64,000 nucleotides of DNA, from the NCBI GenBank assembly GCA_903847205.1, contig CAINDA010000045.1:124001-188000 (forward strand), written 5' to 3'. The position numbers and the translations under genes are program-made. The notes below the pieces were generated by a model. The model saw only the letters and a program-made list of their open reading frames with translations, did not search any database and was not told the DNA's origin. Source of the DNA: an uncultured Bacteroidota bacterium. GTDB lineage: Bacteria; Bacteroidota; Bacteroidia; 2-12-FULL-35-15. Shown here piece after piece: positions 1 through 64,000 of the stretch. Numbering within the stretch: the stretch's first letter is position 1; every line of letters starts with the position of its first letter.

Positions 1-109
1 TATCCCCGGGAAGTCCAAGCGAGTCGCAAAGAGCTTTTTCCTGAGAGAAGAGCGGAGTGTATAACAAACTGCATCCTGCTGCTGTTATAAAAAATAGTGC
101 TTTTTTCAT
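1..109 (-). CDS. N-terminus of a secreted protein (gene cut by window edge)
   Basis: Reading leftwards from an ATG at 109, the first 36 codons are open to the window edge. They begin with MKK, then a hydrophobic stretch (ALFFITAAG) and an Ala/Ser-Gln type cleavage region (TPLFSQEK), which is a typical Sec signal peptide ending near Ser-Gln. Only about 16 residues of the mature protein are visible, so no family can be named. The gene is divergent from the DUF1456 gene at 219, and the 109 bp between them are A+T-rich and should hold both promoters. Confidence 0.7.
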   Translation of the reverse strand, partial: MKKALFFITAAGCSLLYTPLFSQEKALCDSLGLPGD

Positions 110-218
110 TTTGCTGAATTTTAAGTCTAAAATAAAACATTAATTAGCATAGTTGAATGATCAATATCACAAACCGTTCCAATTTTATTTATAAATTTAC
201 AAACAACAAAAATTACTT

Positions 219-455
219 ATGCTGACCAACAACGATATCCTCAAAAAAATACGCGTAGCGCTTGAATTGAAAGATGATGATGTAATCAAAATTCTTAAGC
301 TCGCCGACTTTGAAATTTCTAAAAGCGAGTTAAACGCGCTTTACCGCAAACCCGATCATGCAAACTATAAAGAGTGCGGGGATCAGCTCCTGCGTAATTT
401 CCTGAACGGATTAATTATTTTTAAACGGGGGCCGATGCCGGAAAAGAAAAAATAA
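219..455 (+). CDS. DUF1456 (YehS-like) protein, single repeat
   Basis: A 78-residue protein. Nearly all of it (about residues 3-73) matches the DUF1456 pattern: N-D-I-L-x-K-I-R-x-A-L-x-L near the start, Y-R-K-P-D-H in the middle, and C-G-D-Q-x-L-R-x-F-L-N-G-L near the end. E. coli YehS has two such repeats in about 156 residues; this protein has one, and such single-repeat forms are expected in Bacteroidota. Molecular function is unknown. A PIF1-type helicase gene starts 19 bp downstream on the same strand, so co-transcription is likely. Confidence 0.85.
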   Translation: MLTNNDILKKIRVALELKDDDVIKILKLADFEISKSELNALYRKPDHANYKECGDQLLRNFLNGLIIFKRGPMPEKKK

Positions 456-474
456 ATGCTGTCAATTCTAAAGT

Positions 475-2838
475 ATGGAAAGTAACCCTGCCGAGCCTGG
501 CCAGGCTTTATACGCCTCTAAATTTATCAACCATACCAATAAAAATGTATTCCTTACGGGGAAAGCAGGAACCGGAAAAACCACCTTCTTACGGCAGATT
601 GTAACTAATACATACAAAAAATGCTTGATCGCTGCGCCTACAGGCATCGCAGCTATCAATGCAGGAGGCGTTACCATTCACTCCTTATTTCAGCTTCCAT
701 TCGGAAGTTTTATTCCTGTTAATCAATCTCATCAGGGTTTTCAGGGAAACATAAAACTTAATGACCCGCTTTCTGTAATTAAAAACCTGCAGATGTATGA
801 TTCTAAACGAAAACTTTTGCGTGAGCTGGAATTATTGATTATTGATGAAGTGAGCATGCTGCGTGCCGATTTACTGGATGCTGTTGATTTGGTTTTACGC
901 CATGTAAGAAGAAAAAATAATGTTCCGTTTGGCGGCGTGCAGGTATTATTTATAGGTGATTTATTGCAGCTCCCGCCGGTTGTAAAGAGGGAAGAATGGG
1001 AATTTTTAAAACCGTTTTACAACAGCGTTTATTTTTTTGATGCCCGTGTGCTTCAGGAAAATAAACCAGTGTATATTGAACTTGATAAAATATACCGGCA
1101 GACTGACCAGCGTTTTATCAATTTATTAAATCATCTCAGAAACAATGAAATTACTGCTGATGACAACGCCTTATTGAATACCTATTATAAACCCGATTTT
1201 AAGCCCAATACAGCAGATAACTATATTACCCTCACAACCCATAATTACAAGGCAGACGAATTAAATAAAAAATTTCTGAATCAATTGCCGGGTAAATCTT
1301 TTTTCTTTGAAGCAAAAATTGAAGATGATTTCAGCGAGCATGCTTATCCTATTGAAAAAACGCTTGAACTAAAAATCGGTGCACAGATTATGTTTGTGAA
1401 AAATGATCCTACCGGTGCCCAGCGTTTTTTCAATGGTAAGATCGGTATCGTTTTTTCCTTAACAGATACGGCGATTGAAGTGAAGTTTAACGATTCGGAT
1501 TCACCTGTTAAAGCAGAGCCTTATGCATGGGAAAATTTAAAATATAAACTCAATGAAGAAAGCAATGAAATAGAAGAAACAACTGCCGGTACTTTTACTC
1601 AATACCCAATTAAATTAGCCTGGGCCATAACTGTTCATAAAAGCCAGGGGCTTACTTTTGATAAAGCTGTTATTGATGCAGGCGATGCATTCGCGCCGGG
1701 ACAGATATACACAGCCCTGTCCCGCCTGCGCTCATTGGACGGCCTGGTGTTAACATCAGCATTAAATTTCACTAAAATCAATCAGGATAATAAAATTATT
1801 TCCTATTCAAAAGCAGAAACAGAACAGCAGCAATTGAATGAACTCTTAGCCAGTGAGACACATCTGTTTTTGAAAGAGTATTCAGTAAAATGTTTTGAAT
1901 TTGCCCCGCTTATAAAACTCTTTGAAGATCACACAGACAGCTACGTAAAGGATGAAAAAAAATCTGCGAAGCAAAGGCATCGTGCATGGGCGGAAGAACA
2001 GGAAAAACTTCTGAAGGAAATAAAACCTCATGCGGATAATTTCAAACGCCAGCTGGCTTCAATCATTGATAAAAAAGAGGCCGGACATATTGAATTTCTT
2101 CATAAAAGAGTAATAGCAGCTTCGGCTTATTTCACGCCGGTCTTTAAGGATATTTCCAATAAAATATTTAAACATGTTTTAAGTCTAAAATCCGAAAAAA
2201 AAATAAAAACATATTTGAATGAGCTGTTATCATTGGAAACCTCAGTTAATGAGCAGCGCAAGCTTGTAAATAAAGCAGCACTTTTAATACAAGCTGTTAT
2301 TGAAAATAAAGAAATTACAAAAGAAGAAATTACAAAATTATGTTCTGATTCTCATAGAATCGAGCAGTTAAATGCCATATTTACCGCACCATTAAAGGAA
2401 AGCACGCGAAAGGATAAACCAAGGGCTGTAAGAAATAAAAAATCGGATCAGTCACCTGAGAAAAAAAATGCTGATGCTGCTGCACCCGATGCCGGAACAA
2501 AAGAAGAATCATTCGGCCTCTACAAGCAGGGAAATAATATTGAATCAATTGCCTTGCTCCGCGGCATGGCTGTATCGACAATTGAGGGGCATTTGGCATA
2601 TTTTATTACCAAGGGGAAATTAAATGCAGCTGAATTTATGCCGCTGGAAAAAATTAATAATGTAATAACGGTATCCCAAAGGCTGCACACTTTTGAGTTC
2701 GGTTTAATAAAACAGGCATTGGGAGCAGAGTACAGCTATGGTGATATTAAAATGGCAGTTGCATCTTATCTTTCTGGTACACCCGAAAAGAAAGAGAGCA
2801 TCGAAAAAAAACAGGTGAAAAAATATAAGCGCCATTAA
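475..2838 (+). CDS. PIF1-like SF1 helicase with C-terminal RecQ-type HTH
   Basis: 787 residues. Walker A is GKAGTGKTT at 29-37 and Walker B is IIDEVSM at about 122-128. Further motifs include GDLLQLPPV and, at 388-392, HKSQG inside the UvrD_C_2-like module. These define a PIF1/RecD2-related superfamily 1 helicase, an ATP-driven DNA unwinding enzyme with 5'-3' polarity in characterised PIF1 members. After a charged, helical linker (about 440-660), residues 679-730 (YKQGNNIESIALLRGMAVST) resemble the helix-turn-helix found at the C-terminus of RecQ-type helicases (HTH_40). It ends in a Lys-rich tail. It follows the DUF1456 gene closely and probably shares its promoter. Role in repair or replication is inferred from the family. 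Confidence 0.9.
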   Translation: MESNPAEPGQALYASKFINHTNKNVFLTGKAGTGKTTFLRQIVTNTYKKCLIAAPTGIAAINAGGVTIHSLFQLPFGSFIPVNQSHQGFQGNIKLNDPLSVIKNLQMYDSKRKLLRELELLIIDEVSMLRADLLDAVDLVLRHVRRKNNVPFGGVQVLFIGDLLQLPPVVKREEWEFLKPFYNSVYFFDARVLQENKPVYIELDKIYRQTDQRFINLLNHLRNNEITADDNALLNTYYKPDFKPNTADNYITLTTHNYKADELNKKFLNQLPGKSFFFEAKIEDDFSEHAYPIEKTLELKIGAQIMFVKNDPTGAQRFFNGKIGIVFSLTDTAIEVKFNDSDSPVKAEPYAWENLKYKLNEESNEIEETTAGTFTQYPIKLAWAITVHKSQGLTFDKAVIDAGDAFAPGQIYTALSRLRSLDGLVLTSALNFTKINQDNKIISYSKAETEQQQLNELLASETHLFLKEYSVKCFEFAPLIKLFEDHTDSYVKDEKKSAKQRHRAWAEEQEKLLKEIKPHADNFKRQLASIIDKKEAGHIEFLHKRVIAASAYFTPVFKDISNKIFKHVLSLKSEKKIKTYLNELLSLETSVNEQRKLVNKAALLIQAVIENKEITKEEITKLCSDSHRIEQLNAIFTAPLKESTRKDKPRAVRNKKSDQSPEKKNADAAAPDAGTKEESFGLYKQGNNIESIALLRGMAVSTIEGHLAYFITKGKLNAAEFMPLEKINNVITVSQRLHTFEFGLIKQALGAEYSYGDIKMAVASYLSGTPEKKESIEKKQVKKYKRH

Positions 2839-2900
2839 ATTATATTCAAAATTAACAGCCCATTCAATAATAATTTCAAAAGCATATTGAAATAAAATGC

Positions 2901-2930
2901 AAAAAAAAAGAGCACCCATCCGGTACTCTT
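2901..2930 (-). terminator. Rho-independent terminator of the 91-residue lipoprotein gene
   Basis: On the minus strand a nine-pair stem (AAGAGTACC pairing with GGTGCTCTT, one G-U pair) at 2909-2930 is followed by nine T residues at 2901-2909. It lies about 25 bp after the stop of the minus-strand lipoprotein gene. Confidence 0.85.
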
Positions 2931-2953
2931 CTTTAAGTTTGAAAAAAGAAATA

Positions 2954-3229
2954 TTATTTTTTCTTTTTTCCGCCTTTTTTAGCAGCCTCTTCAGCAGCCT
3001 TAGCATCTTCTTCAGCTTTTGCTTTTTCTGCAGCGGCAGAAGCAAACTTAGCAGTTGAATCAGCAGCAGCCTGTGCTTTAGCAGCATCAGCAGCAGCTTG
3101 AGCACTTGCAGCAGCAGCTATTGAATCTTGTTTGATTTTTTCTTTAGCAGCTTTCTCAGCAGCGCTTGGACCGCAAGCAACGAATGTAAACACACCCGCA
3201 AGGGCAACTAATGTAAATACTTTTTTCAT
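2954..3229 (-). CDS. Ala/Lys-rich mini-lipoprotein 1
   Basis: 91 residues. Positions 1-18 form a signal peptide, with lipobox F-V-A-C at Cys19, so a lipid-anchored envelope protein is predicted. The mature part is almost only Ala, Lys, Glu, Asp, Ser and Gln, with many A-A-x-K/E steps. It contains D-S-I-A-A-A and A-A-D-S-T-A-K-F blocks and ends in a Lys/Gly tail (KKGGKKKK). It should be largely alpha-helical or extended and highly charged. The first 19 residues and both blocks recur in the neighbour at 3377-3718, so the two are tandem paralogues. Each has its own promoter and terminator. Function unknown. Confidence 0.85.
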   Translation of the reverse strand: MKKVFTLVALAGVFTFVACGPSAAEKAAKEKIKQDSIAAAASAQAAADAAKAQAAADSTAKFASAAAEKAKAEEDAKAAEEAAKKGGKKKK

Positions 3230-3263
3230 TTTGTTTTATTTGTGATTTTAATTAAAATTTCGG

Positions 3264-3296
3264 TAAAGCTACATTTATTTTTTTATTTCAAACAAA
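3264..3296 (-). promoter_or_regulatory. Putative Bacteroidota-type promoter of mini-lipoprotein 1
   Basis: On the minus strand two TTTG motifs (3289-3296) precede TAGCTTTA (3264-3271), a 7/8 match to TAnnTTTG, with 17 or 21 bp between. The box lies about 35 bp before the start codon at 3229. Confidence 0.55.
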
Positions 3297-3320
3297 TAAT
3301 AGGAATTTTTTTTTAGAGCA

Positions 3321-3353
3321 AAAAAAAAGTGTACAGTTTAATTGACTGTACAC
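3321..3353 (-). terminator. Rho-independent terminator of mini-lipoprotein 2
   Basis: A perfect stem, GTGTACAGT (3329-3337) with ACTGTACAC (3345-3353), has a 7-nt loop. On the minus strand it is followed by a run of eight T (3321-3328). It lies 23 bp beyond the stop of the 113-residue lipoprotein gene. Confidence 0.9.
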
Positions 3354-3376
3354 CTTTTAAATCAAGTAAAACAAAA

Positions 3377-3718
3377 TTAGCCTCTTTTGCTATTTTGTTT
3401 TGCTTGGTTGTCTTTTTTCTGATCCTCAGCGGCTTTAGGCTTTACAGCGGCTTTTCCGCCTTTTCCTTTTTTAGCTTCTTCAGCAGCTTTTGCTTCTTCT
3501 TCAGCTTTTGCTTTTGCTTCTGCATCTGCAGTAAATTTAGCAGTTGAATCAGCAGCAGCCTTCATTTTTGCTTCAGCAGCAGCAGCTTTTGCAGTTTCAG
3601 CAGCAGCAATTGAATCTGCAGTCATTTTTGCCTTTGCAGCTTTTTCTTCTGCACTTGGTCCGCAAGCAACGAATGTAAACATACCTGCTACGGCAACTAA
3701 TGTAAATACTTTTTTCAT
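3377..3718 (-). CDS. Ala/Lys-rich mini-lipoprotein 2
   Basis: 113 residues. The signal peptide and lipobox (F-V-A-C, Cys19) are almost identical to those of the 91-residue protein just downstream. The mature chain has the same D-S-I-A-A-A and A-A-D-S-T-A-K-F blocks and alternating Ala/Lys/Glu. It then diverges into a longer basic tail (KGKGGKAAVKPK and beyond, ending KQNSKRG). It is a predicted lipoprotein, probably facing the periplasm. The repetitive low-complexity body gives no family assignment; by composition it could be a spacer, a chaperone-like helix or a binding tail. Separate promoter and terminator indicate a monocistronic gene. Confidence 0.85.
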   Translation of the reverse strand: MKKVFTLVAVAGMFTFVACGPSAEEKAAKAKMTADSIAAAETAKAAAAEAKMKAAADSTAKFTADAEAKAKAEEEAKAAEEAKKGKGGKAAVKPKAAEDQKKDNQAKQNSKRG

Positions 3719-3749
3719 TTTTATTTTGTTTTATTTGGTTAACCGGGGG

Positions 3750-3782
3750 CAAAAGTAATATTTTTATTTTATAAAAAACAAA
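3750..3782 (-). promoter_or_regulatory. Strong Bacteroidota-type promoter of mini-lipoprotein 2
   Basis: On the minus strand TTTG (3779-3782) is followed after 21 bp by TACTTTTG (3750-3757), an exact TAnnTTTG -7 box. The start codon lies about 32 bp downstream. Confidence 0.7.
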
Positions 3783-3805
3783 TTTTTTTTTGATAAAAAT
3801 AATAG

Positions 3806-3813
3806 TAAGTTTG
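3806..3813 (+). promoter_or_regulatory. -7 box for the first Ig-like lipoprotein gene
   Basis: TAAGTTTG is an exact TAnnTTTG match, followed by C, 63 bp before the ATG at 3877. It is divergent from, and only about 25 bp away from, the promoter of mini-lipoprotein 2. No well-placed -33 TTTG is clear. Confidence 0.5.
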
Positions 3814-3876
3814 CAATCGGAAAAATCAGAATTGCTAACCATTTAAAAATTACTAACTAAATCAAAAATTAAACAA

Positions 3877-4566
3877 ATGAAAAAAAAGATTTTAAGTTTA
3901 TCAGCAATTGGTATCATTGCAGCTGTAGCCGTGTTCACAGGATGTAAAAAGGCAGATACTACTCCTCCAGTTGTGACTTTAGTAGGTGCGAACCCTTTGA
4001 CAATTTCTTTACAGGGTGCTTATTCAGAACCAGGTGCAACTGCAACTGATGATGTTGACGGAGCAGTTACGCCAGTTGTTACTGGTACTGTAAATACTGA
4101 TCTTACTGGCACTTATACAATTACTTATAAAGCTACCGATAAAGCAGGTAATGTTGGTACTGCAACTAGATCCGTTACTGTAGTGAATGATGCAGCAATT
4201 TATGCAGGAACTTACACGGTTACTGATCCAGCTTTTGGTACCGCTTCTCCTTTTACGCAGACTGTTGCAGCATCAACTACAGTTAACAAACAAATTGTTT
4301 TTAGTAAATTTGCAAATTTTACAGGTAACACTACCATTACCGCTGTTTTAACAGGCGGTACTTATTTCGTAGAAATTGCTGCTAATAATGTTTCGATAAA
4401 TGGCTGTCTGTTTAATTTTACTCCCAATGGAAATGGAAATACAATTTCAACAACTGGCGGAAAATCTACTTTTTCAATAAAGTATTATGAAGAAGATTTA
4501 GCAGGCGGTACAGGATGTACTGCTGTTGCTGCAACTGCATACGAAGATACTTTTGTTCAACAATAG
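3877..4566 (+). CDS. Ig-like (DUF5011) lipoprotein A
   Basis: 229 residues. Signal peptide with lipobox F-T-G-C at Cys23. Residues about 29-107 form one bacterial Ig-like domain of the DUF5011 type: PPVVTLVG, L-T-I-S-L-Q-G-x-Y, D-D-V-D-G-x-V-T, and G-T-Y-T-I-T-Y-K-A-T-D. A second, unrecognised beta-rich half follows, with F-S-K-F-A-N-F-T-G-N-T. Such proteins sit on the envelope and usually act in adhesion or binding; the ligand is unknown. A paralogue follows at 4763. This gene ends with its own terminator, so the two are separate transcription units. Confidence 0.85.
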   Translation: MKKKILSLSAIGIIAAVAVFTGCKKADTTPPVVTLVGANPLTISLQGAYSEPGATATDDVDGAVTPVVTGTVNTDLTGTYTITYKATDKAGNVGTATRSVTVVNDAAIYAGTYTVTDPAFGTASPFTQTVAASTTVNKQIVFSKFANFTGNTTITAVLTGGTYFVEIAANNVSINGCLFNFTPNGNGNTISTTGGKSTFSIKYYEEDLAGGTGCTAVAATAYEDTFVQQ

Positions 4567-4585
4567 TATTCTTAATATTCGAAAA

Positions 4586-4617
4586 AACCGCTTGAAGCAT
4601 TTTCAAGCGGTTTTTTT
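4586..4617 (+). terminator. Rho-independent terminator after Ig-like lipoprotein A
   Basis: Stem AACCGCTTGAA (4586-4596) pairs with TTCAAGCGGTT (4602-4612) and is followed by a T run to 4617. It lies 20 bp after the stop codon. Confidence 0.9.
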
Positions 4618-4651
4618 ATTCCCTTTCAAATGAATTAACGAGCAATTGTAT

Positions 4652-4659
4652 TACTTTTG
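4652..4659 (+). promoter_or_regulatory. -7 box for Ig-like lipoprotein B
   Basis: TACTTTTG matches TAnnTTTG exactly. The wider context ATTACTTTTGT is repeated upstream of the LTA-synthase-like gene at 5492. The start codon of lipoprotein B is about 100 bp downstream. Confidence 0.5.
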
Positions 4660-4762
4660 TTATAGAATTTCAATTAATTTACCTCCTGATTTAAGCCTCA
4701 GAGAAACATATTAGCCGGATCTGCCATATAAAAATGAAATTCAGCAATTCAAAATAAACCAA

Positions 4763-5416
4763 ATGAAAAAAAAACTAATAAATTTATTCAGAGTGGCATT
4801 AATTGCAATGGTATCAATAGTTACAGGTTGTAAAAAGCCAGATACTGAGGCTCCTGTTATTTCATTAAATGGTGCAGCCAGCCTTACAATTTCATTGCAG
4901 GGTACATATACTGAATTGAATGCCACAGCAGCTGATAATAAAGACGGAGCGCTTACTCCCACTGTATCAGGAACTGTGAATGTAAATCATACGGGAACCT
5001 ACACTATTACCTACCGGGCCGTAGATGCAGCAGGCAATATTGGAACTGCTGCCAGAACTGTTATTGTTGTTAACGATGCGGCATCAATGGCAGGTACTTA
5101 TAAATGCACTATTACTGGCTTCCCATTTTATTTCGATACAATAACAGCTTCAGCAGATACAAATAAAAGAATTTGTTTTGGTAAATTTGGTAATTATGCC
5201 GGCAACACTCATATCTTCGTTCATGTTGCCAATACTGCTTTGGATTCAATAGTCACCTTAAAGAACGTTTTAGCTATTCAAGTTGGGAATCCTCCAGCGG
5301 ACAGAACTTTTTATGGAACAGGTTCAATAAGTGCAACTGGTTTTTCGCTGACTTACCACGAATTAAAAAATGCAACTGACTCAATTAGAGTTGAAACTTT
5401 CGTAAAACAACAATAG
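4763..5416 (+). CDS. Ig-like (DUF5011) lipoprotein B
   Basis: 217 residues, a paralogue of the protein at 3877. Lipobox V-T-G-C at Cys23, then a DUF5011/Ig-like domain (APVISLNG, L-T-I-S-L-Q-G-T-Y, D-N-K-D-G-A-L-T, G-T-Y-T-I-T-Y-R-A-V-D). The C-terminal half is beta-rich and keeps the paralogue's F-G-K-F-G-N-Y-A-G-N-T block but is otherwise strongly diverged. That fits a tandem duplication followed by change in a ligand-facing domain. Predicted lipid-anchored envelope protein; role unknown. Confidence 0.85.
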   Translation: MKKKLINLFRVALIAMVSIVTGCKKPDTEAPVISLNGAASLTISLQGTYTELNATAADNKDGALTPTVSGTVNVNHTGTYTITYRAVDAAGNIGTAARTVIVVNDAASMAGTYKCTITGFPFYFDTITASADTNKRICFGKFGNYAGNTHIFVHVANTALDSIVTLKNVLAIQVGNPPADRTFYGTGSISATGFSLTYHELKNATDSIRVETFVKQQ

Positions 5417-5491
5417 TATTTAAAGCTGTTTTATAAGGTACCTCCTTAAGGACTCTTTTATACTGCCTCCTTTTCCTTCCGGCAATTTTAT

Positions 5492-5499
5492 TACTTTTG
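5492..5499 (+). promoter_or_regulatory. -7 box for the LTA-synthase-like gene
   Basis: TACTTTTG, an exact TAnnTTTG match, 39 bp before the ATG at 5538. Confidence 0.5.
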
Positions 5500-5537
5500 T
5501 ATTTGTTTCAATATTTAATTCATTTCTGTAAATCAGA

Positions 5538-7433
5538 ATGCAAAAACACTTCGGGAGCCTTTACGTGCTTCTAAAACATATCAGCTGTTTATTAATTGCC
5601 TACGCAGTCTGCAGGATCTTATTCTATTTATTCAACTACTCTTATTTCTCGGATTTAAGTTTTGGGAACCTTCTGTTAATAATAGTTTGCGCGGTTCGAT
5701 TTGATTTGTCGGTTATTATTCTTTCAAATTCCCTTTTTATTTTACTGTATCTTCTCCCCTTTGCTTTCAGGCAGAAAAACTGGTACCGCTTTCTCCTGAA
5801 AGGTCTTTTTATAATCGTTAACAGCATTGCTATGCTTGCCAATGCAGTCGATTTGGTTTATTTCAGATTCACTTTAAAACGAACAGCTGCTGATGTTTTT
5901 AATTTTTTTGACGGCGGCATCGGCAATGATTTAGGGCGCCTGCTTCCCTTGTTTTTAAAGGAATACTGGTATGTTTTTGTGATTGCAGCGGTTCTTTCTT
6001 ACGGGGTTTATTATCTCTACAAAAAAACTGAAGGGAAAATTCAATTAATTTGGCGGCTTAAGCAATACGGCATACAGACACTCATTTTTATCGGGGTTAT
6101 TGGGTTTTCAATTATCGGATACCGTGGCGGACTTCAGCTTAAGCCCATAAGCGCTGTTAGTGCCGGGGAGTATACTTCTGCGAAATATGTGCCTTTGGTT
6201 GTAAGCACTCCGTTTTCAATCCTTAAAACACTTGATGTTAAAGGAATTGACCCGAAAATATATTTTAAAAATGCAGATGATTTAACAAAAATATACAGCC
6301 CCTTTCACAAAGCGAAAGCAGGGAAATTTAAAAAGTTAAATGTATTTGTAATAGTATTAGAAAGTTTTTCAAAAGAATATATCGGCGCTTTAAACGGGCG
6401 GACAGATGGCTACACGCCATTTCTGGATTCACTTATCGGTCAAAGCTTAACGTTCAGCAATGCTTTTTCAAATGGTAAATCATCTATTGAAGGCATACCA
6501 GCCATTATTGCCGGCATCCCGACATGGATGAATGAGCCTTATATTACTTCGCTTTACGGAAGCAACCAGATTAGCAGCCTTGCCAATTTACTAAAACCTC
6601 AGGGTTATTACAGCGCTTTTTTTCATGGGGGAACAAACGGTACAATGGGCTTTGACGCTTTTGCAAATCTTGCAGGATATGATAATTATTATGGAAGAAC
6701 TGAGTATGGCAATGAAAAAGATTTTGACGGACATTGGGGAATTTGGGATGAAGATTTTTTGCAGTACACCGCTAATACTATGAATGAAAAATCGCAGCCT
6801 TTTTTTGCTACTGTATTTACATTAACCTCGCATCATCCTTTTCCTGTTCCAGATAAGTATAAAGGCCGTTTCAAGGAGGGGCCGCTCCCAATAGAAAAAA
6901 GTGTCGGTTACAGCGATTTCGCATTGAAAAAATTTTTTGAATCTGCCTCAAAAATGGCTTGGTTCAACAACACACTTTTTGTTTTATCAGCCGATCATAC
7001 GGGTATTTCATCAGATCCGTTTTATACCAATATTATCGGCAATTATGCAATTCCCATTATTTATTATTTACCAGGCGGCACATTAAAAGGGATTGATACT
7101 ACCGTTACACAGCAGATAGATATTATGCCTTCTGTGCTTGATTTATTAAACTATCCTTCTCCTTATTTTGCTTTCGGTACCAGCGTTTTTGATTCGTCGG
7201 CTCAGCATTATGCTCTTGCATACAGGAGCGAACTTTTTCAACTGATGGAAAACAATTATGTGCTTCAATTTAACGGCGATAAAGCAACGGATCTGCATAA
7301 TTTTATAAAAGACAGCCTGCTTAAAAACGATATGTTTACCAAAGCACTTGGAACTGAAGGTAAATTGGAAAATAGAGCAAAAGCAATTATTCAAACATAC
7401 CAGCAGAGTTTAATAAATAATAAAATGCATTGA
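5538..7433 (+). CDS. LTA-synthase-family phosphoglycerol/phosphoethanolamine-type transferase
   Basis: 631 residues. About five N-terminal membrane helices (residues 10-230) precede an extracytoplasmic sulfatase-fold domain. Visible alkaline-phosphatase-superfamily signatures are V-L-E-S-F-S-K-E (metal ligand Glu), F-S-N-G-K-S-S-I-E-G (nucleophile region, with Ser where LtaS has Thr), and L-S-A-D-H-T-G (Asp-His metal site). The family moves a phospho-alcohol group from a phospholipid onto a glycan or lipid outside the membrane, releasing diacylglycerol. In Bacteroidota the true substrate is generally unknown. A diacylglycerol-kinase-family gene follows 125 bp downstream, which fits recycling of that lipid. 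Family certain, substrate not. Confidence 0.85.
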   Translation: MQKHFGSLYVLLKHISCLLIAYAVCRILFYLFNYSYFSDLSFGNLLLIIVCAVRFDLSVIILSNSLFILLYLLPFAFRQKNWYRFLLKGLFIIVNSIAMLANAVDLVYFRFTLKRTAADVFNFFDGGIGNDLGRLLPLFLKEYWYVFVIAAVLSYGVYYLYKKTEGKIQLIWRLKQYGIQTLIFIGVIGFSIIGYRGGLQLKPISAVSAGEYTSAKYVPLVVSTPFSILKTLDVKGIDPKIYFKNADDLTKIYSPFHKAKAGKFKKLNVFVIVLESFSKEYIGALNGRTDGYTPFLDSLIGQSLTFSNAFSNGKSSIEGIPAIIAGIPTWMNEPYITSLYGSNQISSLANLLKPQGYYSAFFHGGTNGTMGFDAFANLAGYDNYYGRTEYGNEKDFDGHWGIWDEDFLQYTANTMNEKSQPFFATVFTLTSHHPFPVPDKYKGRFKEGPLPIEKSVGYSDFALKKFFESASKMAWFNNTLFVLSADHTGISSDPFYTNIIGNYAIPIIYYLPGGTLKGIDTTVTQQIDIMPSVLDLLNYPSPYFAFGTSVFDSSAQHYALAYRSELFQLMENNYVLQFNGDKATDLHNFIKDSLLKNDMFTKALGTEGKLENRAKAIIQTYQQSLINNKMH

Positions 7434-7479
7434 GGGGTTTTGGAATAGGCAATTAACAAAGACAATCAGCAATAAGAAA

Positions 7480-7556
7480 TAAGCGTGTGAACCAATGACT
7501 AATGACAAATGAACCTATGACCGATGAACCAATGGAACCAAGGCCCAATTAACCAA
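7480..7556 (+). repeat. Degenerate heptamer-like repeats of ATGA/CCAATG type
   Basis: Between the LTA-synthase-like gene and the lipid kinase the sequence steps through related 7-8 nt words such as CCAATGA, CTAATGA, CAAATGA, CCTATGA, CCGATGA and CCAATGG. It is non-coding and contains no obvious promoter. It belongs to the class of short-period intergenic arrays seen elsewhere in the window; the array near 31,700 has the related word CCATTGC. Confidence 0.6.
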
Positions 7557-7558
7557 TT

Positions 7559-8431
7559 ATGAAAAAGAAAATCTGTTTTATTGTTAATCCGATTTCAGGT
7601 GTGGGAAGGCAGAAGGTTATTGAGAAAATGATTGACCGGCACCTTAACAGAACATTATTTGAATACGAAGTAGTTTATACTAAAGCTGCCAAACATGCTA
7701 CAGAATTGGCAAAGCAGGCTGCTGCTGACAATTTTAATATTGTAACTGCCGTCGGCGGCGACGGATCTGTTAATGAAACTGCAAGAGGGCTGATCGGCAC
7801 AAATACTGCAATGGCTGTTATACCAACTGGTTCCGGCAACGGATTAGCAAGACATTTAAACATTCCTTTGGAACTAGAAAAGGCCATGGACGTAATAAAT
7901 AATGCTAATGAAACCAGAATTGATACAATTCAATTCAATAACGAAACCTTTGTAAACTTAGCCGGTGTGGGATTTGACGCACATGTAGGCTGGGAGTTTG
8001 CTAAATTCGGCAAACGCGGACTTTCATCTTACCTTAAAGTAATTATCCGTGAATTCCCGAAATATAAAGCTCAAAATTTCGAATTGATTATTGATGGAAA
8101 AATATTGAATAAAAAAGCTTTTTTAATAAGTTTTGCCAACGGTTCTCAGTGGGGAAACAATGCATACATAGCCCCTTTGGCGGATATTGCCGATGGTTAT
8201 ATTGACATTGCTGTTTTAAAAGATTTTTCGCTCCTGCATATTATTCCAATTGCTTTTAGATTATTTGGTAAAACGCTGCATCAATCTTCACACCTGGAAT
8301 TTATTAAAACAAAAGAAGTTATTGTAAAACAGGGGGGGGGGATTGCGCATATCGATGGCGAGCCGATTGAGATCGGAAACACGATTTCAATAAAAGTAAA
8401 TCCATTATCTTTGAAAGTGATTGTTCCATAA
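7559..8431 (+). CDS. Diacylglycerol/sphingosine-kinase-family lipid kinase (DAGK_cat, YegS/DgkB type)
   Basis: 290 residues, the usual length. N-terminal N-P-I-S-G-V-G is followed by G-G-D-G-S-V-N-E (66-73) and P-T-G-S-G-N-G-L-A-R-H (89-99), the nucleotide-binding signatures of the DAGK catalytic family. The C-terminal domain carries the I-D-G-E-P motif. The predicted reaction is ATP-dependent phosphorylation of diacylglycerol or another lipid at the inner membrane. Codons for Gln-Gly-Gly-Gly at about residues 258-261 contain ten consecutive G (8332-8341). Loss or gain of one G shifts the frame before the DGE motif and stops within about 20 codons, so the tract could switch the enzyme on and off or be a site of sequencing error. 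It lies downstream of the LTA-synthase-like gene. Confidence 0.9.
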   Translation: MKKKICFIVNPISGVGRQKVIEKMIDRHLNRTLFEYEVVYTKAAKHATELAKQAAADNFNIVTAVGGDGSVNETARGLIGTNTAMAVIPTGSGNGLARHLNIPLELEKAMDVINNANETRIDTIQFNNETFVNLAGVGFDAHVGWEFAKFGKRGLSSYLKVIIREFPKYKAQNFELIIDGKILNKKAFLISFANGSQWGNNAYIAPLADIADGYIDIAVLKDFSLLHIIPIAFRLFGKTLHQSSHLEFIKTKEVIVKQGGGIAHIDGEPIEIGNTISIKVNPLSLKVIVP

Positions 8432-8517
8432 CGATGCTGATATCACTGGTTTGTAGAGTGTGAAAGGGGCAGACAATTATTATGTAAAACATTCTAAATC
8501 GCTTATCCATAAAAATA

Positions 8518-8856
8518 ATGAGCAAAAAAGAAAAAATAAAAGGTGTTGTATATTCAACCAACAAGGACTTTAGTTTTGATTACGAAAAAGAAGAAACTGA
8601 AGAAACTCTTCCTCCCCGCCCGCAGAATTTAAAATTATTTCTTGACCGTATTGGCGGCGGAAAATTTATAACACGCATTGCCGGATTTACGGGAAATTCA
8701 GTTGATTTGGAAGCATTAGGAAAAACATTAAAACAAAAATGCGGTGTCGGCGGGACAGTTAAGAATAATGAAGTACTGATACAAGGTGACCATCGTGATA
8801 AAATTCTGAAATTACTTATAGAGGCTGATTATAAAGTGAAGAAGGCCGGCGGGTAG
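8518..8856 (+). CDS. SUI1/eIF1-type translation initiation factor (YciH family)
   Basis: 112 residues. The second half is the SUI1 fold: G-G-K-F-I-T-R-I-x-G-F, then L-x-x-L-G-K-x-L-K-x-K-C-G-V-G-G-T-V-K, then I-Q-G-D-H-R-D-K-I. The N-terminal 40 residues are acidic and variable. E. coli YciH is the studied bacterial homologue and has been linked to discrimination of initiation complexes; the role here is inferred. The stop codon TAG runs straight into an octamer array (8858 on). It is convergent with bshA. Confidence 0.9.
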   Translation: MSKKEKIKGVVYSTNKDFSFDYEKEETEETLPPRPQNLKLFLDRIGGGKFITRIAGFTGNSVDLEALGKTLKQKCGVGGTVKNNEVLIQGDHRDKILKLLIEADYKVKKAGG

Positions 8857-8857
8857 G

Positions 8858-8969
8858 GTGTTTGAGTGTTCAAGTGTTTGGGCGTTTTAGTGTTTGAGTA
8901 TTCAAGTGCTTTTACAGCTTCCATTCTAATTAACATAAACACCAAAATACTCGAACATTTAAACACTAT
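8858..8969. repeat. Inverted octamer array between SUI1 gene and bshA
   Basis: Seven contiguous octamers of the form GTGTTTGA, GTGTTCAA, GTGTTTGG occupy 8858-8913, starting two bases after the SUI1-gene stop codon. After a 24-bp spacer the complementary form (AACACCAA, AATACTCG, AACATTTA, AACACTAT) occupies 8938-8969 and includes the stop codon of bshA. The two arms are inverted and can pair, so the element could end transcription from both sides. No T-run is present. Confidence 0.8.
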
Positions 8970-10108
8970 TTGAATACCGTATTTTTCTCTAAAACTTCTG
9001 CATACAATTTTTCATACATCGGCAGTATTTTAGAAATATCAAATTTCTCTGCCTGGGCATACGCATTTGCTTTGAATTGATTTAATGTATCATCATTTTG
9101 CAGAATATGTATTGCATTTTTGGCCATACCCTCTATATCTCCCACATTACTCATGTAGCCAGAAAAACCGTTTACATTTACTTCAGGCAGTCCGCCTGAA
9201 TTAGTTGAAATTACGGGCACTTTGCTTGCCATTGCTTCTAGTGCAGCCAAACCGAAACTTTCAGTTTCAGAAGGGAGTAAAAATAAATCTGCAATTGCTA
9301 ATATGGGTTCGGGGTTCACAATTTTTCCTAAAGATTTAATATCGCTGCAGGTATCCAATTCCCTGCAAAGCTTTTCTATATTGCCTCTTTCGGGGCCGTC
9401 GCCGATTAAAATTAATTTCGAGGGGATTACTTTTTTTACTTTATCAAACACCCGCAGCACATCTTCTACACGTTTTACTTTTCTGAAATTAGAAACATGT
9501 ATCAGCAGGCGCTCGCCATTGGGTGCATACATTTTTTTCTTGCAGGTTGTGCTTTCAAACTTATAGTCATCGAGGCGTATAAAGTTGGGAATCACTTTAA
9601 CTTCTTTCCGAACGTTTGGAAAGTTTTTGTATGTATCCTCTTTCAAACTTTCTGAAACAGCTGTTACTGCATCGCTCTGATTTATTGCAAAAGTAATTAC
9701 AGGTTCAAACGAAGGGTCTTTGCCAACCAGGGTAATATCTGTACCATGAAGTGTAGTAATAAAAGGGATATTGATTCCCTGCGATGCAAGTATCTGCTTA
9801 GCCATGTAGGCCGCAGAGGCATGAGGAATAGCATAATGAACATGAAGCAGATCCAGCTTTTCATATTTCACTACATCTACAAGCTTACTTGCTAATACCA
9901 GCTCATAAGGAGGATACTCGAATAATGGATAATCCGAAACTGAAACTTCATGATAAAATATATTTCCAGATAAAAAATCCAACCGCACAGGCGGACTGTA
10001 AGATATAAAATGCACTTCATGACCTTTTTCGGCAAGCGCCTGCCCAAGCTCTGTTGCGACTACGCCGCTTCCGCCGAATGTGGGATAACAAACTATTCCT
10101 ATTTTCAT
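8966..10108 (-). CDS. bshA: N-acetyl-alpha-D-glucosaminyl L-malate synthase BshA
   Basis: 380 residues, the usual BshA length. The N-terminus M-K-I-G-I-V-C-Y-P-T-F-G-G-S-G-V-V-A-T-E-L-G is characteristic of BshA. It continues with H-V-H-Y-A-I-P-H-A and, in the C-terminal GT-B half, L-L-P-S-E-T-E-S-F-G-L-A-A-L-E-A-M-A. The enzyme joins UDP-GlcNAc and L-malate, the first step of bacillithiol synthesis in the cytoplasm. BshB and BshC are not in this window. The stop codon is part of an octamer repeat, and a second long array sits just upstream of the start codon. Confidence 0.95.
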   Translation of the reverse strand: MKIGIVCYPTFGGSGVVATELGQALAEKGHEVHFISYSPPVRLDFLSGNIFYHEVSVSDYPLFEYPPYELVLASKLVDVVKYEKLDLLHVHYAIPHASAAYMAKQILASQGINIPFITTLHGTDITLVGKDPSFEPVITFAINQSDAVTAVSESLKEDTYKNFPNVRKEVKVIPNFIRLDDYKFESTTCKKKMYAPNGERLLIHVSNFRKVKRVEDVLRVFDKVKKVIPSKLILIGDGPERGNIEKLCRELDTCSDIKSLGKIVNPEPILAIADLFLLPSETESFGLAALEAMASKVPVISTNSGGLPEVNVNGFSGYMSNVGDIEGMAKNAIHILQNDDTLNQFKANAYAQAEKFDISKILPMYEKLYAEVLEKNTVFK

Positions 10109-10112
10109 TGTT

Positions 10113-10289
10113 CTTCGAGTGTTTTAGTGTTTGGGTGTTTTGGTGTTTTGGTGTTTTGGTGCTTTAGTGTTTGGGTGTTTGGATGTTTTAGCGTTTCTAT
10201 TTGATTGGAAACACAAATACTCAAACACAAGAACACTATTTATTGCCTAAAACACTTGAACACTAAAACACTCGAACACCTTGAAACTA
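10113..10289. repeat. Large inverted octamer array between bshA and the four-helix-bundle gene
   Basis: About ten octamers of the form GTGTTTTR/GTGTTTGG run on the plus strand from about 10118 to 10197. The complementary form (AACACTAA, AACACTCG, AACACAAG) runs from about 10210 to 10289, reaching the stop codon of the minus-strand gene. The halves can pair into one long imperfect hairpin. Period eight is clear by eye over most of both halves. Confidence 0.8.
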
Positions 10290-10655
10290 TTTCCTAGTTG
10301 CCAAATATTTCAACAACGCCAAAGTTAACTTTTTTGTTTCATCAACTAATAAATGTAATTGCTCTATATCTGCTGCTGAAGCGTATTCTAAATCTTCTAA
10401 AATGTACAACATGCTCTTGACTTCACCTGATGAACTGGAAGAAATATCGAGAAAACGAATAAATTCTTTTTGACTGTATCTTGAAAATCCTTCTGCAATA
10501 TTATTCATTGAAGAAACTGAGGCACGTCTGAATTGTGATTTTAAATCAAAATCGGTTTTGAATTTTCCTTTATCAGAAACCTTATAAACTAAATTAACCA
10601 ATTCGCGTGATTTTTTCCAGCAATTCAGTTCTTCAAACCGTTCCACTTTTGCCAT
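10287..10655 (-). CDS. Four-helix-bundle protein (23S rRNA intervening-sequence protein family)
   Basis: 122 residues. It has the family hallmarks W-K-K-S-R-E-L-V-x-x-V-Y, F-x-L-x-S-Q-F-R-R-A-S-V-S-S-M-N-N-I-A-E-G-F-S-R and F-I-R-F-L-D-I-S-x-S-S-S-G-E-V. This fold (TIGR02436 type) was first described from sequences inserted in 23S rRNA genes, but free-standing copies are common in Bacteroidota. Biochemical role is unknown. No rRNA sequence is nearby. Octamer arrays flank it on both sides: the downstream one starts at its TAG stop, the upstream one ends about 110 bp before its ATG. Confidence 0.9.
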   Translation of the reverse strand: MAKVERFEELNCWKKSRELVNLVYKVSDKGKFKTDFDLKSQFRRASVSSMNNIAEGFSRYSQKEFIRFLDISSSSSGEVKSMLYILEDLEYASAADIEQLHLLVDETKKLTLALLKYLATRK

Positions 10656-10715
10656 AACTGTTTTTTTAATTTATAAGTCTTAACAACCGCCCTAAAACCT
10701 ATCTGTTTAAACCCA

Positions 10716-10771
10716 TAGTACTAAAACACTAAAACACTAAAACACTAAAACACAGGAACACCTAAACACTA
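10716..10771 (-). repeat. Octamer array at the stop codon of the GH3/serine-hydrolase gene
   Basis: Four consecutive copies of ACTAAAAC and further variants run from about 10717 to the stop codon at 10769-10771. On the minus strand the gene ends TAG followed directly by TGTTTAGG and GTGTTTTA-type units. Only one arm is present, unlike the inverted arrays at 8858 and 10113. Confidence 0.8.
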
Positions 10772-13696
10772 CTTCACAGCATCATAAATAATTTCCTGAA
10801 TTTTATTGCGGATGCCTGATTTCGAAAGTTTGTTTTCATCAGCATTCGGATTAACCCTGTTGGATAAAAAGATATAAACTAACTGATTAGAAGGATCGGC
10901 CCACGCTAAAGTGCCTGTAAAACCTGAGTGTCCGAAGCTTAAATAAGAAACGCAGCTGCATACCGGGCTGTCTTTATCAGGATTGGTTTCCGGTTTATCG
11001 AAACCGACAGCCCTTCTGTTTTCTTTGCAGTACTGGCATCTTGTACATTCATTCAGTGTTGCCGAATCAAGATAACGCCTTCCGCCGTACTCGCCTTTAT
11101 TCATGTACATCTGCATCATTACAGCTAAATCATTTGCATCGGAAAATAAACCGGCATGTCCTCCCACGCCTCCAAGCATTGCTGCGCCCTGATCGTGTAC
11201 ATCGCCGTGAATAAGCTGTTTGCGGAATTTTTTATCCATTTCAGTGGGGATAATTCTATTCAAATCAAATCTGTCACGCGGTTTATAACCCATTGTTGGC
11301 AGGCCGAGCGGCGCATAAAAATATTTTATTACATAGCGTTCTTCGGGAACAAAAGTGAGCTTTTCAATAATTTTTTTCAGAAAATAATATCCAAGATCGC
11401 TGTACACATATTTTCCGCTTTCCTTTACAGGAGATGCAATGATCTGCTTGTATATAGAATCTTCATAATTTTTATTGATAAATAAATTTTCTGCAACGCG
11501 CTTAGGAAAATCATCGCTTCTTACTTTGCTATAAATTCCTGGCTTATATTCGCCTTTCTCCATTGTTTTTATCCAAAATGGAATCCAGTCTCTCAGACCC
11601 GCCTGATGAGTGAGCATTTCACGCAGTATAATATTCTGCTTGTTGCTTCCTGCCAGCTGTGGCAGATAATAAGAAAGATGCTCGTTCAGATTTATTTTTT
11701 TTTCATCCATCAATTTCATAAGCGAAGGTGTTGTAGCTGCAATTTTAGTGATGGAAGCCAAATCATATAAATCATCATTCTTTACTTTTGTTTTTTTCTC
11801 GTATGTATGATATCCGAATGATTTCTGATAAATCACTTTTCCGTTTTTCGCCACTAAAATCTGGCATCCCGGATAAATTTTTTCCCGGATTCCTTTCAAC
11901 GCAATACTATCGATTCTTGATAATTCTTTTGAGTCGGCGCCAATCTCCTCTGGGATGGTATATTTAAAGCGGATAGCTTTTGTGTTGATTCCCGTACCTG
12001 CTTTAAAATATGGACTTGGCGTAATAGGCAGTTTTCCGGAAGCAGTTATGCCGCCGAAGATTAACTGTGCTGCGTAACTTTCGCTGTAATCATTATCTTC
12101 ATAACTCATAATCACAGCGTCTGCAAATTGCAGACTGTCCATCTTTGCGAGGATGTAAGGATTCGCAGCAACATTCACAATTACTTTCGACTGCTTCATC
12201 AGCGCCTTTAACATCCAAATTACTTTTTGGTTTAGTCCAAAATCTTTATCAGGTTTATTATTTGTGTTATTGATCTGAACTATCACCAGGTTATATTTTT
12301 TAAGGGCATTTAAAACAGTGTCGAATATTGCATTCTTCGCATCTTTATCAATCCCGTAATGCTTCATTGGCGCATAATTGGCGAGCGTATGTTGAAATAA
12401 ATTCAAGTCGTCATCTCCAAGTGACAACGATGCAATGCGTAATGAATCCAGGTTCTGCAGCGGTATAATATTATTCTTATTCTTCAATAATGTTAAAGAT
12501 GCTTCAGTAAGCCTGCGGTTGATCAACTCCGCAGCAGTTGGATTCAAATCACTATAAAGGTTTTTCAACTTGATTGGTTTGTAATGATTTAATCCTGCCC
12601 ATTGTTTCGCGCGCAGAATTTTTATACAGCGCTTATCAATTTCTTCCTGCGTGATATCACCTGCAGCAACTGCTTCTTTAATTTTATTGATGGCGGTCGG
12701 GACATCTTCCGGGAAAAGAAGCACATCATTTCCGGCTATCAATGCTTTCACATCAGCTTCACCCGGTTTGTAAAATTTGCTGACGCCTCTCATATTCAAA
12801 GCATCAGTAAATACAAGCCCTTTAAAGCCGAGGGTGTCTTTCAATAAACCTGTTACTATTTTTTTAGAAAGTGTAGATGCCTGATTGGGCGTGGTATCTA
12901 AAGCAGGTACAAATAAATGGGCAACCATCATACTTCCAAGCCCCTGTGCAATCAATTGTTTGAAAGGGTATAACTCCAATGTGTCAAGACGGTCACGCGA
13001 CGATTTTACGGTGGGCAGTGTTTTATGAGAATCGCTGTCGGTATCTCCGTGTCCGGGAAAATGTTTTGCGTTAGCAAGAACGCCGTTATCCTGCATTCCT
13101 TTCATGTACATTGCTGCTTTACGCGTAACATTAAATTTGTTTTCACCGAAGGAACGGTTGCTGATAACGGGGTTCAGAGGGTTGTTGTTTATATCCACTA
13201 CTGGTGCAAAATTTATCTGCATGCCTATACGTTTACACTGGCGGGCTATTTCGGCTCCCATAGTATAAATCAGCGTGTCATTTTGAATTGCACCGAGCGT
13301 CATTTGACGGGGAAATTTTGTTGTGCTGTCCAAGCGCATAGCGAGTCCCCATTCCGCATCAATAGCAATAAACAAAGGGACTTTGGATAATGATTGATAA
13401 GTATTTGTCAGCTTTGCCTGCCGTAAAGGCCCTCCCTGAAAGAATATCAAACCGCCGATTTTATATTTTTCAACTAGTTTTTTTATTTCTTTTACATGTG
13501 TAATATCCTTGTTGGAATATGCCGCAACCATAAAGAGCTGTGCAATGCGCTCTTCGGAGGTTAATGTTTTAAAAACCGAATCGGCCCAGTGCGTATCTGA
13601 TGCGTAAAATGGCGGGGATTGTTTTGTAAACGGAGGAATAAAACTTATGAAAATGCCTGCAAAAACAAATAGTACAGCTAAAATTATTTTCTTCAT
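10769..13696 (-). CDS. GH3 beta-N-acetylhexosaminidase fused to a class C beta-lactamase-fold serine hydrolase
   Basis: 975 residues. An N-terminal hydrophobic segment (1-21) acts as signal or anchor. A GH3 (NagZ-like) domain covers about 40-370, with K-H-F-P-G-H-G-D-T-D-S-D-S-H at 211-224 (general acid/base His) and F-T-D-A-L-N-M-R-G with Asp298 as the likely nucleophile. A GH3 C-terminal-type domain covers about 395-565. The last domain (about 590-975) is a serine hydrolase with S-I-T-K at 648-651, Y-S-D at about 765 and H-S-G at 923. A cysteine group (884, 887, 890, 913, 915) sits just before H-S-G. This fusion is known in Bacteroidota, and a role in peptidoglycan sugar and peptide turnover outside the cytoplasm is inferred. 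Confidence 0.9.
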   Translation of the reverse strand: MKKIILAVLFVFAGIFISFIPPFTKQSPPFYASDTHWADSVFKTLTSEERIAQLFMVAAYSNKDITHVKEIKKLVEKYKIGGLIFFQGGPLRQAKLTNTYQSLSKVPLFIAIDAEWGLAMRLDSTTKFPRQMTLGAIQNDTLIYTMGAEIARQCKRIGMQINFAPVVDINNNPLNPVISNRSFGENKFNVTRKAAMYMKGMQDNGVLANAKHFPGHGDTDSDSHKTLPTVKSSRDRLDTLELYPFKQLIAQGLGSMMVAHLFVPALDTTPNQASTLSKKIVTGLLKDTLGFKGLVFTDALNMRGVSKFYKPGEADVKALIAGNDVLLFPEDVPTAINKIKEAVAAGDITQEEIDKRCIKILRAKQWAGLNHYKPIKLKNLYSDLNPTAAELINRRLTEASLTLLKNKNNIIPLQNLDSLRIASLSLGDDDLNLFQHTLANYAPMKHYGIDKDAKNAIFDTVLNALKKYNLVIVQINNTNNKPDKDFGLNQKVIWMLKALMKQSKVIVNVAANPYILAKMDSLQFADAVIMSYEDNDYSESYAAQLIFGGITASGKLPITPSPYFKAGTGINTKAIRFKYTIPEEIGADSKELSRIDSIALKGIREKIYPGCQILVAKNGKVIYQKSFGYHTYEKKTKVKNDDLYDLASITKIAATTPSLMKLMDEKKINLNEHLSYYLPQLAGSNKQNIILREMLTHQAGLRDWIPFWIKTMEKGEYKPGIYSKVRSDDFPKRVAENLFINKNYEDSIYKQIIASPVKESGKYVYSDLGYYFLKKIIEKLTFVPEERYVIKYFYAPLGLPTMGYKPRDRFDLNRIIPTEMDKKFRKQLIHGDVHDQGAAMLGGVGGHAGLFSDANDLAVMMQMYMNKGEYGGRRYLDSATLNECTRCQYCKENRRAVGFDKPETNPDKDSPVCSCVSYLSFGHSGFTGTLAWADPSNQLVYIFLSNRVNPNADENKLSKSGIRNKIQEIIYDAVK

Positions 13697-13857
13697 TATA
13701 AAAATAGAATTTTACTGTAATTCCTTTTTTCGGAAAAAACAGTGGTAAAATATAAAAATATTATGGCTAAAAATACTCTTAATAAAAGGTGCTATTTTAA
13801 AGGGCTGTTTTTACTTTTCAACTTCTTAATGTTAATGATATGTTCAACTAATTGCCG

Positions 13858-13888
13858 TTTGTGCTTCATGAAACAATTCCTAAATTAG
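13858..13888 (+). promoter_or_regulatory. Putative promoter of the 123-residue membrane protein gene
   Basis: TTTG (13858-13861), 19 bp, then TAAATTAG (13881-13888), close to TAnnTTTG. The ATG at 13908 follows 19 bp later. Confidence 0.5.
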
Positions 13889-13907
13889 CCGATTCAATTA
13901 AAAAATC

Positions 13908-14279
13908 ATGTACAAAAAAATATTCAACATAATGGTATTGATGATCAGCGTTCTGACGGTTAACCTGCTGTCAGGCTTCATCACCAATTATATCATACAT
14001 TACAAAATAGATTTAAATCCTTTCAAATTCACCGCCATTGCAATGATTGCACTGGTATTTATTTTGGTGCCGGCATACCGCTATATGAGCGGGAAGATTG
14101 AAATTCTTGCTGCGCGGGTATTGTTTTCAGGGAGCAGTTCGTATGGAAAAATTATTGGATTAATATTTTCCTTTGCAATTATCATTGCTGTTTTGTTTGC
14201 TGTTTATCTGAATCAATGGTTTCATATTAATCTGCTGAAATACTTGATATTAATTTTCACAAAAGGCGGAGAAAGTTAG
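13908..14279 (+). CDS. Small membrane protein, function unknown
   Basis: 123 residues with three hydrophobic segments, about 8-30 (IMVLMISVLTVNLLSGF), 42-60 and 80-102, plus a short hydrophobic C-terminal stretch. There are no conserved polar motifs that I recognise. It stands alone between the divergent GH3 fusion gene and mutL, with a plausible promoter just upstream. Likely an integral inner-membrane protein, conserved or lineage-specific. Confidence 0.65.
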   Translation: MYKKIFNIMVLMISVLTVNLLSGFITNYIIHYKIDLNPFKFTAIAMIALVFILVPAYRYMSGKIEILAARVLFSGSSSYGKIIGLIFSFAIIIAVLFAVYLNQWFHINLLKYLILIFTKGGES

Positions 14280-14394
14280 TACCGCAGCTTTTACCGTTTC
14301 TCCTTGCATTTACCGCAATTTATTATTTGCAGTCTTTTCTGCACAGTCCCAATGAAGAGGAAGGATTTACAAAATTAAGAAAGGGTATTTTTAG

Positions 14395-14402
14395 TATTTT
14401 TG
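14395..14402 (+). promoter_or_regulatory. -7 box of mutL
   Basis: TATTTTTG followed by C matches TAnnTTTG exactly and lies 16 bp before the ATG of mutL, implying a very short leader. Confidence 0.55.
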
Positions 14403-14418
14403 CATCAAGAAAAACGCC

Positions 14419-16269
14419 ATGTCCGACATCATTCATCTTTTACCAGATTCCGTTGCCAACCAGATTGCTGCAGGCGAAGTAGTGCAGCGTCCTGCTTCTG
14501 CGGTTAAGGAACTGATGGAAAATGCGCTGGACGCGGGAAGTACAATCATAAAACTTATTGTGAAAGATGCCGGCAAAACGCTGATCCAGGTGATTGATAA
14601 TGGCTGCGGTATGAGTGAGACGGATGCCCGGATGAGTTTTGAGCGCCATGCTACTTCAAAAATCCGTAAAGCAGATGACTTGTTTGCTATACGCACGATG
14701 GGTTTCAGGGGTGAGGCATTGGCCTCAGTGGCTGCTATCGCACAGGTGGAATTAAAAACAAAACGCATCGGCGACGAAACAGGTGTTAAAATTGAGATTG
14801 AAGGCAGCTGCATAAAAAGTCAGGAAGCCTGTATCTGCTCAGACGGCAGCTCCATTTCTGTTAAAAATTTATTTTATAATGTTCCCGCGAGGCGTAATTT
14901 TTTGAAGAGCGACTCTGTTGAACTGCGCCATATCATTGACGAATTTCAGCGTGTATCAATTCCAAATCCGAATATCGCATTCAGCCTTCATCACAATACA
15001 ACTGAAATTTTCCATTTAGAAATTGGGTCGCTGAAACAAAGGCTGACAGCTGTTTTTGGAAGTTCTTACAACTCCCGCCTGGTGCCGGTTGAAGAAAATA
15101 CCGGACTCGTAAAAATCAAAGGTTTTGTTATAAAGCCCGAATTTGCGAAGAAAACCAGAGGCGAGCAGTTTTTCTTTTTGAACAAACGATTTATTAAAAA
15201 TGCTTACCTGCATCATGCAGTGCAGTCGGCATTTGAGGAGGTACTGCCGAAAGATAGTTTTGCTTCTTACTTTTTACTTCTGGATGTTGATCCTAAAACC
15301 ATCGACATTAACATACATCCGACAAAAACGGAAGTTAAGTTTGAAGATGAAAAAGCTATTTATGCTTTTTTACGATCGGCAGTAAAAAAATCATTGGGAC
15401 AGTTCAACATTGCTCCAAGCATTGATTTTAACCAGGAAGCGCATCTTTACAACATGCCGCTAAAACCTGTTGACGGCATTTTTAAACAGCCGGTGATTAA
15501 AGTTGATCCTGATTACAATCCTTTTAAAACGGATACGGTGCCAAGCTATAAGCCCTCGGAGCGTGAGCTTTCCAACCGTTCTAACTGGGAAAAAATGTAC
15601 AGCCGTCACACGGATAATCAACTGGAAATTGAAATTAAAAAGAATGAGGAAGATACCCAGCAGACTATTCATACCGATTGGGATAATGTGCTTCACGAAA
15701 GCAATAAAAAAGTTGCCTACCAGTTACATAATAAATATATTTTATCTCACATAAAAACAGGTTTTATGGTGATTGATCAGCAGGGCGCACATGAAAGAAT
15801 TTTGTATGAACGCGTTTTAGATACTTTTGAAAAACATAAATCAGCTACTCAGCAGGAATTGTTTCCGAAAACAATAGAGCTCAATACGGTTGATTTTGCT
15901 TTGGTAAAAGAGCTGCAGCCTGAAATAAAAGAAATAGGATTTGATATCCGCGAATTTGGTAAAAATACTTACATCATTCATGGTGTGCCTGCCGATACTG
16001 TTAATTATGATTCAGCTGCGCTTCTCGAAGGGCTGATTGAAAATTACAAGCAGAACCTGCAGGAATTAAAATCAAATAAACGCGAAAACATTGCCCGCTC
16101 AATGGCACGGAATATGTGCATAAAATCAGGTAAAGCATTGAGTCATGAAGAAATGAATAATTTGATTGATGAGCTTTTTGCCTGCAAAATGCCGTACAGC
16201 ACGCCAAGCGGCAAGCTGACCATCACAACTTTTTCGAGTGAAGAATTGGATAAAAGATTTAAAAAATAA
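14419..16269 (+). CDS. mutL: DNA mismatch repair protein MutL
   Basis: 616 residues. The GHKL ATPase domain has all signatures: I-A-A-G-E-V-V-Q-R-P, D-N-G-C-G-M, R-H-A-T-S-K-I and G-F-R-G-E-A-L-A-S. The C-terminal domain carries D-Q-Q-G-A-H-E-R-I-L-Y-E, corresponding to the endonuclease motif DQHA(x)2E(x)4E with His and Ala replaced by Gln and Gly. It ends with A-C-K-M-P-Y-S-T-P-S-G-K-L-T. This points to an intrinsic nicking MutL rather than a MutH-dependent one, though the His replacement leaves activity uncertain. It links MutS mismatch recognition to strand incision. Transcribed from its own promoter ahead of two rhomboid genes. Confidence 0.95.
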   Translation: MSDIIHLLPDSVANQIAAGEVVQRPASAVKELMENALDAGSTIIKLIVKDAGKTLIQVIDNGCGMSETDARMSFERHATSKIRKADDLFAIRTMGFRGEALASVAAIAQVELKTKRIGDETGVKIEIEGSCIKSQEACICSDGSSISVKNLFYNVPARRNFLKSDSVELRHIIDEFQRVSIPNPNIAFSLHHNTTEIFHLEIGSLKQRLTAVFGSSYNSRLVPVEENTGLVKIKGFVIKPEFAKKTRGEQFFFLNKRFIKNAYLHHAVQSAFEEVLPKDSFASYFLLLDVDPKTIDINIHPTKTEVKFEDEKAIYAFLRSAVKKSLGQFNIAPSIDFNQEAHLYNMPLKPVDGIFKQPVIKVDPDYNPFKTDTVPSYKPSERELSNRSNWEKMYSRHTDNQLEIEIKKNEEDTQQTIHTDWDNVLHESNKKVAYQLHNKYILSHIKTGFMVIDQQGAHERILYERVLDTFEKHKSATQQELFPKTIELNTVDFALVKELQPEIKEIGFDIREFGKNTYIIHGVPADTVNYDSAALLEGLIENYKQNLQELKSNKRENIARSMARNMCIKSGKALSHEEMNNLIDELFACKMPYSTPSGKLTITTFSSEELDKRFKK

Positions 16270-16348
16270 ATTGACAGTTTTTAAAATGTCAAATTGGCAA
16301 TTTGGAACATAAAATTTAATATTAAAAATTCATAATTTATAGTACATA

Positions 16349-17212
16349 ATGGCATACGAGCAATACCGTCCTAACAGCTTTCGTTCTTTACCCTTAGTGG
16401 TAAAAAATTTATTAATATTAAATGTGCTTGTTTATCTTGTCTCTCAAATAGAATCTTATTTTTTTAATATTAATCTTACAGATATTTTAGGATTACATTT
16501 TCCATTGTCAGAAAAATTCCATTTATATCAATTGATTACATGTATGTTCATGCATGATCAAACTTCTCTTTTCCACATTCTTTTTAATATGTTTGCTTTA
16601 TTAATGTTTGGAAAGATATTAGAAAGTGTATGGGGACCAAAACGTTTTTTATTTTTTTATATAGTTACAGGAATAGGAGCAGGACTTTTGCATTCCACAG
16701 TTTCATACTATGAAAACAAACCGGCAATTGATTTTATAAACAGTTACATTCAAAATCCTGATTTAAACGATTTTAATGTGTTTTTAGGCCAATTTAAGCC
16801 AAATTCAATGGATTTGGTTAATCACTATAATGCCGTCATTCCAACTGCTTTTAATAATGCATTATCAAATAATAATATTCCTGAGGCATTAAAAATCTCA
16901 GTTGATTATATGCAAACTTATAAAATAGATTTCCCAAATAGTCTGCCACCCGCAATTGGAGCCTCAGGAGCTATTTTCGGAATACTTGTTGCTTTTGGAA
17001 TGTTATTCCCCAATACAGAATTGTACCTAATGTTTATTCCCATACCTATAAAAGCAAAATATGCAGTTATTTTGTATGGAGTAATTGAATTGTTTATGGG
17101 AGTAGCTAGATTTTCGTGGGATAATATTGCTCATTTTGCACACTTAGGAGGTGCATTGTTTGGGTTCATATTAGTTAAATATTGGCAAAAAGGAGGCAAA
17201 AATTTTTATTAA
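16349..17212 (+). CDS. Rhomboid-family intramembrane serine protease with long loop insert
   Basis: 287 residues and about six membrane helices. The rhomboid signatures are H-I-L-F-N-M-F-A-L, the nucleophile motif G-A-S-G-A-I-F-G (Ser about residue 208) and the catalytic His in H-F-A-H-L-G-G-A. About 75 polar residues (roughly 118-200) are inserted between helices before the active-site Ser, longer than in the following paralogue. The gene is more A+T-rich than its neighbours. It ends 3 bp before the second rhomboid gene, so the two form an operon. Cleaves membrane-spanning substrates; the target is unknown. Confidence 0.9.
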   Translation: MAYEQYRPNSFRSLPLVVKNLLILNVLVYLVSQIESYFFNINLTDILGLHFPLSEKFHLYQLITCMFMHDQTSLFHILFNMFALLMFGKILESVWGPKRFLFFYIVTGIGAGLLHSTVSYYENKPAIDFINSYIQNPDLNDFNVFLGQFKPNSMDLVNHYNAVIPTAFNNALSNNNIPEALKISVDYMQTYKIDFPNSLPPAIGASGAIFGILVAFGMLFPNTELYLMFIPIPIKAKYAVILYGVIELFMGVARFSWDNIAHFAHLGGALFGFILVKYWQKGGKNFY

Positions 17213-17215
17213 ACT

Positions 17216-18124
17216 ATGGCAAACGCAATTATCGAAGACATAAAAGCAAAAATACGCAGCGGCAATCCGATTACCCGTTTAATCATAATAAATGCGGCTG
17301 TATTTTTATTTGCAAGCATTCTTACCATTTTGTTCGCGGCAAGCGGTAAATCGCCGGCAATGGGAAATATTCAATATTTTGTTAAAGAAAATATTTCTCT
17401 TTCTTTAAGTCTGAATGGGCTTATACACCGCCCATGGACACTTATTACCTATATGTTTACCCATTTTGAGGTAATGCATATTTTCTGGAATATGATCACA
17501 CTCTATTGGTTCGGGCAGATATTAAGCGGCTATACTTCTGAAAAAAAAATTATCCCGCTTTATTTATTGGGCGGATTGGCCGGCGGATTAGTCACTATTT
17601 TATTGATTCAATTTATCCCGGGTCTGCAGGCTTTTATCGGTGCCCCGATGGTGGGAGCTTCGGCAGGTGTAACAGCCATCATTATTGCTGCCGCCACTTT
17701 GGTGCCTAATTATCGGATGAACCTGATGTTTATCGGTCCAGTAAAACTGCTTTATGTTGCAATGTTTGTATTGTTTATTGATATTTTAAATGTTGCATCG
17801 TATGATAATGTAGGTGGAAATATTGCCCATCTGGGAGGTGCTTTAATGGGGTATCTATTCATTGTCCAGTACAAAAAAGGCAATGACTGGTCGGCATGGA
17901 TCAATCGTTTCTTCGATAGGATCAGCGGGCTTTTTAAACCTTCAGCAAAAAGCAAAATGAAAGTTGCGTACAAACGGACTGTTTCAGATGAAGAATACAA
18001 TTACAATAAAAAAATTACACAGCAGCAGATCGACACTATTCTGGATAAAATATCAAAATCAGGTTACGAAAGTTTGAGCAAAGCTGAAAAAGAAATACTG
18101 TTTAAGGCAAGTAATAAATCATAA
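17216..18124 (+). CDS. Rhomboid-family intramembrane serine protease with cytoplasmic tail
   Basis: 302 residues. Six-helix rhomboid core with H-I-F-W-N-M-I-T-L-Y-W-F-G, the serine motif G-A-S-A-G-V-T-A-I and the His motif I-A-H-L-G-G-A-L-M-G. A soluble tail of about 85 residues (218-302) follows, rich in Lys and Ser and ending in a predicted helical pair (Q-Q-I-D-T-I-L-D-K-I-S-K-S-G-Y-E-S-L-S); such tails are common on Bacteroidota rhomboids. Starts 3 bp after the preceding rhomboid gene. The paired arrangement suggests two proteases with different substrates expressed together. Confidence 0.9.
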   Translation: MANAIIEDIKAKIRSGNPITRLIIINAAVFLFASILTILFAASGKSPAMGNIQYFVKENISLSLSLNGLIHRPWTLITYMFTHFEVMHIFWNMITLYWFGQILSGYTSEKKIIPLYLLGGLAGGLVTILLIQFIPGLQAFIGAPMVGASAGVTAIIIAAATLVPNYRMNLMFIGPVKLLYVAMFVLFIDILNVASYDNVGGNIAHLGGALMGYLFIVQYKKGNDWSAWINRFFDRISGLFKPSAKSKMKVAYKRTVSDEEYNYNKKITQQQIDTILDKISKSGYESLSKAEKEILFKASNKS

Positions 18125-18173
18125 GTGAAAAATATATTTTAGCGGCTTTGTTAAGAGCTGCAGATAAAAAAAA

Positions 18174-19325
18174 TTGAAGCAGACAAAAGAAAATACCGAT
18201 CAGGCAGAGGCGAAGAAAAAAAAAGGCAGACGTTATTTTTTTAACCGCATTGCCATGTTTTGGAACCATTTGGCTGCAATCAGTTTACTTGTTTCTTACC
18301 TTGCGCCGCATATCAGCCCCGAAAATTTCTGGTTAATTGCATTCTTCGGATTAGCCTATCCGATTTTACTTTTCATTAATTTATTGTTTGTAATTTATTG
18401 GGGAATACAGTTAAGAAAGCGTGCTTTTTATTCGCTTATAATTGTGCTTGCAGGCTGGCAGCTCATCGGCCGGTATGCCCAGGTAAGTTTTAACAGAACG
18501 CCCGACGGATCAAAAAAATTACTGAAGGTTATGTCGTATAACGTAAAGGTTTTCGATTTATATAATTGGAGCCATGATTTAAAAACACGCGGTAAAATGT
18601 TTGATCTTATCAATGATGAAAGTCCGGATATCATGTGCCTTCAGGAATTTTTTACGCGCGATAACAGCAAACAGTTTAATAATCTGGATACTTTAATGCA
18701 GTTTCAAAAAGCAAACAATACACATTTAGAATATACTTCAACAGTGCGTAAAACTGATCATTGGGGAGTAGCCACATTCAGCGTCTATCCTATTGTCCGA
18801 AAGGGGAAAATACTTTTTGATACAAAAAGCAATAACATCTGCATTTACTCTGATATAAAAATTAAAAAAGATACTGTGCGTGTTTATAACGTTCATCTGC
18901 AGTCAATACAATTTGATTACGGCGACTATAAGTTTGTGGATGATGTGATGAACAACAAAGAGACTGCGGAGGAATTAGAAAATTCAAAAAATATTTTAAA
19001 ACGGATTAAGACTGCATTTATCAGGCGCAGCCAGCAGACAGAGCTTGTTGCAGAGCATATCGCAAATTCTCCTTACCCTGTTATTGTCTGCGGTGATTTT
19101 AATGACACACCTTCTTCATACAGTTATAATACCATTTCCAATAATTTGAAAGATGCATTTGTTGAAAGCGGAAACGGTTTTGGAAGAAGTTATGTAAGCA
19201 AATTTCCTTCCTTCAGAATTGATTATATTTTGCACGGCCCTCAGTATAAAGCCTATTATTTCCGCACTATCCGCGAAGAATTATCCGACCACTTTCCTGT
19301 GTGTTGTTATTTGGAGAAACAGTAA
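18174..19325 (+). CDS. Endonuclease/exonuclease/phosphatase (EEP) family membrane protein
   Basis: 383 residues from a TTG start. An in-frame stop lies just upstream, and the first ATG (18255, residue 28) would cut into the basic N-terminus, so TTG is preferred. A Lys/Arg-rich head and two to three membrane helices (about 28-105) precede an EEP domain. That domain shows V-M-S-Y-N-V-K-V-F-D, D-I-M-C-L-Q-E-F, V-Y-N-V-H-L-Q-S, C-G-D-F-N-D-T-P and the final S-D-H-F-P-V. The fold hydrolyses phosphodiesters (nucleic acid, inositol or sphingolipid phosphates) with a metal and an Asp-His pair. Orientation suggests the domain is outside the cytoplasm. Substrate unknown. Confidence 0.85.
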   Translation: MKQTKENTDQAEAKKKKGRRYFFNRIAMFWNHLAAISLLVSYLAPHISPENFWLIAFFGLAYPILLFINLLFVIYWGIQLRKRAFYSLIIVLAGWQLIGRYAQVSFNRTPDGSKKLLKVMSYNVKVFDLYNWSHDLKTRGKMFDLINDESPDIMCLQEFFTRDNSKQFNNLDTLMQFQKANNTHLEYTSTVRKTDHWGVATFSVYPIVRKGKILFDTKSNNICIYSDIKIKKDTVRVYNVHLQSIQFDYGDYKFVDDVMNNKETAEELENSKNILKRIKTAFIRRSQQTELVAEHIANSPYPVIVCGDFNDTPSSYSYNTISNNLKDAFVESGNGFGRSYVSKFPSFRIDYILHGPQYKAYYFRTIREELSDHFPVCCYLEKQ

Positions 19326-19344
19326 AAAAATTAAATGTTTACTC

Positions 19345-19431
19345 TCAGTGGTTCATTGTGCTTCCTCTGTGAACCTCTGTGTGATTTTTGTTTCACAGAG
19401 TGTCAAGGAGAATTTTTACAGAGGTTCCCGG
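19345..19431. repeat. Intergenic inverted-repeat element of CTCTGTG type
   Basis: Between convergent genes. CTCTGTG (19375-19381) pairs with CACAGAG (19394-19400). Further outward CCTCTGT and ACAGAGG form a second pair. The words CTCAGTGGTTC and CCTCTGTGAACCTCTGTG give it a repetitive look. It could act as a bidirectional terminator, but its composition is that of a dispersed repeat. Confidence 0.6.
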
Positions 19432-19438
19432 AAAGAAA

Positions 19439-21589
19439 TTAATTTTTTATAATAGTCATCTCATTAATAATGTTCTGCGCTCCTCCGAATTTATCAATCA
19501 GAAATAAGATGTAACGTATATCGCAGGAAATAGTACGTTTGTATTTGCTGTCGAAATAAATATCACCGCTCATTGCTTCCCAGTTGCCGTCAAATGCAAC
19601 ACCGATAAGGTCGCCGTTTCCATTAAGTACCGGACTTCCTGAATTACCGCCGGTAATATCATTATTGCTGATAAAGTCTGTGTGCATTTCTCCGTTTTTA
19701 CCGGCATACATACCGAAATCTTTATTCGCATAAAGTTCTTTCAATTTGTCGGGAACCCTGAATGAAGGGTTCTTCGGATTTTCTTTTTCCATTGTCCCGG
19801 TAAGAGTCGTGTAATATTTGTAGTCAACGCCGTCTTTAGGCGAATATGCTTTTACATTGCCGTAGGTCAATCGCAGCGTGCTGTTTGCATCAGGATAAAA
19901 TTTCTTTGCGGGCTGCATTTCCATCAATGCCTTCATATACTTGCTTCCTTCAGAGCTGTTGATGTCCTCAAACGCATCAATATTTGGTTTAATCTTTTCC
20001 ATGTAATTGGTGTAAAATGCCTTAGCGTAAACGAATGCAGGGTCTTTTCGCAGTTTTCTAAGATCAGGTTTTTCAAGAAATTGCTGCGACAACTCTTTAG
20101 AAACCATAAAACTTTTTTTAAAAACATCTTTCGAAAACTTTTCAAATGTTTCTTTATTCGTTTTGCCTTTGTATTTTTTCAGAAGCATCGTCATGTATTC
20201 CGGCTGCTGGCCTAATGCAATATTTTCGTTATACATTTGTGTGATTTCAGCCAGAATATTTTCCTCCGAAACTGCATTAAATGATTTATAAAACTCTTCT
20301 CCCAAAGTTTTTAGTGCATCAGCTGTCTTTTTAATATCAGCCGCATCAGGCTTTTCAAGACTCAGCGCTTCTTCAAGAGAAAAATATTTTATTGCAGCGG
20401 AAATCAATGATGAGCCTAAAATTCCTTCCTTTATGTATGCTGCATGCAGTGCATATACATTATAATTGATGTATGCTTTTTCTAAATTCGGAATTATGGA
20501 TGCGTATTCGGGTTTGTTTTTTGCCCATTCAATAAACTGCTGTTCCTGATCTTTCCTTTCTTCATACACTTTCAAACGTTTGAGCTGTTCGGTCTGGCCG
20601 ATATAATATTTCCAATAATTTGAAATTTTAGCATAGTTGGATGAAAGGAGCAGGCGGACACTGTCATTTTTGTCCATCTCTTTTTTCCATTCGGTTAAGC
20701 GGACTTCGCGCAAAGCAACTATTGCAGGGTTAATTTTTTCGACTGCGGATTTTATTCCAAATGAACTTTCATAACGGTTTGTCCTTCCCGGAAAACCGTA
20801 AATCATTGTGTAATCGCCCTCATTGACGCCTTTAATAGAAATATTCAAAAACTTTTTCGGCTTGTAAGGCACATTCTCTTTTGAATAAGGCGCTGGGTTA
20901 TTGTCTTTGTCGGCATAGATGCGGAACATAGAAAAATCAGCCGTATGGCGGGGCCACATCCAGTTATCAGTTTCCCCGCCAAACTTTCCGATAGACTGCG
21001 GGGGGGTTGCTACTAAACGGATATCGGTAAATTTTTCAAAAACAAATAAATAGTAGGCATTGTCCCTGAAGAAAGATTTTACGGAGGCCTCGTAATGCGT
21101 ATTCATCACTGCTTCCATCCCTATAGCTTTAAATAATTTCAGCTTTTCAGCATCTCTGTTTTTTACATCAATGCTGTCAAGCGCTTTGTTTACGCGGTCA
21201 GAGACATCCTCCATACGCACCAGAACAGAGGCCCACATATTTGTATTTACTTTTTCTTCGTCGAGTGATTTCGCCCAAAAGCCATTGTCGAGTATGTTGT
21301 CGGCAGTAGTGCTGTGTTTAGCAATTGCTTCATAACCGCAGTGATGATTGGTAAGCAGCAGGCCTTGTCCGGAAATAATTTCGGATGTGCAGCCCCCGTT
21401 AAACCATACAATAGCGTCTTTCAGGCTGGAATGGTTCACATCATACAGCTGTTTAACAGTAAGTTTAAGACCTAGTTTCTGCATCTGCTCAAAATTATTT
21501 TTTAGGAGCATAGGAAGCCACATGCCTTCATCAGCCCAAGCTGCAGCTATTATAAGAAACGATGCAAAAAGTAAAACTGTTTTTTTCAT
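19439..21589 (-). CDS. S46-family dipeptidyl peptidase (DPP7/DPP11 type)
   Basis: 716 residues from the ATG at 21589. An upstream extension to 21664 is open, but the signal peptide (MKKTVLLFASFLIIAAAWA) begins here. Mature start D-E-G-M-W-L-P. Catalytic residues lie in L-T-N-H-H-C-G-Y (His82/83) and G-G-N-S-G-S-P (Ser650). Eighteen residues after Ser650 is Gly668 in F-D-G-N-W-E. The matching position is Gly in DPP7 and Arg in DPP11, so preference for hydrophobic rather than acidic P1 residues is inferred. It is a periplasmic exopeptidase that releases dipeptides from peptides. A C7 tract (21000-21006) lies in the coding region. Confidence 0.93.
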   Translation of the reverse strand: MKKTVLLFASFLIIAAAWADEGMWLPMLLKNNFEQMQKLGLKLTVKQLYDVNHSSLKDAIVWFNGGCTSEIISGQGLLLTNHHCGYEAIAKHSTTADNILDNGFWAKSLDEEKVNTNMWASVLVRMEDVSDRVNKALDSIDVKNRDAEKLKLFKAIGMEAVMNTHYEASVKSFFRDNAYYLFVFEKFTDIRLVATPPQSIGKFGGETDNWMWPRHTADFSMFRIYADKDNNPAPYSKENVPYKPKKFLNISIKGVNEGDYTMIYGFPGRTNRYESSFGIKSAVEKINPAIVALREVRLTEWKKEMDKNDSVRLLLSSNYAKISNYWKYYIGQTEQLKRLKVYEERKDQEQQFIEWAKNKPEYASIIPNLEKAYINYNVYALHAAYIKEGILGSSLISAAIKYFSLEEALSLEKPDAADIKKTADALKTLGEEFYKSFNAVSEENILAEITQMYNENIALGQQPEYMTMLLKKYKGKTNKETFEKFSKDVFKKSFMVSKELSQQFLEKPDLRKLRKDPAFVYAKAFYTNYMEKIKPNIDAFEDINSSEGSKYMKALMEMQPAKKFYPDANSTLRLTYGNVKAYSPKDGVDYKYYTTLTGTMEKENPKNPSFRVPDKLKELYANKDFGMYAGKNGEMHTDFISNNDITGGNSGSPVLNGNGDLIGVAFDGNWEAMSGDIYFDSKYKRTISCDIRYILFLIDKFGGAQNIINEMTIIKN

Positions 21590-21690
21590 CTGTGAGTTTT
21601 GATTGGTTTCGAATTCTATAAACAAATTTAACATTCCTAATGGCATTCTCAAGGTGTTGAACAATTATCACCTTTATTTTTATTATAGCA

Positions 21691-21723
21691 AGACCTGTCA
21701 GGTTTTTAAAACCTGACAGGTCT
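21691..21723. repeat. 33-bp near-perfect palindrome
   Basis: Two 16-nt arms (AGACCTGTCAGGTTTT and its exact complement) flank a single T. It lies in the divergent intergenic space between the S46 gene and hisS, where a terminator has no obvious use. More likely a dispersed palindromic repeat or an operator-like site. Confidence 0.85.
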
Positions 21724-21820
21724 AAATAAGTAAAATCTTGATACCCTTTCAAGCAAAAAATCACGATATTCGTACGTTAAAAATTTAAATTATAGATTCA
21801 ATATTTTCTTCAATTAATTA

Positions 21821-23254
21821 ATGGCACAGAAACCAAGCATACCAAAAGGCACAAGAGATTTTTCACCGAATGAAATGGTGAGGCGAAATTATATTTTCGA
21901 TACTATTAAACATGTGTTTCAAAGGTATGGCTATCTGCCTATTGAAACACCTGCTATTGAGAACCTTGATACATTGATGGGAAAGTATGGGGATGAAGGG
22001 GATAAATTAATTTTTAAGATATTGAATTCGGGGGATTATTTTGGCAAAATCGGATTTGAAGGAGGTAATTTTATTGAAGGCATTGAACTTCTAAAAAAGA
22101 AAAATCCTAATGAAGCATTAACTTTAAACATGTTATTAAATTCCCAAAAGTTAGCTGGGCATTTAGCAGAAAAAGCTTTGCGTTACGATTTAACAGTCCC
22201 ATTTGCGCGTTACGTTGTGCAGCATCAAAGTGAAATTACATTCCCATTCAAACGGTATCAGATACAGCCTGTTTGGCGTGCAGATAGACCGCAGAAAGGA
22301 CGTTACAGAGAATTTTATCAGTGCGATGCTGATGTAATCGGGAGCAATTCATTAATCAATGAAGTGGAGCTGGTGCAGATGATTGATGATGTTTTTACAA
22401 AATTAAATATACCCGTCCTTATCAAAATTAATAACCGAAAAATATTAAGCGGCATTGCTGAAATCATCGGCGAAGCGGATAAAATTATTGATATAACTGT
22501 TGCGATTGATAAATTGGATAAGATTGGTGCAGACGGCGTGAATAAAGAACTGCAGGAGAATGGTGTTAGCACAGAAGCAATTCAAAAATTGCAGCCATTG
22601 ATTGAGTTTAAAGGAACAACACTTGAAAAAGTAAATTTCTTGAAACAGCTTTTAGCCGGCTCTTCAATCGGATTAAAAGGAATTGAAGAAGTAGAGTATA
22701 TTTTTAAAACTGTTAACAGTTTAAAATTAAATACTGCAGCAGTTGAATTAGATATTACACTTGCACGCGGTCTCAACTACTACACCGGCGCAATCTTTGA
22801 AGTAAAAGCAAATGTAGGAACGCTTACCAGCAGCATCTGCGGTGGCGGCAGATACGATGATTTAACTGGAATTTTCGGCTTGCCGAATATGAGCGGTGTC
22901 GGCATTTCATTCGGCGCAGACCGTATTTATGATGTATTGAATGAATTAAATTTATATCCTGAGTCGGTTGCTGCCTCGACAAAATTATTGTTTGTAACAT
23001 TCGGCGAAGCTGAGCAGAGTTACTGTCTGCCTTTATTAGCAAGCATTCGCAAAGCCGGTATTAATTCAGAAATTTATCCTGATTCAAATGCTAAAATGAA
23101 AAAACAGATGAGTTATGCGGATGATAAAAAAATTCCATTTGTTGTGATAGTCGGCAGTGATGAAATGCAAAGCGGTTTATTAACCTTTAAAAACATGGCA
23201 TCCGGTGAGCAGAATAAAATTACAATTGAGGAAATAATAAAATTATTGAGTTAA
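21821..23254 (+). CDS. hisS: Histidyl-tRNA synthetase
   Basis: 477 residues. Class II synthetase: G-T-R-D-F-S-P at the start, [11 protein letters not shown], motif 2 region [17 protein letters not shown], the histidine-specific [14 protein letters not shown] and G-G-G-R-Y-D-D-L, then motif 3 V-G-I-S-F-G-A-D-R. The C-terminal anticodon-binding domain (about 385-477) is complete. It charges tRNA-His with histidine in the cytoplasm. Slightly longer than the E. coli enzyme owing to a segment around residues 65-125. hutH follows on the same strand, with a repeat element between. Confidence 0.97.
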
Positions 23255-23262
23255 ACTCCAGT

Positions 23263-23332
23263 GTCATGTCGAGATTTTCCGAGACATCTTTATTTAAAGG
23301 AAAAGATTCCTCCCTTCAGGCCGGAATGACAT
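23263..23332. repeat. Imperfect inverted-repeat element between hisS and hutH
   Basis: The element starts GTCATGTCG and ends CGGAATGACAT, so its ends are imperfect inverted copies. Inside, GATTTTCCGAGACATCTT and AAAGATTCCTCCCTTC form further partial complementarity. Size and layout suit a small mobile or repeated intergenic element; it begins 9 bp after the hisS stop codon. Confidence 0.6.
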
Positions 23333-23356
23333 TTTATAAGATAATGCAAAAAAATT

Positions 23357-24844
23357 ATGCATCACATAACCACATCAAAATTAGGTTTCGAAAAAATTTC
23401 AGAAATCATTTCTTCGAATAAAAAAATTGCTTTATCCGAAGAAGTAAAAACAAATATTACCCGTTGCCGCGAATACTTGGATAACAAAACTGTTTCTCAA
23501 AAAGCGCCTATTTACGGTATAAACACAGGCTTTGGATCTTTGTGCGACGTAATTATTCCGCATAAAGATTTAGAAAAACTGCAGCGTAATTTAGTAATGT
23601 CACATGCCTGCGGAACAGGTGATGAAGTGCCGCAGGAAATTGTGAAATTGATGCTGTTATTGAAAATTCAGTCATTGTCGTATGGCAGATCGGGAGTGCA
23701 GCTTGAGACTGTTGAACGCCTTGTAGATTTTTTTAATAATAATATTCTGCCTGTTGTTTATCAGCAGGGATCATTGGGTGCTTCGGGAGATTTAGCGCCC
23801 CTTGCGCACATGAGCCTGCCGCTACTTGGCTTAGGCGAAGTTAATTACGAGGGAAAAAGGCAGGCAGCTGTTGATGCACTGTGGTCATTAAATTTAGAGC
23901 CGATACAGCTTAAATCAAAAGAAGGGTTGGCATTACTTAACGGCACTCAGTTTATGAGCGCCTACGGTGTTTGGTGTATCATTCAGACAAAAAAACTAAG
24001 CCTTGCTGCAGATATAATCAGCGCAGTTTCACTGGATGCTTTTGATGGACGCATTGAACCTTTCAAAGCACATCTCCATGAAATACGCCCTCACAAAGGG
24101 CAGGTGCAGACTGCTGCTAATATGCGCAGCCTGCTGGAAGGCAGCGAACTTATAAAACGTAAAAAAGAACATGTGCAGGATCCGTATTCTTTCCGCTGCA
24201 TCCCGCAGGTACATGGTGCTTCCAAGGATGCCATAGCTTACGCAGAAAATATTTTTTCAATTGAAATAAATTCTGTAACTGATAACCCGACAGTTTTTCC
24301 TGATGAAGATGAAATTATTTCAGGCGGTAATTTTCACGGGCAGCCGCTTGCTTTAGCACTTGATTTTTTAGCAATCGCTGCATCGGAATTAGGAAGCATC
24401 TCTGAAAGACGCATCTACCAATTGATTTCGGGCACACGCGGCTTGCCTCCGTTCCTGGTAGCAGCACCAGGATTGAATTCCGGATTTATGATACCGCAAT
24501 ACACCGCTGCAAGTATAGCAAGTCAGAACAAACAGTTATGCTCGCCTGCTTCAGTAGATTCTATAGTCAGTTCAAACGGGCAGGAAGATCATGTATCAAT
24601 GGGCTCTAACGCAGCAACGAAGTGTTATAAAGTTGTTGAGAATTTACGCCGCATTCTGGCGATTGAATTGTTCAATGCCTCTCAGGCATTGGAATTTAGA
24701 AGACCTGCAAAATCATCGCCTAAAATAGAAAAGTTAATTTCTGAATTCAGAAAAACTGTTTCCTTTGTTGAAGTGGATAAAATTATGTTTACGGAAATTG
24801 AAAAAAGTGTCCAGTTTTTGAAGACTGCGGCTATTTCAATTTAG
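23357..24844 (+). CDS. hutH: Histidine ammonia-lyase
   Basis: 495 residues. The MIO cofactor triad Ala-Ser-Gly is in G-S-L-G-A-S-G-D-L-A-P-L-A-H. Other family signatures are Y-G-I-N-T-G-F-G-S-L, P-Y-S-F-R-C-I-P-Q-V-H-G-A and I-S-G-G-N-F-H-G-Q. The selectivity site reads L-Q-R-N-L-V-M-S-H, with Ser-His as in histidine lyases rather than His-Leu (tyrosine) or Phe-Leu (phenylalanine). The enzyme removes ammonia from L-histidine to give urocanate. hutU, hutI and hutG are absent here, so the rest of the pathway, if present, is elsewhere. Next to hisS, possibly co-transcribed. Confidence 0.9.
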   Translation: MHHITTSKLGFEKISEIISSNKKIALSEEVKTNITRCREYLDNKTVSQKAPIYGINTGFGSLCDVIIPHKDLEKLQRNLVMSHACGTGDEVPQEIVKLMLLLKIQSLSYGRSGVQLETVERLVDFFNNNILPVVYQQGSLGASGDLAPLAHMSLPLLGLGEVNYEGKRQAAVDALWSLNLEPIQLKSKEGLALLNGTQFMSAYGVWCIIQTKKLSLAADIISAVSLDAFDGRIEPFKAHLHEIRPHKGQVQTAANMRSLLEGSELIKRKKEHVQDPYSFRCIPQVHGASKDAIAYAENIFSIEINSVTDNPTVFPDEDEIISGGNFHGQPLALALDFLAIAASELGSISERRIYQLISGTRGLPPFLVAAPGLNSGFMIPQYTAASIASQNKQLCSPASVDSIVSSNGQEDHVSMGSNAATKCYKVVENLRRILAIELFNASQALEFRRPAKSSPKIEKLISEFRKTVSFVEVDKIMFTEIEKSVQFLKTAAISI

Positions 24845-24882
24845 CCTGCAATTGCTTATCTTTGAATATCAGCAAAGAAACT

Positions 24883-26469
24883 ATGAAACATTTTTTTATT
24901 TTGTTTTCGTTAATTACTTTGGCAATAGTTAATGTCGCGAATGCACAGTTTACCAATGTTCTCATTAATAATTCTGCCGACCCCGAAGAAGTTTCTATCT
25001 GCATCAATCCCAAAAATACAAATCAAATTGCAGCGGGTGCTAATATTGACAATGTCTTCCATTCCAATGACGGCGGGATTACCTGGACATCGGCTGTTTT
25101 ATCTGATACCATAAACGGCGTCTGGGGTGATCCCTGCGTTTTTACAGATACCACCGGCAATTTTTATTTTATTCATTTATCTAACCCGCCTGCACCGCAC
25201 CCGGGTGGCTGGGTTGACCGTATTGTATGCTCCAAATCAAATGACGGCGGTGCTTCATGGGGAGCTGGTACATACACTGGTTTGAATGGAACTAAAGTGC
25301 AGGATAAAGCCTGGACGACTGTGAACCGCGCCAACAACGAAATATATGTAACGTGGACTCAGTTTGATGTATATGGAAGCACAGCTCCTACGGACAGTTC
25401 AGTTATTCTTTTTTCGAAATCGATTGACGGCGGTTTAACATGGAGTACGCCGAAACGCATCAGCAAACAAGCCGGCGACTGTGTCGACAGTGATAACACT
25501 GTTGAAGGTGCAGTGCCAACTATGGGGTCGGCAGGACAAATTTATGTTGCGTGGGCCGGTCCAAGCGGTATTGTATTTAACAAAAGTTTAGACGGAGGTA
25601 CTACATGGCTTCCGCAGGAAACATCTGTAACAGCTTTCCCAGGAGGCTGGGATTATAATATTTCTGGGCTGCAGCGATGCAACGGACTGCCTATCATATC
25701 ATGTGATATAAGCGGAGGGCCGAACACCGGAACCATTTATATTAACTGGACAGACCAACGCAATGGTACCACTGATACCGATGTATGGCTTATAAAATCA
25801 ACAGATGGCGGAACTTCATGGAGTTCACCGATAAGAATAAATAACGATCCTCCCGGCAGGCAGCAATTTTTAACATGGATGAACATTGACCAAAACAACG
25901 GTTACATTTATTGTGTGTTTTACGACCGAAGAAATTATCCGCCGACAAGCGAACAGACGGACGTATATATGGCCCGCTCAATTGACGGCGGAAACACTTT
26001 CAGTAATTTTAAAATTAATCAAACATCTTTTATTCCAAGTCCAAATGTTTTCTTTGGCGACTATATTGGCATTTCAGCCTGCAATAATGTTGTGCGGCCG
26101 ATATGGATGTCGTATTCAAACAATGCGCTTAGTGCATGGACAGCACTTGTTGACGGTAATTTAGTTGGAATTGAAGAATCTTCAGCAACTGCATTTTCAC
26201 CAGTTGAGCTGCTGCAAAACTCTCCAAACCCTTTCAATCAGAGCACCTGGATAAAATTCAATTTAAAAAAATCTGCAAAAGTTAATTTGAATGTGTATGA
26301 TGAGTTAAGCCATAAAGTGGCTGTATTATATGAAAACGAACAATTCAACGAAGGTAATTATGATTATATTTTTAATCCCGCTCCCTACAATTTAGCGGCC
26401 GGTGTTTATTATTATTCCTTAAGCTGTGATGAATATCAGACTACTAAAAAAATGATTTTATACAAATGA
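24883..26469 (+). CDS. Secreted sialidase-like BNR/Asp-box protein with T9SS sorting domain
   Basis: 528 residues from the ATG at 24883. A TTG 21 bp upstream is in frame, but the signal peptide starts at M-K-H-F-F-I-L-F and ends near V-A-N-A-Q. Six Asp-box repeats are visible: SNDGGITW, SNDGGASW, SIDGGLTW, SLDGGTTW, STDGGTSW and SIDGGNTF, giving a beta-propeller. The last 80 residues (L-L-Q-N-S-P-N-P-F-N-Q-S through K-K-M-I-L-Y-K) are a type A T9SS sorting domain. An exported surface or soluble propeller is clear. Sialidase activity is not proven, as Asp boxes are structural. The stop overlaps the next start (ATGA). Confidence 0.88.
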   Translation: MKHFFILFSLITLAIVNVANAQFTNVLINNSADPEEVSICINPKNTNQIAAGANIDNVFHSNDGGITWTSAVLSDTINGVWGDPCVFTDTTGNFYFIHLSNPPAPHPGGWVDRIVCSKSNDGGASWGAGTYTGLNGTKVQDKAWTTVNRANNEIYVTWTQFDVYGSTAPTDSSVILFSKSIDGGLTWSTPKRISKQAGDCVDSDNTVEGAVPTMGSAGQIYVAWAGPSGIVFNKSLDGGTTWLPQETSVTAFPGGWDYNISGLQRCNGLPIISCDISGGPNTGTIYINWTDQRNGTTDTDVWLIKSTDGGTSWSSPIRINNDPPGRQQFLTWMNIDQNNGYIYCVFYDRRNYPPTSEQTDVYMARSIDGGNTFSNFKINQTSFIPSPNVFFGDYIGISACNNVVRPIWMSYSNNALSAWTALVDGNLVGIEESSATAFSPVELLQNSPNPFNQSTWIKFNLKKSAKVNLNVYDELSHKVAVLYENEQFNEGNYDYIFNPAPYNLAAGVYYYSLSCDEYQTTKKMILYK

Positions 26470-27062
26470 AAATCCTTGCTGTAATTGTTTTTATTTTTGC
26501 GGCAAAAATTTTACCTGCCTGTGAATGCCCCCTTATTAAGCCTGTTTCAAAAGAAATATGCAAAGAGTATGATGTGATTTTTTTTGGTAAAACTGATTCT
26601 ATTTCTGTATGCACTGAGCAGGGCAGGAGCAGTGCTTATTTTACCATCACTGAATTATATAAAGGGGCAGTTCAGCAGTATTGTAAAGTTGATTTCGATT
26701 GTTCCTCGGCGTGTATGATGAGTTTTTCGAAGGATGAGGAATGGCTGATATACGCATCATTCAAGCGTTTTGATCTGCTTACCGTAAATCTATGCAGTCA
26801 TTGCAGAAAGTGGTTTGCAGATCCCTTACAGGATTTCTACCAGGCAGCTGCAACCCGTACTTTTGAAAAGGAAAAACAATTTTTAAAAACAGAATTAGGT
26901 ATTCAGTCTTTCGCGAAGAATAATAAATTGAACGAGGAACAGGCTGATTTAAAACCTCACAACGAACAGCCCAGTCCGATGGATAAACTCTGGCTGCTGC
27001 TGATTTCACTGCTGGTAATGTTAGTTGTGTTTTTTATAACAAAAAATAAAAAAAGGAAATGA
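26466..27062 (+). CDS. Cys-rich TIMP/NTR-like membrane-anchored protein
   Basis: 198 residues. The signal peptide ends at L-P-A-C, giving a mature start C-E-C (Cys19, Cys21). This is either a lipobox or an N-terminal Cys-x-Cys like that of TIMP domains. More Cys follow at 32, 49, 73, 79, 83, 110 and 113. The pattern Y-D-V-I-F-F-G-K, Y-F-T-I-T-E-L-Y-K-G and W-L-I-Y-A resembles bacterial NTR/TIMP-like domains. A C-terminal membrane helix (about 175-192) and Lys tail follow. It overlaps the sialidase-like gene and the ppa gene by 4 bp each, so translation is coupled. Role unknown; protease inhibition is only a guess from the fold. Confidence 0.7.
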   Translation: MKILAVIVFIFAAKILPACECPLIKPVSKEICKEYDVIFFGKTDSISVCTEQGRSSAYFTITELYKGAVQQYCKVDFDCSSACMMSFSKDEEWLIYASFKRFDLLTVNLCSHCRKWFADPLQDFYQAAATRTFEKEKQFLKTELGIQSFAKNNKLNEEQADLKPHNEQPSPMDKLWLLLISLLVMLVVFFITKNKKRK

Positions 27063-27673
27063 TAAATAAATTTAAAGCCCATCCCTGGCATGGTATTACT
27101 ATCGGCAATGACGCGCCGGCACTTGTAACTGCCTTCATTGAGATTGTTCCTACAGATACTGTTAAATATGAAATTGATAAAGAAAGCGGTCATTTGAAAA
27201 TAGACCGTCCCCAGAAATTTTCAAATGTTGTCCCGACTCTTTATGGTTTTATTCCGCAGACATACTGCGATGTGAGAGTTGCTGAATATGCAGCTTTAAA
27301 ATCCGGCAGAGAAGTTAAAAAAGGCGACGGAGATCCGCTGGACATCTGTGTTTTATGCGAACGCACAATTACACACGGCGACATAATGATGCAGGCGGTT
27401 CCTATAGGCGGTTTCAGGATGATTGATAAAGGTGAAGCCGATGATAAAATTATTGCGGTAATGAAAGACGATGAAGTTTATGCGGGCTGGAAAGATATCA
27501 CTGACTGCACTGAAGCCGTTATCAGCCGTTTGAAACATTATTTTTTAACGTATAAAAATATGCCGGGAATAGAAAAACCGACATGCGAAATTACTGATGT
27601 CTATAATCGCGAAGAAGCATACGAAGTGATTAACAGAAGCAGGGAAGATTATAAAAATAAATTTTTGAAATAG
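27059..27673 (+). CDS. ppa: Soluble inorganic pyrophosphatase
   Basis: 204 residues. Family I pyrophosphatase signatures: K-Y-E-I-D-K (residues 36-41), the metal-binding G-D-G-D-P-L-D-I-C-V-L (89-99, Asp90, Asp92, Asp95) and D-K-G-E-A-D-D-K-I (123-131). It hydrolyses pyrophosphate in the cytoplasm and pulls biosynthetic reactions forward. The start overlaps the stop of the TIMP-like gene (ATGA), an odd partner for a housekeeping enzyme, so a further promoter inside the upstream gene is likely. The stop is followed directly by a C/G-rich inverted repeat. Confidence 0.95.
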   Translation: MINKFKAHPWHGITIGNDAPALVTAFIEIVPTDTVKYEIDKESGHLKIDRPQKFSNVVPTLYGFIPQTYCDVRVAEYAALKSGREVKKGDGDPLDICVLCERTITHGDIMMQAVPIGGFRMIDKGEADDKIIAVMKDDEVYAGWKDITDCTEAVISRLKHYFLTYKNMPGIEKPTCEITDVYNREEAYEVINRSREDYKNKFLK

Positions 27674-27742
27674 TCCCCCTTCATACGTTTGCTTTGCTGA
27701 GCTGGGAAGGGGGAGTGCATGAGCCGGTGTGCTGAAGGGGGA
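27674..27742. repeat. Inverted-repeat element TCCCCCTTC/GAAGGGGGA
   Basis: TCCCCCTTC begins right after the ppa stop codon (27674-27682). The complementary GAAGGGGGA occurs twice (27706-27714 and 27734-27742). The alternative pairings would give two mutually exclusive hairpins. No T-run follows, so this is more a repeat than a classical terminator. Confidence 0.65.
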
Positions 27743-27808
27743 TGTTCTTCTTAATTCCGCTTACAGCTAAAAAAAATAATTTATAAAAAAAATAATTTAA
27801 ATTGAATC

Positions 27809-28471
27809 ATGCTGAATGTATATTGCATACCCGGAATGGGAGTAAATGAACGTATTTACAAAAATCTTCAATTAAATAATTGTAATATATTTTATATTAA
27901 TTGGCTGACGCCCTTAAAAAAGGAAACGCTGCAGGAATACGCACTGCGTCTGACAGAAAAGATTGATACCGCTCAGCCTTTTGCTTTAATCGGTGTTTCG
28001 TTTGGCGGCATGTGCTGTATTGAAATTGCAAAAAAATTTAATCCCGTAAAAACATTTTTGGTTTCTAGTTGTAAAACGGAAGCAGAAGTACCGCAAAAAA
28101 TGAAAATGTGGAGGCGTTTTACTTTATATAAAAACCTGAGTGATTCTGTTTATATAGGAGCGGCGATATTTGCTCAAAAGCAATTTGGTGTTGTAAGTAA
28201 AGAACACAGCCAGCGATTTGAACAAATGTTAAACACAGCTCCCGTTAACTATTTTAAAGGGGCTGTACATTGTCTGTTAACCTGGAAAAATCAGGAAGTG
28301 CCTAAAAATGTTGTTCATATTCACGGTACTTCTGATCAGGTTTTACCCCATAAAAAAATTGTGAATTGTAATTATACAATAAAAGATGGAACACATTTTA
28401 TGATTATTAACAGAGCTGAAGAAATTAATAAGATAATTAATAAGGAGCTCGAGAACTGCTTGAGCCTTTAG
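27809..28471 (+). CDS. Alpha/beta hydrolase
   Basis: 220 residues. Short alpha/beta-hydrolase fold: N-terminal C-I-P-G-M-G (oxyanion strand), nucleophile elbow G-V-S-F-G-G-M with Ser64, acid D in H-G-T-S-D-Q-V-L-P and catalytic His in D-G-T-H-F-M-I. The catalytic triad is complete. It is cytoplasmic, with no signal peptide. The substrate (ester, thioester or other) cannot be told. Monocistronic, with a bidirectional terminator 60 bp downstream. Confidence 0.82.
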   Translation: MLNVYCIPGMGVNERIYKNLQLNNCNIFYINWLTPLKKETLQEYALRLTEKIDTAQPFALIGVSFGGMCCIEIAKKFNPVKTFLVSSCKTEAEVPQKMKMWRRFTLYKNLSDSVYIGAAIFAQKQFGVVSKEHSQRFEQMLNTAPVNYFKGAVHCLLTWKNQEVPKNVVHIHGTSDQVLPHKKIVNCNYTIKDGTHFMIINRAEEINKIINKELENCLSL

Positions 28472-28534
28472 TTTCAAAAGGTTTTAAGCTTGTCTGAAAA
28501 TTTAAAATGTAATTCTATATGTTTTCTATAAAAT

Positions 28535-28572
28535 GAAAAAGGCTGCTGTCAATTTTTTGACAGCAGCCTTTC
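28535..28572. terminator. Bidirectional Rho-independent terminator
   Basis: GAAAAAGGCTGCTGTCAA pairs perfectly with TTGACAGCAGCCTTTC around a T4 loop; A- and T-tracts on either side serve both strands. It separates the convergent alpha/beta hydrolase and TM2 lipoprotein genes. Confidence 0.9.
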
Positions 28573-28611
28573 TACATTAAAGAATCATGGATAAAAATTA
28601 ATTTTTATTCC

Positions 28612-29322
28612 TTAAAACTTATCAGAGTAATCTCCATTTTTCGGTTTCAGACTGCCCATAATTATACGTATAAGGTCAATTAAAACTAATATCATTAATG
28701 CAAGCACGATAGGTATCCCAATCAAAACTGCGATCAGAGCAACACCAAGTGTTCCAAATAAAAGATACATTATACCTAATCCGATATACCCTAAATAAAA
28801 GCGGTGAATACCTAACATTCCTAAAAATATGCAAAGCAGTAATGCAATCAGCTGGCTTTTTCCGCCTCCCATTTTCCTTGCAGCCTTTTTTAGTTCTTTC
28901 TTTTCTTGTTTCGTAATTGTTTTTGATTCAGAAACGGCTTTAGTTTCAGTTACCGCAGTTACTGCAGGAGAAGCTGTTTTAGCTGAACGTGAATTAAAAT
29001 TTATTTTTTCTGTTTTTGGAAGTGATATCGATTTATCTAAAGAAGCAGATAAATTTTCATCATTAGTTATTTCTGAAGCATCAGCAGGAATAGTCTTTTC
29101 AATCGGTTCTGCCTGTTCTTTGGTTAAATTTTTTCCGTTATCAGCATTCACAGATTTTTGATTAGAGGCATATTCAGATGGCGCTCTCTTTTCTGGATTT
29201 ATTTTTTTACTGTTCCACTCAATATGATAGCCTGATGTGTAAAGCTTTTTGTCCATTGAGCAGGACGAAAGAATTAGAATTACTGCTAATCCCATAAAGG
29301 ATAATAGTCTGGTTGTTTTCAT
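28612..29322 (-). CDS. TM2-domain lipoprotein 1
   Basis: 236 residues. Lipoprotein signal with lipobox L-S-S-C near residue 22, then Y-T-S-G-Y-H-I-E-W. A disordered, charged linker runs to about 150. A C-terminal TM2 domain carries K-S-Q-L-I-A-L-L-L-C-I-F-L-G and G-I-H-R-F-Y-L-G-Y-I-G-L-G, with an extra hydrophobic segment. It ends G-D-Y-S-D-K-F. A protein with both a lipid anchor and C-terminal membrane helices is unusual in topology. Paralogous to the gene at 29956; a DUF2752 gene lies between. Function unknown. Confidence 0.85.
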   Translation of the reverse strand: MKTTRLLSFMGLAVILILSSCSMDKKLYTSGYHIEWNSKKINPEKRAPSEYASNQKSVNADNGKNLTKEQAEPIEKTIPADASEITNDENLSASLDKSISLPKTEKINFNSRSAKTASPAVTAVTETKAVSESKTITKQEKKELKKAARKMGGGKSQLIALLLCIFLGMLGIHRFYLGYIGLGIMYLLFGTLGVALIAVLIGIPIVLALMILVLIDLIRIIMGSLKPKNGDYSDKF

Positions 29323-29646
29323 AGATTTTAGTTTTTTAGTTTATAATTATTTTAAATGTAAAATTCCGAATTTCAATTACCATGCCAGATAATTTTAATT
29401 GAATTTTACATACGGTCAAATCTAATTATATATTTTGATTTGAGAAAAACAGATTGTTATTTTATTTGAAAATATTTTGAAATTTACCGGGCAGTAAACA
29501 ACATGCAGAGATTATGGGAGAGGAAAATGCACCCAGGCACTGGTATTGGTTAAAAGAATAGATGGAAATATTTTGATGTCTTATGACGTTTTTGGTGAAT
29601 CTTTATTCTTGATCAAATTAGGATAAAGCAAATGCCTGTTCATTAT
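29323..29646. other. 324-bp gene-free spacer upstream of TM2 lipoprotein 1
   Basis: A+T-rich. The only signal I can point to is TAGATTTG on the minus strand (29417-29424), a TAnnTTTG match about 95 bp before the TM2 start codon; no good -33 partner. No repeats, RNA gene or open frame of note. Confidence 0.45.
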
Positions 29647-29949
29647 TTATGCAATCGGCACTTTTTTAACTTTTTTGTAAATCCGCCTGAGCTCTCCTGC
29701 ATAAACAAATACCAAAATCGGAAAAACAAAGACTGATATTTTATTATATGAATATGCGCCGGCAAAGTCAAAATGAATGAAATGCTGTATTGCCCTTGTC
29801 ATCCCGCATCCATAACAGGTTTGATTGAAAAACAATACTGACAAACAGAGCGACTGCCCCTTGTCAAAAAAGTCTGCGGGCAAAATCAGCAGTACAATCG
29901 GTGCTGATAATAACCCGCAGAAATATAAATAATGAATTGTTTTTTTCAA
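29647..29949 (-). CDS. DUF2752 membrane protein
   Basis: 100 residues. Two to three membrane helices and the family signature C-Y-G-C-G-M-T-R-A (Cys45, Cys48) followed by an aromatic, His-containing stretch. DUF2752 proteins are small integral membrane proteins of unknown role, often next to TM2-domain genes. Here one sits between two TM2 lipoprotein genes, starting 6 bp after the upstream one stops. The C-x2-C-G pair could bind metal or be redox active; this is not established. Confidence 0.85.
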   Translation of the reverse strand: MKKTIHYLYFCGLLSAPIVLLILPADFFDKGQSLCLSVLFFNQTCYGCGMTRAIQHFIHFDFAGAYSYNKISVFVFPILVFVYAGELRRIYKKVKKVPIA

Positions 29950-29955
29950 TCTTTC

Positions 29956-30597
29956 TTAAAGCTTGTCGGTATAGTCACCATCAATTGGTTTTAAGTCGCC
30001 GGTAATTATGCGGATAAAGTCTATCAGCACAAGAATGCCGCAAACACCGCCCGTCAAAAGCATTAATACTCCAATGCCGAAATACCCAAGATAAAACCGA
30101 TGGATGCCGAATACACCAAGGAAAACACATAATAAGAGTGCAATCAGCTGGCTTTCACCGCCCATTCCGTGTGCATTTTTTTTAACAGTTTTTTTAGTAT
30201 CCTTTTTTTGTTCTTTAATAATTGTTTTTGTTTCGGAGGGCTGGTTGTTATCGGTTGATAATTTCGTGCTCCTTGATTTACTGAGGTTGAATTTTTGTGC
30301 GGCAGGAATAAAAATTGATTTGCCTGCCGATGCGCTTATGCTGTTATCACCTGCTTCTGAGCCAGAGTCAATTGAAGTTTCGGGTAGTTCATCTGTTAGA
30401 TTCGGCTGTACTTTATTTCCGTTATTTGTTTTTTCTGAATGGCTTAAATTGTTTTTAACTAAAGCAGCACTGCTTCGATTTCCATTACTCCATGAAATAT
30501 AATAACCAGGCATGTACTGCCTTTTTTCCAAAGAACAGGATGATAAAATAAAAGTTAGAGCAAATCCAAACAATGCTATTTGTGTAAGTTTTTTCAT
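29956..30597 (-). CDS. TM2-domain lipoprotein 2
   Basis: 213 residues. Lipobox L-S-S-C (about Cys21), then Q-Y-M-P-G-Y-Y-I-S-W. A Ser/Asn/Lys-rich linker follows, then a TM2 domain from about 148 with S-Q-L-I-A-L-L-L-C-V-F-L-G and G-I-H-R-F-Y-L-G-Y-F-G-I-G, ending G-D-Y-T-D-K-L. Clearly a paralogue of the protein at 28612, with the canonical short TM2 core. First gene of a likely minus-strand pair with DUF2752. Function unknown. Confidence 0.85.
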   Translation of the reverse strand: MKKLTQIALFGFALTFILSSCSLEKRQYMPGYYISWSNGNRSSAALVKNNLSHSEKTNNGNKVQPNLTDELPETSIDSGSEAGDNSISASAGKSIFIPAAQKFNLSKSRSTKLSTDNNQPSETKTIIKEQKKDTKKTVKKNAHGMGGESQLIALLLCVFLGVFGIHRFYLGYFGIGVLMLLTGGVCGILVLIDFIRIITGDLKPIDGDYTDKL

Positions 30598-30644
30598 ATG
30601 ATAAAATTTTAAATTATTTGAAGTTAAGCTGTTCTCATTAAAAA

Positions 30645-31328
30645 TTATTTCTTCACTACATTTTCACCGCCCATCAAAACATACTGTATCATATTTGCGC
30701 CCATTTTCAGGGCTTTCTGATGTGTTTCAGGAGAATCTTTGTGTACTTCAAAACTTTCCCATCCGTCGCCTAAATCGCATTCGTAATCGTAAAAACAAAC
30801 CAGTCTTCCCTGGTAAATTAATCCGAAACCCTGAGGTGCTTTTCCATCGTGTTCATGTATTTTCGGAAGACCGTTCGGAAAATCATATTTTTGGTGATAG
30901 ATCGGATGTGCGAAAGGCAGCTCTACAAAATCCAATTCAGGGAAAACCTTTTTCATCTGCGGGCGGATGAATTTATCAATTCCGTAATTATCGGATATAT
31001 GCAGGAAACCTCCGCCGATCAAGTAATTTCGAAGGTTCTCAGTTTCCTGAACATTAAATACAATATTACCATGCCCTGTAATGTGTACAAAAGGGTAGTT
31101 GAAAATATCAGCACTGCCTACTTCAACGACAGCCTGCTCGGGATTGATATTTGTTTTTAAATTAGTGTTGCAGAATTCAATTAAGTTGGGCAGCGATGTT
31201 TCCAGATTAGCATACCAGTCGCCTCCTCCGTTGTATTTCAGTAATGCTATCTGGTAGGATGGTGTTACTGATTTAAATGCGAAACAGCTGAAGATTATTA
31301 TTGAAAGTATTATTGTTTTTTTTATCAT
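30645..31328 (-). CDS. DUF4159 periplasmic protein
   Basis: 227 residues. Signal peptide (MIKKTIILSIIIFSCFAFKS), then the DUF4159 domain across nearly all of the rest. Visible are A-L-L-K-Y-N-G-G-G-D-W-Y-A-N, Y-P-F-V-H-I-T-G-H-G, L-R-N-Y-L-I-G-G-G-F-L-H-I-S-D-N-Y-G and the later R-L-V-C-F-Y-D-Y-E-C-D-L-G-D-G-W-E. The fold is related to glutamine-amidotransferase-like (ThuA-type) domains. In Bacteroidota these proteins often accompany Aer/MoxR-type clusters, but none is here. Function unknown. Confidence 0.88.
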   Translation of the reverse strand: MIKKTIILSIIIFSCFAFKSVTPSYQIALLKYNGGGDWYANLETSLPNLIEFCNTNLKTNINPEQAVVEVGSADIFNYPFVHITGHGNIVFNVQETENLRNYLIGGGFLHISDNYGIDKFIRPQMKKVFPELDFVELPFAHPIYHQKYDFPNGLPKIHEHDGKAPQGFGLIYQGRLVCFYDYECDLGDGWESFEVHKDSPETHQKALKMGANMIQYVLMGGENVVKK

Positions 31329-31364
31329 TTTTATTTTTTCATTTATATTCAGCCATCAAAAACT

Positions 31365-31610
31365 TTAAACTGAAAGCCGTTCTTTAGCACTTTTGAAAGA
31401 TAAATACATTTCGTTAAAACGATCCATTATTTTTTGAAGAAATTCTTCATCCACCAATTTGTGAATTCCTTCCACACCATTCACTTCACTATGCAGCAAT
31501 TTAAAAATCTGCTCCATAGGCCCGGCTTCGAACCTCACCTGGTATTTGTCATTCATTGAAAAAATAGAAATTGTAATTTTAGGATGTGGTATATTGCCTA
31601 TTACTCGCAT
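31365..31610 (-). CDS. Small conserved-type protein, function unknown
   Basis: 81 residues, no signal peptide or membrane helix. It starts M-R-V-I-G-N-I-P-H-P-K-I-T-I-S-I-F and is then helical (K-L-V-D-E-E-F-L-Q-K-I-M). I do not recognise a named family. Reading frame and codon use match its neighbours, supporting a real gene. It is downstream of the 139-residue protein gene, separated by the heptamer/octamer array. Confidence 0.6.
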   Translation of the reverse strand: MRVIGNIPHPKITISIFSMNDKYQVRFEAGPMEQIFKLLHSEVNGVEGIHKLVDEEFLQKIMDRFNEMYLSFKSAKERLSV

Positions 31611-31639
31611 TTATCAATTTGTTTATTTGCTGAATTTTT

Positions 31640-31759
31640 AAACTGTTGAATTATTAAATTGTTAAACTGTTGAATTGTTTTATTGCTGATTGCATATTAT
31701 CTATTGCCCATTGCCCATTGCCCATTGTCCATTGCCCATTGCCCATTGCCTATTATTTA
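31640..31759 (-). repeat. Mixed octamer and heptamer array after the stop of the 139-residue gene
   Basis: On the minus strand the TAA stop at 31757-31759 is followed within a few bases by about seven heptamers of the GGCAATG type (31700-31750). These grade into an octamer series of AACAATTY/AACAGTTT type (31640-31690). Two different periods lie side by side in one spacer. Confidence 0.75.
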
Positions 31760-32176
31760 ATTCCCTGCCTTATATGGTCCGCTGTTAAAAAAGTTGGTGT
31801 TTTCATCACCCTCCTTACGGATTTTTGCCTGTATTTTATGGGCTAAATCTGCGTAGTGTTTTAAATTATTTTTATTTAAAAAAGTCGCTGCATTGTCATC
31901 GCCGTTGATGTAGTTTGCCATTGCAGCCCAAAGAAATTCTTTTTTTTCCATGAGCAGTTTAAAAGCCTTTTTATCTTCCCACACAGCATTAACAAAAGCT
32001 GCAAGAACTAAATGTTTATTAATCAGCAGGTATTCAAATGCCTTTGCATAACGGCTGACAGCATTTTTTAACTGGACCAGTTCTTCGTAATTACGCTGTT
32101 GCAGCCATTCTTTTGCCCGTAAATCGCCATCAATCCAGGCACTTGTTTTTTCTATTACTTCTTTGGGGTAAAGCAT
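31757..32176 (-). CDS. All-helical conserved-type protein, function unknown
   Basis: 139 residues, no signal or membrane segment. Predicted helical throughout, with repeated hydrophobic/Trp motifs (W-I-D-G-D-L-R-A-K-E-W-L, A-F-V-N-A-V-W-E-D-K-K-A-F, F-L-W-A-A-M-A-N-Y-I-N-G-D). The repeating W/A/F-L spacing suggests an ankyrin-like or helical-repeat fold. I do not recognise a family. Good coding character; possibly in an operon with the 126-residue gene upstream. Confidence 0.6.
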   Translation of the reverse strand: MLYPKEVIEKTSAWIDGDLRAKEWLQQRNYEELVQLKNAVSRYAKAFEYLLINKHLVLAAFVNAVWEDKKAFKLLMEKKEFLWAAMANYINGDDNAATFLNKNNLKHYADLAHKIQAKIRKEGDENTNFFNSGPYKAGN

Positions 32177-32294
32177 AATGCAAAGTTAATAATAATTTTT
32201 GGGGACTGTTGCTCTTTTGCAGGCATCGGGTTTTCAAAAGGGACTGTGATTTTTTATTTAGATTTTGGAGGATGAAAAAAGATATGAGGAAAAT

Positions 32295-32675
32295 TTAAAT
32301 TTTCTTTTTCGATTTACGGGGTTTGGGAATTTTACCGATGCGGATATCTCTTTTTAAAATAAACTCACACAGCTGATTTACGCTTGTTTCAAAATCATCA
32401 GCTTCTTTTGAAAGAAGCTGCCATGATGTTTTTCCGGAACCAAAAAGTTTTATTGAACGCATATTAGGAAAATTTTTTTGCAGGCTTTCATGGTGTTCGG
32501 CAGTTGAAGCAATCCAAACACCGCTGTCCTCATCATTTTTATCGCGGAGTATTAATACAATTTTACCGCCGGTATAAACTGCAAATGCGCCAAACATTGG
32601 TTTAACAAGAGGTTCAGCTGTAAATAAATTCTCAAGAACAAAATTAAAAGGAATACTGTTTTTGACTTTTTTCAT
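32295..32675 (-). CDS. TfoX N-terminal/MmcQ-like small protein
   Basis: 126 residues. The central region P-M-F-G-A-F-A-V-Y-T-G-G-K-I-V-L-I-L-R resembles the start of the TfoX N-terminal fold (M-F-G-G-x-G-x-Y-x-x-G-K). It ends in a basic Lys/Arg tail (P-K-P-R-K-S-K-K-K-I). No membrane segment. E. coli TfoX/Sxy regulates competence, but small one-domain homologues are not characterised. The assignment rests on the short motif only. Confidence 0.6.
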   Translation of the reverse strand: MKKVKNSIPFNFVLENLFTAEPLVKPMFGAFAVYTGGKIVLILRDKNDEDSGVWIASTAEHHESLQKNFPNMRSIKLFGSGKTSWQLLSKEADDFETSVNQLCEFILKRDIRIGKIPKPRKSKKKI

Positions 32676-32756
32676 TTTTTTAACTGTTTTATTTCTCGCA
32701 GACTTGGCGGATAAACGCTGAAAAAATAACTGAAAGAATTTTTTATTTAAAACAAA

Positions 32757-35276
32757 TTAAAACTTTACAATCATCCGTAAATTTAATTGCCGCTGTGTTA
32801 AATAATTGGGAACAGCATACTGGCGCGCTGTTACATCTTCTACCCATATATAAGAAACAGTATTGTTGGTTCCCAAAAGGTTCAGCACTTCCAGGCTTAT
32901 CCAAACAGATTTCAAATAGCGCGCGGGACTCTGCGATTTTATTTTTCTGTTTTCGCTCAATGCCTGATACGAAAAGCCAATATCTACCCTTCGGTATGGC
33001 GGCATTCGTAATATTTGCTGGTAGGCTTGTGAATGAGGCGGTCCGAAAGGCACACCGGTTCCGTATAATAAATTAAGGTGCATTTTTAAATCGGGATGAC
33101 CCGGCATTTTATCCTGAAAAAACATACCGAAATTTACACGCTGATCTGCAGGACGCGGAATGTAGCCTGGGCTGAAGCGCACGCTGTCCACTGCTTTGCT
33201 GTTAAGCGTATAACCGGGAACAATTTTCTGGCCGTCGCTGTTGTAATAAACATTGTAAAAATCATCTTTTATATCATACGCCGTTTTCATTATCGACAGG
33301 GATGCCCATGACTCCAGCCCTTTTACGAACTCGCCGTTTACTTTCATATCAATACCTGCAGCATAGCCGTGTGCATCATTTCTGCCGGAATAAGTTATAC
33401 GCACATTATCCACTTCATAAGGAATTAAATTATACAAATCTTTATAATAAGCTTCTGCTGTAAATTTGAAAGGACGGTTCCACGATTTAAAATTATAATC
33501 GCTGGATAACACGTAATGAATGGATGTCTGCGCTTTTATGTTGTAATTGATATTGCCGTATTGATCAACCAATTCTTTGAAAAAAGGCGGCTGGTAATAG
33601 TATCCTGAAGAAAATTTAAACAGGAAATCCTTTTTCCAGTTAGGTTTAAAACCAAGTGTTCCGCGCGGCCCGATAAGCGCTTGTTTATTCAGATCCCAGT
33701 AATTTGCACGCAGGCCGAGCGATGCAGAGGCTGTTGATGTATCTTTTGTTTCCTTAGTCCAGACTCCCTGAACATATCCGGAAACACGGTTGGACGAAAG
33801 ATTCACTTTCTGCTTCACAATATCCTGCAAAAGAATTTGCTGGGGATCCGTTATCGGGATTGAAAAACCGGCGCTGTCAACATATTTCCATTCGCTTAAT
33901 TTGTCGCTGATAATTTCATTTGAATACTTTGCACCCCATAATAACTGCTTTTGTCCTGCAGTATAAGTCCCTTTGTGTTCCATGCTTAAAACATAAGCAT
34001 CGAGATTATCGCGTGTATGATTTAAATAAGTACCGATACCGCGGCTGGCAACAACACTGCCGAAGGTAGGTTTTCCGAAATCCGTTTCAAGGTCATCAAT
34101 AAAATACTGGCCTTGTATATCAGTTGCTTCGCTTTCTTTGCTGTTAAATGCAGAACCGATAAATTTCAGATTTAATTTTTCTTCCTTATCATGATAAATG
34201 GCCGATACAGCACCTGTCATTGTTGTGAATTGATCCATTTCCTGTCCGTCGAAATAAATTTTCAAACGCAGCGCCTGATTCAAAGTGCCAAAATCTGTTT
34301 CGCGGTCCTGCGGGATAATCTGGTATTTATTTGCTGCATAATTTCCCAAAAAATCAAGCTCCCAGCGGGGAGTTAAATCATAAGTAACATAGGTCTGCAC
34401 ATCAGCGAAAAGAGGTTTGTAATCACCTTTAGTATCTAATTTATTTAACAGATATTGATTTGTTTTGTAGCGTGCGCCCATTATCCAGGTAAGCCGGTGA
34501 TTCTTTGAACAGCCTTCTAAATGCAGACTGCTGCCAAGCAGACTTCCCGAAACTGTTCCTGCAAACTCTCGCGGGCGGCGGTACTGCACATCCAATACCG
34601 ATGACATTTTATCGCCGTATTTTGCATCAAAGCCTCCTGCCGAAAATAATACAGATGCTACTAAATCGGGATTTATAAAACTCAATCCTTCCTGCTGGCC
34701 TGAGCTCACCAGGAAAGGGCGGTACACTTCAATACCGTTGACATAAACTAAATTTTCATCAAAATTTCCGCCGCGCACGGAGTAGGATGAACTTAATTCA
34801 TTACGGCTGGAGACGCCGGGAAGAGTAAATAAAATAGCATTAAAATCCTGACTGGCAGTAGGAATATGTGTAATGTTAATCGGATCAAGACGGGTTACTT
34901 CCGTAAAGCGGTTTCCATCGCTTACTTCTATTTCTTTTATCAGATTTTTAAATGTAAGGGCTTTGCTTAGTTCAAGTTTCTCGCCTGGGGCAAGCTTAAT
35001 AGTCCTTTGTTCCTGTTTGTGGCTGAGGCTGAAAAAAACAATTGTTACATTCTCCCCTGCAGGTATTGTGTAGCTGTATTCGCCCTTTTTATTTGTATAT
35101 GCAGGAGGCTGAGAAGAACCCAGAATTGAAACAGTTATTTCTTCAAGAGGCTCATTATCGCTGTTAGTTATTTTTCCATACACCGTTGCAGTATTTTGTG
35201 AAAATGCTGCAGCTGAAGTGAAAAATATAAAACTTAGGAATAAAAACTTAAGGCAGTTCGATGCTTTTATTTTCAC
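32757..35276 (-). CDS. TonB-dependent outer-membrane receptor with carboxypeptidase-regulatory domain
   Basis: 839 residues. Signal peptide (about 1-26), CarboxypepD_reg-like beta-sandwich (29-110, V-Y-G-K-I-T-N-S-D-N-E-P-L-E-E-I), plug domain (about 130-235, with S-S-Y-S-V-R-G-G-N-F-D-E-N) and a 22-strand type barrel to the end (L-N-L-R-M-I-V-K-F, C-terminal aromatic). It imports a large or scarce ligand across the outer membrane using TonB energy. No SusD partner is present, so this is not a SusCD pair. The gene for a secreted regulatory-domain protein lies upstream in the same direction, 111 bp away. Confidence 0.92.
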   Translation of the reverse strand: MKIKASNCLKFLFLSFIFFTSAAAFSQNTATVYGKITNSDNEPLEEITVSILGSSQPPAYTNKKGEYSYTIPAGENVTIVFFSLSHKQEQRTIKLAPGEKLELSKALTFKNLIKEIEVSDGNRFTEVTRLDPINITHIPTASQDFNAILFTLPGVSSRNELSSSYSVRGGNFDENLVYVNGIEVYRPFLVSSGQQEGLSFINPDLVASVLFSAGGFDAKYGDKMSSVLDVQYRRPREFAGTVSGSLLGSSLHLEGCSKNHRLTWIMGARYKTNQYLLNKLDTKGDYKPLFADVQTYVTYDLTPRWELDFLGNYAANKYQIIPQDRETDFGTLNQALRLKIYFDGQEMDQFTTMTGAVSAIYHDKEEKLNLKFIGSAFNSKESEATDIQGQYFIDDLETDFGKPTFGSVVASRGIGTYLNHTRDNLDAYVLSMEHKGTYTAGQKQLLWGAKYSNEIISDKLSEWKYVDSAGFSIPITDPQQILLQDIVKQKVNLSSNRVSGYVQGVWTKETKDTSTASASLGLRANYWDLNKQALIGPRGTLGFKPNWKKDFLFKFSSGYYYQPPFFKELVDQYGNINYNIKAQTSIHYVLSSDYNFKSWNRPFKFTAEAYYKDLYNLIPYEVDNVRITYSGRNDAHGYAAGIDMKVNGEFVKGLESWASLSIMKTAYDIKDDFYNVYYNSDGQKIVPGYTLNSKAVDSVRFSPGYIPRPADQRVNFGMFFQDKMPGHPDLKMHLNLLYGTGVPFGPPHSQAYQQILRMPPYRRVDIGFSYQALSENRKIKSQSPARYLKSVWISLEVLNLLGTNNTVSYIWVEDVTARQYAVPNYLTQRQLNLRMIVKF

Positions 35277-35387
35277 GTAAACTATTTTTTTTCATCATCC
35301 TTCTGCTCGTATAATTAATCCGGTTTATTTCAATTTGAAAAACAACCGGCCTAAATGTGCTGCAGGAATAGGATCTCAGAACTTCGA

Positions 35388-36059
35388 TTAATCATTACTT
35401 TTATCCTTCTGTTTAAAATCTCCGTTTTTCCAGGCTTGAATAAATTTTGCCCATGCAATAGGATTCAACAGATTGTTGGGCGGCATCTGCCCTGCATAAT
35501 AAAGTTTACTTTGATATTGCTGTGAACTGTATTTATAATTGAGACTAGCATCCATTGCCATTCCGGTCATTCTCTCTTTAATATCGGCACGTTTCATGTT
35601 TTTTGTGGCTCTTGCCTGATCGTCTTCCTGTAAAGCCAGATTTAAAAATGCCTGCTTAAACTGCTCCTTAGAAGGCCATGGATATACTTCCGCGGTTTTT
35701 AAGTAAATAGTATCCCTGCGCAGCACTTGAATGAGTGAATAAGTGTTTGATGATAAAGTATCCGGAATAATAAATTGAGCCGAGCGGAACCCTATTGCTG
35801 CAAACTCAAGGGTATCGGTGACCTTAGCAACAAAAGAAAAGTATCCGTAATAATCGCTGATAGTGCCTCTGCGGGTATTCTTAACAATAATGCTTGTGTA
35901 GGGGATGGGCCGGAGGCTGTCGCCTTCTACAACAACACCTGAAAACTGAATTAAATCCCGAAGTTTTTTAACAGGCTCAGGCTTAACTGTTTTTTTTTGA
36001 GCAGAAACTGTTACGGCAAATGTCAGTAAAATTGCAAGTGTATATATTTTTTTAAGCAT
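35388..36059 (-). CDS. Secreted carboxypeptidase-regulatory-like domain protein
   Basis: 223 residues. Signal peptide ending near V-S-A-Q, then one carboxypeptidase-regulatory-like domain (about 38-115: F-S-G-V-V-V-E-G-D-S-L-R-P-I-P-Y-T-S-I-I-V, G-T-I-S-D-Y-Y-G-Y-F-S-F). A helical, basic C-terminal region follows (P-W-P-S-K-E-Q-F-K-Q-A-F). This layout is common in Bacteroidota and of unknown function. Located directly upstream of the TonB receptor on the same strand, which suggests a working link. Confidence 0.85.
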   Translation of the reverse strand: MLKKIYTLAILLTFAVTVSAQKKTVKPEPVKKLRDLIQFSGVVVEGDSLRPIPYTSIIVKNTRRGTISDYYGYFSFVAKVTDTLEFAAIGFRSAQFIIPDTLSSNTYSLIQVLRRDTIYLKTAEVYPWPSKEQFKQAFLNLALQEDDQARATKNMKRADIKERMTGMAMDASLNYKYSSQQYQSKLYYAGQMPPNNLLNPIAWAKFIQAWKNGDFKQKDKSND

Positions 36060-36192
36060 AATTTTAAGCTGTTAATGAATCTCAAAAATACATATTTATT
36101 GACGTTTTTGCTGCTGAAGAGATAATAACTTCAAAAAAACAAAATTATTGCTTTAATATCAGTAAATTCGTTCATATAAAATTTGTCTGACT

Positions 36193-37290
36193 ATGTTGAA
36201 AATTACATTTTTTACTGCCTGCTCATTTGCAGCAGCTGCTTTGAGCGCACAGATTACTATTTCTTCATCAGATATGCCGGGTGCAGGCGATTCCATATTA
36301 GTAAGTGTTACCGGTATTACAGGAATTGCTGATCCGCTTCCGGCAGGAGCAAATTTTAATTGGGATTATTCCGGGCTGTCCCGCACTTCACAGCATTACG
36401 AAAAATTCGATTCTCCTTTTACTTTTACCTCACCCTTTAATCTTTTGTTTAATATTTTTAATACAACCTACGGTAAAGAAAATACCACTTTTTCCAATAT
36501 TCCGGGAGTGCCGATTACATCAGCTTACGATTTTTTTAAAAAATCTTCCTCCAGCCTCAAACAAATAGGTTCTGGATATACTGTAAACAATGCTCCTCTT
36601 CCTTTTATTTATACGTCGCCGGATGTTATTTATAAATTTCCGGTTAATTATTTGAATACTGATAACTGCGATTTTAAATTCGGGCTGCAGATTCCAACCT
36701 TCGGCTATTATGGGCAGACAGGGCATCGCGACAATACCGTTGACGGATGGGGAACTTTAATCACACCTTTCGGTACTTTCCAAACAGTACGTGTAAGATC
36801 GGCAATCACAACAATTGATACTATTTATTCCACAGCAGTGAGCTTTGGAACAAATATCAACCGTCCTACAAAATATGAGTTCAAATGGCTTGCAGCGGGA
36901 AAGAAAATTCCAGTGCTTGAAATTGATGCAAATGATATCGGCGGAAATCTTACTGTTACAAATGTGCAGTATATCGACAGCCTTCCCGGCCCTATAAATG
37001 CAGGTGTTCAGGAAAATATGCTGAACAATACCGGCCTTATAGTATTTCCAAATCCCTGCGTTGATGAAATAGCATTGTTTTATAATCTGCCTGCCGGCAC
37101 AAATGTTAAAATTACTTTAAATGATATACTCGGTAAAAAAGCAACTGACCTTATCAATGAAAATCAAAGCGAAGGAATCCATCAAAAAGCTTTCAGCATT
37201 AGCGATTTACAATTAAGTCCCGGAATTTATTTTCTGAATTTCCAAACCAAAGAGTTTAATCAGGTTCAGAAAATAGTTGTTTCCAGATAA
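36193..37290 (+). CDS. T9SS-sorted secreted protein
   Basis: 365 residues. Signal peptide MLKITFFTACSFAAAALSA, then a beta-rich body (about 20-280) without a family I recognise (G-A-N-F-N-W-D-Y-S-G-L, W-G-T-L-I-T-P-F-G-T-F). A type A T9SS C-terminal sorting domain follows: L-I-V-F-P-N-P-C-V-D-E, L-N-D-I-L-G-K and L-S-P-G-I-Y-F-L-N-F-Q-T. It would be exported by type IX secretion and attached to, or released from, the surface. Stands alone, divergent from the regulatory-domain gene. Confidence 0.85.
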   Translation: MLKITFFTACSFAAAALSAQITISSSDMPGAGDSILVSVTGITGIADPLPAGANFNWDYSGLSRTSQHYEKFDSPFTFTSPFNLLFNIFNTTYGKENTTFSNIPGVPITSAYDFFKKSSSSLKQIGSGYTVNNAPLPFIYTSPDVIYKFPVNYLNTDNCDFKFGLQIPTFGYYGQTGHRDNTVDGWGTLITPFGTFQTVRVRSAITTIDTIYSTAVSFGTNINRPTKYEFKWLAAGKKIPVLEIDANDIGGNLTVTNVQYIDSLPGPINAGVQENMLNNTGLIVFPNPCVDEIALFYNLPAGTNVKITLNDILGKKATDLINENQSEGIHQKAFSISDLQLSPGIYFLNFQTKEFNQVQKIVVSR

Positions 37291-37440
37291 TATTTTAACG
37301 TGAATTGTATTTCCTTTCTCCCTGCCGGAAATCATCCTGCTTCTTTAATTTTTTATAGTTAGAGAGCGCCGGCTTTTCTAAAATCATAAACCTGTCTGCA
37401 GATGCGGGACTAATGCTCTTAAGAATTTAGAAATTCGGAT

Positions 37441-37473
37441 TTTGGATTTATTTCTATTTTAATTGTAAATTCG
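37441..37473 (+). promoter_or_regulatory. Putative promoter of the PaaE-like reductase gene
   Basis: TTTG (37441-37444), 21 bp, then TAAATTCG (37466-37473), two mismatches at most to TAnnTTTG. The ATG at 37497 follows 23 bp later. Confidence 0.45.
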
Positions 37474-37496
37474 CAGGCCAACATAAAAACCTTACA

Positions 37497-38573
37497 ATGT
37501 CAAAATTCCATACCTTAAAAGTTATAGATATAGTAAACGAAACAGCCGATACTGTATCAGTTGCATTTGAAGTGCCCGATAATTTAAAACAGGAATTCAG
37601 CTATAAACAAGGGCAGTATCTTACTTTTAAATTCAGCATTAACGGCGAAGAGCTGCGCCGCTCATACTCTATCTGCAGCAGTCCTGCTGATGAAAATGAA
37701 CTGCGTGTAGCAATCAAAAAAGTAAAAGAAGGCAGAATGTCAACCTTTATTAATGAAAAAATTAAGGTAGGTGATACCATGGAAGTAATGATTCCGATGG
37801 GTAATTTTTACACTGAATTAGATCCATCCAACCAAAAAAATTATATTCTTTTTGCAGGAGGAAGCGGTATTACACCTATTCTTTCCATCTTAAAAACGGC
37901 TCTTAAATTAGAGCCCTTAAGCACAGTTACTTTGTTTTACGGTAATAACGACGAGTCTTCTATTATTTTCAAAAAGCAGATTGAAGCAATAGCAGAAGCC
38001 AATACAGACAGATTTAGAGCCTTTCACATACTTTCAAGTTTTCCTGCAGGTCATCATGCCTTACTGCAGGGATTAATGACCAAGGAAAAAAATATTGAAT
38101 TAATTAAAAATTATGTAAATACTGCTGCAGATAATGAATATTTTGTCTGCGGTCCCGGGCCGATGATGGACAGCACTGCGGCTGCATTGAAGGAATTAAA
38201 AATCGACGAAGCAAAAATTCATATCGAATATTTTTCAGCTCCCGTAACCCCTATAATAGTAAATGCAGCAACTGAAATAAAAGAGAAAACCCATGGCATT
38301 GCATTAATAATTCTTGATGGCGACAGGCATACCGTTGAACTGAAACCTAAAGAAACCATTTTAGAAGCGGCGCTGCGTATTGGTTTAGATGCCCCTTTTG
38401 CTTGTCAGGGTGGCTCCTGCTGCACCTGCCGTGCCCTGCTCGAAAGCGGTAAAGTTCAAATGGCCGTTAACTATGCTTTATCTGCATCTGAAGTAAAACA
38501 GGGATATATACTTACCTGCCAAAGCCGACCGACTACTGAAACTGTTACTGTGAATTATGATAAAGGGCTTTAA
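37497..38573 (+). CDS. PaaE-like ferredoxin-NADP reductase with C-terminal 2Fe-2S domain
   Basis: 358 residues. FAD-binding domain with R-R-S-Y-S-I-C-S; NAD(P)-binding domain with G-G-S-G-I-T-P-I and V-C-G-P-G-P-M-M; C-terminal plant-type ferredoxin domain with C-x4-C-x2-C (A-C-Q-G-G-S-C-C-T-C) and a fourth Cys in L-T-C-Q-S. This layout matches PaaE, the reductase of the phenylacetyl-CoA epoxidase, but the paaABCD genes are absent here. A general electron-transfer role to an unlinked oxygenase is more likely. Stand-alone gene with a hairpin terminator. Confidence 0.88.
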   Translation: MSKFHTLKVIDIVNETADTVSVAFEVPDNLKQEFSYKQGQYLTFKFSINGEELRRSYSICSSPADENELRVAIKKVKEGRMSTFINEKIKVGDTMEVMIPMGNFYTELDPSNQKNYILFAGGSGITPILSILKTALKLEPLSTVTLFYGNNDESSIIFKKQIEAIAEANTDRFRAFHILSSFPAGHHALLQGLMTKEKNIELIKNYVNTAADNEYFVCGPGPMMDSTAAALKELKIDEAKIHIEYFSAPVTPIIVNAATEIKEKTHGIALIILDGDRHTVELKPKETILEAALRIGLDAPFACQGGSCCTCRALLESGKVQMAVNYALSASEVKQGYILTCQSRPTTETVTVNYDKGL

Positions 38574-38613
38574 CAGCCTCTGATGAATCAATAATCTAAT
38601 AAACTTATTACAT

Positions 38614-38645
38614 AGCCCCTTTGCAATCTTGCAAAGGGGCTTTGT
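38614..38645 (+). terminator. Hairpin terminator after the PaaE-like gene
   Basis: A 13-bp perfect stem, AGCCCCTTTGCAA (38614-38626) with TTGCAAAGGGGCT (38629-38641), then TTGT. The right arm resembles the second and third heptamers of the 21-bp array at 48.7 kb. Confidence 0.8.
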
Positions 38646-38662
38646 ATATTTATAAAGCGGCT

Positions 38663-38729
38663 GTGTAAGGCTGCAAATCAGACATGCAAGATTGCGAGGG
38701 CTGTGTAAGTGTGGAAAAGGGCTGTGACT
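38663..38729 (+). repeat. Three diverged copies of the 21-bp array unit
   Basis: Heptamers read GTGTAAG, GCTGCAA, ATCAGAC; then ATGCAAG, ATTGCGA, GGGCT; then GTGTAAG, TGTGGAA, AAGGGCT and the start of a fourth. Order, spacing and the ATGTAAG / TTGCA / AGGGCT themes match the array at 48746-49172. It lies between convergent genes. Confidence 0.65.
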
Positions 38730-38775
38730 AAGAAAAAAATTGGTATTTAATAACTTAAAAATAACTGATTTTAAA

Positions 38776-39402
38776 TTATATTTTATCATACCTTTCAAAA
38801 AAACGTTCAGCGATTTTATAAATGCTGTAGGTTATGAAATAAGCGCCCAATACATCAATTGAATAGTGATGATGCCCCAGCAATACGCTGACAGCGAAAA
38901 TTACACTTAGTGTTAAAAAAGTCCACTTCAACCATGGGATATCCCAAAATATTAAGGCTAGCAGAAATGGCAATCCGGTATGTCCTGAAAAAAACAAATC
39001 TGCACTGAAATTAACTTTATTATAAATATAATTTATTTCATGTCCTGAAGGATCAGGAAAAGGGGCAATATGAGTTAATACGATGAATACTGCTCGTATC
39101 GATACAAACAATGCTATGCTTTTTAAAACAAACGGCATTCGTTTGGGCTGCATCATCAAAACAGTTGTAATAAAAAGCACTAAGATCAGAAAACCGTCCG
39201 CATATATCCTATCAACATTAATGATAGGAATGTTGCTAAGTATAATATCTGTAACAGAATTGCTTGCTTCAGCAGTGGCATATATGCAGGCATAGTAATT
39301 TATTACCAGACTTGAAATGAGAAAGAAAAAACCAAAAAACATTGATAAAGCAATGTTTTTATCTTTTAATACTACTTTGTAGCGATGAAGTATTTGTTCC
39401 AT
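38776..39402 (-). CDS. PAP2_C (sphingomyelin-synthase-like) membrane phosphotransferase/phosphatase
   Basis: 208 residues, about six membrane helices. Catalytic motifs D-L-F-F-S-G-H-T-G-L-P-F and G-H-H-H-Y-S-I-D-V-L-G-A-Y match the PAP2_C/sphingomyelin synthase group (His-His-Asp triad). This group moves phospho-head groups between lipids or removes phosphate at the membrane surface. It is last in a minus-strand series with two glycosyltransferases and another PAP2-like protein, suggesting work on a glycolipid or sphingolipid. The substrate is inferred only. Confidence 0.85.
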   Translation of the reverse strand: MEQILHRYKVVLKDKNIALSMFFGFFFLISSLVINYYACIYATAEASNSVTDIILSNIPIINVDRIYADGFLILVLFITTVLMMQPKRMPFVLKSIALFVSIRAVFIVLTHIAPFPDPSGHEINYIYNKVNFSADLFFSGHTGLPFLLALIFWDIPWLKWTFLTLSVIFAVSVLLGHHHYSIDVLGAYFITYSIYKIAERFFERYDKI

Positions 39403-39463
39403 TTGATTTTTAATAAGTTGTTTTTTTAATATTTTTCAGAAGCTTAATTAATGCGCCGCTGCC

Positions 39464-40579
39464 TTAACTAAGTTCTTTTACTTTTTCAATAACTTTTGTG
39501 AGAAGATCGGGATAGCTTATTGTTAAGTCGCTTAAAATATTTTCTTTATTAATTTCCCTGCTTTTTTTCTCAACAATAAATACTTTTTCTAATAATGCGA
39601 CAAGTTTTTCATTGGTTTCAAACGAATAATAATTTTTCAAATTGGTCATTTCACTTAAATAGCCGATTGGCCTTGAAAACATTGGAATACCTCTGGTGTA
39701 AGCTTCTAACGACGATAGTGATATTGTTTCATGTTTGGATGAAAGAATAAAACCATCCAGTTTATCTAAATAAGGAATTACATCTGTAACATAGCCTGTA
39801 ACAATTGTTGTAAGAAAAGTATAATTTTTAGAAAGTATAGTTTTGGCAACGGGCCCGTCCCCGATTAAATAAAATACGATTTCTATCTCAGGATGTTTTT
39901 CTTTAAACAGCTGTAAACCGATATACGTGTCTTCAATGCCTTTGTCGGGTTCGCACCTGCCGCAAAAGCCAAGTGTTAATTTATTCGGTTCTAATAATTT
40001 TCCGGTTTTGTTTTCAAAGAACCGTGATTGAAGCGGCGGATTAAATTTCAGAAACTTTTTGAAATAAGATTTATGTTCAATTTTTTTTGTTTCATGAATA
40101 TGATAAACGAAAAATGAACTAGCTGCAGCAACTGTTTTTTCAAATTTGCTGGCAGAAGCATGTACTATCCATTGAAATACTTTTGGAACATTGAGATAAA
40201 GACACCAGAGTTCGCCGTCGAAACTATGTTTAGTGCATACAACTTTATATTTTCCTTTTGCTATTTCTGCTGTCTTTGTACCGATCATTCCAACTGAATG
40301 TATCCATATTAAATCCGGGTTAAAATCGTGGATAAGTTTCGCCATTCCGGTTTTTATAGGAATTACTAATTGAGGTTTACCCGGCAGCCGGAGGCTTTTA
40401 AATGTTTTTACAATTCCTTTATAATTAACAGGCCGCAAATTTGTTTTATAAGCAGGTGTGGTATTTAAAAGCATTATTTCATCGCCTCTGCTTTCTGAAT
40501 TTAATATTAATTCATTTATGTAGGTCGTTACCCCATTGAAATTTTGGATTGAAGAATCTACGGCATGAATAATTCTCAT
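39464..40579 (-). CDS. GT4-family glycosyltransferase 1
   Basis: 371 residues from the ATG at 40579; an in-frame extension to 40630 exists, but the start M-R-I-I-H-A-V-D-S aligns with the paralogue's M-K-I-I-H-V-T-D-T. GT-B fold: G-V-T-T-Y-I-N-E-L (acceptor side), L-G-F-C-G-R-C-E-P-D-K-G-I-E-D (donor side), and H-E-T-I-S-L-S-S-L-E-A-Y-T-R-G-I-P with the Glu of the E-x7-E motif. No membrane helix. It adds a sugar from a nucleotide sugar, probably to a lipid given its PAP2 neighbours. About 50% or more alike by eye to the next gene. Confidence 0.88.
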   Translation of the reverse strand: MRIIHAVDSSIQNFNGVTTYINELILNSESRGDEIMLLNTTPAYKTNLRPVNYKGIVKTFKSLRLPGKPQLVIPIKTGMAKLIHDFNPDLIWIHSVGMIGTKTAEIAKGKYKVVCTKHSFDGELWCLYLNVPKVFQWIVHASASKFEKTVAAASSFFVYHIHETKKIEHKSYFKKFLKFNPPLQSRFFENKTGKLLEPNKLTLGFCGRCEPDKGIEDTYIGLQLFKEKHPEIEIVFYLIGDGPVAKTILSKNYTFLTTIVTGYVTDVIPYLDKLDGFILSSKHETISLSSLEAYTRGIPMFSRPIGYLSEMTNLKNYYSFETNEKLVALLEKVFIVEKKSREINKENILSDLTISYPDLLTKVIEKVKELS

Positions 40580-40751
40580 TGTATTCTTTAATAGGTATTG
40601 GTAAATTTTTAAAGCTGAAATTTTTTGCAAAAAAATTAATTTATGGCAGGGAAAGTCCAGACTTTTTTTACCGCCGCAAAATTAATAGTTATAATTGAAT
40701 CTGCTTATTTTATTTGTACCAATTTTCCATTGTAATTAGTTTGCTGATAAT

Positions 40752-41882
40752 TTATGAATAAGACGCCTTTTTTAGTGAACGAGGATAAGAAGCCCTGGAT
40801 TTATAAAGGTCAGGATAGCTGATTACAAGTGAATTTAAACCATTTACAGAATTTGTTTTTACAGGGATATCCTGCTTAACAAGAATTTTAAAAACTAATT
40901 CGGCTAACTGTTCATGAGTTTCAAAAAGATAAAAATTATTTAATGTGGATGAGCTTTCCTGCAGATATCCTATTGGTACTGAAAAAATAGGTATCCCCCT
41001 TGCATAGGCTTCCAGTGATGAAAGCGAAATCATTTCGTGAATGGATGAAAGCACAAAACCATCTAATTTATCCAAATATGGAATTACATCATTTATATAA
41101 CCGGTAATTGTAATTTTCAGGAAATCGTATTTATCTTTTAAACGGTGAGCTTCCGGTCCGTCGCCTATCATTATAAATTCAAGTTCAATATCTTTATGTT
41201 TCTCATGAAATAGCTGCAGACCTTTTAAAGTATCTTCCAATCCTTTGTCGGGCTCGCACCTGCCGCAAAAACCGAGAGTCAGCTTGCCGTTAACTTTTGT
41301 TTTATCCTTTTTGTTTTCGAAAAATGCAGCGGCCAAAGGGGGAGGACTGAAAATAAATTTGTTGAAATATTTATTATTTTTTACAGGTGAAACATCCCTC
41401 AAGTGATAAATAACTTCATCAGCCGAGCGGAGTATTTTGTTTTCAAATTTGCCTGCCCAAAAATTAAAAAACCAATGAAAGGCTGGATTAATATTGAGAT
41501 AGCTGTTCCACAGAACCCCGTCGAAACAATGTTTTGTATAAATAATCCGGTATTTACCATCGGCAATTTTAGCGGCACGCATTCCAGGAGTGCCGATTGA
41601 ATGTATCCATACAATATCGGGATTAAAATCATCAATGATTTTTTTCATCCCGAATGTAAACACCGTTACAAATTTCGGTTTACCCGGAAAGCGTACAGAT
41701 GGGAAAATTTTTATTTTGGTTTTGCTCTTTCCGTACTCCCTTATGTTAGTACCGTAGGGGGTGGTGGTAAGCACCAATGTCTCATGCCCTTGCTGTTCCG
41801 AGCATAGAAGCAGTTCATTTATGTAAGTCGAAATCCCGTCGTAATTATAAATTGACGTATCTGTAACATGAATAATTTTCAT
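40752..41882 (-). CDS. GT4-family glycosyltransferase 2
   Basis: 376 residues. Paralogue of the neighbouring transferase: G-I-S-T-Y-I-N-E-L, W-I-H-S-I-G-T-P-G, L-G-F-C-G-R-C-E-P-D-K-G-L-E-D and H-E-M-I-S-L-S-S-L-E-A-Y-A-R-G-I-P. The C-terminal tail differs. It starts 9 bp after the PAP2-like gene stops, so these two are co-transcribed. Duplicate transferases acting in sequence could build a two-sugar head group; this is inference. Confidence 0.88.
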   Translation of the reverse strand: MKIIHVTDTSIYNYDGISTYINELLLCSEQQGHETLVLTTTPYGTNIREYGKSKTKIKIFPSVRFPGKPKFVTVFTFGMKKIIDDFNPDIVWIHSIGTPGMRAAKIADGKYRIIYTKHCFDGVLWNSYLNINPAFHWFFNFWAGKFENKILRSADEVIYHLRDVSPVKNNKYFNKFIFSPPPLAAAFFENKKDKTKVNGKLTLGFCGRCEPDKGLEDTLKGLQLFHEKHKDIELEFIMIGDGPEAHRLKDKYDFLKITITGYINDVIPYLDKLDGFVLSSIHEMISLSSLEAYARGIPIFSVPIGYLQESSSTLNNFYLFETHEQLAELVFKILVKQDIPVKTNSVNGLNSLVISYPDLYKSRASYPRSLKKASYS

Positions 41883-41891
41883 AGTGATATA

Positions 41892-42515
41892 TTAATAATA
41901 ATGAAAATAAAAAAGAAGGAATCCAAAGCTGCCGCCTAGCAAACACCCGCAGAGAATCTGTGCCAGAGTGTGAACTTTGAGATGCAGTCTTGCAATACAA
42001 ACAAAAACAGTTAAACTTAGCAGTATAAGGTAGGGTATAAAAAAAGCATCTGAAGGATATTTCAAATAGAGCACTGTAGCAATGGCAAAGATGCCCGCAA
42101 TGCCGGAAGTATGTGTGCTTATTTTCCAATAGCGTGTGGTTATTGTTATTGCAATCAGCGAAATAGTCACAGCAATCATAGAAAGCGTAAGTGCATCATT
42201 AATACCAAGTTTATATACCATAGATAATGACACCACAGTATAATTAATACATGAAAATAACTGCGGAATTGTCCGATCCTTTTTATCATCTAGGGTAAGT
42301 GTAGATATTTTTTTTAGCCTAAAAAGAATAAATACAAAAACAAAAGGTAAGATGGTAGTTGCTCCAAATATGTATGCAATTGCTTCCAGCTTATCACTAA
42401 GATTGACGATTGATGTTAGATTCGGAAAATAATATAGAATAATCCCGAAAAGATAAGTAGGAGCAAACAAGGGTATTAATATAATAGAGATAAAATTTGC
42501 ACTGAATTTTTTCAT
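41892..42515 (-). CDS. PAP2-like membrane phosphatase
   Basis: 207 residues, about six membrane helices. PAP2-like motifs in modified form: K-K-D-R-T-I-P (motif 1 K-x-x-R-x-x-P), I-S-T-H-T-S-G (motif 2 His) and A-R-L-H-L-K-V-H-T-L-A-Q (motif 3 R...H, with Gln in place of the usual Asp). This variant occurs in Bacteroidota. Predicted to remove phosphate from lipid or prenyl phosphates. First gene of the minus-strand lipid/glycan set, 9 bp from glycosyltransferase 2. Confidence 0.75.
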   Translation of the reverse strand: MKKFSANFISIILIPLFAPTYLFGIILYYFPNLTSIVNLSDKLEAIAYIFGATTILPFVFVFILFRLKKISTLTLDDKKDRTIPQLFSCINYTVVSLSMVYKLGINDALTLSMIAVTISLIAITITTRYWKISTHTSGIAGIFAIATVLYLKYPSDAFFIPYLILLSLTVFVCIARLHLKVHTLAQILCGCLLGGSFGFLLFYFHYY

Positions 42516-42752
42516 ATTGTATGTTTTAAAGATTAACCTAATTCTATTGTCTTACTTTAAATAGACAGTACATCATAAGAGAAGGTTGGGTGAATATTGT
42601 TTTTATCTTTTTAATCCACGATAAGTAAATTGGGGCAAAGCTGATTATATTTTATACTAAAAGCATTACACAATTTTTGGTGGTTGTTATATAATTCACA
42701 TGTTTCACTTAACCTAGCGGCGGCCGGAACGCGGCTTGTAAATTATTTTCTG

Positions 42753-43181
42753 TTATCCGGCAACTGTCAAAATGTTTCCATTTCTTGTTACCGTATATTT
42801 TTTCAATGGTGCATTTGCCGGTCCTGAAGTAACGTTTCCATTTGTGTCGAAAGTTGCGCCGTGGCAGGGACATACAAAATCATTTCCGGTTTTATCGAAA
42901 GAAATACTGCATCCTGCATGAGTGCAAGCCTGTGCAATAGCATAATAAGATGTAACAGTTGTGCATACTACGATAACTCCGTTTGAAGCTACAGAGCCTC
43001 CGGCAGTATTAAGAGCGGCATTAGCCGGCTGCCCCAGATTAAGTGTAAAATTAACAGTCGGTCCCTGGGGTGCAGCGTTAACTGCATTGGTTTTTTTGCA
43101 GCTTTCCAATAAAACAGACGACCCGATAAGAGATATGCCGCATAAGCCGCATGATAATTTAAGAAACTCTTTTCTATCCAT
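42753..43181 (-). CDS. bc1-type Rieske 2Fe-2S protein, lipoprotein-like
   Basis: 142 residues. N-terminus M-D-R-K-E-F-L-K resembles a Tat signal with Arg-Lys in place of twin Arg, and L-L-E-S-C (Cys28) could be a lipobox. Rieske motifs are C-T-H-A-G-C (Cys86, His88) and C-P-C-H-G (Cys104, His107), with the two extra Cys (91, 106) that form a disulfide in bc1-type proteins. A small soluble electron carrier outside the cytoplasm is predicted. No cytochrome b or oxygenase partner is adjacent. Confidence 0.9.
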   Translation of the reverse strand: MDRKEFLKLSCGLCGISLIGSSVLLESCKKTNAVNAAPQGPTVNFTLNLGQPANAALNTAGGSVASNGVIVVCTTVTSYYAIAQACTHAGCSISFDKTGNDFVCPCHGATFDTNGNVTSGPANAPLKKYTVTRNGNILTVAG

Positions 43182-43326
43182 AATTTTAAATTTAATTTAA
43201 CACAATTATTTGAAGGTTTTTTTGTTACTCTCTATTCAAAGACAAGAATAAAAAACAAATGGTTGGGTCGTATTCGAAATTTAAATTTCACCTTCAACCC
43301 AACTATTATTTATAATTTAGTGTCAT

Positions 43327-43917
43327 ATGTTTAAAGGCCTGCTGAAATTTTCATTATCGAAAGAAACGGATGATGCTCTTATTAAGGGTTGCATTAGGGG
43401 AGAAAGAACTTCCCAAAACAAGCTTTACGAAAAATATTCAGCTAAGATGTTTGCCGTATGTTTTCGGTATTCACGAGGCAGGGAAGATGCTGAAGATACA
43501 TTTCATGAAGGTTTTATGAAGGTATTTGAAAACATAAAAACATTTAAAGGTGAAGGTTCTTTTGAAGGGTGGATAAGAAGAATTATGGTAAACACTGCTA
43601 TAAATAAATATAAAAAAAGTTCCAACTTATACTCTGTTGTAAATATTGATGATGCCGGTATCGATAGTTTTGATACTGATGATGTTCTCAGCCGTATCGG
43701 GGCAAAAGACCTGATAAACATGGTGAAAGATTTACCGCCGAGATACCAGATGGTTTTTAACTTATATGTGTTTGAAGGTTTAAAACATAAAGAAATTGCT
43801 GAGGAATTAAATATAACTGAAGGAACTTCAAAATCAAATTTATCAGATGCACGCTCAATTTTACAAAGGGCAGTAAACAACAGCTTAAGGATTGCCAAGC
43901 CGGCTTTAAAAGCATAA
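43327..43917 (+). CDS. ECF-type RNA polymerase sigma factor
   Basis: 196 residues. Region 2 (Y-E-K-Y-S-A-K-M-F-A-V-C-F-R-Y with D-A-E-D-T-F-H-E-G-F) and region 4 (D-L-P-P-R-Y-Q-M-V-F-N-L-Y and L-K-H-K-E-I-A-E-E-L-N-I-T-E-G-T) are both intact; region 3 is absent, as in ECF sigma factors. It directs RNA polymerase to a small regulon. The stop codon overlaps the start of the next gene by 1 bp, so it is translationally coupled to a protein with an N-terminal cytoplasmic segment that may act as its anti-sigma factor. Confidence 0.92.
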   Translation: MFKGLLKFSLSKETDDALIKGCIRGERTSQNKLYEKYSAKMFAVCFRYSRGREDAEDTFHEGFMKVFENIKTFKGEGSFEGWIRRIMVNTAINKYKKSSNLYSVVNIDDAGIDSFDTDDVLSRIGAKDLINMVKDLPPRYQMVFNLYVFEGLKHKEIAEELNITEGTSKSNLSDARSILQRAVNNSLRIAKPALKA

Positions 43918-45653
43918 TGAAAGAAAGTGAAAACGAAATAGATAATTTGTTTCAAACTAATGCAGACCAGTTTGAGATGCCCCCTCCTAAAAATGCGTGG
44001 GCATCTCTTGATGCTGAATTGGATAGGAAACAGGCGGTTTTGTATAAGCGGAAGGCATATCGATATAAATTAGTTTCTATCGGTCTTTCTTTGCTACTGA
44101 TTTCATTTATATCGTTCCACTATTTTGTTCCAAAGAGAAATAATGATAAAAGCCTGGTGGCGATCAATAGTAAAAACAGTTTGAGTAAACCATCAGGTAT
44201 TGTTTCTGAGCCTGACACTAAACTAAAATATATTTCAGATAATCATAAAGCAGTATTAGAATCAGAAAGCAGAACGGCTGCCTCTGCCGATGAAAATAAA
44301 ATAGGCAGCGTAAATCATAATCTGGTTTCAATTTCCGGCCGGTCTAAGGATTCTCATGAAGAAAATTATTCTTCTAAATTACCATCAGTTCCAAGCAGAC
44401 ATAATCTAAAAGCCGCAGCAATTGGTAATTCGCCAATTTCATCCGTTGGAAGTGAGCCGCTCACAAAAGAAAAGAGCAAATCTAACATCCCTGCAGCTGT
44501 GGAGAGAAACGTTGAACAGCAGGCTGTTTCGGTGGACAATGCAAAGGCTCCTCTTGCTGCTGTAAAAAAAGAAAATATCAATTATGGTGCGCCTTTATCT
44601 ATTGAGGCTAACCAGCCTTTAGTAAAAAATGAAGAAATCGGTCTGATTTTAAAAGAAGAAGAACTTAATACCAATACTTCTAAAAATATTGGCATTGCAA
44701 ATGGCGGCGCAATCCCTTTAGATCTGCAGCAGAAGCCGGTTGAGCCAATTAATTTAGATTCAAAAAACAACAATTCTTTAACTGAAAAACCAAAGCCATT
44801 GGCTGAGTTTCAAAAAGAAAGTGAAGTTAAATTATCATCTTCGCCAATTGTGAAAAATGATTCTGCAATGGCAGTTACTGCTCCAATTATTGGGGCTCAA
44901 AAACAGAATGTGAATTTTTCCAGATTTGCAATAGCCGCATTTTTCTCGCCAGATTTTGACTGTCATCTTTTAATTGATAATGATAATAAAGTGCCGAATC
45001 ATCATAAAGATCGTTCAAGAGCAAAAGATTTAGATGAGCGTGAACTGCCTGATTTTTCTTTTACATCGGGAGTGCTGCTCAAATATGACTTAACAAATAA
45101 ATGGAGTATTCAATCAGGCTGCACTTATTCATCATCAGTTAGGAAAATAAAACCATCAACTATATATGCTGAGCAGGGCAGCGACTCTCAGGCACATTAT
45201 CTATTAAAATCATCTTTAGGAATTGCAGAGCTGCCTAATTCAGGCACCGGCATTCCTCAGATAGGAGACAGTGTAAATTTAAAAACCAATTCGAAGCAGA
45301 TTTTACAATTTATAAATATCCCTTTAATAGCAAGATTTCAATACGTTAAAAACAAATTTTCGTTTTACACATTTGCCGGGGTTTCTGCTAACATACTAAT
45401 CAAAGAACAATCAGAAGTTTCAATTGAAACTCTTTCGAGTGAAACTATAATTATAAGCAATATCACCGGACTTAAAAAAGTAACATGCGGTTTTTTAGCA
45501 GGGATCGGGGCGCAATACAATTTTTATAAAGGCATCAGTGTTTTTACAGAGCCTGTTTTTCGAGGGTCAATCACCTCGATCAATCAAAACACTTCTGTAA
45601 ATTCTTATCCTTACTCAATTGGATTTAATACCGGTTTGACATATCGTTTTTGA
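43917..45653 (+). CDS. Putative anti-sigma/outer-membrane beta-barrel hybrid
   Basis: 578 residues. Residues 1-45 are cytoplasmic-like and acidic (N-A-W-A-S-L-D-A-E-L-D). One membrane helix (about 49-64, VSIGLSLLLISFISFHYF) follows. A Ser/Lys/Asn-rich low-complexity linker of about 270 residues runs to 340. The last about 240 residues are a PorT-like outer-membrane beta-barrel (A-G-I-G-A-Q-Y-N-F-Y, ending T-G-L-T-Y-R-F). No cleavable signal peptide is seen, so the chain could span inner membrane, periplasm and outer membrane. This layout is frequent after ECF sigma genes in Bacteroidota; the anti-sigma role is inferred from coupling. Confidence 0.75.
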   Translation: MKESENEIDNLFQTNADQFEMPPPKNAWASLDAELDRKQAVLYKRKAYRYKLVSIGLSLLLISFISFHYFVPKRNNDKSLVAINSKNSLSKPSGIVSEPDTKLKYISDNHKAVLESESRTAASADENKIGSVNHNLVSISGRSKDSHEENYSSKLPSVPSRHNLKAAAIGNSPISSVGSEPLTKEKSKSNIPAAVERNVEQQAVSVDNAKAPLAAVKKENINYGAPLSIEANQPLVKNEEIGLILKEEELNTNTSKNIGIANGGAIPLDLQQKPVEPINLDSKNNNSLTEKPKPLAEFQKESEVKLSSSPIVKNDSAMAVTAPIIGAQKQNVNFSRFAIAAFFSPDFDCHLLIDNDNKVPNHHKDRSRAKDLDERELPDFSFTSGVLLKYDLTNKWSIQSGCTYSSSVRKIKPSTIYAEQGSDSQAHYLLKSSLGIAELPNSGTGIPQIGDSVNLKTNSKQILQFINIPLIARFQYVKNKFSFYTFAGVSANILIKEQSEVSIETLSSETIIISNITGLKKVTCGFLAGIGAQYNFYKGISVFTEPVFRGSITSINQNTSVNSYPYSIGFNTGLTYRF

Positions 45654-45695
45654 GACTTCAAAGTAACTCAACACAAATTTGAAACATAAGTAACA

Positions 45696-46418
45696 ATGAA
45701 CAATAAAATCACTTGTAAAGAATGTGACAACGCTGCGTGTTTCATTAAAAGGCGCTGCTCTGCAGAATGGCTGAAAAAAATAGAATTGAAAAAAATTCAA
45801 ATTGAGCATAAGGCTAAAGATGTTATTTTCCGGGAAGGCGGTTATGTAGAAGGGGTTTATTTTATTCAAAAGGGAAAAGTTAAAATTGCTGCGAAAGGAG
45901 CAGATAATAAGGAACAGATTGTTCGTTTAGCAATTGAAGGACAGATATTAGGACATAGAGGATCCGGTGACGAAAAATATCCTATCAGCGCCGTTGCCTT
46001 ATGTGATACTACAGTATGTTTTATTGACAATGATACTCTTTATGACGCGTTTATGAATATTCCAAAATTGACAATTCAAATGATGGAATTTTATTCACGT
46101 GAACTCCGAAAAACAGAAATACGAATGAAATACCTCACGCAGATGAATGTGAAGGAGAAAATTGCCGAGGCGTTACTTTTCATAAAACAAATTTTCGGAA
46201 TTAATCCTGGCGACGGTACTTTGAATGGAAGCTTGAGCAGGCAGGAAATAGCTGATTTAACCGGCGTTATGGCGGAACAAGTAAGCAGGGAACTTGGAGA
46301 ATTTGAAAAGGGAAATTTGATAAAAAAAACCGGAAGAAGGTTGAAACTTATCAATGAACATGGACTAAGGGAGATTGTAAAAAAGTACGGTATAGAACAA
46401 TATGCAGAACAAAAATAA
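45696..46418 (+). CDS. Crp/Fnr-family regulator with N-terminal Cys cluster
   Basis: 240 residues. Cys7, 10, 15 and 21 (spacing C-x2-C-x4-C-x5-C) at the N-terminus, a cNMP-binding-type sensor domain (about 25-145: F-R-E-G-G-Y-V-E-G-V-Y-F-I-Q-K-G) and a Crp-type HTH (L-S-R-Q-E-I-A-D-L-T-G-V-M-A-E-Q-V-S-R-E-L). Four closely spaced Cys could bind an Fe-S cluster or zinc, giving oxygen or redox sensing as in FNR, although the spacing differs. Predicted cytoplasmic transcription factor. Convergent with the RND exporter gene 15 bp away. Confidence 0.85.
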   Translation: MNNKITCKECDNAACFIKRRCSAEWLKKIELKKIQIEHKAKDVIFREGGYVEGVYFIQKGKVKIAAKGADNKEQIVRLAIEGQILGHRGSGDEKYPISAVALCDTTVCFIDNDTLYDAFMNIPKLTIQMMEFYSRELRKTEIRMKYLTQMNVKEKIAEALLFIKQIFGINPGDGTLNGSLSRQEIADLTGVMAEQVSRELGEFEKGNLIKKTGRRLKLINEHGLREIVKKYGIEQYAEQK

Positions 46419-46433
46419 AATTTCGAATTTCGT

Positions 46434-48572
46434 TTAAGACTTCAATTTTTTTTGATAAAACAATTTCAAAACTGCCGGGAATAAAATAAAATCGCTGATC
46501 CAGGCCAAAATAATTGTTGCAGTAGTGAGCATTCCGAATTCTACAATAGTTACCATATTACTGAACAGCAGTACTGCAAAACCAATTGAAAACATTATGG
46601 ATGTGGCAGTACAAGGGAAAATAATTTTTCTGACAGAATCTGCAAATGTTATATTTATTAACTGGTTTTCATCTTGCAGCACTTGCAGATGCTTCTTGTA
46701 ATTCCAAATAATATGCAGGGCATCATCAGTGATCATCCCAATCGCAATAGAGGAAATAATAGATGTGCCTACATCAAAAGGAATATCGAATACCTTCATC
46801 AGAACTGCAACACCGCATAGCGGGAATACAGTTATCAATAATGTAATGAGTCCTAATTTAAGATCTCTTACAAGCAGCGTCATAACAATAAGTATTAAAA
46901 TCACGGCTATTACTAATCCATGCAGCATGCCTTCTACTATTGTATCCATCTCCTCAAGGTAAACCGGCAGAAAACCTGCAGGATTTATTTCTAAACTGCT
47001 CCCCAAAAGCGCCTTGTCAAGCTTATCCTGAATAGTTTGAAGCATCAGTTCCATCTGTTTCACAGAGCCTGATGGTATGTTAATAACCATGCGTGAATGG
47101 CGCTTATCTTTTGTTAAAAAATTGTCCGCTAACTGCTGCGCGAGCGCTGAATCACTTATTGCAACTGTATAGATGAGCGGGCGCCATGAATCATATCCAA
47201 CAATACTTTTAACAAATGGGAGAGCCGCAGCCTGTTTTTTTGCTTCTGAAACTATTTTAAAATCCTCATTACTTAAAGGCTGCTTGTCTTTTTTTGTTAC
47301 CAGAAAATCTATAACATTAGCAGGTCCGTTGTGTTGTTCAATATATTCAACGGTGCGCCTTACTTCGTTATCCGGTTTCATAAAATTAACCATATTGGTA
47401 TCCGTTTTTATTTTCGGAAAAACTACAGCGGCAACGGCAATTACCGCTAAAATAAATAGTAATGCAGCAAAGGAAAATGAAATGGATATTTTTTTATAAT
47501 ACTTGTCCAAAATGCTGCTGAGACCGCCTCCTTGAATCACCAATTCATTTATATCAATCAGCCGCACCGCCAGCGGAACGCCCGCTAATAGCATGGTAAG
47601 CAGGCCGGCAATTATACCCAGAGAAGTGAGTATGCCGAATTGTGCAATCATAGTAATATTGCTTGCTGCAAGCGACCCGAAACCAATTATAGTTGCTATT
47701 GCAGAAGTGATTATAGGCGGGATTTTTTTTGAAAGATATGCTTCAATATCTATGGTTTGTTTTGTAATAATGTGAATAGCAAAGGAAGAAAAATTAATAA
47801 TAAAAAGTAAGGGAACCGTCATTGTAATCATATTGAATGGAATATTGAGCCAGCCGAATAATGAAACTGCAGGGATAAGAGCGGCTAAAACCAGAGCGAG
47901 GCAGATCAACAGATATTTAATTTTACGAACCTGCCAGGCTAATAAGATAAAAACTAAGACAAAACAGATGATAAAAAGTTTTGAAGAATCTTTTGAACTC
48001 AAATTATTTATTTCATTAAATACAATGCTTTGTCCGCTTAAATGAACTTTTACAGCGGGTGGAACAACTGCTTTTAAAATAGTATTCAGCGAATCAATTA
48101 ATAATGGGCGTATTGTTATTATGTCTTTATTCAAACGGACTTTCAGAAAAAGCATTTCACCTAAAGTATCGTTAGAAGCAAAATAGAGCTTTTCCATTTT
48201 TTTAGAATAGCTCTTACCCATTATACTGCTGACCTTTGAAATACTTGAGCGTGACAGAATTGTTGAAAAACCGTAGATAGATGAACCTGCTTTGTCACTG
48301 ATGCTCTCTAATGTATTCAGCCGGTATTGCTGGGTGCTCGTATCAGGAAAAGTGAGATACAGCAGCATTAATTCATCGCTGCCAAAATCTTTAAGGAATT
48401 GATTTCTCGCAAGCAGCTGTTTCGAATTTTTAGGAAGCCATCCTTCGCCGTTTGGGTCTTGATGAATATTAAATATAGGATAGCTGCAGGCTAAAATTAA
48501 TGAAGTGATTAGTATTAATAAAAGAGGTTTTGAAGAGGCGTATTGGATATACTGGCCATATTTTTTTAACAT
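46434..48572 (-). CDS. RND-superfamily (MMPL/SSD) exporter
   Basis: 712 residues from the ATG at 48572. A longer in-frame start would be a TTG sitting on the presumed -7 box, so it is rejected. Twelve membrane helices in two halves: each half has a periplasmic loop of about 170-200 residues and a sterol-sensing-type block of five to six helices (I-T-S-A-I-A-T-I-I-G-F-G-S-L-A, S-S-I-A-I-G-M-I-T-D-D-A-L-H). The single-chain, 700-residue size fits MMPL/hopanoid or lipid transporters rather than tripartite drug pumps. Cargo unknown, possibly a lipid. No adaptor or outer-membrane channel is adjacent. Confidence 0.88.
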   Translation of the reverse strand: MLKKYGQYIQYASSKPLLLILITSLILACSYPIFNIHQDPNGEGWLPKNSKQLLARNQFLKDFGSDELMLLYLTFPDTSTQQYRLNTLESISDKAGSSIYGFSTILSRSSISKVSSIMGKSYSKKMEKLYFASNDTLGEMLFLKVRLNKDIITIRPLLIDSLNTILKAVVPPAVKVHLSGQSIVFNEINNLSSKDSSKLFIICFVLVFILLAWQVRKIKYLLICLALVLAALIPAVSLFGWLNIPFNMITMTVPLLFIINFSSFAIHIITKQTIDIEAYLSKKIPPIITSAIATIIGFGSLAASNITMIAQFGILTSLGIIAGLLTMLLAGVPLAVRLIDINELVIQGGGLSSILDKYYKKISISFSFAALLFILAVIAVAAVVFPKIKTDTNMVNFMKPDNEVRRTVEYIEQHNGPANVIDFLVTKKDKQPLSNEDFKIVSEAKKQAAALPFVKSIVGYDSWRPLIYTVAISDSALAQQLADNFLTKDKRHSRMVINIPSGSVKQMELMLQTIQDKLDKALLGSSLEINPAGFLPVYLEEMDTIVEGMLHGLVIAVILILIVMTLLVRDLKLGLITLLITVFPLCGVAVLMKVFDIPFDVGTSIISSIAIGMITDDALHIIWNYKKHLQVLQDENQLINITFADSVRKIIFPCTATSIMFSIGFAVLLFSNMVTIVEFGMLTTATIILAWISDFILFPAVLKLFYQKKLKS

Positions 48573-48623
48573 ACTTATTTCTTGTTTTATATGCTCAAAA
48601 AACGCAGCAATATTTTTCGGTGT

Positions 48624-48631
48624 CAAAGATA
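48624..48631 (-). promoter_or_regulatory. -7 box of the RND exporter gene
   Basis: On the minus strand TATCTTTG matches TAnnTTTG exactly, about 52 bp before the ATG at 48572. This is one reason for choosing that ATG. Confidence 0.5.
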
Positions 48632-48709
48632 ATCAAATATGTTTTTGAATAGGGTTTATACTTAGGGGACTTCGCATTGAGCTTAATGGGATATTTTCAT
48701 AGAGGCGCA

Positions 48710-49222
48710 AGGCTGGGCATGGGCTGTGCAAATTGCACAAGGTTCATGTAAGTTTGCACTAGGGGTCTGAAAGTTTGCACAAGGGGCATGTAAGTTTGCA
48801 TGAGGGGCATGTAAGTTTGCACGAGGGTCATGTAAGTTTGCACAAGGGGCATGTAAGTTTGCACAGCGGGCATGTAAGTTTGCATGGGAGTCATGTAAGT
48901 TTGCACAGGGGCTATGTAAGTTTGCACAGGAGTCATGTAAGTTTGCACAAGAGCCATGTAAGTTTGCACAAGGGGCATGTAAGTTTACACAAGGGCTATG
49001 TAAGTTTGCACAAGAGCGATGTAAGTTTGCACAAGGGGCATGTAAGTTTGCACAGCGGGCATGTAAGTTTGCACAAGAGCCATGTAAGTTTGCATGAGGG
49101 GCATGTAAGTTTGCACAGGGGCTGTGTAAGTTTGCACAAGGGGCATGTAAGTTTGCACGAGGGTCATGTAAGATGAATCCAAGAGGAGAGATTACACAGG
49201 GAGTATGTAAGGTTGAAAGCTA
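48710..49222 (+). repeat. Tandem array of 20 units of 21 bp, each three heptamers
   Basis: Full units run from 48746 to 49165, with 18 of exactly 21 bp in register from 48788. The unit is ATGTAAG, then TTTGCAC, then AAGGGGC; the first two heptamers are nearly invariant and the third varies (GAGGGTC, AGCGGGC, AAGAGCC, AGGGGCT). Degenerate units extend to about 48710 and 49222. Since 21 is a multiple of 3, long frames stay open on both strands (heptapeptides GHVSLHK or LVQTYMP), but they lack an ATG start outside the repeat and one is broken by a C-to-T change. There are no spacers, so it is not CRISPR. Non-coding array between divergent genes. Confidence 0.95.
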
Positions 49223-49403
49223 TGAAGTTTTATTCGCGGCGTCACTCTTTGACGTTTGCTAATTCTACATTTGACTAAAAATTAGAAAAACACAACAAAA
49301 CAAAAGCCCTTTTACAGCCTTTGGTAAAGTTCAATCAATTACATTCAAACAAAGAGATAAAAGGAATGAAGCTAAAATGAAACATTTAATTAATAATTGA
49401 GAT

Positions 49404-50039
49404 ATGACAACACTTGAACTAATAAAACAAACAGGAGCTGGAGTTGCTTTTGAAAATGAAATTATTGCGAATAAAAACAATCAGGACATTTCTATACCTA
49501 ATGGATTAGCTGAAGACTTTATACTAAGGGTGAAATCAGATTTATTTGAGTTTAATACATTAGAACAATTCGACTATACCCACTGCAATTTATTCAATAG
49601 AGCATTTATATACGTGTATGGCAAAGGCGCTGAGGCTGCCTTTTTTTCTAAACTTGGAAATTCAATTTTAAAAATAAATTATGAATTTGATAAATTAATG
49701 AAAGGCATCTGCGGAGAGAAACTACCAGATCATATACTCTTATGCTTAAACAAAAAATCAAGTGCAATGATTGATATGTATGTCAAAATGTTTCAACTTA
49801 CAAGAGGATCGCAAGAAAAAATGATTTCAGAAAACATAACTTTTCAGGATTGTATTTCTACAATCCTAAGTGCCGCTTTTTTTTACGGATTTGAAGTTTG
49901 TTTAACATGCGAATTTATAGAAAAAGATAAATTAACTAAATACCCGGAAGAATCAGATGTGCCTTACAATTATAATACCTATGACCAAAAATACAAGATT
50001 GATGACTATAATTTTAAAAATTTCAAATCGGAAATTTAG
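49404..50039 (+). CDS. Hypothetical protein in accessory island
   Basis: 211 residues, no signal peptide or membrane helix, A+T-rich codons. Acidic and aromatic; the middle (F-N-R-A-F-I-Y-V-Y-G-K-G-A-E-A-A-F-F-S-K-L) looks helical and the C-terminal 30 residues are Tyr/Asn/Asp-rich. I do not recognise a family. First gene after the 21-bp array, about 180 bp downstream; a short inverted repeat and the word TAACGTTAGGC follow it. Confidence 0.6.
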   Translation: MTTLELIKQTGAGVAFENEIIANKNNQDISIPNGLAEDFILRVKSDLFEFNTLEQFDYTHCNLFNRAFIYVYGKGAEAAFFSKLGNSILKINYEFDKLMKGICGEKLPDHILLCLNKKSSAMIDMYVKMFQLTRGSQEKMISENITFQDCISTILSAAFFYGFEVCLTCEFIEKDKLTKYPEESDVPYNYNTYDQKYKIDDYNFKNFKSEI

Positions 50040-50131
50040 GATTAGTATTAACTGAATTGAGTGCTAAATTCTACCTGTTTAACGTTAGGCATGTGCAAAG
50101 CTTTATTAATTGCATTTGAACAAATATATAG

Positions 50132-50965
50132 ATGAACGAAAATGTAAAAAATATACTTTCAGAAATTGAGAAGTATTTAAGCGCAAATCCAAACATAAGA
50201 TTTTCACAGGCGTTATTTAATTTGGGAATTAACGAATTTGCAGATAAAATTAATCCAAATGAAAAGGAAAACTTACTACGAGATATTTATAATGATGCTG
50301 ATAATGACATTTATCAGAAGTTAATAAATAAAAACATAAAACTAAACCAGAATGAAAAAGTTGAGATGTTTGATAGTGCGTTTATAATGCAATTAAGAAT
50401 GAATGCAGGCGATTTAGTATTTTCTAAAAACTTAAAACTAAATTCAGTATTATCAAAAAGACAAACATTTTACAACAACAACTTTAAATACACAGCAAAA
50501 AAAATTGAACAACTAATACAGCTCAATTCTATTTTTAAAGAAAAGGAAAAGGCCGTTTATCAATCCTGCAAAAGTATTGAGAACAATATATTAGCAAATA
50601 ATAAAAAATCAAAAAGTCCTTATACCGATTATGAAATTAATATTGAGCTTGCTTTTTATTCTGATAAAATTCAAAATAAATATAGAAAATATGAACTAGA
50701 CTACATATATAAAGACAGATTCATACTTATTTTCAGAAAAGAAGAAAACAAAAGCATTGACGAACCCGATAACAATTGGATTCACTTTATTACACCAGAA
50801 GAATATATTAATCCCACAATAAATTTGCTTAATTCTAAAATAAATCTCTGTCGAACTTTTTTCTGTCTATTGGAATATAGTTACCTTTCGCTCGAAGATA
50901 TTTTACTTATTGATAATATTTGGTGGGATGTGAATGTGAGCAATCAATTTAATAGTAAATTATAG
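50132..50965 (+). CDS. Hypothetical protein upstream of PD-(D/E)XK nuclease
   Basis: 277 residues, no membrane segment. The first 65 residues (L-S-A-N-P-N-I-R-F-S-Q-A-L-F-N-L-G-I-N-E-F) resemble a small helical motif seen in various bacterial hypothetical proteins (N-x-R-F-x-Q-x-L-x-N-L-G). The remainder is Lys/Asn/Tyr-rich and ends with an acidic, aromatic segment (L-I-D-N-I-W-W-D-V-N). Only 21 bp separate it from the nuclease gene, so the two are co-transcribed and may work together. Function unknown. Confidence 0.6.
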   Translation: MNENVKNILSEIEKYLSANPNIRFSQALFNLGINEFADKINPNEKENLLRDIYNDADNDIYQKLINKNIKLNQNEKVEMFDSAFIMQLRMNAGDLVFSKNLKLNSVLSKRQTFYNNNFKYTAKKIEQLIQLNSIFKEKEKAVYQSCKSIENNILANNKKSKSPYTDYEINIELAFYSDKIQNKYRKYELDYIYKDRFILIFRKEENKSIDEPDNNWIHFITPEEYINPTINLLNSKINLCRTFFCLLEYSYLSLEDILLIDNIWWDVNVSNQFNSKL

Positions 50966-50986
50966 TACGGAAATATTTATAAATTT

Positions 50987-52213
50987 ATGGAAACAAATAC
51001 AATAACAATTAAAAATCTACTTTCTCATGTAAGCATCATAAACAAGAAGTATGAGGATATTTCAAAAATTACAGGTGAAAATTTTAATATTTTTCAAATC
51101 TTACGTGTTGAAACAGATGAGGTTCGTTTACACTCCCGCTTTATTGCTGAATTGCTTAAACCATATGGAATACACGACCAAGGTATCCTATTTCTTAAAC
51201 TCTTTGTCCAAAAATTAGGTTTAAATGAATATACAGATGAGCAATTAAAAAACACTCGAATTGAGATTGAAGAATCAATCGGTGACTTAGGAAGAATTGA
51301 TATTGTAGTTAAACCAAATAAAGGAAAGGGAATTGTAATAGAAAATAAAATTAATGCGATTGATCAAGATGAACAACTCATTCGCTATAAAAAAATGTAC
51401 AAAGATGCTCATCTGTTTTATTTAACAAAAGATGGAAAAATGCCAGATAAGTTAAGTATTACTGACAAAGTAACGAAAAAAGAACTCGAAGTTGATAAGG
51501 ATTATTTTTGTATTTCTTACAACACACAAATTCTCGATTGGCTTACAAACTGTCACTTACAATCCTTTAATCATCCTTTAATAAGGGAAACTATCTCACA
51601 ATACATAACAGTTATCAGGAAATTAACTAATCAATCATTAAGCAAAAACATGAGCAACGACATTAAAGATATTATCAAAAAAGATTCAGAAAATTTCATT
51701 GCAGCGGCAATTATTTCTACAGAAATGAATCTTTTACTTGCAAATCTAAATGAAGATTTGTTAAAGAGAATTAAAATTAAAATTGAGAATAAGTATAATG
51801 TTAAAGAAAAGTCACCCTTTTTGAATCACAAGGGGTACTTCTTTTATTTTTTTAAGTATGATGAGTTTAAGTTTTATATTCGTGTTGGTCTTGAGTATGG
51901 CATGTCAATTTGGCTTGTTCCAGCCAAAGGAGAAGGAAGTCTGTTTACTGTTGCTGATGACAATAAAATAAAAGACTTTAAAAATGTATTGAAGAATTTT
52001 CCAGGATACAATGTCGAAAACAATCCAAATTATACTGGATGGGTAATAAGTAAGAACAATTTTGTCAATTGTCCTAATTCTGATAAATACAAATTTGTAA
52101 ATGAAATTAGTTCGGATAAAATTTTAGACGATATTGTTTCTGAAGTTGGTGATTTTGTGACATATTTTAAAAACAATGTTAGCAAATCACTAGAAATGGA
52201 GTTTAGTTTTTAA
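50987..52213 (+). CDS. PD-(D/E)XK-superfamily nuclease
   Basis: 408 residues. N-terminal domain of the PDDEXK_4 type: E-T-D-E-V-R-L-H-S-R-F-I-A-E-L-L (Glu45), I-G-D-L-G-R-I-D-I-V-V (Asp105), I-V-I-E-N-K-I (Glu119, Lys121), then D-Q-D-E-Q-L-I-R-Y (Gln130). All catalytic residues of a metal-dependent endonuclease are present. The C-terminal half (about 220-408) is an unassigned domain with W-L-V-P-A-K-G-E-G and W-V-I-S-K-N-N-F. Cytoplasmic. Such nucleases occur in restriction and anti-phage systems but also alone. Pair with the 277-residue gene upstream. Confidence 0.8.
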   Translation: METNTITIKNLLSHVSIINKKYEDISKITGENFNIFQILRVETDEVRLHSRFIAELLKPYGIHDQGILFLKLFVQKLGLNEYTDEQLKNTRIEIEESIGDLGRIDIVVKPNKGKGIVIENKINAIDQDEQLIRYKKMYKDAHLFYLTKDGKMPDKLSITDKVTKKELEVDKDYFCISYNTQILDWLTNCHLQSFNHPLIRETISQYITVIRKLTNQSLSKNMSNDIKDIIKKDSENFIAAAIISTEMNLLLANLNEDLLKRIKIKIENKYNVKEKSPFLNHKGYFFYFFKYDEFKFYIRVGLEYGMSIWLVPAKGEGSLFTVADDNKIKDFKNVLKNFPGYNVENNPNYTGWVISKNNFVNCPNSDKYKFVNEISSDKILDDIVSEVGDFVTYFKNNVSKSLEMEFSF

Positions 52214-52630
52214 ATTCATATAATTCTAACGTCCTCATTAGTTGCAAACTTGCCTTACTTTTACATAATAAAACAACTAAATAAAAATAACCTACCGAAT
52301 TATGATTATAAATTTTGCGGATTACGCAACATTTTAAAGTAATAGTTACGTATTGCAAATCTTTCATTATAAGCCCCATATCGAAAAAAACTTCGATCTC
52401 TTTTGACAGTATCTCCCTCTTTGCCTGCTTTTAAATATTTAGAGTTTATAATAGAACCAAATATTCTGCACTCCTGTCAAAGTATGACGTTATAATATTT
52501 TTTATTGCTCCATGTTTTTTAGATCATAATCCGGTAGTGAAGCAAAATAATTTGCACAACGACATAGCTTGTCGTTTTTTGTAATTTAATTTGTAGAAAC
52601 ATTTACAATACCAACTTAATACTCAGAACT
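52214..52630. other. 417-bp gene-free spacer inside the island
   Basis: A+T-rich. Contains TAACGT followed by a TGCAAA word (52227-52250), a short hairpin TGCG-GATTA-CGCA near 52310, and AACGACA/TGTCGTT (52558-52576) followed by five T, a weak terminator-like stem 55 bp ahead of the next gene. No open frame I would call a gene. TTGCAAACTTGCC resembles the complement of the 21-bp unit only loosely. Confidence 0.45.
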
Positions 52631-53317
52631 ATGAACAACATTGATGAACGTTTTGAAAAAATGCAAGAGAGTTTTAACAATCTTCAAAATCAATTTTTAA
52701 TGTTAAGGAACATTGAAACTCCAACTGAAAACGAAGGCATTTATAAAATATCCTCAGTTTCTGAAATTTATCACCAAACAAACTCAGAAAAAAAATTCAT
52801 CAATATTCTTTCGCTCCAATTTCCAGTATATAAATTTTTTATTGAAGAAATTGAAGAGAGGTCACACAAACTCAATACCCAATTAAACAAAAAATTAGAA
52901 AATTGTATTTTGAATTCAATTGAAACTACATATAAAAGCGAAGATTATGTTGTTGTAATTACTGGTAATAGCTTTCATCATTTTACCTCCATGACAAAAC
53001 TGATATATGATAAAATAAATAAAAACAAGGCTGGTAAAATTTCAATTACAAATAATGAGAAAGAGTTAGTTCACAAATATGAGTTTGGGAAATTAAATAG
53101 TGTTGGAGAAAACAAAATAATGGCTTCTTTTAAGCATAGTTATTTAAATGCGCTGACTTATAATGGACATTTATTAGAAAATCAAAATATTATACTGCTA
53201 AATGATGAGTTTGGCTTTGACGACCCGCTTACAAATGCGATAATAGAACTAAAACCTAAAAGCATCCTTAATCTTTTATTCGCAAGACGGAACTATTGGA
53301 TAGAGAGCATTCATTAA
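52631..53317 (+). CDS. Hypothetical protein with N-terminal coiled coil
   Basis: 228 residues. The first 28 residues (F-E-K-M-Q-E-S-F-N-N-L-Q-N-Q-F-L-M-L) look like a short coiled coil. A mixed alpha/beta part follows, with Y-V-V-V-I-T-G-N-S-F-H-H-F and N-I-I-L-L-N-D-E-F-G-F-D-D-P as beta-strand-plus-loop pieces. No family recognised, no signal or membrane helix. It lies 82 bp upstream of a 67-residue coiled-coil gene and then a WYL regulator, all on the plus strand; the three may be one unit. Confidence 0.6.
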   Translation: MNNIDERFEKMQESFNNLQNQFLMLRNIETPTENEGIYKISSVSEIYHQTNSEKKFINILSLQFPVYKFFIEEIEERSHKLNTQLNKKLENCILNSIETTYKSEDYVVVITGNSFHHFTSMTKLIYDKINKNKAGKISITNNEKELVHKYEFGKLNSVGENKIMASFKHSYLNALTYNGHLLENQNIILLNDEFGFDDPLTNAIIELKPKSILNLLFARRNYWIESIH

Positions 53318-53399
53318 TTAGTAAGATAAAGGGTAGAAACATATTATGTGAAACAAAGTTTATTGAAACTATAATTTTTAATTTAAAATAACAACGACT

Positions 53400-53603
53400 A
53401 TGAATAATCAAATAAAACAGCAATTAATCGAATTACACACAGTTTTGGATAAGGAATTTAAACAATTATCCAGCCTTAGAAATGAACTTTTTAAACTTCA
53501 AAAATTCGATAGTGCTGATAATATTTATGATTTTGAAAGAAACATACAAAGCCTAATGCAATGTATTTGCACTCACCTAAATAATTTAAACAATGAAATG
53601 TGA
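53400..53603 (+). CDS. Small coiled-coil protein
   Basis: 67 residues, almost entirely amphipathic helix (I-K-Q-Q-L-I-E-L-H-T-V-L-D-K-E-F-K-Q-L-S) with a Cys-x-Cys near the end. No family recognised. Coding support comes from its clean start and from lying in line between the 228-residue gene and the WYL regulator gene. It could be a partner or antitoxin-like subunit, but nothing in the sequence shows this. Confidence 0.5.
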   Translation: MNNQIKQQLIELHTVLDKEFKQLSSLRNELFKLQKFDSADNIYDFERNIQSLMQCICTHLNNLNNEM

Positions 53604-53722
53604 CATAACATTTTGTTAAAGTTTGGAATATCAATAATTCCTAAAAAATATTGGAGCTGTGAAGTTTCAGTTTTTAAGATAATTAATTATATAACTTCAT
53701 ACCAATTAAAAAAATAGTATTT

Positions 53723-54628
53723 ATGTCGAAACTAGAATTTTTACAACGCTATAATTTAATAGTAAATTACTTGAGAAGAGGGAAAGCATCTTTTAACGAT
53801 ATTAGTAATTACCTCGATAGAGAATCAGAAATTCATGATTATAATTTTTCTGTATCTCAACGGACATTTCAGCGCGACATAAAAGAAATATTATCCATTT
53901 ATAGTATTGAAATCAAATGCAATAAATCGAGTGGATTGTATGAAATAGCAGAGGATATAGAAGATTTCAGCAATAAATCTAATCGACAGCTTTTAGAGGC
54001 AGTTGATCTATTCAGTGCACTAAACTTAACCAGCAACTTCAATCAGTTAATTCAATTTAGCACTCGAATAGTAAAAGGGACAGAACATATTTTAGGATTA
54101 TTGCATGCAATCAAAAACAGGCAATATGTGACCTTTACGTATAAAAAATTTTATTCAGACATTTCACAAAACAGAACAGTAGAATCTCTTCTCATTAAAG
54201 AATTTAAGGGCAGGTATTATTTAATAGGATTTGACATAGAACGTAATGCAATAAGAACATTTGGACTTGAAAGAATAACGGAGCTTTCAATAGACAAAAG
54301 AAAGTTTAAAGCCAGAACGGATTTTAATGCACAAAATATTTTTAAAAATGCTTATGGTATAATTGCTCCACCTGATGCGAAAGTTGAAAATATAATACTG
54401 AAATTTAATAGAAACCAAGGGGAATATATAAAATCTTACCCGTTTCATAATTCACAACGAATAATTAGAGAGGGAAAGAATTCAATAACATTTGAGCTTA
54501 GCATATATATTACAGAGGATTTTGTTTTTGAACTTATGAGTCATACCGGACATTTCTCTATTACTCAACCTGCAAGTCTAAAAAATTATTTTAAAAAGGT
54601 TTATAAAGAATCAATTACAAACATTTGA
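53723..54628 (+). CDS. WYL-domain transcriptional regulator
   Basis: 301 residues. N-terminal helix-turn-helix (about 1-80: R-Y-N-L-I-V-N-Y-L-R-R-G-K-A-S-F-N-D-I, then V-S-Q-R-T-F-Q-R-D-I-K-E). A WYL domain (about 130-205) has Y-V-T-F-T-Y-K-K-F, G-R-Y-Y-L-I-G-F-D and I-R-T-F-G-L-E-R-I; Tyr replaces the first Trp of the W-Y-L triad. A WCX-type C-terminal domain (215-300) follows. WYL proteins bind nucleic-acid or nucleotide ligands and often control anti-phage operons (for example BrxR, CapW). It probably regulates the genes just upstream. Confidence 0.85.
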   Translation: MSKLEFLQRYNLIVNYLRRGKASFNDISNYLDRESEIHDYNFSVSQRTFQRDIKEILSIYSIEIKCNKSSGLYEIAEDIEDFSNKSNRQLLEAVDLFSALNLTSNFNQLIQFSTRIVKGTEHILGLLHAIKNRQYVTFTYKKFYSDISQNRTVESLLIKEFKGRYYLIGFDIERNAIRTFGLERITELSIDKRKFKARTDFNAQNIFKNAYGIIAPPDAKVENIILKFNRNQGEYIKSYPFHNSQRIIREGKNSITFELSIYITEDFVFELMSHTGHFSITQPASLKNYFKKVYKESITNI

Positions 54629-54869
54629 ATTTAGGTTGGCAGTATTATGTGGCATCTACATAACGGCCAGTTTTTATAAGGCTTTCAAATCCTGTGTTTC
54701 AACTTTCAATAAATATTTTTAAAATCAGAGATGTAAATATTTTACGCACTTCAATTTACCTTCTCTATTTTCGGTCTGCTTTTATAACCTCAAATTAAAT
54801 ATTTTTTCAATATTCTCCTTTTAGTTTTCCTCGTTTATCAAATCACAAAATTTCCCAAAATATAATCTT
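54629..54869. other. Gene-free, A+T-rich spacer before the sigma-54-like promoter
   Basis: Contains ACATAACGGCC at about 54650, similar to the TAACG words at the other island junctions. No repeats, hairpins with T-runs or open frames of note. Confidence 0.4.
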
Positions 54870-54884
54870 TGGCACAGCTCTTGT
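54870..54884 (+). promoter_or_regulatory. Sigma-54-like promoter of the fibronectin-III-like gene
   Basis: TGGCAC, five bases, then TTGT (54870-54884) agree with the sigma-54 consensus TGGCAC-N5-TTGC, except T for the last C. GG and G of the -24/-12 pair have the expected spacing. It would start transcription near 54895 and leave a leader of about 215 bp. An activator site is not identified. Confidence 0.5.
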
Positions 54885-55111
54885 ATTTACCCAATTAATT
54901 AAACGAAATAAAAATCAACAAACATAATAACACACAACAAACAAGCATTTTAAGTTTATAAAACAAACAATATAAATAATCCTTCCTTATGATGATATAT
55001 ATACTCAGGTGTTTTTCTTAAATAGAAACTAACAGCTCTTTGGTACAAAATTGCTTCATAGTAAAGCAAATGGATCAACACCGTGTGCCAGGGGTATAAT
55101 ATCATAAACCA

Positions 55112-55714
55112 ATGAAAAAAGTAAAAATTTCGCTTTCCTTTAAAAGGTTAAGTGCAGTCCTGTTAGCCGTATTCGGACAAAGTATTTTAACGGCAATTAC
55201 AAATAATGTTTATTTTCTTAATCCTTACCCGCTGCTTTCTCTTTTACAAACCGCGGTAACCACACTTGTTAACGCCATTGCGAATCAGCAGCCCGGCAAT
55301 AAAGCAAGCACGGAGGCGGTTACTGCTGCCAAAGAAGAGCTAAACCGCGTATTAACTGCGCTGGCTGGCTATGTGGTTTTTGAAAGCAATACCGACAAGT
55401 TAAAGGCGCTTAGCAGCGGATTTAGTTTAACAAAGGTAAGAGGAGGCACAGCAGTAAGTGCTTTCACTGCAGTGCAAGGCTTACAGTCGGGCAGTGTAGA
55501 TGTTGGTTCTCCGGTAGGCGGCAAATCTTATATCTGGGGATATACTCAGGATCCGATTGTTGCAGCTAACTGGTTAGTTGCTGCCACCACTTTTCAGCCT
55601 GATTTCACTATTAATGGTTTAACACCCGGTGTAAAATACTGGTTCAATGTAGCCTTGGTTACACCTGCCGGTCAGCAGCCAGCGTGTAATCCAATAATGG
55701 TGCATGTGGTTTAA
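55112..55714 (+). CDS. Fibronectin-type-III-like protein
   Basis: 200 residues. The N-terminal third is helical (L-S-L-L-Q-T-A-V-T-T-L-V-N-A-I-A), followed by L-N-R-V-L-T-A-L-A-G-Y-V-V-F-E-S-N. The C-terminal half has the fibronectin-III look: F-T-I-N-G-L-T-P-G-V-K-Y-W-F-N-V-A-L-V-T-P-A-G. No classical signal peptide. Proteins of this plan are common in Bacteroidota and of unknown role. Unlike the island genes just upstream its codon use is of the core type. Own promoter (sigma-54-like, 54870) and terminator. Confidence 0.75.
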   Translation: MKKVKISLSFKRLSAVLLAVFGQSILTAITNNVYFLNPYPLLSLLQTAVTTLVNAIANQQPGNKASTEAVTAAKEELNRVLTALAGYVVFESNTDKLKALSSGFSLTKVRGGTAVSAFTAVQGLQSGSVDVGSPVGGKSYIWGYTQDPIVAANWLVAATTFQPDFTINGLTPGVKYWFNVALVTPAGQQPACNPIMVHVV

Positions 55715-55737
55715 TCAAAAAGAAGCCGCCGAGTTTT

Positions 55738-55774
55738 AACTCCCTGTAATACTATGATTGCAGGGAGTTTTTTT
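55738..55774 (+). terminator. Rho-independent terminator after the fibronectin-III-like gene
   Basis: AACTCCCTG (55738-55746) pairs with CAGGGAGTT (55761-55769), followed by a T run to 55774; 24 bp past the stop. Confidence 0.9.
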
Positions 55775-55811
55775 GTTAATAATTTTCTGCCAATTGCAGA
55801 TACATAATAGG

Positions 55812-56030
55812 TCAATAAGCCCTCTCCTTTTTTCAAGGTGAGGGTTGGGTGAGGTTCAAACAAACCTGTTTTATATTTTCAAATTATATCAATAAGCCCT
55901 CTCCTTTTTTCAAGGTGAGGATTGGGTGAGGTTCAAACAGGTCTGTTTTATATTTTCAATTTATATCAATAAGCCCTCTCCTTTTTGCAAGGAGAGGGTT
56001 GGGGTGAGGTTCCAGCAAACTTGTTTTAAT
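55812..56030. repeat. Three tandem copies of a 76-77-bp hairpin-forming repeat
   Basis: Copies begin TCAATAAGCC at 55812, 55889 and 55965. Each holds CCCTCTCCTTTTT then CAAGGTGAGGG or CAAGGAGAGGG, an inverted pair able to form a hairpin, then TTGGGTGAGGTTC. Copy-to-copy identity is very high over the first 45 bp. The third copy is the most divergent, with a better hairpin. Non-coding. Confidence 0.9.
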
Positions 56031-56076
56031 TGCAGATTTATATACCGATGCAAATAATTTTTGCAGTTTCATTCCG

Positions 56077-56108
56077 TTTGTAATTAGAATCAATATTTTG
56101 TAATTTAG
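56077..56108 (+). promoter_or_regulatory. Putative promoter of the TolB/barrel protein gene
   Basis: TTTG (56077-56080), 20 bp, then TAATTTAG (56101-56108), near TAnnTTTG. The GTG start at 56127 is 18 bp downstream. Confidence 0.55.
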
Positions 56109-56126
56109 CATCCCAATATAAAAAAC

Positions 56127-59100
56127 GTGAGTACTCTCTTTTCTCTTCCGTTTAAAAAAACGGCTGCATCATTTCTTATTTTAATATCCTTGTTTGGCAT
56201 CAGTACTATTGCCAATGCTCAGTTTTATACCGGCTCCCAGATGGATTTTGGTAAAAACCGCGTGCAGTACGAAAAATTCTTCTGGACCTATTACACCTAC
56301 GACCGCTACGACGTTTATTTTTATGAAGAAGGAAAAGAACTTGCCAACTACGTTTCTAAATCAGCAAAAAAACAAATTACCGATATAGAAAAGCTGTTTG
56401 ATTATACCGTAGATGAACGTTTTCAGTTTATCATTTATAATAAACAGTCCGATTACAAAACAAGCAACTTAGGTCTTTCTACGGATGATCAATACAATAC
56501 TGGCGGTGTTACGCACATTGTTGGCTCAAAAATTATTTTGTATTACGAGGGAGATCATGCCAAGCTGGATGCTCAGATCCGCGCCGGTGTTGCCGAGATA
56601 CTTATTGACCAGATGATGTACGGCGGAAGTGTCCGCGAAATGGTTAAAAATAATACACTCCTGAATTTACCCGATTGGTACCTGAAAGGATTGATTTCTT
56701 ATGTAGCCCACGGCTGGAATTCAGATATTGATAACCGTGTAAAAGACGGTATCCTTTCCGGAAAGTACAGCAATATAAACCGTTTGGAAGGTAATGATGC
56801 TGTTTATGCCGGCCATGCATTATGGAAGCACATTGCCGATAACTACGGCGAAGCTGTTATTTCAAATATTTTATACATGACCAAAGTGAGCCGTAATATT
56901 GATAATTCGGCATTATTTGTTTTGGGAATATCAATAAAGAATTTGTCGGATGAGTGTTTTGATTCCTTCACTAACAAATACAACGAAAAAGACGGCACAA
57001 AATCGCTGCCCGCTCAGCAGCCGATACTTCTTAAGCCCAAAGCAGCAAGGGTTTACGGCCAGTTAAAGATAAGTCCGGATGGCAGTCATGTTTTATACAC
57101 CACCAATGAAATGGGACAGAATAAAATCTGGCTGTATGATGTTGAGACTAAAAAAACAAAACGTATTTACAAAGCAGGGCAGAAGATAGACAGAGTAAAT
57201 GATTACTCATACCCGATATTAGCCTGGCATCCGAGCGGAAAGCTTTTTTCTTTTATCATTGAACGTAAAAGTTACCTGGTGATGAAAACGTTTGAGCTGG
57301 AAACTGAAGAGACCACAGAGCGCAATATTACCGGATTTGAGAAGGTATTGGACTATTCATATAATGATGATGGAAAGAAATTTGTAATGTCGGCAGTGCA
57401 GAAAGGGCAGACTGATATTTATGTGTTTACAGCAGCATCAAACGGTTATGAGCAGATTACAAAAGATATTTATGATGATTTAACACCGCGTTTTGTGCAT
57501 GGTTCAAAAGAAATTGTATTTGCATCTGACCGCCCTGTGGATACATTGTTTTTTGACCCGAAACGTAAATATGCCGACCCTCAGCCTCATAAAGATTTGT
57601 TTGTGTTCAACAACGTAACCAAATCTCATTATTTAAAACGGGTAACCAATACGCCCACAATTGACGAAATGTATCCTGCTGATTACGATGATACACACAT
57701 TTCATATCTAAGCGATATGAATGGTATCAGAAACAGATATGTTGCAAAATTCGACAGCGTTTTGGCCTATATCGATACCGTATCGCATTATCGCACCGTA
57801 GTTACTTCATTTCCGATAACTAACTATTCACGCAGTATTTTAGAGCAGGATGTAAACGTAAAGGCGCATCAATTCAGCGAAATAATTTTTGAGCACGGAA
57901 AATATAAAATGTTTACTGCTCCTTTAGTAAGCTCTTCTAATCTGGTTCCGATTGAATTAAAGAATACTTCCTATCGTGATTATAAAAATATACTGGAGAA
58001 AAAAGAACAGGCTGACGAGGACAAAAAGAATAAAATTGCTAATGAAACGCCTAAGGTTGAAAATGTAAAAACAATTGTAAATACAGCAGCTCCTGTAAAA
58101 AAGGATACGAATGAAATAGACATTAACAACTACACATTTGAAAACGAGCTAAAAAAACCTGAAAAAAAGGAGCAGGCTAAACTGCCTGTTAACAGTAAGG
58201 ATGCTGGAGCATCGTTATTAAAAAAAGATGCCGAATTTCAGCTTGGAAAACAAAAGAATTATTATACCAATTATTCAGTTGATTATGTAGTAACTCAATT
58301 AGATAATTCATTTTTAAATGGATCGTATCAAAAATTTTCCGGCGGAGGGAGTCCTATTTATTTGAATCCAGGTCTTAATGCATTTTTTAAAGTCAGTGTC
58401 AGCGATTTGTTTGAAGATTACCGTATTTCAGGCGGCATGCGCTTTTCATTCGATTTGAATAACAACGAATATTTTTTAAGTTATGAAAACAGGCTGAAAA
58501 ATATTGATAAGCAGATTATACTTCATCGTGAGTCACTGCTCACTACCGGTGATTTTGGTTCACTGGTTAAAATTTTTACGCACGATGTAAAATATGTTTT
58601 AAAATATCCTTTTAACGAAGTTGCAAGTCTGAGGGGAGCCGTCAGCTACCGTAACGACCGTACTGTTACTCTCTCAACCAATGACATTACGCTTACACAG
58701 CCTAATACACAGGAAAACTGGGGCTTCGTTAAAACAGAGTATGTATTTGACAACACTGTAAAAAAAGGCTTGAATCTTTACAACGGAACAAGGGCTAAAG
58801 TGTTTGGCGAATATTACCGTCAGATTGATAAGCCTAAAACCGATTTTTTTGTTCTTGGATTTGATGCACGTCATTACCAAAAAATTCACCGTGATTTAAT
58901 ATGGGCAAGCCGTATTGCAGGCAGTTCGTCTTTCGGCAGCGAAAAATTAATTTATTACATGGGAGGCGTTGATAACTGGTTTGGTGCGAAATTTAACAAC
59001 ACTACAAACATAGCAACCGATCAAAATTATGCCTACCAGACATTAGCAACAAATATGCGCGGATTTTTCCAAAATATCCGTAACGGAAATAGTTTTGTGG

Positions 59101-59453
59101 TAATGAACAATGAGCTGCGTTTCCCGATATTTAAATATTTTTCTAAACGCCCTATCCGCTCAGATTTCATTCAAAATTTTCAGGTTATCGGCTTTAATGA
59201 TGTAGGAACTGCCTGGACTGGTTACTCTCCTTATTCTGATAAAAACTCGCTGAACACAACTATTATCGGTAATTATCAGACTCCATTGATTATTACATTA
59301 AACACGCAGCACAACCCGATTGTAGGCGGGTACGGCTGGGGAGTGAGAAGCCGTATATTTGGTTACTTTATACGTATTGATAAGGCTTGGGGTGTTCAGG
59401 ATGGTATTATTTTAAAACCAATTACCTATTTCTCTTTGAGTCTTGACTTTTAG
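56127..59453 (+). CDS. TolB-like beta-propeller and BamA-type barrel outer-membrane protein
   Basis: 1108 residues from a GTG start. The signal peptide ends at I-A-N-A-Q. Domains: a peptidase-MA-like region (about 50-280: W-Y-L-K-G-L-I-S-Y-V-A-H-G-W without a clear zinc site); a WD40-like/TolB propeller (about 300-560: L-K-I-S-P-D-G-S-H-V-L-Y-T-T-N); a Lys-rich linker (about 630-700); and a C-terminal outer-membrane barrel (about 740-1108, ending S-L-D-F, surface-antigen type). It likely sits in the outer membrane with the propeller in the periplasm. Role unknown; assembly or transport is a guess. First gene of an operon with the TSUP and M20 genes. Confidence 0.85.
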   Translation: MSTLFSLPFKKTAASFLILISLFGISTIANAQFYTGSQMDFGKNRVQYEKFFWTYYTYDRYDVYFYEEGKELANYVSKSAKKQITDIEKLFDYTVDERFQFIIYNKQSDYKTSNLGLSTDDQYNTGGVTHIVGSKIILYYEGDHAKLDAQIRAGVAEILIDQMMYGGSVREMVKNNTLLNLPDWYLKGLISYVAHGWNSDIDNRVKDGILSGKYSNINRLEGNDAVYAGHALWKHIADNYGEAVISNILYMTKVSRNIDNSALFVLGISIKNLSDECFDSFTNKYNEKDGTKSLPAQQPILLKPKAARVYGQLKISPDGSHVLYTTNEMGQNKIWLYDVETKKTKRIYKAGQKIDRVNDYSYPILAWHPSGKLFSFIIERKSYLVMKTFELETEETTERNITGFEKVLDYSYNDDGKKFVMSAVQKGQTDIYVFTAASNGYEQITKDIYDDLTPRFVHGSKEIVFASDRPVDTLFFDPKRKYADPQPHKDLFVFNNVTKSHYLKRVTNTPTIDEMYPADYDDTHISYLSDMNGIRNRYVAKFDSVLAYIDTVSHYRTVVTSFPITNYSRSILEQDVNVKAHQFSEIIFEHGKYKMFTAPLVSSSNLVPIELKNTSYRDYKNILEKKEQADEDKKNKIANETPKVENVKTIVNTAAPVKKDTNEIDINNYTFENELKKPEKKEQAKLPVNSKDAGASLLKKDAEFQLGKQKNYYTNYSVDYVVTQLDNSFLNGSYQKFSGGGSPIYLNPGLNAFFKVSVSDLFEDYRISGGMRFSFDLNNNEYFLSYENRLKNIDKQIILHRESLLTTGDFGSLVKIFTHDVKYVLKYPFNEVASLRGAVSYRNDRTVTLSTNDITLTQPNTQENWGFVKTEYVFDNTVKKGLNLYNGTRAKVFGEYYRQIDKPKTDFFVLGFDARHYQKIHRDLIWASRIAGSSSFGSEKLIYYMGGVDNWFGAKFNNTTNIATDQNYAYQTLATNMRGFFQNIRNGNSFVVMNNELRFPIFKYFSKRPIRSDFIQNFQVIGFNDVGTAWTGYSPYSDKNSLNTTIIGNYQTPLIITLNTQHNPIVGGYGWGVRSRIFGYFIRIDKAWGVQDGIILKPITYFSLSLDF

Positions 59454-59468
59454 TTATTCTTTGCAGCA

Positions 59469-59852
59469 ATGAAGAACAAACCATTAAATATGACAGCAGT
59501 ATTAATTTTGTTATTTATCGGCCTGATGGCAGGTATTCTCAGCGGTATGGTCGGCATTGGCGGCGGAATTATAATAGTTCCTGCATTGGTTTATTTCGCA
59601 AGCATGAGCCAGCATCAGGCGCAGGGAACATCATTAGCCGTATTGCTGCTGCCTGTAGGGATTCTCGCAGTTTATAATTATTACACTGCAGGTTATGTTG
59701 ATATTAAATCAGCATTGATAATATCTATTACGTTTGTTGCCGGAGGATTCATCGGTTCCAAGATTGCAATTAACATCGACCAGAGTACCCTGAAAAAAGT
59801 ATTCGGAATATTCATGCTGCTGCTGTCTCTGAAAATGGTTTTTGGAAAATAG
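59469..59852 (+). CDS. Half-size TSUP (TauE/SafE) transporter
   Basis: 127 residues, four membrane helices, with G-M-V-G-I-G-G-G-I-I-I-V-P-A-L and A-Q-G-T-S-L-A-V-L-L-L-P, the TauE/SafE repeat. Full-length members have two such repeats in about 250 residues; this has one and would work as a dimer. Not a visible truncation: start and stop are clean. Exporter of sulfonate, sulfite or a related anion by family. Lies 15 bp after the TolB/barrel gene and 1 bp before the M20 gene. Confidence 0.85.
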   Translation: MKNKPLNMTAVLILLFIGLMAGILSGMVGIGGGIIIVPALVYFASMSQHQAQGTSLAVLLLPVGILAVYNYYTAGYVDIKSALIISITFVAGGFIGSKIAINIDQSTLKKVFGIFMLLLSLKMVFGK

Positions 59853-59853
59853 T

Positions 59854-61044
59854 ATGGAGCATCTGAAATCAAAAATCCAAATCCTTGCCAAAGAAAATAT
59901 TTCTGAAATTATTGAAATCAGAAGGCATTTACACGCTCATCCCGAATTATCGTTCGAAGAATATGCAACATCCGATTTCATTGCATCTAAACTGAAAGAA
60001 TACAATATTCCATTTAAGCAGGGCATTGTAAAAACAGGTATTACAGCTCTGATTGAAGGAAGAAATCCCGCAAAAAAAATTATCGCACTGCGTGCCGATA
60101 TGGATGCACTGCCGATTACAGAAATAAATAACACTTCCTACAAATCAATAAACACCGGCGTTATGCATGCCTGCGGCCATGATGTACATAGTGCATCACT
60201 GCTTGGAGCAGCAAAAATTTTAAACGAATTAAAAAATAATTTCGAAGGAACAGTAAAATTAATTTTCCAGCCCGGCGAAGAGAAATTACCCGGCGGTGCA
60301 TCCTTAATGATAAAAGAAGGTGTGCTTGAAAACCCGCGTCCGCAGAGCATTTTAGCTCAGCACGTGTTTCCTTCTATGGAAACAGGCAAAGCAGGATTCC
60401 GAAGCGGTATGTATATGGCCAGCACTGATGAAATTTATGTTACCGTCAGCGGTAAAGGCGGACATGCTGCAATGCCGGCCGATTATAACAATCCTTTGCT
60501 CATTGCTTCGCAAATATTAGTAGAGCTGAATAAAACATTTATGCAGCAGAAACAAAAAACTCCGTCAGTTTTAGCATTCGGGAAAATTATCGGCAATGGC
60601 GCTACCAACGTAATACCGGATGAAGTAAAAATTGAAGGCACCTTTCGGACAATGAATGAAGAGTGGAGAGAAGAGGCGCATTTAAAAATGAAAATGCAGG
60701 CAGAAGATATTGCTTTAGAAATGGGCGGTACATGCAATTTCAGAATTGAACGCGGTTATCCGTTCTTAGTAAACAACGAAGCAGTTACTTTAAAGGCCCG
60801 CACTGCTGCAGAAATTTATTTGGGAAAAGAGAATGTTGAAGAACTGCCCCTGCGCATGACTGCGGAAGATTTTGCATTCTATTCGCAGTTGCTTCCAGCC
60901 TGCTTTTATAGATTAGGAACGGGTAATAAAGCAAAAGGAATAACAAGCGGTGTGCATACAGCTTCGTTTGACATTGATGAAAAAGCTCTTGAAATAGGCG
61001 CAGGATTGATGGCCTGGCTGGCAGTTAATGAGCTCGCAGATTAA
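59854..61044 (+). CDS. M20-family amidohydrolase (N-acyl-amino-acid/hippurate type)
   Basis: 396 residues from the ATG at 59854 (a TTG 12 bp earlier would overlap the preceding stop). Metal-binding residues are visible in R-R-H-L-H-A-H-P-E-L-S-F, H-A-C-G-H-D-V-H, F-Q-P-G-E-E-K and A-Q-H-V-F-P. The M20 dimerisation domain (about 185-300) is complete. It hydrolyses an amide bond of an N-acyl amino acid or related compound in the cytoplasm with two metal ions. It is the last gene of the operon, ended by a terminator at 61060. Confidence 0.92.
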   Translation: MEHLKSKIQILAKENISEIIEIRRHLHAHPELSFEEYATSDFIASKLKEYNIPFKQGIVKTGITALIEGRNPAKKIIALRADMDALPITEINNTSYKSINTGVMHACGHDVHSASLLGAAKILNELKNNFEGTVKLIFQPGEEKLPGGASLMIKEGVLENPRPQSILAQHVFPSMETGKAGFRSGMYMASTDEIYVTVSGKGGHAAMPADYNNPLLIASQILVELNKTFMQQKQKTPSVLAFGKIIGNGATNVIPDEVKIEGTFRTMNEEWREEAHLKMKMQAEDIALEMGGTCNFRIERGYPFLVNNEAVTLKARTAAEIYLGKENVEELPLRMTAEDFAFYSQLLPACFYRLGTGNKAKGITSGVHTASFDIDEKALEIGAGLMAWLAVNELAD

Positions 61045-61059
61045 AAAATCAGCTATAAA

Positions 61060-61092
61060 AAAACACCCGAAGAGTTTTTCTTCGGGTGTTTT
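61060..61092. terminator. Bidirectional terminator between the M20 gene and recQ
   Basis: AAAACACCCGAAGA (61060-61073) pairs with TCTTCGGGTGTTTT (61079-61092), with A and T tracts on the two sides. It is shared by convergent genes. Confidence 0.9.
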
Positions 61093-61113
61093 TTCATTAA
61101 AGTGTTTTATAAA

Positions 61114-63315
61114 TTAATTTCCAAACTCGCTCATAAACCTTATTCGCATTAAACGGATTTCTTCTTCGCTGTAATCTTCCTCACCAAGTTCTTTTATTGC
61201 AGCATCAATAGAATCGGTATTAGAGTCTCTAAAGTAGGCTAAGGCCTCCTGCTGTTTATCGTCATCTATATAATCATTGATATAATAGGAAATATTTACT
61301 TTGGTGCCAGAGTGAACAATACTTTCAATCTCAGTAATTAAATCAGTTAAACTTAATCCTTTTGCGCTTGCTACATCTTCTAAAGGGAGTTTGCGGTCAA
61401 TGCTTTGGATGATATGAACTTTTAAACCTGATTTGTTGACGATTGATTTTACAACCATATCCAGCGGCCGTTCAATCTCATTTTCTTCAACATATTTTTC
61501 AATCAAATCAAGGAACGGTTTCCCGAATTTATGCGCTTTCCCCTGTCCAACGCCTGTAATATTAACCAGCTCATCCATTTTTATTGGATACTGTATGGCC
61601 ATTTCTTCTATTGATAATTCCTGGAAAATAACATAAGGCGGTAATTTTAATTTATGCGCTGTCTGTTTTAATAAATCTTTTAAAGCGGCAAATAAAGCAG
61701 GGTCGGCGCCAGAACCTTCTTTGTTTCCGGCACTTATGTCGCTGTCGTCTGTTTCGGTCCCTTCGTAATCATGGTCTTTTGTAACCATCATACTGTATGG
61801 TTCATCCAAAAAGGTTTTGCCTTCTTGGGTGACTTTCAATAAACCGTAATTTTCAATATCCTTTGCCAACAGCCCTGATACCAAAGCCTGCCGGATAACA
61901 GCATTCCAATATTTTTCGTTTTTGTCATCTTCTGCACCTTTGCCGAAACATTCCAGCTCATTGTGCTTATATGACTTTGTTGTAGAGTTAATAGTACCTA
62001 ATAGTATGTTTATTATATCTTTTGTTTTAAATTTTTCTTTTACATCTGTTACTGCTTCAATAGCTAACGCAACATCATCCATACCTTCAAATTTTTGTTT
62101 AGGGTTACGGCAGTTGTCGCACATACCGCCGCAATCAACTTCATCAAATTCTTCTCCGAAATAATGCAGCAAAAATTTTCTCCGGCAGCTGGATGTTTCA
62201 GCATACGAAACTGTTTCATGAAGCAGCTGTTTGCCTATCTCTTGTTCAGAAACAGGTTTGCCTTTCATGAATTTTTCTAATTTTAAAATATCGTCATGAC
62301 TGTAAAAGGTAACACAATTGCCTTCTCCGCCGTCACGGCCTCCGCGGCCTGTTTCCTGGTAATAGCCTTCTAATGATTTTGGAATATCATGGTGAATCAC
62401 AAAACGTACATCCGGTTTGTCGATGCCCATGCCGAATGCAATGGTAGCAACAATTACATCAATGTCTTCCATCAGAAACATGTCCTGTGTTTTCGCACGT
62501 TCTTTTGCTTCAAGACCAGCGTGATAAGGCAATGCTTTAATATCGTTTACACGAAGGGTTTCTGCGAGTTCATCAACTTTTTTACGGCTGAGGCAGTACA
62601 CAATACCAGATTTACCGGGCTGTCCCTTGATGTATTTAATAATTTCTTTTATTGCATTTTGTTTTGGACGTATATCGTAGTAAAGGTTAGCGCGGTTAAA
62701 AGATGATTTGTAAAGATTCGCGCTGGTCATGCCAAGATTTTTTTGAATATCCTGCTGCACTTTAGGCGTTGCTGTTGCAGTTAATGCAATGATAGGCACT
62801 TTGCCGATCTGCTCAATAATCTGGCGTAATCTGCGGTATTCAGGGCGGAAATCATGACCCCATTCGGAAATACAGTGTGCTTCGTCAATTGCAAAAAAAG
62901 AAATTTTTATTTCTTTGAAAAATGTAATATTGGATTCTTTTGTTAGGCTCTCGGGAGCAACATATAATAATTTTGTTTTGCCGTCGGTAATATCTTTTTT
63001 CACTTTTGTAATTTCCACTTTCGATAAAGAGGAATTAAGAAAATGCGCAATGCCTTCTTCATTGCCGAAGTTGCGCAGCGCATCCACCTGGTTCTTCATC
63101 AAAGCAATAAGCGGAGATACTATAATTGCAGTGCCTTCACTTACTAAAGCCGGTAATTGATAGCATAACGATTTCCCGCCGCCAGTCGGCATAATTACAA
63201 ATGTATCTTTGCCTTCCAACAGGCTTGTAATAATTGCTTCCTGCTGCCCCTTAAAGCGGTTGAATCCGAAAAATTTTTCTAAGCATTGGTGAAGGGATGT
63301 TTCTACATCAAACAT
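61114..63315 (-). CDS. recQ: ATP-dependent DNA helicase RecQ
   Basis: 733 residues. Walker A T-G-G-G-K-S (44-49), D-E-A-H in F-A-I-D-E-A-H-C-I-S-E-W-G-H, motif VI H-H-D-I-P-K-S-L-E-G-Y-Y-Q-E-T-G-R-G-G-R-D-G. Zinc site C-x16-C-x2-C-type in the RecQ-Ct region (C-R-R-K-F-L-L-H-Y-F-G, C-G-G-M-C-D-N-C), then RQC and HRDC domains (HRDC about 540-620). A C-terminal extension of about 100 acidic residues follows. It unwinds DNA 3'-5' in recombination and repair. Longer than E. coli RecQ (about 610) owing to that tail, as in other Bacteroidota. Confidence 0.95.
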   Translation of the reverse strand: MFDVETSLHQCLEKFFGFNRFKGQQEAIITSLLEGKDTFVIMPTGGGKSLCYQLPALVSEGTAIIVSPLIALMKNQVDALRNFGNEEGIAHFLNSSLSKVEITKVKKDITDGKTKLLYVAPESLTKESNITFFKEIKISFFAIDEAHCISEWGHDFRPEYRRLRQIIEQIGKVPIIALTATATPKVQQDIQKNLGMTSANLYKSSFNRANLYYDIRPKQNAIKEIIKYIKGQPGKSGIVYCLSRKKVDELAETLRVNDIKALPYHAGLEAKERAKTQDMFLMEDIDVIVATIAFGMGIDKPDVRFVIHHDIPKSLEGYYQETGRGGRDGGEGNCVTFYSHDDILKLEKFMKGKPVSEQEIGKQLLHETVSYAETSSCRRKFLLHYFGEEFDEVDCGGMCDNCRNPKQKFEGMDDVALAIEAVTDVKEKFKTKDIINILLGTINSTTKSYKHNELECFGKGAEDDKNEKYWNAVIRQALVSGLLAKDIENYGLLKVTQEGKTFLDEPYSMMVTKDHDYEGTETDDSDISAGNKEGSGADPALFAALKDLLKQTAHKLKLPPYVIFQELSIEEMAIQYPIKMDELVNITGVGQGKAHKFGKPFLDLIEKYVEENEIERPLDMVVKSIVNKSGLKVHIIQSIDRKLPLEDVASAKGLSLTDLITEIESIVHSGTKVNISYYINDYIDDDKQQEALAYFRDSNTDSIDAAIKELGEEDYSEEEIRLMRIRFMSEFGN

Positions 63316-63427
63316 TGTTGAGATATTTTATTTTATTAATTTAAATTCCAATAAAAGGCTTTATTATGATTATCAAAGAAAAAAACTAATTTTATACAGT
63401 TTAATGAATTTGTGAAAAATTGTTTTT

Positions 63428-63435
63428 TATTTTTG
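63428..63435 (+). promoter_or_regulatory. -7 box for the KdsD-like gene
   Basis: TATTTTTG, exact TAnnTTTG, followed by C; 113 bp before the GTG start at 63549. Confidence 0.5.
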
Positions 63436-63548
63436 CAACGTAAATATATGACTTAAAAGTTGATTGTTACTGCTATTTATGTAAATATATAACAAAAAGT
63501 TGCTGCACTTACAAACAGTTCTGTACTTGATTTAAAATATCCTATAAA

Positions 63549-64000
63549 GTGAATAAATCCTTCGACCAAATAATTGAACTTGCTAAATCTACTTTAAAGA
63601 TGGAAGCCGATTCTGTGAGTAATTTACAGAATTATATCAATACCGATTTTGCTGCCTGCGTAAAGCTTATTTATGAATCGAAGGGAAGGGTTATGGTTAC
63701 AGGGATTGGCAAGAGTGCAATAATTGCTCAGAAGATTGTTGCTACTTTTAATTCAACTGGTACTCCTGCGGTATTTATGCATGCCGCCGATGCCATACAT
63801 GGCGATTTGGGCGCTTTACAGCAGGATGATATTGTTATCTGCATTTCTAAAAGCGGCAATACGCCTGAAATAAAAGTGCTTGTGCCCTTATTAAAAACTG
63901 GCGGAAACAGCCTGATTGCGCTTGTCGGCAATACTGAATCATATTTAGCCCGCCAGTCTGATTATATTTTAAACTCTACTGTAGAAAAAGAAGCATGCCC
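63549..64000 (+). CDS. D-arabinose-5-phosphate isomerase-like SIS protein (KdsD/KpsF), partial
   Basis: The reading frame opens at a GTG (63549) and runs 150 codons to the window edge. V-M-V-T-G-I-G-K-S-A-I-I-A-Q-K, A-F-M-H-A-A-D-A-I-H-G-D-L-G and C-I-S-K-S-G-N-T-P-E-I are SIS-domain signatures, with the H-G-D-L-G of the KpsF/GutQ group. Such enzymes interconvert ribulose-5-P and arabinose-5-P for Kdo and lipopolysaccharide synthesis. The C-terminal CBS domains lie beyond the edge. Start by GTG is chosen since no ATG precedes the first conserved residues. Confidence 0.85.
   Translation, partial: MNKSFDQIIELAKSTLKMEADSVSNLQNYINTDFAACVKLIYESKGRVMVTGIGKSAIIAQKIVATFNSTGTPAVFMHAADAIHGDLGALQQDDIVICISKSGNTPEIKVLVPLLKTGGNSLIALVGNTESYLARQSDYILNSTVEKEAC

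Follow-up and report, generated by a model that had tools for sequence, protein, structure and literature searches.

Tandem repeats of bacteria were reportedly the subject of an earlier broad survey by Subirana and Messeguer. Plasmid iterons, protein-bound direct repeats of 17–22 bp that are spaced by two helical turns, offer a working analogy for the array described here, although no replication initiator was found among its neighbouring genes and the arrays of its genome are many, of differing sequence and located on chromosomal contigs. Bacterial tandem repeats of constant size and variable sequence, with units of 20–21 or 52 nt, were described by Subirana and Messeguer, and the same paper gives a repeat size of 20–23 nt in many bacterial groups (PMC8161180). 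Such satellites occur as several families per genome, are species-specific and non-coding, and their function is unknown; their repeat length equals two helical turns, and either a polymerising DNA-binding protein, which would need a constant repeat size, or small RNAs have been proposed to account for it (PMC8161180). In the Bacillus sets a short word is common to most arrays of a species (PMC8161180). Within the Bacteroidota, BrickBuilt of Porphyromonas gingivalis is an intergenic minisatellite with 23-nt repeats that lies within a MITE (PMC4596501), and heptanucleotide direct repeats of the TAACTGA type are intergenic and also occur in some Bacteroidetes (PMC4679880).

We analysed a stretch of 64,000 nucleotides from an uncultured Bacteroidota bacterium, here called the window, in which the initial annotation had marked a 21-bp tandem array. 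T9SS sorting domains in its proteins suggest a member of the Bacteroidota. The array is real: in-register alignment shows 20 indel-free units of exactly 21 bp at 48746–49165, and Tandem Repeats Finder reports 48733–49172 (period 21, copies 21.0, score 589). Including the decayed edges it extends over 48704–49222, the decay spanning about 40–60 bp per side while the middle is homogeneous. The array is situated in a divergent gap, with the following features:

46434–48572, minus strand: MMPL/HAE3-like RND exporter, left flank, transcription away from the array
48704–48745, plus strand: left edge of the array, decayed, two degenerate units (in-register alignment)
48725–48739, no strand assigned: perfect 15-bp palindrome TGTGCAAATTGCACA, leftmost recognisable unit (direct reading of the sequence)
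48746–49165, plus strand: regular array, 20 x 21 bp, consensus ATGTAAGTTTGCAC + AAGGGGC
49166–49222, plus strand: right edge of the array, decayed (in-register alignment)
49404–50039, plus strand: 211-aa protein without known domain, right flank, transcription away from the array

Substitutions are spread unevenly within the unit: only four fall in columns 1–13 (ATGTAAGTTTGCA) and 37 of the 41 in columns 14–21 (binomial p 5e-12), therefore the unit is divided into a conserved core of 13–14 bp (ATGTAAGTTTGCAC) and a variable spacer of 7–8 bp. This bears out the annotated near-invariance of ATGTAAG and TTTGCAC next to a variable last part. The proposed build from three heptamers did not hold, self-similarity of the window array at lags 7 and 14 being at background (0.24 and 0.23), and the same absence of a 7-bp substructure was observed across 16 arrays. 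TAACTGA-type repeats, likewise intergenic direct repeats, differ in this respect by their 7-bp units (PMC4679880). The order of unit types, thought to be non-random with a recurring four-type series, was indistinguishable from shuffled unit order (P = 0.52 for the best lag), and a segmental duplication of four-unit series thus found no support in the shuffling. A CRISPR array was rejected as well: the unit measures 21 bp with a variable part of 7–8 bp, whereas a CRISPR array has repeats of about 24–40 bp that are separated by unique spacers of comparable size and lie next to cas genes. Among the neighbours searched, genes for a cas nuclease or for adaptation were not detected, one WYL regulator model being the only hit.

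Short-period arrays occur elsewhere in the window. A true heptamer array is located at 31703–31754 (7.4 copies of ATTGCCC), and two arrays with a period of 8 bp at 10118–10196 and 10720–10771 (GTGTTTTG; ACTAAAAC) flank the gap between the genes 8966–10108 and 10769–13696. In addition, a 77-bp tandem repeat with three copies (55812–56043) is found directly upstream of a 1108-aa gene at 56127.

The number 21 is divisible by three and two open frames (133 and 93 aa) are present, so that each unit might be taken to encode seven amino acids (GHVSLHK or LVQTYMP). We give this reading almost no credence: the substitutions form one block (columns 14–21) without a codon-third pattern, a credible start or domain is absent, many sister arrays are interrupted by stops in every frame or nearly so, and periods of 41 and 62 bp, both present in this genome, are not divisible by three. 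The window array looks non-coding, as the initial annotation had held when it saw no credible gene.

The core ATGTAAGTTTGCAC is a worn palindrome of GTGCAA-NN-TTGCAC: compared to the perfect dyad two bases differ, both in the left arm. The perfect 15-bp palindrome at the left edge is presumably the ancestral form of the core. A sister array on contig C14 carries the dyad GTGCAANNTTGCAC, matching the palindrome at 48725–48739, in repeated copies, and also contains GTGCAAGGTTGCAC repeatedly. When other copies were sought genome-wide, the same family was recovered at three further sites, one of them within the window, which brings it to four places in total:

C14, 9042–9549: family member, about 24 units
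C67, 102138–102201: family member, 3 units
window, 38610–38727, plus strand: degenerate family member between convergent genes (sequence comparison)

This degenerate member is composed of a 28-bp perfect palindrome AGCCCCTTTGCAATCTTGCAAAGGGGCT (38614–38641) and about three worn units (38660–38727); with convergent genes on either side, the palindrome could act as a terminator. Taken alone, the window array does not reach significance for symmetry (p 0.13 for local dyads, p 0.39 for the whole unit), which counts against reading it as a row of protein sites, and the C14 sister array is significantly symmetric in the same two tests (p 0.023 and 0.0095).

Nearly every unit also has TAAGTTTG, which fits the Bacteroidota -7 promoter consensus TAnnTTTG, on the plus strand and facing the downstream gene. 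Nevertheless an array of promoter -7 boxes is most improbable: the preceding TTTG is situated 13 bases upstream, too short compared to the usual distance of 17–23 bases, the sister array has GCAAGGTTG and hence lacks the motif, and other arrays do not have it in common.

No match to the window family was found among 58 other genomes, 35 of them congeners, and in this respect the family is species-specific like the constant-size satellites. Its occurrence at four places recalls BrickBuilt, which belongs to the same phylum and likewise has intergenic direct repeats close to two helical turns in length, without spacers, at many loci and with conserved and variable positions inside the repeat (PMC4596501). 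A MITE-type mobile minisatellite akin to BrickBuilt is still very unlikely here, since the flanks of the four members are dissimilar and neither a leader or tail of this type nor terminal inverted repeats were found around the array. BrickBuilt is moreover a single sequence family with leader, tail and terminal repeats (PMC4596501), whereas the arrays of this genome differ in sequence.

We determined how common such arrays are in about 1.29 Mb, corresponding to 23% of the genome; the contigs C14 and C67 were included for carrying members of the window family, and a 288-kb sample was made up of contig starts picked without regard to arrays. On six contigs (1.0 Mb) we detected 32 repeat clusters of at least 80 bp whose period is close to 21 bp or a multiple thereof, and the unselected sample yielded 9 further clusters at the same density; a few of the 32 and 9 clusters are coding. 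Altogether some 35 arrays have a period of 21 bp or a multiple of it (41, 42, 62 or 63 bp). They are mostly intergenic and unrelated in sequence, and the whole genome probably contains more than 100 of them by extrapolation. After dropping repeats within long open frames and requiring at least four copies, 18 arrays fall at exactly 21 bp, compared to zero or one at each of the periods 17–20 and 22–24. The same analysis in five congeners (1.01 Mb) returned zero arrays at 21 bp. Repeat peaks at 7 and 8 bp are present in the own genome and the congeners alike, and intergenic arrays of these periods are common in both, unlike the 21-bp arrays. Comparison by BLASTN mostly revealed no similarity between arrays, with four families comprising at least two loci, and no 4–6-mer was common to all arrays above column-permuted controls.

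The window array therefore fits as an intergenic satellite of the class with constant repeat size and variable sequence. Its genome shares with the described cases the preferred length, the lack of mutual similarity among most arrays, the confinement to one genome as seen against the congeners, and the non-coding nature indicated by stops, intergenic position and the substitution block. It differs from them in its host phylum, the Bacteroidota, in the multiples of 41, 42, 62 and 63 bp and in measurable reverse-complement symmetry, in the core and spacer contrast of several arrays and a preference for divergent gaps, and in the missing common word, which is typical for Bacillus, not defining for the class. 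At one locus (L017 3380–4115, G000:C44:10380–11115) two different arrays adjoin in one divergent gap, a 21-bp array with possible KETIE-type heptad coding and a 42-bp palindromic array. Expansion of two gene types was rejected as array source: REP/Y1 transposases number 2 copies only, below several congeners, and the 4 reverse transcriptases in the genome are not exceptional.

The units of the arrays tend to be symmetric. Consensus units compared with their own reverse complement show excess similarity over column-permuted units (Fisher p 1.8e-13, 25 arrays), and local dyads are in excess as well (p 5e-9, 20 arrays); kinship among a few of the arrays makes both pooled values somewhat optimistic. 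For four arrays that are coding or uncertain, the symmetry p was 0.08. In 42-bp arrays with differing halves, strong dyad centres are placed exactly 21 bp apart (C34:20605, C44:56740 and L162). A conserved core with a variable spacer of fixed length is present in several arrays, the window array among them. At C44:193730–194150 TTATTAGCTAATC alternates with a nearly free spacer of 7–8 bp and the length of 21 bp is held in 19 units. Clustering of conserved columns is significant overall (p 6e-5); that it reaches significance individually in only about one third of the arrays counts against a general protein-site reading.

We also analysed the location of arrays with respect to genes. Arrays were present in 16 of the 82 divergent gaps compared to 12 of the 283 other gaps (p 3.5e-5), counts of limited precision because the genes are simple ORF calls, and they are typically located 100–400 bp from start codons. 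In co-directional gaps they often start within tens of bases of the stop codon of the upstream gene, and convergent gaps are not enriched. Between co-directional genes, 14 arrays were found in minus-strand and 1 in plus-strand gaps of the contigs as written, an imbalance that is probably due to chance because contig strand is arbitrary.

The exporter to the left of the window array, annotated as core, was not confirmed as such: an MMPL/HAE3-like RND exporter was detected in 2 of 36 same-genus genomes, the own included (E <= 1e-50), and the region upstream of the orthologue in genome G008 carries no array. The accessory island assumed on the right is plausible. There, a low-GC gene group (about 0.25–0.30) at 49404–54628 represents a candidate defence island, in which a PD-(D/E)XK nuclease gene (50987–52213) matches the PADLOC candidate defence family PDC-S26 (E 7e-91), alongside a WYL-domain regulator (53723–54628) and several proteins that have no known domain. 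We see nothing that ties the array in particular to the exporter or the defence genes; being one of many in one size class, it is not special to this junction.

Palindromic units, the frequent start of arrays tens of bases past an upstream stop codon in co-directional gaps, and satellites of B. coagulans reported as transcribed (PMC8161180, PMC8625621) would all suit an array that acts as RNA, whether as hairpins in a transcript, as a small RNA or sponge, or as a series of terminators. We consider such a role unlikely: neither strand folds better than shuffled sequences (z -1.4 and -0.5), compensatory covariation between the arms is not significant (p 0.10 pooled), no Rfam family matched, and arrays are not in excess in convergent gaps, the expected place for terminators.

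Similar arrays were observed in G038, a genome from a different family in the same taxonomic class, where three arrays in 60 kb match the density seen in the genome of the window:

L161, 345–577: palindromic array, 41/42 bp
L162, 3276–3563: palindromic array, 41/42 bp
L163, 14212–14568: palindromic array, 41/42 bp

Their periods are 42, 42 and 41 bp, their dyads include TTCGCACATGTGCGAA and GTTGGGGAAACCCCAAC, and the two arrays tested are both strongly symmetric (p 0.0005 each). Because these 41/42-bp palindromic arrays occur in another family, the phenomenon seems to be recurrent in the Bacteroidota, perhaps independently. When public contigs, genomic and viral, were scanned for two cores in succession, only isolated places with one match came up, mostly two- or three-copy repeats; the scan also retrieved a 21-bp array from L071, an uncultured Bacteroidetes MAG, and this array is not significantly symmetric.

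The suggestion of a protein-binding or structural element made by the initial annotation is still the best reading, backed by the constant 21-bp period, the core and spacer design, the symmetry and the divergent gaps, with the binding itself as the inferred part. A recombination hotspot, which the initial annotation also put forward, is conceivable. Our tentative explanation, held at somewhat below even confidence, is satellite turnover combined with selection for palindromic protein sites two helical turns apart. Arrays may grow and homogenise via slippage or unequal recombination, and selection may at least partly retain a palindromic site every 21 bp. A putative dimeric DNA-binding or nucleoid-associated protein could then occupy adjacent sites along the same helical face and would organise or insulate the DNA upstream of promoters; in the window array the putative site would be the core. 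The pattern hints at landing strips for proteins. As no word is common to the arrays, no single sequence-specific protein can read all of them.

A strong rival, possible though we lean to it less, is neutral slippage: palindromic seeds would trigger slippage or looping by about two turns at a time, and a neutral or selfish minisatellite would expand and homogenise without function, its presence doing no harm in the large gaps that precede promoters. This agrees with the mutually unrelated sequences, with decayed edges around a homogeneous middle, with the array-free G008 orthologue and with the absence of arrays from congeners, because of which they are to be seen as recent and lineage-specific. 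A slight excess at 21 bp is apparent even among own-genome arrays below four copies (6, compared to 1 at 20 and 2 at 22 bp). The strongest counterpoint is the concentration of substitutions in the spacer at constant 21 bp, which duplication of whole units does not explain, and the excess of arrays in divergent gaps over other gaps also speaks against the neutral reading.

Constant-size bacterial satellites have been catalogued already. In the genome studied here the arrays exhibit an internal design, consisting of palindromic symmetry, fixed spacing and a preference for divergent gaps, and this visible design makes it testable whether a protein reads helical phasing; the similar 41/42-bp arrays in a second Bacteroidota family allow a comparison. 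As a bolder and rather doubtful extension, Bacteroidota might repeatedly evolve genome-wide sets of palindromic arrays that are helix-phased, lie upstream of promoters and differ in sequence from one another, because a chromatin-like protein responds to spacing and symmetry more than to sequence. If true, bacteria would thereby have a counterpart to chromatin organisation based on satellites.
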